Origin: Candidatus Omnitrophota bacterium
GTDB taxonomy: Bacteria; Omnitrophota; Koll11; Gygaellales; Profunditerraquicolaceae
Assembly (NCBI GenBank): GCA_028712045.1
Contig: JAQTRA010000013.1
Span: 1 to 17,783, forward strand
Direction: 5' to 3'
Length of the DNA stretch: 17,783 nucleotides
The notes beneath the pieces are model-generated. The model saw nothing but the letters and a program-made list of their open reading frames with translations. It had not been told where the DNA came from and did not search any database. The first letter of the stretch is position 1. Each line of letters opens with the position of its first letter. The position numbers and the translations under genes were made by a program. This document shows positions 1-17,783 of this stretch, in pieces.

Positions 1-1178
1 GCATTAGTTCCATCATAACTACTCGGGCTGCCGTAGGTCCAACCGTCAGCTTTTGCTTTAGCCATGTCAAAATAGCCGTAGAGCACTGAAACTGTAACAT
101 CTTCGACTGGTTTACAGCTGGCTCTTAAGTTTAATACACTCATATCCGTGAAAGGCAAAAGCGCATAAGCGATATTGCCAAGTTTTTGATCATAGTACAT
201 ATCTTCCCAGCTACTTTGAGTGCTTTGAGAGCCGCTCTTATCACCGGATAAGTAAGTATAGCTGGCTCCAATACTAGGAGTCATCTTAATTTTGGCAAAG
301 GTATAGTCTGCCATTGCCTGAATAGCATAAGCTCTGTGTTTATTATAATTATCAGCCGGAGCAACGTCCGCACCATCAGCTTTACCAAACTGATATGCGC
401 CTTCTAAAGATGCAGTAAGATTTTCAATTGGGTTGACTGAAATTAAGGCGCCGATAGTGTTAGTTTTGTCAGCTTTGCCGTTACTATTAGATGTGGATAC
501 GCCATCGTTGTTATTGCTTTTTAAGAAATAATAACCGGATACACTAACTTTTTTATTCAATGCATAAGTAGCATTAATACCGTATAAAGTATTATCGTTA
601 TTTCTCGTAGTATCTTGTTCATTGATCTTGGCATACATTAAATCCACAACCAAAGGATCATAATCAAGAGTTGCCCGAATTGCATCAAAGGCTTTTCTTT
701 CAGATAAATCAGTAGGAATGTTGACTACTTCATCGGGTACTTTGGGATTACCAATGATTAAACCATTACCGAATTTAATTTCCTGGCGGCCTACAGTTAA
801 AGTTAAAGGTGAATATAAGAATTCTTTTAAAGTAACATAAGCAAGGTCAAGGTTAATGCTTGAATTTCCGTTGTCGCTGGAAGCAGTGTTGGTATCATTT
901 TGGCCGTTCCAGACTCTTTCATTGATTAATCTTACAGTGGCTTGAACGTTATCCGTAAGATCAGCATCAACGCGAACCCTTATCTGCGACATAAAGAATT
1001 TTTGATCGACATTCTTTTTATCTCCTGCGGAACCAATTTTTAGATTAAAATGTTCTCTGGCTACTCCACTGGCAATAATATCTCCACTGATTTTTACATT
1101 CTGGACTTCGGCGTAGGCAGCACAGCTTAAGCTAGCGGTTAAGGCTAAAACTAAGGCTAAAATAAAACGTTTCTGCAT
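1..1178 (-). CDS. Outer-membrane porin, alginate-export-like beta-barrel (copy 1; 3' end cut by window edge)
   Basis: Reading back from the ATG at 1178, the frame stays open for 392 codons to the window edge, so the C-terminus is missing. The protein starts with a Sec signal peptide (MQKRFILALVLALTASLSC, then AAYA before EVQNV; AxA-type cleavage). Next come alternating amphipathic strands ending in polar loops, as in a 16-18-strand barrel. The segment LTVGRQEIKFGNG matches the pattern of alginate-export/OprD-like porins, a family assignment I infer rather than prove. It is closely similar to the two genes upstream (1355-2734 and 2907-4271). Its first half resembles the 2907-4271 copy and its second half the 1355-2734 copy. 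A GGGAGGA ribosome site lies 5 bases before the ATG. Its promoter is at 1234-1262. Substrate unknown. Confidence 0.85.
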   Translation of the reverse strand, partial: MQKRFILALVLALTASLSCAAYAEVQNVKISGDIIASGVAREHFNLKIGSAGDKKNVDQKFFMSQIRVRVDADLTDNVQATVRLINERVWNGQNDTNTASSDNGNSSINLDLAYVTLKEFLYSPLTLTVGRQEIKFGNGLIIGNPKVPDEVVNIPTDLSERKAFDAIRATLDYDPLVVDLMYAKINEQDTTRNNDNTLYGINATYALNKKVSVSGYYFLKSNNNDGVSTSNSNGKADKTNTIGALISVNPIENLTASLEGAYQFGKADGADVAPADNYNKHRAYAIQAMADYTFAKIKMTPSIGASYTYLSGDKSGSQSTQSSWEDMYYDQKLGNIAYALLPFTDMSVLNLRASCKPVEDVTVSVLYGYFDMAKAKADGWTYGSPSSYDGTN

Positions 1179-1233
1179 TTATCCTCCCTCTATATTATTA
1201 AAATAATACCTGATTAACCAGATTATTGAAATC

Positions 1234-1262
1234 ATTTTTACACGGAAAGAATAGCTTGTCAA
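1234..1262 (-). promoter_or_regulatory. Sigma70-type promoter of porin copy 1
   Basis: On the minus strand TTGACA (1257-1262) is followed after 17 bases by AAAAAT (1234-1239), which matches TATAAT at 4 of 6 positions. It sits about 55 bases upstream of the porin start. The spacer (AGCTATTCTTTCCGTGT) is almost the same as that of the copy-2 promoter, so the control region was duplicated with the gene. Confidence 0.65.
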
Positions 1263-1288
1263 GTTTTAATTGGTTCAAAGCTAACGAT

Positions 1289-1331
1289 AATAAAAACACC
1301 CGGTAAATTGTTTTTACCGGGTGTTTTTATT
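1289..1331 (-). terminator. Rho-independent terminator after porin copy 2
   Basis: A perfect stem (arms 1289-1307 and 1313-1331; GC core ACACCCGGTAAA/TTTACCGGGTGT) encloses a 5-base loop. A-rich and T-rich flanks on the two sides give a U-run in either direction. It lies 23 bases past the stop of the 1355-2734 porin and upstream of the copy-1 promoter, so it separates the two transcription units. Confidence 0.85.
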
Positions 1332-1354
1332 GCTAAATATCTGGTTACTTTATA

Positions 1355-2734
1355 TTAGAAGGTAACCTTCATCGAACCGATTAACTGAGTTGCGTTTTGT
1401 TTCTCAACATTCCAGGCCTTTCCCGGCAGGAATATGCCGCCAGTTAAGCCAAATTGTACATCTTCAGTGTAATCATAGGTAATTGTGGCATCAATTTCAT
1501 CACCCAGATGTTTTTTATTTTCTCTCATAAAAGGAGCCCCGGTCATCTCATAGTAGTGGGTAGACCCATCATATCTGCTTGGGCTGCTGTACATCCAGTT
1601 ACCTTGTTTTGCTTTAGCCATATCAAAGTATCCGTATAATACTGAAACCGTGACATCTTCAACTGGTTTACAGCTGGCTCTTAAATTAAGCACGCTTAAA
1701 TCTCTGAAATCTAAAAGCGCATAAGCAATATTGCCAAGTTTCTGGTCATAGTACATCGGATCCCAACTATTTTGGCTGCTTTGCGAGCCACTCTTTTCGC
1801 CGGATAAATAAGTATAACTGGCTCCGATACTAGGCGTCATCTTAACTTTGGCAAAAGTGTAATCGGCCATTGCCTGGATAGCATAAGCCCTATGCTTATT
1901 ATAATTAAGAGCCGGAGCAAGCCCAGAGCCGTCAGCTTTACCAAATTGATAGGCGCCTTCTAAGGATAAGATAAGATTTTCAATTGGCGTACTTGAGATT
2001 AACATGCCAATCGTGTTAACTAGATCAGCTTTACCGGCGCTAGCCTCTAAACTACCTCCCCAGTTATCTCTCTTTAAGAAATAGTAACCGGATACATTAG
2101 TTTTTTTGTTTAAGGCATAAGTAGCATTAATACCGTATAAGTTAGCATCGTTGTTTCTAATCGTGCTATCTTCGGCAATCTTAGCGTAAATTAAATCGAC
2201 AACCAAGGGATCGTAATTAAGAGTTGCCCGAATTGCATCAAAGGATTTTCTTTCAGATAAATCAGTAGGGATATTAACTATATCATCACCTACTCCGGCA
2301 TTACCGATAACTAAGCCGTTGCCAAAACGAATTTCCTGGCGGCCGACAGTTAAAGTCAAAGGCGAATATAAGAATTCTTTTAAGGTTACATAAGCAAGGT
2401 CAAGGTCAATACTTGAATTTCCGTTGTTGCTGGTAGCAGTGTTAGTATCATATTGGCCGTTCCAGACTCTTTCATTGATCAGTCTTACTGTAGCTTGAAC
2501 GTTGTCAGTAAGATCAGCATCAATGCGGACTCTTATCTGCGACATAAAGAATTTTTGATCGATATTCTTTTTGTCTCCGGGGTTACCGCTTTGTAAATTA
2601 AAGTGTTGCCTAGAAACTCCGCTGGCAATAATATCTCCACTAATTTTCACATTCTGAACTTCGGCGTAGGCAGCACTAAATGTGGCTGTCACTAGCAAAG
2701 CAAGCGCTAAAACTAAAATCAAGCGTTTACCCAT
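1355..2734 (-). CDS. Outer-membrane porin, alginate-export-like beta-barrel (copy 2)
   Basis: This 459-residue protein begins with a signal peptide (MGKRLILVLALALLV, cleavage after AAYA near residue 24). It continues as a long run of short amphipathic beta strands and ends in VTF, the C-terminal aromatic residue recognised by the BAM outer-membrane insertion machinery. The segment LTVGRQEIRFGNG and the following barrel resemble alginate-export/OprD-type porins, so passive uptake or export of an anionic or sugar solute is likely; the substrate is not readable. The N-terminal 25 residues and the ribosome-site region are nearly identical to copy 3. The second half is nearly identical to copy 1. 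AGGAGG lies 9 bases before the ATG. The gene has its own promoter (2792-2820) and terminator (1289-1331). Confidence 0.88.
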   Translation of the reverse strand: MGKRLILVLALALLVTATFSAAYAEVQNVKISGDIIASGVSRQHFNLQSGNPGDKKNIDQKFFMSQIRVRIDADLTDNVQATVRLINERVWNGQYDTNTATSNNGNSSIDLDLAYVTLKEFLYSPLTLTVGRQEIRFGNGLVIGNAGVGDDIVNIPTDLSERKSFDAIRATLNYDPLVVDLIYAKIAEDSTIRNNDANLYGINATYALNKKTNVSGYYFLKRDNWGGSLEASAGKADLVNTIGMLISSTPIENLILSLEGAYQFGKADGSGLAPALNYNKHRAYAIQAMADYTFAKVKMTPSIGASYTYLSGEKSGSQSSQNSWDPMYYDQKLGNIAYALLDFRDLSVLNLRASCKPVEDVTVSVLYGYFDMAKAKQGNWMYSSPSRYDGSTHYYEMTGAPFMRENKKHLGDEIDATITYDYTEDVQFGLTGGIFLPGKAWNVEKQNATQLIGSMKVTF

Positions 2735-2791
2735 TTTTTCTCTCCTCCTCAGGTTATAAAAATAATACCTTACAATCAGATTATTGTTGTT

Positions 2792-2820
2792 ATTTTCACA
2801 CGTAAAGATTAGCTTGTCAA
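2792..2820 (-). promoter_or_regulatory. Sigma70-type promoter of porin copy 2
   Basis: On the minus strand TTGACA (2815-2820), a 17-base spacer, then GAAAAT (2792-2797; 4 of 6 to TATAAT). The region from the -35 box through the leader (shared elements AATAATCTG and AGGTATTATTTT) is conserved with copy 1 but absent from copy 3. Confidence 0.65.
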
Positions 2821-2844
2821 GTTTAATTAAAAACCCACTATAAA

Positions 2845-2881
2845 TAAAAACCCCGGTAGAAAATTTCTACCGGGGTTTTTA
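2845..2881 (-). terminator. Rho-independent terminator after porin copy 3
   Basis: An almost fully self-complementary hairpin (arms about 2845-2861 and 2865-2881; core ACCCCGGTAGAA/TTCTACCGGGGT) with A and T runs outside. It starts 26 bases past the stop of the 2907-4271 porin. It can terminate on both strands. Confidence 0.85.
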
Positions 2882-2906
2882 ATACTAAATACGTTGTGAC
2901 TTTATC

Positions 2907-4271
2907 TTAGAATGTAACTTTCATGGAACCGATTAACTGAGTTGCGTTTGCCTTTTCAATATCCCAGGCTTTTCCAGGCATAAATATGCCACCAGTTAAT
3001 CCGAACTGCACATCTTCAGTGTAATCATAGGTAACTGTGGCATCAATTTCATCACCCAGATGGCTTTTACCAGCTCTAAGAGGAGTGCTAGCAGAAGTAT
3101 AGTATTGAGTAGATCCATCATAAAGATGTGAACTACCATATCCCCATGCGCCATCTTTAGCTCTAGCAAAATCATAATAACCATAAACCATTGAGAGCGT
3201 AACATCCTCAACTGGTTTACAGCTGGCTCTTAAGTTATATGCACTTAAATCTGTAAATCCTAAGAGTGCATAGGCAATACTGCTAAGTTTTTGATCATAG
3301 AACATTGAATCCCAGCTTCCTTGGCTGCTTTGTGTTCCGCTTTTGTTTCCGGAAAGATAAGTATAGCTGGCTCCAATTGAAGGAGTCATCTTAACTTTGG
3401 AAAAAGTATAATCTGCCATTGCTTGGATAGCATATGATCTACGTTGAGAATACTGAGCATTAACTGAATCATCGTATTTACCAAATTGATATGCACCTTC
3501 TAATGATAGAGTAAGGTCATCAATCGGTGTGCTTGAAACTAATATACCAACAGTATTAACTTTATCAGCTTTACCATTACTATTAGATGTACCAGCGTTA
3601 TTATCGCTTTTTAAGAAATAGTAACCAGATATGTTGGTCTTTTTGTTTAAGGCATAGGTAGCATTAATACCGTATAAATTAATGTCATTATTTCTGATAG
3701 TGCTATCTTCAGAAATCTTAGCATACATTAAATCGACAACCAAAGGATCATAATCAAGAGTTGCTCGAATTGCATCAAAGGCTTTTCTTTCGGTTAAGTC
3801 AGTAGGGATGTTGACTACGTTACTACCAACTTGTGCTCTACCAATGATTAAACCATTACCGAATTTAATCTCCTGACGACCCACAGTTAAAGTCAAAGGT
3901 GAATATAAGAATTCTTTTAAGGTTACATAAGCAAGGTCAAGGTCAATACTTGAATTTCCGTTGTCGCTAGTAGAAGTATTTGTATCATATTGGCCGTTCC
4001 ATACTCTTTCATTGATCAGTCTTACTGTGGCTTGAACATTATCCGTAAGATCTGCGTCAATGCGGACTCTTATTTGTGACATAAAGAATTTTTGATCAAT
4101 ATTCTTTTTGTCACCTGCTGCACCATTTCTTAAATTAAAATGTTCTCTGGCTACTCCACTGGCAATAATATCTCCACTGACCTTTACATTCTGTACTTCT
4201 GCGTAGGCGGCACTAAATGTGGCTCCGACTAGCAAAGCAAGCGCTAATACTAAAATCAAGCGTTTACCCAT
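2907..4271 (-). CDS. Outer-membrane porin, alginate-export-like beta-barrel (copy 3)
   Basis: This 454-residue protein has a signal peptide (MGKRLILVLALALLV, cleavage after AAYA), amphipathic beta strands throughout and the terminal VTF outer-membrane signature. It is a clear paralogue of the two porins downstream. Differences cluster in loop-like stretches, for example around residues 225-235, 265-275 and 390-410, which probably face outward. GGAGGAG lies 6 bases before the ATG. It has its own promoter (4372-4399), unlike that of the other two copies, and its own terminator (2845-2881). This suggests it may be expressed under different conditions. Substrate unknown; assignment to the alginate-export family is by motif resemblance only. 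Confidence 0.88.
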   Translation of the reverse strand: MGKRLILVLALALLVGATFSAAYAEVQNVKVSGDIIASGVAREHFNLRNGAAGDKKNIDQKFFMSQIRVRIDADLTDNVQATVRLINERVWNGQYDTNTSTSDNGNSSIDLDLAYVTLKEFLYSPLTLTVGRQEIKFGNGLIIGRAQVGSNVVNIPTDLTERKAFDAIRATLDYDPLVVDLMYAKISEDSTIRNNDINLYGINATYALNKKTNISGYYFLKSDNNAGTSNSNGKADKVNTVGILVSSTPIDDLTLSLEGAYQFGKYDDSVNAQYSQRRSYAIQAMADYTFSKVKMTPSIGASYTYLSGNKSGTQSSQGSWDSMFYDQKLSSIAYALLGFTDLSAYNLRASCKPVEDVTLSMVYGYYDFARAKDGAWGYGSSHLYDGSTQYYTSASTPLRAGKSHLGDEIDATVTYDYTEDVQFGLTGGIFMPGKAWDIEKANATQLIGSMKVTF

Positions 4272-4291
4272 TTTTTACTCCTCCTTTTTTT

Positions 4292-4341
4292 GTTAACTGT
4301 TGTGGATATATGGTTAACTAGGCTTATGATTTATTGCCTAG
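4292..4341 (-). promoter_or_regulatory. Repeat-rich leader of porin copy 3 (possible operator or RNA hairpins)
   Basis: The 5' leader between promoter and start carries two GTTAAC palindromes (4292-4297 and 4313-4318) exactly 21 bases apart. A CTAGGC/GCCTAG inverted repeat (4318-4323 and 4336-4341, 12-base loop) follows. Spacing by two helical turns fits a dimeric regulator, but RNA pairing is equally possible. Copies 1 and 2 lack this. Confidence 0.3.
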
Positions 4342-4371
4342 GATAATTTCACCTTCAAACTACTTATTGTC

Positions 4372-4399
4372 ATTCTACTTATAACTATTTATTTGTCAA
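4372..4399 (-). promoter_or_regulatory. Sigma70-type promoter of porin copy 3
   Basis: On the minus strand TTGACA (4394-4399), a 16-base spacer, then TAGAAT (4372-4377; 5 of 6 to consensus). The -35 box begins 8 bases after the stop of the lipoprotein gene. The leader to the ATG is about 95 bases. Confidence 0.7.
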
Positions 4400-4407
4400 G
4401 AGTTTTT

Positions 4408-4878
4408 TTACTTAACCGGTGATTTGGCTTTTTTGGATACGTTCTGTGATTTGGGACCTAAAGATATCACTATCAGGGTGTTACCCCAATTCATCGGCTG
4501 CAAAGTAATAATGCAGGTTTCATTCTCCCGCTCAAAGTTCAACAGCCTTTGGCCGTATTCCACGATATTCACCAGGTCCCAGTTATACATCGGCATCTGT
4601 TCTTTATAAAACTCAACTATCTGGTCCGGGTTATTTTTGCCCTGGTATTTTAAAACTCCCACGCGGACTCCTGAGCTGACAAAAGAGTAAGATTGTTCAG
4701 GCAGGCTTTTCACGCCCACCGGAACAGGAACGTCAGTAAATTTTAGGATTGTCTGCGGAGAAAGGCTACCCGGGCCAGCGGTGGTTTTGCTCTCGGTTAT
4801 GGTGGTGCATCCAATCAAACTGGCAGTTAATAGGAAACAAATAACGGATAAGAAAAACAATTTAGAGAAAAACTTCAT
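4408..4878 (-). CDS. Small predicted lipoprotein of unknown function
   Basis: This 156-residue protein has a lipoprotein signal peptide: hydrophobic residues 7-22 end in the lipobox LIGC, with Cys24 as the predicted lipidation site. The mature part has a short Ser/Thr/Gly-rich linker and one compact alpha/beta domain (about residues 45-145) with aromatic-rich strands (VGVLKYQGK, IVEFYKEQMPMYNWDLV, CIITLQP). I do not recognise a named family with confidence. The start overlaps the stop of the PHP gene as ATGA, and AAGGAGGG precedes it, so translation is probably coupled. The C-terminus is basic (KKAKSPVK). It is likely anchored in the inner or outer membrane facing the periplasm. Confidence 0.75.
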   Translation of the reverse strand: MKFFSKLFFLSVICFLLTASLIGCTTITESKTTAGPGSLSPQTILKFTDVPVPVGVKSLPEQSYSFVSSGVRVGVLKYQGKNNPDQIVEFYKEQMPMYNWDLVNIVEYGQRLLNFERENETCIITLQPMNWGNTLIVISLGPKSQNVSKKAKSPVK

Positions 4879-5528
4879 CTTCCCTCCTTTTTAGCTAAAA
4901 AAGTTTTAACCTCGGCATAAATTTTATCAATCTCAACGGTGGTTAATCCTAAGTCTAACCCTACTTTGATCAATTCTACCGGGCTGATTATATCGTCTGT
5001 AGTATGACTGTCATTATTTAAAATTAATTTGGCCCCGAATTTTCTGGCTTGTTTAATTACGTGGGCATTAGCCTGGCTGTGGCCGCGGCGGCTGGTAATC
5101 TCCAGGAATACTCCGCGGTCTTTGGCCAGTTGTGTGTCTGCATCAGAAATCAATCCGGGGTGAGCCAGGATATCAATATCAGCCATTAAAGCCAGCCGGT
5201 TGGTATCTTTTGCCACCGGTTCAACCGGGGTTTCACCGTGGGCAATGATAATTTTAATGCCTTCTTTTCGGGCTAAAGCCGCCAGAGGCTTGAACTGTTC
5301 CGGCGGTAAATGAGTTAATTCAATTCCGGGTAAAACTTTTATCGCCGAGGCTTTTGGCCAGCGCTTACAAAATTCCACAATCGCTTTGCCGACTTGTTTA
5401 ATATTGCTGTAATCCGCATGGTCAGTGATCGCGATTACTTTATAACCTTTATTTAGGTAACGCACGGCCACTTCTGAGGGAAGCAGGTCGCCGTCACTTA
5501 AAAATGTATGCGCGTGTAAGTTGTACAT
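4875..5528 (-). CDS. PHP-domain metal-dependent phosphoesterase (histidinol-phosphatase/YcdX-like)
   Basis: This 217-residue, single-domain PHP protein shows the full set of metal ligands expected for a trinuclear site: H5 and H7 (HAH), D12, H37 (TDH), E70, H97 (AHGE), H123 (AHPG), D173 and H175 (NDSH). It should hydrolyse a phosphoester; the substrate could be histidinol phosphate, a nucleotide or another small molecule and cannot be read from sequence. Because H5 and H7 are catalytic, the ATG at 5528 must be very near the true start. That start lies only 8 bases after the tRNA-Arg gene, so the only purine-rich ribosome-site candidate (AGGGG) falls inside the tRNA acceptor stem. The stop overlaps the lipoprotein start by 4 bases. 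Confidence 0.85.
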   Translation of the reverse strand: MYNLHAHTFLSDGDLLPSEVAVRYLNKGYKVIAITDHADYSNIKQVGKAIVEFCKRWPKASAIKVLPGIELTHLPPEQFKPLAALARKEGIKIIIAHGETPVEPVAKDTNRLALMADIDILAHPGLISDADTQLAKDRGVFLEITSRRGHSQANAHVIKQARKFGAKLILNNDSHTTDDIISPVELIKVGLDLGLTTVEIDKIYAEVKTFLAKKEGR

Positions 5529-5536
5529 AATTTTAA

Positions 5537-5610
5537 CGCCCCTGGCAGGAATCGAACCTGCCGCACACAGTTTAGGAAACTGTTGCTCTATCCTTATGAG
5601 CTACAGGGGC
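5537..5610 (-). tRNA. tRNA-Arg (anticodon CCT)
   Basis: On the minus strand a complete 74-base cloverleaf folds without mismatch. Acceptor GCCCCTG pairs with CAGGGGC, with discriminator G. The D stem is GCTC/GAGC, the anticodon stem ACAGT/ACTGT with loop TTCCTAA, the variable loop GTGCG, and the T stem GCAGG/CCTGC with loop TTCGATT. The anticodon CCT (5574-5576) reads the AGG codon for arginine. CCA is not encoded. The gene sits between apt (23 bases) and the PHP gene (8 bases) on the same strand, with no room for its own promoter in the 23-base gap, so it is probably cut from a protein-coding transcript or driven from inside apt. Confidence 0.95.
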
Positions 5611-5633
5611 AGATTGTCCGCGGGGTATAGCTC

Positions 5634-6164
5634 TTATTCCCCCTCAAACTTAACTAAAGAATATACCGGATACTCTTTAAATTTATCCCTGCCGTGTAAA
5701 TCCACCAACTCAATGACAAAGCCAATCCCAGCGATATTGCCTCCCAACTGCTTGATTAAGTCAATGACCGCTTTAACTGTGCCGCCGGTAGCTAAAAGAT
5801 CATCAATAATCAGGATTTTTTCACTTGACCTGATCGCGTCTTTGTGGATCTCTAAAGTATCGGTGCCGTATTCAAGTTCATAAGTAGTCGAAATTGTTTT
5901 AAAAGGCAATTTGCCTTTTTTGCGTACCGGGACAAATCCTGCGTTAATTTTATTGGCGACCGCAGCCCCAAAAATAAATCCGCGTGCTTCTACGCCGACA
6001 ACTTTATCAATTTTTTTGCCTTTGTATTTTTTAGCCAGTAAATCCACGGCTTTTTTAAAAGCAACTTTATCGGCGATTAAAGTGGTGACATCCCGGAAAA
6101 GGATTCCCGGTTTGGGAAAGTCAGGGATATTGCGGATAGATTTTTCTAATAAACAGTTATTCAT
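5634..6164 (-). CDS. apt: Adenine phosphoribosyltransferase
   Basis: This cytosolic purine-salvage enzyme makes AMP from adenine and PRPP. It has 176 residues, normal for the family. The N-terminus has the Apt signature IRNIPDFPKPGILFRDVT (residues 10-27). The PRPP-binding loop IIDDLLATGGT is at about residues 119-129. The VEARGFIFG segment is also typical. I chose the ATG at 6164 over an ATG at 6194: it follows AAGGAG by 8 bases and lies one base after the sigma-factor stop, and the upstream extension (SSGKRRSFK) has no counterpart in known Apt proteins. It is part of the ppdK-sigma-apt run, with tRNA-Arg immediately downstream. Confidence 0.93.
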   Translation of the reverse strand: MNNCLLEKSIRNIPDFPKPGILFRDVTTLIADKVAFKKAVDLLAKKYKGKKIDKVVGVEARGFIFGAAVANKINAGFVPVRKKGKLPFKTISTTYELEYGTDTLEIHKDAIRSSEKILIIDDLLATGGTVKAVIDLIKQLGGNIAGIGFVIELVDLHGRDKFKEYPVYSLVKFEGE

Positions 6165-6165
6165 T

Positions 6166-6981
6166 TTAAAGCTCCTTCTCTTGCCCGACGACAAATTTTC
6201 TTAATTTTCTTAAAGCGGCCTCTTCGATCTGGCGGATTCTTTCCCGCGATACGCCGATTTTTTTAGCCACTTCGGCTAAAGTCTGCGGCTTGGTATCGCT
6301 TAAGCCAAAACGTAAATCCAATATCTCGCGCTCTCTTTCGGACATTACCTCTAAAAGGTTATCGACTCTTTCCCGGTCCAGTAAATGCTCGATCTCCGCA
6401 TCCGGAGGCGCGGCGTTTTTGTCTTCGACTAAATCTGAGACTTGGTTATCATTATCTTCGCCAATCGGCGCTTCTAATGAAGAAGTAGTTGTGGCCATCC
6501 AGAAATTTATCTGCTCGACTTTGTCCGGAGCAAGTTTTAATTTTTTGGCGATATCCGTATCCGAAGGAATGCGTTTTAATTTTTGGCTTAACTGTTCTTT
6601 GTTTTTCTTCCACTTAGTGATCAGGTCATTCATGTAAACCGGAACGCGGATCATCTTGCCCTGTTCGCTGATTGACCGGGTGATCCCCTGCTTGATCCAC
6701 CAGGCAGCATAAGTTGAAAAACGAAAACCTTTGCGGTGGTCAAATTTTTCCACGGCTTTCATTAAACCGAGATTCCCTTCCTCGATTAGATCAAGAAAGG
6801 GAATCCCTAAACGCATATATCTTTTGGCAATATTAATTACCAGGCGAAGATTCGCGCGGATCATCTCTTTACGCGCTACCTCATCCCCTTTGCGGATCAG
6901 CTTATTTAACTCAATCTCCTGCTTAGCAGTTAACAGAGGGATAAGCCGGACTTCTTTGAAATATGTCTTTAATGCTTCCAT
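6166..6981 (-). CDS. RpoD/SigA-like sigma70-family RNA polymerase sigma factor lacking region 1.1
   Basis: This 271-residue sigma factor starts directly at region 1.2 (residues 1-35). Region 2 spans about 38-110, with MIRANLRLVINIAKRY and the melting/-10 segment FSTYAAWWIKQGITRS; Q98 and T101 correspond to the -12 contact residues. Region 3 follows, with the finger-like stretch EDNDNQVSDLVED. Region 4.2 has the helix-turn-helix SRERIRQIEEAALRKL (245-260), keeping the R-E-R contacts for the -35 box. Conserved contacts imply TTGACA/TATAAT promoters, as found in this window. The short size fits a group 2 factor or a compact primary sigma. It lies 2 bases after ppdK and 1 base before apt. The ribosome site is weak (GAAAAAGAAA). 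Confidence 0.9.
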   Translation of the reverse strand: MEALKTYFKEVRLIPLLTAKQEIELNKLIRKGDEVARKEMIRANLRLVINIAKRYMRLGIPFLDLIEEGNLGLMKAVEKFDHRKGFRFSTYAAWWIKQGITRSISEQGKMIRVPVYMNDLITKWKKNKEQLSQKLKRIPSDTDIAKKLKLAPDKVEQINFWMATTTSSLEAPIGEDNDNQVSDLVEDKNAAPPDAEIEHLLDRERVDNLLEVMSEREREILDLRFGLSDTKPQTLAEVAKKIGVSRERIRQIEEAALRKLRKFVVGQEKEL

Positions 6982-6983
6982 AG

Positions 6984-9713
6984 TTATTTCTTTTTCAAAA
7001 CCGCCTGCGCTGCGGCTAATTTTGCTATCGGAACCCTAAACGGTGAGCAGCTGACATAATCCATACCGGCATTATGGCAGAACTCCACAGATTTAGGTTC
7101 ACCGCCATGCTCTCCGCAAATACCAATTTCTAAATTTTTGTTGGTTTTGCGTCCACGCTGAATGCCCATTTTGATCAGCTCGCCGATTCCTTCCTGATCA
7201 ATGCTCTGGAACGGATCTTCCGGAAGAATTCCTTTTTTGATATATTCCGGTAAGAAACCTCCGATATCATCTCTGGAGAAACCAAAACCCATCTGGGTCA
7301 TGTCATTGGTTCCGAAGGAGAAGAATTGGGCCACTGTCGCCAGTTTATCCGCCACAAAAGCTGCGCGGGGGATTTCGATCATTGTTCCAAAAAGATGTTT
7401 AATCTTTTTTAATCCGTATTTTGCCAGCACTTCTTTATATATTTGCTTGGCAATTACCAGTTGATCCTCTAACTCTTTTACATCGCAAACAACCGGGATC
7501 ATAATTTCAGGATATGGATCTTTTCCTTCTTTAACTAATTCCGCGGCAGCTTCTAAAATTGCGCGAATCTGCATGGCGCTGACTTCCGGATAAGTTATAC
7601 CCAGCCGCACGCCGCGATGGCCCATCATCGGGTTTGATTCATGCAGGCCTTCTGCTCGGCGGGTTAATTCTTTCATGTCGATGTTTAAATCGCGCGCTAG
7701 TTGTTCAAGTTTACCCTGCTCACGCGGGACGAATTCATGTAAAGGCGGATCCAGTAATCGGATTACTACCGGAAAGCCGTCCATGGCTGCGATTGTTCCC
7801 TTGATATCTTTTTTTACAAAGGGGAACAATGCGTCCAAGGCTTTTTGCCTTTCTTCAACTGTATTAGAAACTATCATTTTACGCAGCAAGAAAAGCGGCT
7901 CATCCGCGCCTTTACCGTAAAACATATGCTCGGTCCGGAATAATCCGATGCCTTCGGCTCCAAATTGCAGGGCTTTTTTAGCATCATCCGGAGTATCCGC
8001 GTTAGTGCGCACACCTAATTCTTTGATTGCGTCGCACATTTTCAGGAACTCCGAAAGCACGGTATTTTCTTCGGCCGCGTCCATCATCGGCAATTTGCCT
8101 TCGTAAACTGTTCCTTTAGTTCCGTTTAAAGTGATCCAATCGCCTTCTTTAAGTGTTTTATCGGCCACATGCACGAGTTTCTTTTCGATCTCTACATGCA
8201 TTGTACTGCATCCGACAATACAGCATTTTCCCCAGCCGCGGGCAACTAAAGCTGCGTGGCTAGTCATGCCGCCGCGGGCAGTAAGAATTGCCTGGGCAAC
8301 GCGCATACCCTCAACATCTTCCGGATTAGTTTCTTCACGGACTAAGATTACTTGTTTGCCTGTTTTTGCCCACGCTACCGCGTCGTTGGAAGAGAAAACA
8401 ATCTGTCCGCAAGCCCCACCCGGTCCAGCGGGTAAGCCTTTAGCAAAAGGTTTTACTCCCAGTTCTGTTTTTGGGTCGATAATCGGGTGCAGTAACTCAT
8501 CTAATTGCGACGGAGTTACGCGGATGACTGCCTGTTCTTTTTTAATCATTTTTTCTTTGACCATATCCACGGCCATGCGTACTGCTGCCGGGCCGTTGCG
8601 TTTACCCACGCGGCACTGCAACATAAAGAGTTTTCCTTTTTCAATGGTAAACTCAATATCCTGCATATCATGGTAATGTTGCTCCAGCCGGTCTTGTATT
8701 TTGTAAAGTTCCTGGTAAATCTTGGGCATGGTTTTTTCTAAAGTAAGCAGTTCTTTATTATGGCTGGAAGTTGAATATTCGTTGATCGGTGCCGGCGTGC
8801 GAATACCGGCAACTACATCTTCCCCCTGGGCGTTAATTAAATATTCGCCGTAGAAATTATTTTCGCCGTTTCCCGGGTTGCGCGTAAAAGCTACTCCGGT
8901 GGCGGAATCATTACCCATATTGCCAAAAACCATCGTTTGTACATTTACGGCTGTGCCCCAGGCATCCGGGATATTTTCGATCCGGCGATAGCTGATGGCG
9001 CGTTTTCCATTCCAGGAAGAAAATACCGCACCGATGCCGCCCCAGAGCTGTTCCATGGGTTCATCCGGAAATTCCTTGCCTAAGACTTCTTTAATTTTTG
9101 CTTTAAACTGCGCGCAAAGCTTTTTTAAGTCGTCGACATTTAAATCCGTATCGCTGGAATAATTCTTGGCTTTTTTCATCTCCAGCATAATTTTTTCCAG
9201 CTGTTTACGGATTCCCTCTTCGCCTTTGGGTTCAATACCCGCAGCTTTCTCCATAACTACGTCGGAGTACATCATAATCAAGCGCCGGTAAGCATCATAA
9301 ACAAAACGGCTGTTGCCGCCACTTTGTTTAATTAAACCGGGAATAGTTTTTTCGGTTAAACCTACATTTAAAACTGTTTCCATCATTCCGGGCATGGATT
9401 TTCGCGCGCCGGAGCGGACTGAAAATAATAATGGATTACTTGCGTCCCCGAATTTACGCTCCATTAGTTTCTCTATTTTTTCCAAGGCTTTGAGCAGCTG
9501 CTCTTTTAATTCCTTGGGATATTTCTTTTTATTTTCGTAATAATATGTGCAGACCTCTGTGGTACAGGTAAATCCCGGAGGAACCGGTAACATTAAATTT
9601 TTATTGCCGGCCATTTCGGCTAAATTCGCGCCTTTACCGCCTAAGAGGTTTTTCATGCTTTCATTGCCTTCACCTTTGCCGCCACCAAAACTATAAACAT
9701 ATTTCTTGGCCAT
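6984..9713 (-). CDS. ppdK: Pyruvate, phosphate dikinase
   Basis: This enzyme interconverts pyruvate + ATP + Pi and PEP + AMP + PPi in the cytosol. At 909 residues it is slightly longer than the usual ~875-880. The N-terminal ATP-grasp region includes FGGGKGEGNESMKNLLGGKG and SVRSGARKSMPGMMETVLN. The swivelling phosphohistidine domain has TARGGMTSHAALVARG with the phosphorylated His at 486. The C-terminal PEP/pyruvate barrel shows FGTNDMTQMGFGFSRDD and GICGEHGGEP with the catalytic Cys at 866. All catalytic motifs are intact. No PPDK regulatory protein gene is nearby. A purine-rich site (AAGGAAGGG) lies about 11 bases before the ATG. It follows glyQS after a 72-base gap holding a perfect palindrome, and is followed by the sigma gene after 2 bases. 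Confidence 0.96.
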   Translation of the reverse strand: MAKKYVYSFGGGKGEGNESMKNLLGGKGANLAEMAGNKNLMLPVPPGFTCTTEVCTYYYENKKKYPKELKEQLLKALEKIEKLMERKFGDASNPLLFSVRSGARKSMPGMMETVLNVGLTEKTIPGLIKQSGGNSRFVYDAYRRLIMMYSDVVMEKAAGIEPKGEEGIRKQLEKIMLEMKKAKNYSSDTDLNVDDLKKLCAQFKAKIKEVLGKEFPDEPMEQLWGGIGAVFSSWNGKRAISYRRIENIPDAWGTAVNVQTMVFGNMGNDSATGVAFTRNPGNGENNFYGEYLINAQGEDVVAGIRTPAPINEYSTSSHNKELLTLEKTMPKIYQELYKIQDRLEQHYHDMQDIEFTIEKGKLFMLQCRVGKRNGPAAVRMAVDMVKEKMIKKEQAVIRVTPSQLDELLHPIIDPKTELGVKPFAKGLPAGPGGACGQIVFSSNDAVAWAKTGKQVILVREETNPEDVEGMRVAQAILTARGGMTSHAALVARGWGKCCIVGCSTMHVEIEKKLVHVADKTLKEGDWITLNGTKGTVYEGKLPMMDAAEENTVLSEFLKMCDAIKELGVRTNADTPDDAKKALQFGAEGIGLFRTEHMFYGKGADEPLFLLRKMIVSNTVEERQKALDALFPFVKKDIKGTIAAMDGFPVVIRLLDPPLHEFVPREQGKLEQLARDLNIDMKELTRRAEGLHESNPMMGHRGVRLGITYPEVSAMQIRAILEAAAELVKEGKDPYPEIMIPVVCDVKELEDQLVIAKQIYKEVLAKYGLKKIKHLFGTMIEIPRAAFVADKLATVAQFFSFGTNDMTQMGFGFSRDDIGGFLPEYIKKGILPEDPFQSIDQEGIGELIKMGIQRGRKTNKNLEIGICGEHGGEPKSVEFCHNAGMDYVSCSPFRVPIAKLAAAQAVLKKK

Positions 9714-9746
9714 TACTTTTTAAACCCTTCCTTTCATGTAGATTGT

Positions 9747-9772
9747 GTAGCGGAGGTTTAAACCTCCGCTAC
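9747..9772. repeat. Perfect 26-base palindrome between glyQS and ppdK
   Basis: GTAGCGGAGGTTT is followed directly by its exact reverse complement. As RNA it would form a long GC-rich hairpin 13 bases past the glyQS stop. There is no T-run after it on either strand, so it is not a standard intrinsic terminator. It may be a processing or attenuation hairpin, or a member of a dispersed REP-like family. No second copy is in this window. Confidence 0.7.
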
Positions 9773-9785
9773 GATTGTGAATAAC

Positions 9786-11075
9786 TTAACTAAGTTGGTT
9801 GATTAAATAATTTTTTAACTTATCGACTGAAATTCTTTCCTGCAGCATAGTGTCCCGGCTGCGCACCGTTACTTGTTTATCTTCTAATGTTTGTACATCC
9901 ACCGTGACACAAAAAAGTGTTCCGACTTCATCTTGCCGGCGGTAAAGCTTGCCGATTGCGCCGGTATCGTCATAAGTAGTAACCAAAGATTTTTTTAAAT
10001 CCTGAGTTATTTTTTTGGCCAACTCCACAATTTCCGGGCGGTTACGTAAAAGCGGCAACACCGCAACTTTTGTGGGAGCCAGTTCCTTGCTTAATTTTAA
10101 AACTATCCGGGTATCTTCTTTGACCTTTTCTTCATGGTAAGCATCAATTAATACTGCCAGGACAGCCCGGTCTACTCCGCCGGAAGGCTCAATAACATAA
10201 GGATAAAATTTTTCTTTTTTCTGGTCGTCGAAATAAACCAGTTCTTTGCCGCTGATTTTTGAGTGTTGTTTAAGGTCAAAATCCGCGCGGTTGGCAATTC
10301 CTTCTAATTCGCTCCAGCCGAACGGAAAGTTGTATTCTACATCCGTGCAGGCTAAAGCATAGTGCGCTAATTCATCCTGAGCATGCACGCGCAGGCGCAG
10401 GTTCTCTTTTCTTACCCCGAGGCTTAAATACCAGTTAAAACGGTCAGCCACCCAGGTTTCATGGAACTTGGCGGCATCTAGCGGACGGCAAAAATACTCT
10501 AGTTCCATCTGTTCAAATTCCCGGGTGCGAAAAGTAAAATTTCCCGGAGTAATCTCATTACGGAAAGATTTGCCGATCTGCGCCAGCCCAAAGGGTAATT
10601 TAGGGTGTTTTGAATCCAGGATATTTAAAAAATTTACAAACATTCCCTGGGCTGTTTCCGGACGTAAATGGATAACATTGGAAGCGTCTTCGACCGGGCC
10701 CTGGTGCGTTTTGAACATTAAATTAAACGGCCGGGATTCAGTCAGCTCTCCGCCGCAGGCCGGGCATTTAGTTTTATTTACCAGATCCTGGGTTTTGAAC
10801 CGTTTTTTGCAGGTAAGGCAATCACTCTTTAAATCAAAGAAGTTTTCTACGTGGCCGGAGGCTTCCCAGACTTTGGGGTGCATCAGAATAGCCGCGTCCA
10901 TACCGAAAACATCGTTTCTGGCGTAGACGCAAGCTTGCCACCAGGCTTTTTTTAAGTTATTTTTTAACTCTACTCCGTGTGGGCCGTAATCGAAAGTGTT
11001 AGCTAATCCGCCGTAAATTTCGCTGCTTTGAAAAATAAAACCCCGGCGTTTACATAATGAAACAATTTTTTCCAT
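9786..11075 (-). CDS. glyQS: Glycyl-tRNA synthetase, single-chain alpha2 type
   Basis: This enzyme charges tRNA-Gly with glycine in the cytosol. It has 429 residues and is class II. Motif 1 region is at the start (FQSSEIYGGLANTFDYGPHG). A CxxC...CxxC zinc-ribbon insertion (C86, C89, C104, C107) follows. RPETAQGMF is at 138-146, motif 2 QIGKSFRNEITP near 166-177, and motif 3 EPSGGVDRAVLAVL near 297-310. The C-terminal anticodon-binding domain runs from about 330 to the end. This is the eukaryote/archaea/Gram-positive-like form, not the alpha2beta2 GlyQ+GlyS form of most diderm bacteria. It starts 18 bases after the PilT-like gene; AGGA lies unusually close (3 bases) to the ATG. No T-box leader is visible. 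Confidence 0.95.
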   Translation of the reverse strand: MEKIVSLCKRRGFIFQSSEIYGGLANTFDYGPHGVELKNNLKKAWWQACVYARNDVFGMDAAILMHPKVWEASGHVENFFDLKSDCLTCKKRFKTQDLVNKTKCPACGGELTESRPFNLMFKTHQGPVEDASNVIHLRPETAQGMFVNFLNILDSKHPKLPFGLAQIGKSFRNEITPGNFTFRTREFEQMELEYFCRPLDAAKFHETWVADRFNWYLSLGVRKENLRLRVHAQDELAHYALACTDVEYNFPFGWSELEGIANRADFDLKQHSKISGKELVYFDDQKKEKFYPYVIEPSGGVDRAVLAVLIDAYHEEKVKEDTRIVLKLSKELAPTKVAVLPLLRNRPEIVELAKKITQDLKKSLVTTYDDTGAIGKLYRRQDEVGTLFCVTVDVQTLEDKQVTVRSRDTMLQERISVDKLKNYLINQLS

Positions 11076-11093
11076 GAGTCCTAGTGAGTGGTG

Positions 11094-12479
11094 CTAATCG
11101 TGAGGGTCTTTAGTTTCCCTGGTGTAATATTCCATGGTTGTTCCGTCGATAATCCCATTTTCATAAGCTTTGGTAACTGATTCGGCCATTGACTGCATTT
11201 TAAAGGCTTTGCTGGTTTGGATAATATTGGTTATCTGGTATAATTCATCTTTACGGATAACCCGTTTAACCGCGTCATTAACAATCAGAACTTCGGAAGC
11301 TAAAACTCTTCCCTTTTTATTCGGTTTAGGTATTAATAGCTGGACAATTACTGCGTTCAGGCAGAAAGATATCTGATTTAAGACTTTGCGGCGTTGCTCA
11401 GAGGGGAACATATTGGCCAGCCGGTCAATTGCCTGGATAGTATTAGGAGCATGAAAAGAAGCAATAACCAGGTATCCGGCTTCGGCAGTGATAAAAGCCG
11501 TAGCAATAGTTTCCATATCATCTAGCTCTCCGACAACGATAATATTGGGATCCTGCCTTAAGGTGCTTTTTAAAGCAGCAGCAAAGGAATTAGTGTCAAT
11601 TCCGACCTCGCGCTGTTTAATAATGCTTTTTATGTTAGAATGCACATATTCTATCGGCCTTTCCAGGGTAACAATAACCGCTTTTCTTTCGTGATTAATT
11701 AAGTCAACTATTGCGGACATGGTCGTGCTTTTTCCGGAGCCAGTTGGCCCGGTTACCAGGATTAAGCCTTCTCTTTGCCTGGCCAGGTCTTTGACCACGC
11801 TGGGGATATTTAACTCTTCGTAGGAAAATTCCCGGGTATTGATTAACCTGAAAGTGGCTTCCAGAAAACCTCTTTGCTGATGTAAATTTACGCGGAAACG
11901 GATCTTATCGTTATATTGTATTCCGAAATCAAGCTCTTTTTCTTTTTCAAATATCCGGATTTGCTGTTTACTCATTATGCTGTAAAGCAGTTGATTAATC
12001 TCTTCCGGTGAAAATGGCTGCATTTCCAGGGTTTCCAGCTCTCCTTCTACGCGGATCATCGGGGCCTGGTTTACTAATAGATGTAAATCTGAAGCGTTTT
12101 TCTTAACTACCAAGCCTAGTAAATTATTAATATTTATACGCTCAATCAGTTTTTTTACTTTGTCCTTGTCTTCTTCGCTGATCGAAAAAAAAGATGCCCC
12201 AATATTAAATTTTCCAAATTCCAATGTTTCAATCCGCGCCACTTTTATAGTTGCGTTGATGATATGGTCGTTATTCGGAAGTTGGAACTTAGCTTTTAAT
12301 TCTGTGCCTAAAGCAAAGATTTCATCAGACTCAAAACATAAGCCATCTGCGGACATATCCCAGATGACCAATGTTTTTTCCCCAACTGCTTTTCCTGTTG
12401 GGTCAGTCGTATTGATCGTAATCGGAAGATTTAAAAAAGTACGGTAATTTTTTCTTCGGTCAGCTTCAAAGGTAAACAA
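11094..12479 (-). CDS. PilZ-PilT fusion: type IV pilus retraction-type ATPase with N-terminal PilZ domain
   Basis: This 461-residue protein has two parts. Residues 6-115 are a PilZ domain with both c-di-GMP-binding motifs: RxxxR (R9-R13) and DxSxxG (D41-G46). Residues 118-455 are a PilT/PilU-type ATPase: the N-terminal ASDLHL signature (129-134), Walker A GPTGSGKST (243-251), the Asp-box position TLERPIE (270-276), the Walker B position VGELDD (315-320), His-box SFHA (340-343) and the C-terminal AVKRVIRKDELYQI, which matches the PilT AIRNLIRE region. Retraction of type IV pili controlled by c-di-GMP is inferred. Canonical PilT has EDP and GEMRD; here they are ERP and GELDD. The start is TTG at 12479, preceded by AGGA; no earlier ATG keeps the PilZ motifs. 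It is first in its unit, behind the promoter at 12541-12568. Confidence 0.88.
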   Translation of the reverse strand: MFTFEADRRKNYRTFLNLPITINTTDPTGKAVGEKTLVIWDMSADGLCFESDEIFALGTELKAKFQLPNNDHIINATIKVARIETLEFGKFNIGASFFSISEEDKDKVKKLIERININNLLGLVVKKNASDLHLLVNQAPMIRVEGELETLEMQPFSPEEINQLLYSIMSKQQIRIFEKEKELDFGIQYNDKIRFRVNLHQQRGFLEATFRLINTREFSYEELNIPSVVKDLARQREGLILVTGPTGSGKSTTMSAIVDLINHERKAVIVTLERPIEYVHSNIKSIIKQREVGIDTNSFAAALKSTLRQDPNIIVVGELDDMETIATAFITAEAGYLVIASFHAPNTIQAIDRLANMFPSEQRRKVLNQISFCLNAVIVQLLIPKPNKKGRVLASEVLIVNDAVKRVIRKDELYQITNIIQTSKAFKMQSMAESVTKAYENGIIDGTTMEYYTRETKDPHD

Positions 12480-12540
12480 AGTATCCTGCTTTCTTGTGTT
12501 TCTGCGTTTCTATTTTAATTTTGTAAAACCTTATGCCTAA

Positions 12541-12568
12541 ATTATATAGGATAAATCTTGAGTGTCAA
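12541..12568 (-). promoter_or_regulatory. Consensus sigma70 promoter of the PilZ-PilT/glyQS/ppdK/sigma/apt unit
   Basis: On the minus strand TTGACA (12563-12568), a 16-base spacer and TATAAT (12541-12546): both hexamers match consensus exactly. It lies in the 119-base gap between the unknown membrane protein and the PilZ-PilT gene, giving a leader of roughly 55 bases. It marks the boundary between the two large minus-strand units. Confidence 0.8.
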
Positions 12569-12598
12569 TAATTAAATCACCTCAGCCGGAGTTTGGAA

Positions 12599-13315
12599 CT
12601 AATTTACCGGTTTAATGGTGGAAAGTATTGCGTAAACCTTATTTAAATCAAGTTGCGCACTGGTATCTTTGATATAGACCTTGAAGAAATTATCATCGGC
12701 ATCCAGGAGATTACAATCAAAATAATTATTAGATTGAGTAAGGGTGTAGTTTATATACCCGGATTTATCATTTATGGTAAACCTGATCATTTTGGCGCTA
12801 CCCTGGTTTCCGATATCCGGAGTAAACACGCTTTTCATAATTACGAAAAAAGCGTCAGTAATATTTTTTATTTTTCCCAGGTTGGCGTTCTGTAACCTGC
12901 GGATAAATTCGTAATTATCCTTTACTCCCTGCTTGCGGACATCCGGGTAAAGTTTAATAAAAGCAAAAGGATCCTGGCGCAGAAGATAAATTACCGCTTG
13001 ATTATTAGCATGCCTTTTTTTGTAGTAAACTTTTTTTACCAATTCCTGGACCAGAGTAAAGCCTTTGGGAGCAGAAATAGACATCCGGGGGAATTTTTGC
13101 AAGACCAGAGTAGTCAGATATTCAGGGTTAATCACCGGCGCGAAAAGTTTTTCTTCCGGCTGCATACATAGAATGGGGATATTTTTGCACTCTCCGATTC
13201 CATAAGCAATATATTGCCTTAGGATATTCGGACCGCCAAATTTAATTACAAAGGCTATGGCCAGGCAAAATACCAGCAGGTTAATTATAAATTTAGGCAG
13301 TGGTTTAGTTTTCAT
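12599..13315 (-). CDS. Membrane-anchored protein of unknown function
   Basis: This 238-residue protein has one N-terminal hydrophobic segment (residues 9-27) behind a basic start (MKTKPLPK), so it is probably anchored in the inner membrane with the rest in the periplasm. Next come a Cys pair (C43, C50) in GECKNIPILC, a helical, lysine/arginine-rich middle (about 85-150), and a beta-rich C-terminal third with many Asn and Asp residues. I do not recognise a family. The ATG overlaps the panB stop by 11 bases, so it is translated with panB and is last in that operon. A link to pantothenate or to metal uptake is only contextual. Confidence 0.75.
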   Translation of the reverse strand: MKTKPLPKFIINLLVFCLAIAFVIKFGGPNILRQYIAYGIGECKNIPILCMQPEEKLFAPVINPEYLTTLVLQKFPRMSISAPKGFTLVQELVKKVYYKKRHANNQAVIYLLRQDPFAFIKLYPDVRKQGVKDNYEFIRRLQNANLGKIKNITDAFFVIMKSVFTPDIGNQGSAKMIRFTINDKSGYINYTLTQSNNYFDCNLLDADDNFFKVYIKDTSAQLDLNKVYAILSTIKPVN

Positions 13316-14129
13316 TTATCTTTTTAAGTTCTTCTTCTTTGATGCTGAAAGAATGCTCTGGGCCGGGAAATTTTTCGCTGGTAACCTCATTTTTAAAATC
13401 TTCCAGCGCTTTTAAAATTAATGGCGAAAGATCGACATATTTTTTTACAAATTTCGGTGTGTATCTTTGAAAAAGCCCGAGCATATCGTTAATCACTAAG
13501 ACCTGGCCGTCACAATGGATGCCTGCTCCGATACCAATGGTGGGAATTTTTATTTTTTTGGTAATCAGTTCGGCAAGTTTATCCGGGACGCACTCTAAAA
13601 CAATGGCAAAACATCCTTTTTTTTCCAGCTCTACGGCTTGGTTGATTAAGCGTTTGGCAGCTTCTGCGTTTTTGCCTTGCACAATAAAGCCGCCAATTTT
13701 ATCTGCTGTCTGAGGAGTCAACCCGATATGCCCCATTACCGCAATACCTGCGTTAATGATCTGTCCGGTTACTTCTAAGCAATGCTCAAACCACTCTAAT
13801 TTTACTGCCTGGCACTTAGCTTCCTGGATAAATCTTTTAGCATTTTTTACGCACTCTTCTTCGTTGACTTGATAGGAATCATAAGGCATATCTGCCACAA
13901 CTAAGCTGTTTTTTACGGCGCGGGTTACCGCTTTAGCATGGTGCATCATCTCCGGCATTCCAATTTCAGTTGTGGAATTAAGGCCCAAGACAACGTTAGC
14001 CAGGGAATCTCCCACGATAATTATATCAATTCTTGCCTTATCTACCAGGCTGGCTATGGGGTAATCGTAGGCAGTCAGCACGGTAATCTTGCGTTTATTC
14101 TTTAGGTTTTTTATCTCTTCTATGTTCAA
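13305..14129 (-). CDS. panB: 3-methyl-2-oxobutanoate hydroxymethyltransferase (ketopantoate hydroxymethyltransferase)
   Basis: This cytosolic enzyme adds a hydroxymethyl group from methylene-tetrahydrofolate to ketoisovalerate, giving ketopantoate, the first committed step of pantothenate/CoA synthesis. Motifs are TAYDYPIASLVD, VGDSLA (metal ligand D41), VADMPYDSY (D80), VKLEW (E112), MGHIGLTPQ and IVLECVP (catalytic E179); each lies within four residues of its E. coli position (D45, D84, E114, E181). I place the start at the TTG at 14129, with AAGGGA 6 bases upstream, giving 274 residues. A TTG at 14150, overlapping the transporter stop, is the alternative. The ketopantoate reductase gene is in the same operon (right window edge). 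Confidence 0.94.
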   Translation of the reverse strand: MNIEEIKNLKNKRKITVLTAYDYPIASLVDKARIDIIIVGDSLANVVLGLNSTTEIGMPEMMHHAKAVTRAVKNSLVVADMPYDSYQVNEEECVKNAKRFIQEAKCQAVKLEWFEHCLEVTGQIINAGIAVMGHIGLTPQTADKIGGFIVQGKNAEAAKRLINQAVELEKKGCFAIVLECVPDKLAELITKKIKIPTIGIGAGIHCDGQVLVINDMLGLFQRYTPKFVKKYVDLSPLILKALEDFKNEVTSEKFPGPEHSFSIKEEELKKINEN

Positions 14130-14139
14130 AACTATTCCC

Positions 14140-15378
14140 TTATTTGACAAATGCTGTAATAAATAAGATCACGGAAAGTAAGATCATAATTGCGATTATC
14201 GATATAGTACAAATATTGTAGAAGCGGGAGTTGGTGTGTTTGCCCATCAACCTTTTATTATTTACTAAAAGGAGCATGAAGATTAACACAAAAGGAAGCA
14301 AGATGCCGTTGGTGGCTTGGGATATAAGCATGATCGGAATAAGTTTTACTCCGGGGATTAATATTACTGCAGCTCCAATTACGATAATTGCGGTGTATAA
14401 GCTGTAAAATTGCGGTGCTTCTTTGAAGGTGCGGTTAACCCCTATCTCCCAACCCATGCCTTCGCATACGGAGTAAGCAGTGGATAAAGGCAAAATGCAG
14501 GCCGAAAATACCGAGGCGTTAAGTAAGCCAAAAGCAAAAAGATAAAAGCAATATTGCCCGGCTAGCGGCTTTAGGGCCAGAGCAGCGTCTTTGGCTGATT
14601 CAATCCGGATACCATTAGCAAAAAGAGTGTTGGCGCAGACAATTACAATGAAAATAGCGATAATATTAACCACAAAAGCGCCGATGATTACATCCATTCG
14701 GCTGTATTTGTAATTCTCAAGCTTGATCCCCTTTTCTACTACTGAAGATTGTTGGTAAAACTGCATCCAGGGCGCGATGGTCGTACCGATAACTCCGATA
14801 AGCATCAGGATATAGGCTTTGTCAAACTGAAAACTTGGAGAAATCGAGCTGGTGGCAACTACTTTCCAATCAGGTTTAGATAAGAATCCTGAAACTATGT
14901 AACAAACATAAAATAAACAAGCCACCAAAAACACTTTTTCCACGGATTTATAGGTTCCTTTTACAATTAACCACCAGACAAATAACGCACAGACAGGTAC
15001 AAGCAGGTATTTGCTGATCCCGAATAGTTCAGCGCTGGCCGCAATTCCGGCAAACTCTGAAATGGTGTTAAAGATATTAGAAAAAACTAAAACTACCATG
15101 GCATAAAAAGCCACTCTCACTCCGAACTCTTCCCGGATTAAATCGGCCAGTCCTTTTCCGGTTACCACGGCCATGCGGCTGCACATCTCCTGAATAATTA
15201 CCAAGGCAATGATAATGGGAATAAACGACCAGATCAATGCATAGCCGTAATGTGCGCCGGCTACTGAATAAGTAGTAATTCCTCCTGCGTCATTATCTAC
15301 ATTAGCGGTAATAATTCCCGGCCCCATTACCGAAAGAAAAATTAAAATTTTTGCCCAGGATGATTTTAAATTTTTCAT
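14140..15378 (-). CDS. SLC11/NRAMP-related divalent metal transporter, probably of the Mg2+-transporting (NRMT) branch
   Basis: This 412-residue inner-membrane protein has about 11 hydrophobic segments in the NRAMP (LeuT-fold) layout. TM1 reads MGPGIITANVDNDAGGITTYS: the metal-binding DPGN of classical NRAMPs is D30-A-G-G here. TM6 reads GVIGTTIAPWMQFYQQ: the metal-binding Met of the MPH motif is Ala202, followed by P-W. Loss of the soft Met ligand and the DPGN Asn is what I recall for NRAMP-related Mg2+ transporters, so Mg2+ (or another hard ion) is more likely than Mn2+/Fe2+. I choose the ATG at 15378, whose ATGA overlap couples it to the MgtE_N/CBS gene; a TTG at 15417 is possible. The gene ends 10 bases before the chosen panB start. 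Confidence 0.87.
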   Translation of the reverse strand: MKNLKSSWAKILIFLSVMGPGIITANVDNDAGGITTYSVAGAHYGYALIWSFIPIIIALVIIQEMCSRMAVVTGKGLADLIREEFGVRVAFYAMVVLVFSNIFNTISEFAGIAASAELFGISKYLLVPVCALFVWWLIVKGTYKSVEKVFLVACLFYVCYIVSGFLSKPDWKVVATSSISPSFQFDKAYILMLIGVIGTTIAPWMQFYQQSSVVEKGIKLENYKYSRMDVIIGAFVVNIIAIFIVIVCANTLFANGIRIESAKDAALALKPLAGQYCFYLFAFGLLNASVFSACILPLSTAYSVCEGMGWEIGVNRTFKEAPQFYSLYTAIIVIGAAVILIPGVKLIPIMLISQATNGILLPFVLIFMLLLVNNKRLMGKHTNSRFYNICTISIIAIMILLSVILFITAFVK

Positions 15379-16721
15379 GTTTTTTGAAAGATTTTTATTC
15401 GTTTTAGCCTGCGCCAAGCAAAAGCAATCAGTTGGCTTAAAATATCGTCCGCAGTGATGATTCCTTGCAAGACATTATTTTCATCGATAACCGGTATCGC
15501 GAAATATTTGTATTTTTCCATCAGATAAGCTACTTCTTTAACGCTGGAATCCAGGTGTACAAAATAAGTTTTAGGAAATACAGAATTTACAATCGGCTCG
15601 CTGGGATTAGCCAGGATTAATCTGCGGAAATTAGTCGCCCCAATTAAATGGTGTTCCTGGTCAATGATATAAATAAACTGTGCGGGTTCGGATTTAAATT
15701 TTCTTTCTTTTATCTGCTTTAAGACCATCTCTACCAGGGTATCTTTGGTAAAGGCAATATACTCAGTGGTCATTAGGCCTCCAGCGGAGTCCGAAGAGTA
15801 ACCGAGCAGCTGCGAAAGCCTTTTAGAGTATTTATTTTCAATCAAATTTAAAATGTGTTTAGTTTTTTCCCGCGGCAATTTTTCCAGGAAGTCGGTGGCT
15901 TCATCAGAAGGGATGTTATTGAGTAGTTCAGAAACTTCGAAATCATTCATCTCATCCAGCAGTGAGCGCTGAGTTTTAAAATCTATATTCGTAAAAATTT
16001 TAGTTTTATTAATCAGATTAAGTGATTTAAAAAGCGCGGTCTGATGTTTAATGCTTAAATCTAAAAAAATATCTCCTAAATCTGCAGCCGGAATATTGGC
16101 TAAGTTTTTTTGGGGAACGTCAATTTTAATGGTCATGCTGACCGGGTTGATCGTCAGCGGTTGGATATATTTCCAGGATATCAAATGTTCAAGAGATAAA
16201 TATTTTGCCTTAGGGTTTAATAGCTTGACGATCAGGTCAACCCATTTTTCAAAACCTAATCGCCTGATGATCCCGCGGCTTCCGATGTCAACGTGCGCGA
16301 TCATTAAAGTATGGTCAACTGATAATAAATGTACGTCGTTTACGCGGATAACCTTATGGTTATGCGTGTCGACAACTTGCTGATCTAAGATATCGCGCCT
16401 TAAAGTAAGCTCTTTTTTTTCGTCATGAGTTTCTCTAAATTGCAGGGTATTTTTTTCGATCTTTAGGGTTACTCCGTCTATTCCCAATTTATCAATATCT
16501 TGCCAATTGATAATCGCATATTTTCGGTTGGGAAAGCCTTTGCGGATAATTAAAGCATCTGAAAGCGGGTATACTTGGGATGGCTTTACGGCAATGTCAT
16601 AGACCTCTCCTGCTGGTTTGCCGTTTTTGTCAATTACCTGTTTATCCATGAGTTGAGAGAAAAAAATAAACATTTTGGAGGCGGATATATTTGTCGCAAG
16701 AGTTTGATTAAATAGATTCAT
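15375..16721 (-). CDS. Soluble PRC-barrel / MgtE_N / CBS-pair protein (MgtE-like metal-sensor module without channel)
   Basis: This 448-residue protein has no membrane segments. In order: two PRC-barrel-like beta domains (about 22-95 and 108-170), a helical superhelix resembling the MgtE N domain (about 215-315; MNDFEVSELLNNIPSDEATD, KLPREKTKHILNLI), then a CBS pair (about 320-440) introduced by YSSDSAGGLMTTEYIAF, the hallmark junction of MgtE-type Mg2+ channels. In MgtE, Mg2+ between the N and CBS domains closes the channel; here the channel domain is absent. The stop overlaps the ATG of the NRAMP-like transporter (ATGA), so the two are co-translated. I infer that it senses cytosolic Mg2+ (or another divalent ion or a nucleotide) and gates that transporter. 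The ATG at 16721 lies one base after the apbE stop. Confidence 0.83.
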   Translation of the reverse strand: MNLFNQTLATNISASKMFIFFSQLMDKQVIDKNGKPAGEVYDIAVKPSQVYPLSDALIIRKGFPNRKYAIINWQDIDKLGIDGVTLKIEKNTLQFRETHDEKKELTLRRDILDQQVVDTHNHKVIRVNDVHLLSVDHTLMIAHVDIGSRGIIRRLGFEKWVDLIVKLLNPKAKYLSLEHLISWKYIQPLTINPVSMTIKIDVPQKNLANIPAADLGDIFLDLSIKHQTALFKSLNLINKTKIFTNIDFKTQRSLLDEMNDFEVSELLNNIPSDEATDFLEKLPREKTKHILNLIENKYSKRLSQLLGYSSDSAGGLMTTEYIAFTKDTLVEMVLKQIKERKFKSEPAQFIYIIDQEHHLIGATNFRRLILANPSEPIVNSVFPKTYFVHLDSSVKEVAYLMEKYKYFAIPVIDENNVLQGIITADDILSQLIAFAWRRLKRIKIFQKT

Positions 16722-16722
16722 T

Positions 16723-17673
16723 CTAAAATTGTTTCTTTTCGGCGTTGAACTTTTTAAGTAATTCTTTGCTTTTAGTTTCCTCTAGTATAAACAAAGCTGT
16801 GGATAAGGCATCAGCAGTTAAGCCCTGGCCGGCAATTATAGTTACCGAAGCAACCAGGGTGTCTGCCGGGTATCCTGTTTTCGGGTTGATAATGTGGCAG
16901 TAGCGCACACCATCTTTTAAGAAAAACTGTTCGTAATCTCCACTGGTGGATACGGATTGATTTTTTAATTCCAAAGTTTGCGAAACACCGGGTTTACGGG
17001 GATTTTTGATCCCGATCTTCCAGGGTGAATTAAATTTATTTCCTAAAGCGTAAACTTGTCCGCCGGCATTAATCAGGCAGCTGTTAATTTTATGCTCTTT
17101 AAGTTTTTTTACCGCGCAATCTAAGGCGTATCCTTTGGCTATCCCTCCCAGGTCGATTTTCATTTTGGGAAGCTTAAATTCTACCACAGAATCATTTTCC
17201 TGCAAAATAATTTTATCACTGCCGATGATTTTAAGAGTGGAGTTTATTTCATCTAACGTAGGTACTTTTGTTTTAAGGTCAGAAAATCCCCAGAGATCAA
17301 CCAGGGGAGCAACGGTAATATCAAATGCGCCATCAGTAAGCTGGTAAAATTCTTTTGATTTTTTTATAATGTAAAAAGTATCGGAACTTACTTTTAGCTT
17401 TCCAGTATGATTAAGTATAGAGACTTCACTAGTGGGGATATATTTGCTAAGTAATTGGTCGAGCCGGTCGACTTCGGTAAAAACAATTTTGCCGGCTGTT
17501 TTATCCGGGGAGGTAACTTCCCAGAATGTGCCCATAAGGATGCGGTTATCCCGGTAAAGTTTTTCAGTTTGTTTATTTATCTGAGGCCAGTAATGTTTAT
17601 AGGCTAAAGTTATCCCCCAGCCGATGAATAAAAAGATTAACAGGTATTTACGGGTTTTTTTACTGTAAGCCAT
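16723..17673 (-). CDS. apbE: ApbE-family FAD:protein FMN transferase
   Basis: This enzyme covalently attaches FMN from FAD to Ser/Thr residues of exported or membrane flavoproteins (for example RnfG/NqrC-type subunits) with Mg2+. It has 316 residues, with an N-terminal membrane anchor (about 10-25) and no lipobox Cys. Family motifs: RILMGTFWEV (44-53), GAFDITVAPLVDLWGF, KIDLGGIAKGYALD, INAGG, STSGDYEQFF...CHIINPKTGYP and GLTADALSTALF, which carries the metal-binding TADA-like segment. The C-terminus ends about 20 residues earlier than in many homologues (KKFNAEKKQF). The start is 5 bases after the panE stop and the next gene begins one base after its own stop. No flavoprotein substrate gene is in the window. 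Confidence 0.92.
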   Translation of the reverse strand: MAYSKKTRKYLLIFLFIGWGITLAYKHYWPQINKQTEKLYRDNRILMGTFWEVTSPDKTAGKIVFTEVDRLDQLLSKYIPTSEVSILNHTGKLKVSSDTFYIIKKSKEFYQLTDGAFDITVAPLVDLWGFSDLKTKVPTLDEINSTLKIIGSDKIILQENDSVVEFKLPKMKIDLGGIAKGYALDCAVKKLKEHKINSCLINAGGQVYALGNKFNSPWKIGIKNPRKPGVSQTLELKNQSVSTSGDYEQFFLKDGVRYCHIINPKTGYPADTLVASVTIIAGQGLTADALSTALFILEETKSKELLKKFNAEKKQF

Positions 17674-17678
17674 TAAAT

Positions 17679-17783
17679 TTACCTAACTGAATATTCGTAA
17701 CTGGTTTCTATGGTTTTGACTATGTCAACCAGGAATTTATTGGTGGGTACGTCAATGCCCAGCTCCTGGCCCAGCCGTACAAT
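17679..17783 (-). CDS. panE: 2-dehydropantoate 2-reductase (ketopantoate reductase), C-terminal end only
   Basis: An open frame enters at the right edge and ends at TAA (17679-17681), giving the last 34 residues. IVRLGQELGIDVPTNKFLVD resembles the end of the all-helical C-terminal domain of ketopantoate reductases, where a G-x-x-x-G-I-x-x-P-x-N segment is followed by a helix. The enzyme reduces ketopantoate, the PanB product, to pantoate with NADPH. The presence of panB four genes downstream supports the call. Only the tail is visible, so other members of the ketopantoate reductase/ApbA family remain possible. Confidence 0.65.
   Translation of the reverse strand: MVRLGQELGIDVPTNKFLVDIVKTIETSYEYSVR

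Follow-up and report, generated by a model that had tools for sequence, protein, structure and literature searches.

The closest described relatives of the locus analysed here are the nrmT-MgtE fragment operons of Clostridium acetobutylicum and Acidobacterium capsulatum, in which, as here, an SLC11 transporter of the NRMT clade is encoded beside a gene for the cytoplasmic domain of MgtE (PMC4072509, as excerpted). According to the excerpted text of Shin et al. 2014, most members of the nrmT group adjoin a homologue of the MgtE cytoplasmic N domain, an M-box is found upstream of only a subset of the operons, and feedback regulation or a chaperone role was proposed for the MgtE-like neighbour (PMC4072509). 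In A. capsulatum, the same excerpts report, NrmT behaved mainly as a Mn2+ carrier, and rescue was no better when the fragment was co-expressed (PMC4072509). Both the pairing and the idea of feedback date from that 2014 paper, and the kind of system is therefore not new. Two proteins of solved structure are also relevant. EleNRMT (PDB 7qia) shares with the transporter of our locus the NRMT binding site, given in the excerpted account as DxxG in TM1 and TxxA/T in TM6 (PMC8806188); the terms CBS, operon and adjacent gene are absent from the text of that study, and its excerpted passages make no mention of a sensor partner. The MgtE channel (PDB 2zy9, 2yvy) has its N and CBS fold in common with the MgtE-like protein of our locus, which we call the sensor.

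The locus lies in a window of 17,783 nucleotides (the whole stretch of DNA that was analysed), in a row of genes on the minus strand that reads panE (piece)-apbE-sensor-nrmT-panB. It differs from the operons of Shin et al. 2014 in its position between apbE and panB, in its Omnitrophota lineage, in which the pair and MgtE are alternative occupants of this site, and in having no M-box at gathering score in the window, which stops inside panE and leaves a leader further upstream out of view. The genes apbE (16723..17673) and panB (13305..14150), both assigned by Pfam and locus comparison, form the left and right borders of the exchange site described below, and the C-terminal piece of panE (ketopantoate reductase, 17677..17783) matches Pfam ApbA_C at E 0.00043, 1.6 bits below the cut-off. 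The longest open reading frame of the transporter opens at a TTG at 15417; the ATG at 15378 overlaps the TGA of the sensor gene in the tetranucleotide ATGA (15375..15378), as the initial annotation had read from the sequence, and with this start the transporter gene (14140..15378) encodes a protein of 412 aa. Elsewhere in the window, a single protein joins a PilZ domain to a PilT-type ATPase (11094-12479), and two paralogous outer-membrane Alginate_exp/porin proteins are encoded in tandem (1355-2734 and 2907-4271).

The sensor gene (15375..16721) encodes 448 aa and was delimited by its open reading frame, Pfam, a structure model and a fold search. Two beta-rich units precede the N domain in the model. 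The first, a PRC-like barrel at residues 14-96 (16434..16682), matches Pfam PRC below the cut-off (E 0.0033, residues 19-86), and a PRC match at E <= 0.01 is present in 63 of the 69 aligned sensor family members, that of the window among them; the second, at residues 104-203 (16113..16412), is a putative second PRC barrel, as suggested by the model and by conservation. There follow the MgtE_N domain at residues 211-311 (15789..16091; E 5.5e-20), a CBS pair at residues 312-431 (15429..15788; E 2.3e-14) and a C-terminal helix at residues 424-447 (15381..15452) that is basic and, in the model and the alignment, takes the place of the acidic plug helix of MgtE. The fold search, which barely covered the PRC part, found the N and CBS fold of MgtE retained intact. 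FliG_M is also matched by 40 of the 69 sensors at E <= 0.01. The sensor differs from the MgtE channel in the PRC part in front, in arginines for plug-helix residues E258 and D259, and in the channel domain (PF01769), which the Pfam scan did not find in it; this absence, together with a TIGR00400 score of 155.7 bits, under the cut-off of 232.75, ruled out that the sensor is itself an MgtE channel. The initial annotation had described a cytosolic MgtE module with PRC barrels and no channel, a description that holds for MgtE_N, CBS and the missing channel, with a weak match for the first barrel and a putative assignment for the second.

The transporter matches Pfam PF01566 at E 4.8e-105, in keeping with the earlier assignment of an SLC11 protein, and its structure model is confident (pLDDT 91.8). 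EleNRMT is its nearest solved relative, at E 1.9e-115, and the next chain, MntH, follows at 1.6e-22; in named genomes its closest matches are from Omnitrophota, and several of the closest relatives of proteins from the window are likewise labelled Candidatus Omnitrophota. Judged by these comparisons, its kin are the NRMTs rather than MntH/DMT. The NRMT motif is present as D30-A-G-G33 in TM1 (15280..15291) and T199-T-I-A202 in TM6 (14773..14784), and among the aligned members the D, G and T are found in 67 of 67 and the A in 66 of 67, with T in the remaining one. Acidobacteriaceae members also carry the DxxG-TxxA site, so that this near-invariant site cannot tell Mg2+ from Mn2+ carriers. The NRMT site and kinship, taken with the exchange with known Mg2+ importers described below, suggest that Mg2+ is the probable substrate of the window transporter. 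The transporter of one record titled Bifidobacterium breve (L068) groups with those of Acidobacteriota, and the bin name is probably wrong.

The pairing recurs well beyond the window. A contig scan used the best 80 of 587 NRMT relatives, a locus set thereby biased towards near kin, and found a sensor at 67 of these 80 loci. The sensor gene comes first in 64 of the 67, the transporter gene in two (L038, L052), and in one (L054) the genes lie on opposite strands; at L077 the listed gene order is misleading because the contig end truncates a frame, the true order being sensor then transporter. The two genes share the 4-base overlap at 15 of the 65 loci in which the gap was measured. Four of the 13 loci without a sensor call, again among the best 80 of 587, begin less than 700 bases from a contig end, and two (L033, L048) have partial sensor matches at the contig end. 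Seven of the 80 (L031, L036, L040, L042, L058, L062, L065) have a complete upstream flank and no sensor at the 200-bit cut; L036 and L042 are cut soon downstream, and L062 has a weak sensor match far away. On plasmids, five hand-picked loci out of 89 matching records carry the pair, in both gene orders. The initial annotation had proposed a survey for adjacency or fusion of the two genes. Adjacency recurs across phyla, as the counts below also show; no fusion was flagged among the 67 pair loci, and the longest MgtE_N frame listed across the two phylum searches (E <= 1e-12), of 712 aa, is a full MgtE, so fusion was dropped as proof of contact. At four loci (L012, L013, L019, L041), which belong to Smithella, Syntrophaceae and a deltaproteobacterial bin, PyrR binding sites were found a short way ahead of the sensor gene, on the other strand.

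The converse search, from MgtE_N, sampled two phyla: the one that includes G001 (97 genomes; G001 carries L006 and is titled Omnitrophota) and the one that includes G113 (99 genomes; G113 carries L011 and is titled Syntrophaceae). Matches with E above 1e-12 were excluded, seven in the first phylum and all weaker ones in the second, many of them probably FliG. The first sample gave 65 strong matches, 17 without the channel domain and 48 full MgtE; an Nramp gene lies within 2.5 kb of all 17 channel-less matches and of none of the 48 full MgtE. In the second, 27 of 92 matches lack the channel domain, and Nramp adjoins 20 of the 27 (two on opposite strands) and none of the 65 full MgtE, these counts being among the matches listed. 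Pooled, Nramp adjoins 37 of 44 channel-less matches versus 0 of 113 full MgtE; with 67 of 80 loci in the converse direction, these counts argue that the arrangement is not due to chance. The seven channel-less matches of the second sample without an Nramp neighbour include three short frames of 153 to 283 aa and a different protein in G195 (28 bits), and in G258 and G221 a sensor without adjacent Nramp is accompanied by an NRMT-type gene on another contig. Genomes that hold sensor and NRMT-type transporter as non-neighbours are represented by L154/L164 and L155/L165. Seen from the transporter, 23 Nramp matches have no adjacent sensor, and the 17 fetched comprise eight with the canonical DPGN motif, two of NRMT type, which are those of G258 and G221, and seven with neither motif; the shortest distance between a canonical DPGN Nramp and a sensor is about 5 kb, at L147, where an NRMT intervenes. 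Sensor and NRMT thus occur near one-for-one in these samples. Omnitrophota also have a second sensor type, whose end is shorter and whose gene follows that of the transporter (L098, L104, L108, L110).

Full MgtE is rare where the pair is present: it was found in 3 of 37 pair genomes versus 107 of 159 others over both samples, in counts in which absences may be assembly gaps, as genome completeness was not given. Taken singly, and with kinship ignored in the tests, the first sample has a channel MgtE in 1 of 17 pair genomes versus 48 of 80 others (Fisher 3e-5) and the second in 2 of 20 versus 59 of 79 (Fisher 1.5e-7), and among pair genomes reached through the loci MgtE is above the cut-off in 6 of 66. 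CorA was found in 4 of 17 pair genomes versus 38 of 80 others, a difference short of significance (Fisher 0.105, kinship ignored), and neither MgtE nor CorA was found in 12 of 17 pair genomes versus 10 of 80 others.

A full-length MgtE was first met at the site of the pair during a check of neighbouring genes. The order of G097, which holds the nearest kin of the window (G001, G002, G068, G109), has panB in 103 of 117 genomes; 80 fetched regions, eight earlier ones and the window make up 89 loci, which represent the window and 88 of the 103 genomes; in most of the 15 panB genomes left out, the panB match was partial or weaker. The stretch upstream of panB holds the sensor and NRMT at 30 loci (window included), a full-length MgtE at 21, at one an NRMT whose sensor is cut and lies 4.8 kb off, and neither pair nor MgtE at 37; pair and MgtE occur together at none of the 89. 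The 37 include 11 in which apbE directly precedes panB and the site is empty, two with CorA (TIGR00383, 285 and 294 bits), one with an MgtA-type ATPase (TIGR01524, 1048 bits), and 14 unclassed, 13 of these without apbE found. A pair of oxidoreductase frames of about 290 and 470 aa is present in eight (L302, L318, L323, L324, L332, L336, L339, L344; families checked for L302 alone), and a 528-aa frame at L343:3327-4910 matched nothing in Pfam or NCBIfam within the limits applied. The site is thus also occupied by genes other than Mg2+ importers, or empty. The gene apbE is seen at 23 of the 30 pair loci and 17 of the 21 MgtE loci, and at some loci an extra stretch of about 0.8 or 1.4 kb separates the occupant from apbE or panB.

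The swap has happened more than once, and one instance is recent. The loci L274, with MgtE, and L281, with the pair, are sisters at 100% bootstrap, and their flanks are 92.6-96.2% identical in DNA across about 9.8 kb; the identity reaches to about 55 bases from the end of apbE and resumes some 20-35 bases inside panB, and beyond the occupant there is one small upstream length difference. The PanB closest to that of the window (86%) comes from L266, whose occupant is MgtE and whose flanks show matches of 78-85% to the window as far as 16777 and again from 14128. On a tree of PanB and GlyS from 64 loci, the 38 loci with the pair (25) or MgtE (13) need 11 changes, a figure that refers to the tree as built, since collapsing weak branches was without effect (63 nodes before and after). 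Shuffled labels gave a mean of 11.1 changes, with 588 of 1000 as low as observed, so that this test reveals no signal of kinship in occupancy. Within the open-licence papers, both the exchange at apbE-panB and the way pair and MgtE complement each other in distribution appear to be unreported. A search for MgtE and CorA across the order found, in the 29 genomes with the pair at this site, MgtE elsewhere in one, CorA in one and neither detectable in 27, an absence that is not special to pair genomes, as both are missing also in 8 of 11 empty-site and 8 of 14 unclassed genomes.

Because Nramp adjoins the channel-less proteins, MgtE is rare beside the pair, the two exchange in place, and 27 of 29 genomes lack MgtE and CorA, the pair very probably does the job of MgtE, Mg2+ uptake, as far as gene content can indicate. 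The initial annotation's suggestion of a candidate Mg2+ uptake system gains its context from the same data, with MgtE, CorA and MgtA as alternative occupants. We put at roughly 57% the reading that the two genes together make up a single Mg2+ uptake unit in the role of MgtE, with the sensor giving feedback. Mg2+ would be imported by the NRMT transporter; the free N/CBS protein would bind Mg2+ at its retained residues (MgtE sites Mg4 and Mg6); and the Mg2+-bound sensor would compact and, by direct contact, slow the transporter from the cytosol, a feedback of the kind built into MgtE. More tentative, at not quite an even bet, is the fuller proposal that a separable MgtE gating module clamps an unrelated transporter at high cytosolic Mg2+, and that in one Omnitrophota order four importer classes (NRMT with sensor, MgtE, CorA and MgtA) are exchanged at apbE-panB. 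Against a feedback unit stand the missing sensor ligands, the seven NRMT loci without a sensor, the occupation of the site at other loci by genes unrelated to Mg2+ import and the lack of any flagged fusion in the 67 loci; the excerpted 2014 study adds that NrmT functions without the fragment and that co-expression in A. capsulatum gave no better Mg2+ rescue (PMC4072509).

The ligand positions bear on what the sensor reads. In the alignment, the window sensor keeps three of the eight MgtE Mg2+ ligand residues compared (D91, D95, D247), and E59, D226, D250, E258 and D259 are altered. In the MgtE_N part, D273 corresponds to D91 (Mg4) and D277 to D95 (Mg6), and K241 replaces E59 (Mg7); in the CBS part, D426 corresponds to D247 (Mg4), K405 replaces D226 and S429 replaces D250 (Mg5); the plug-helix acids E258 and D259 become R437 and R438. 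The compared ligands of Mg2, Mg3, Mg5 and Mg7 are missing, and the window sensor thus appears to lack the set of acidic ligands, over sites Mg2 to Mg7, of an MgtE-type Mg2+ sensor; the residues it retains would also fit plain conservation of the fold. This loss lends weight to an alternative that we consider unlikely, in which the substrate of the transporter is Mn2+ or several metals and the sensor responds to a different signal, such as Mn2+ or nucleotides. The excerpted A. capsulatum data point the same way, NrmT having rescued a Mn2+ defect fully and a Mg2+ defect only at low millimolar Mg2+ (PMC4072509), and an excerpted source has ATP binding to the CBS part of MgtE (PMC5529423). A nucleotide signal is countered by the window residues at some ATP-contact positions of MgtE (R for D188, F for N203), and Mn2+ or multi-metal transport by the in-place exchange with MgtE, CorA and MgtA, by the genomes that lack MgtE and CorA, and by the M-boxes that precede 10 of the 67 chromosomal pair loci. 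M-boxes are also found upstream of two of five plasmid pair loci and two of seven sensor-less NRMT loci, and are absent from the six Omnitrophota pair loci (L006-L009, L016, L039).

Conservation within the sensor allows a further reading, which we regard as rather improbable: that the protein is a partner of the transporter and not a gate, with a role in assembly, anchoring or turnover in which the PRC part may be involved. Of the 34 sensor positions scoring above 0.85, 15 fall in the second PRC-like unit, although the domain mean is higher for MgtE_N (0.56 versus 0.51), and the ability of NrmT to work without its partner in the excerpted experiments would suit such a role (PMC4072509). An intact N/CBS fold and an aspartate at the D95 (Mg6) position in 68 of 69 family members speak against it. 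That the neighbourhood is simply inherited, with no functional coupling, is scarcely credible and already largely refuted: shared operons are common in compact genomes, yet sensor and transporter occur nearly one-for-one in two phylum samples and in both gene orders, and two NRMT genomes hold them unlinked.

The Mg2+ uptake unit with feedback remains the favoured reading; on the more tentative proposal of a separable gating module, the sensor and NRMT would equal MgtE in function and the swaps at apbE-panB would be natural experiments. The 2014 study, in its excerpted text, did not settle what the MgtE-like fragment does (PMC4072509), and the exchange site now says which importer the pair replaces. 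It also offers closely related natural pairs, MgtE on one side and NRMT with its sensor on the other. If gating is confirmed, one sensing module would serve two unrelated transport folds.
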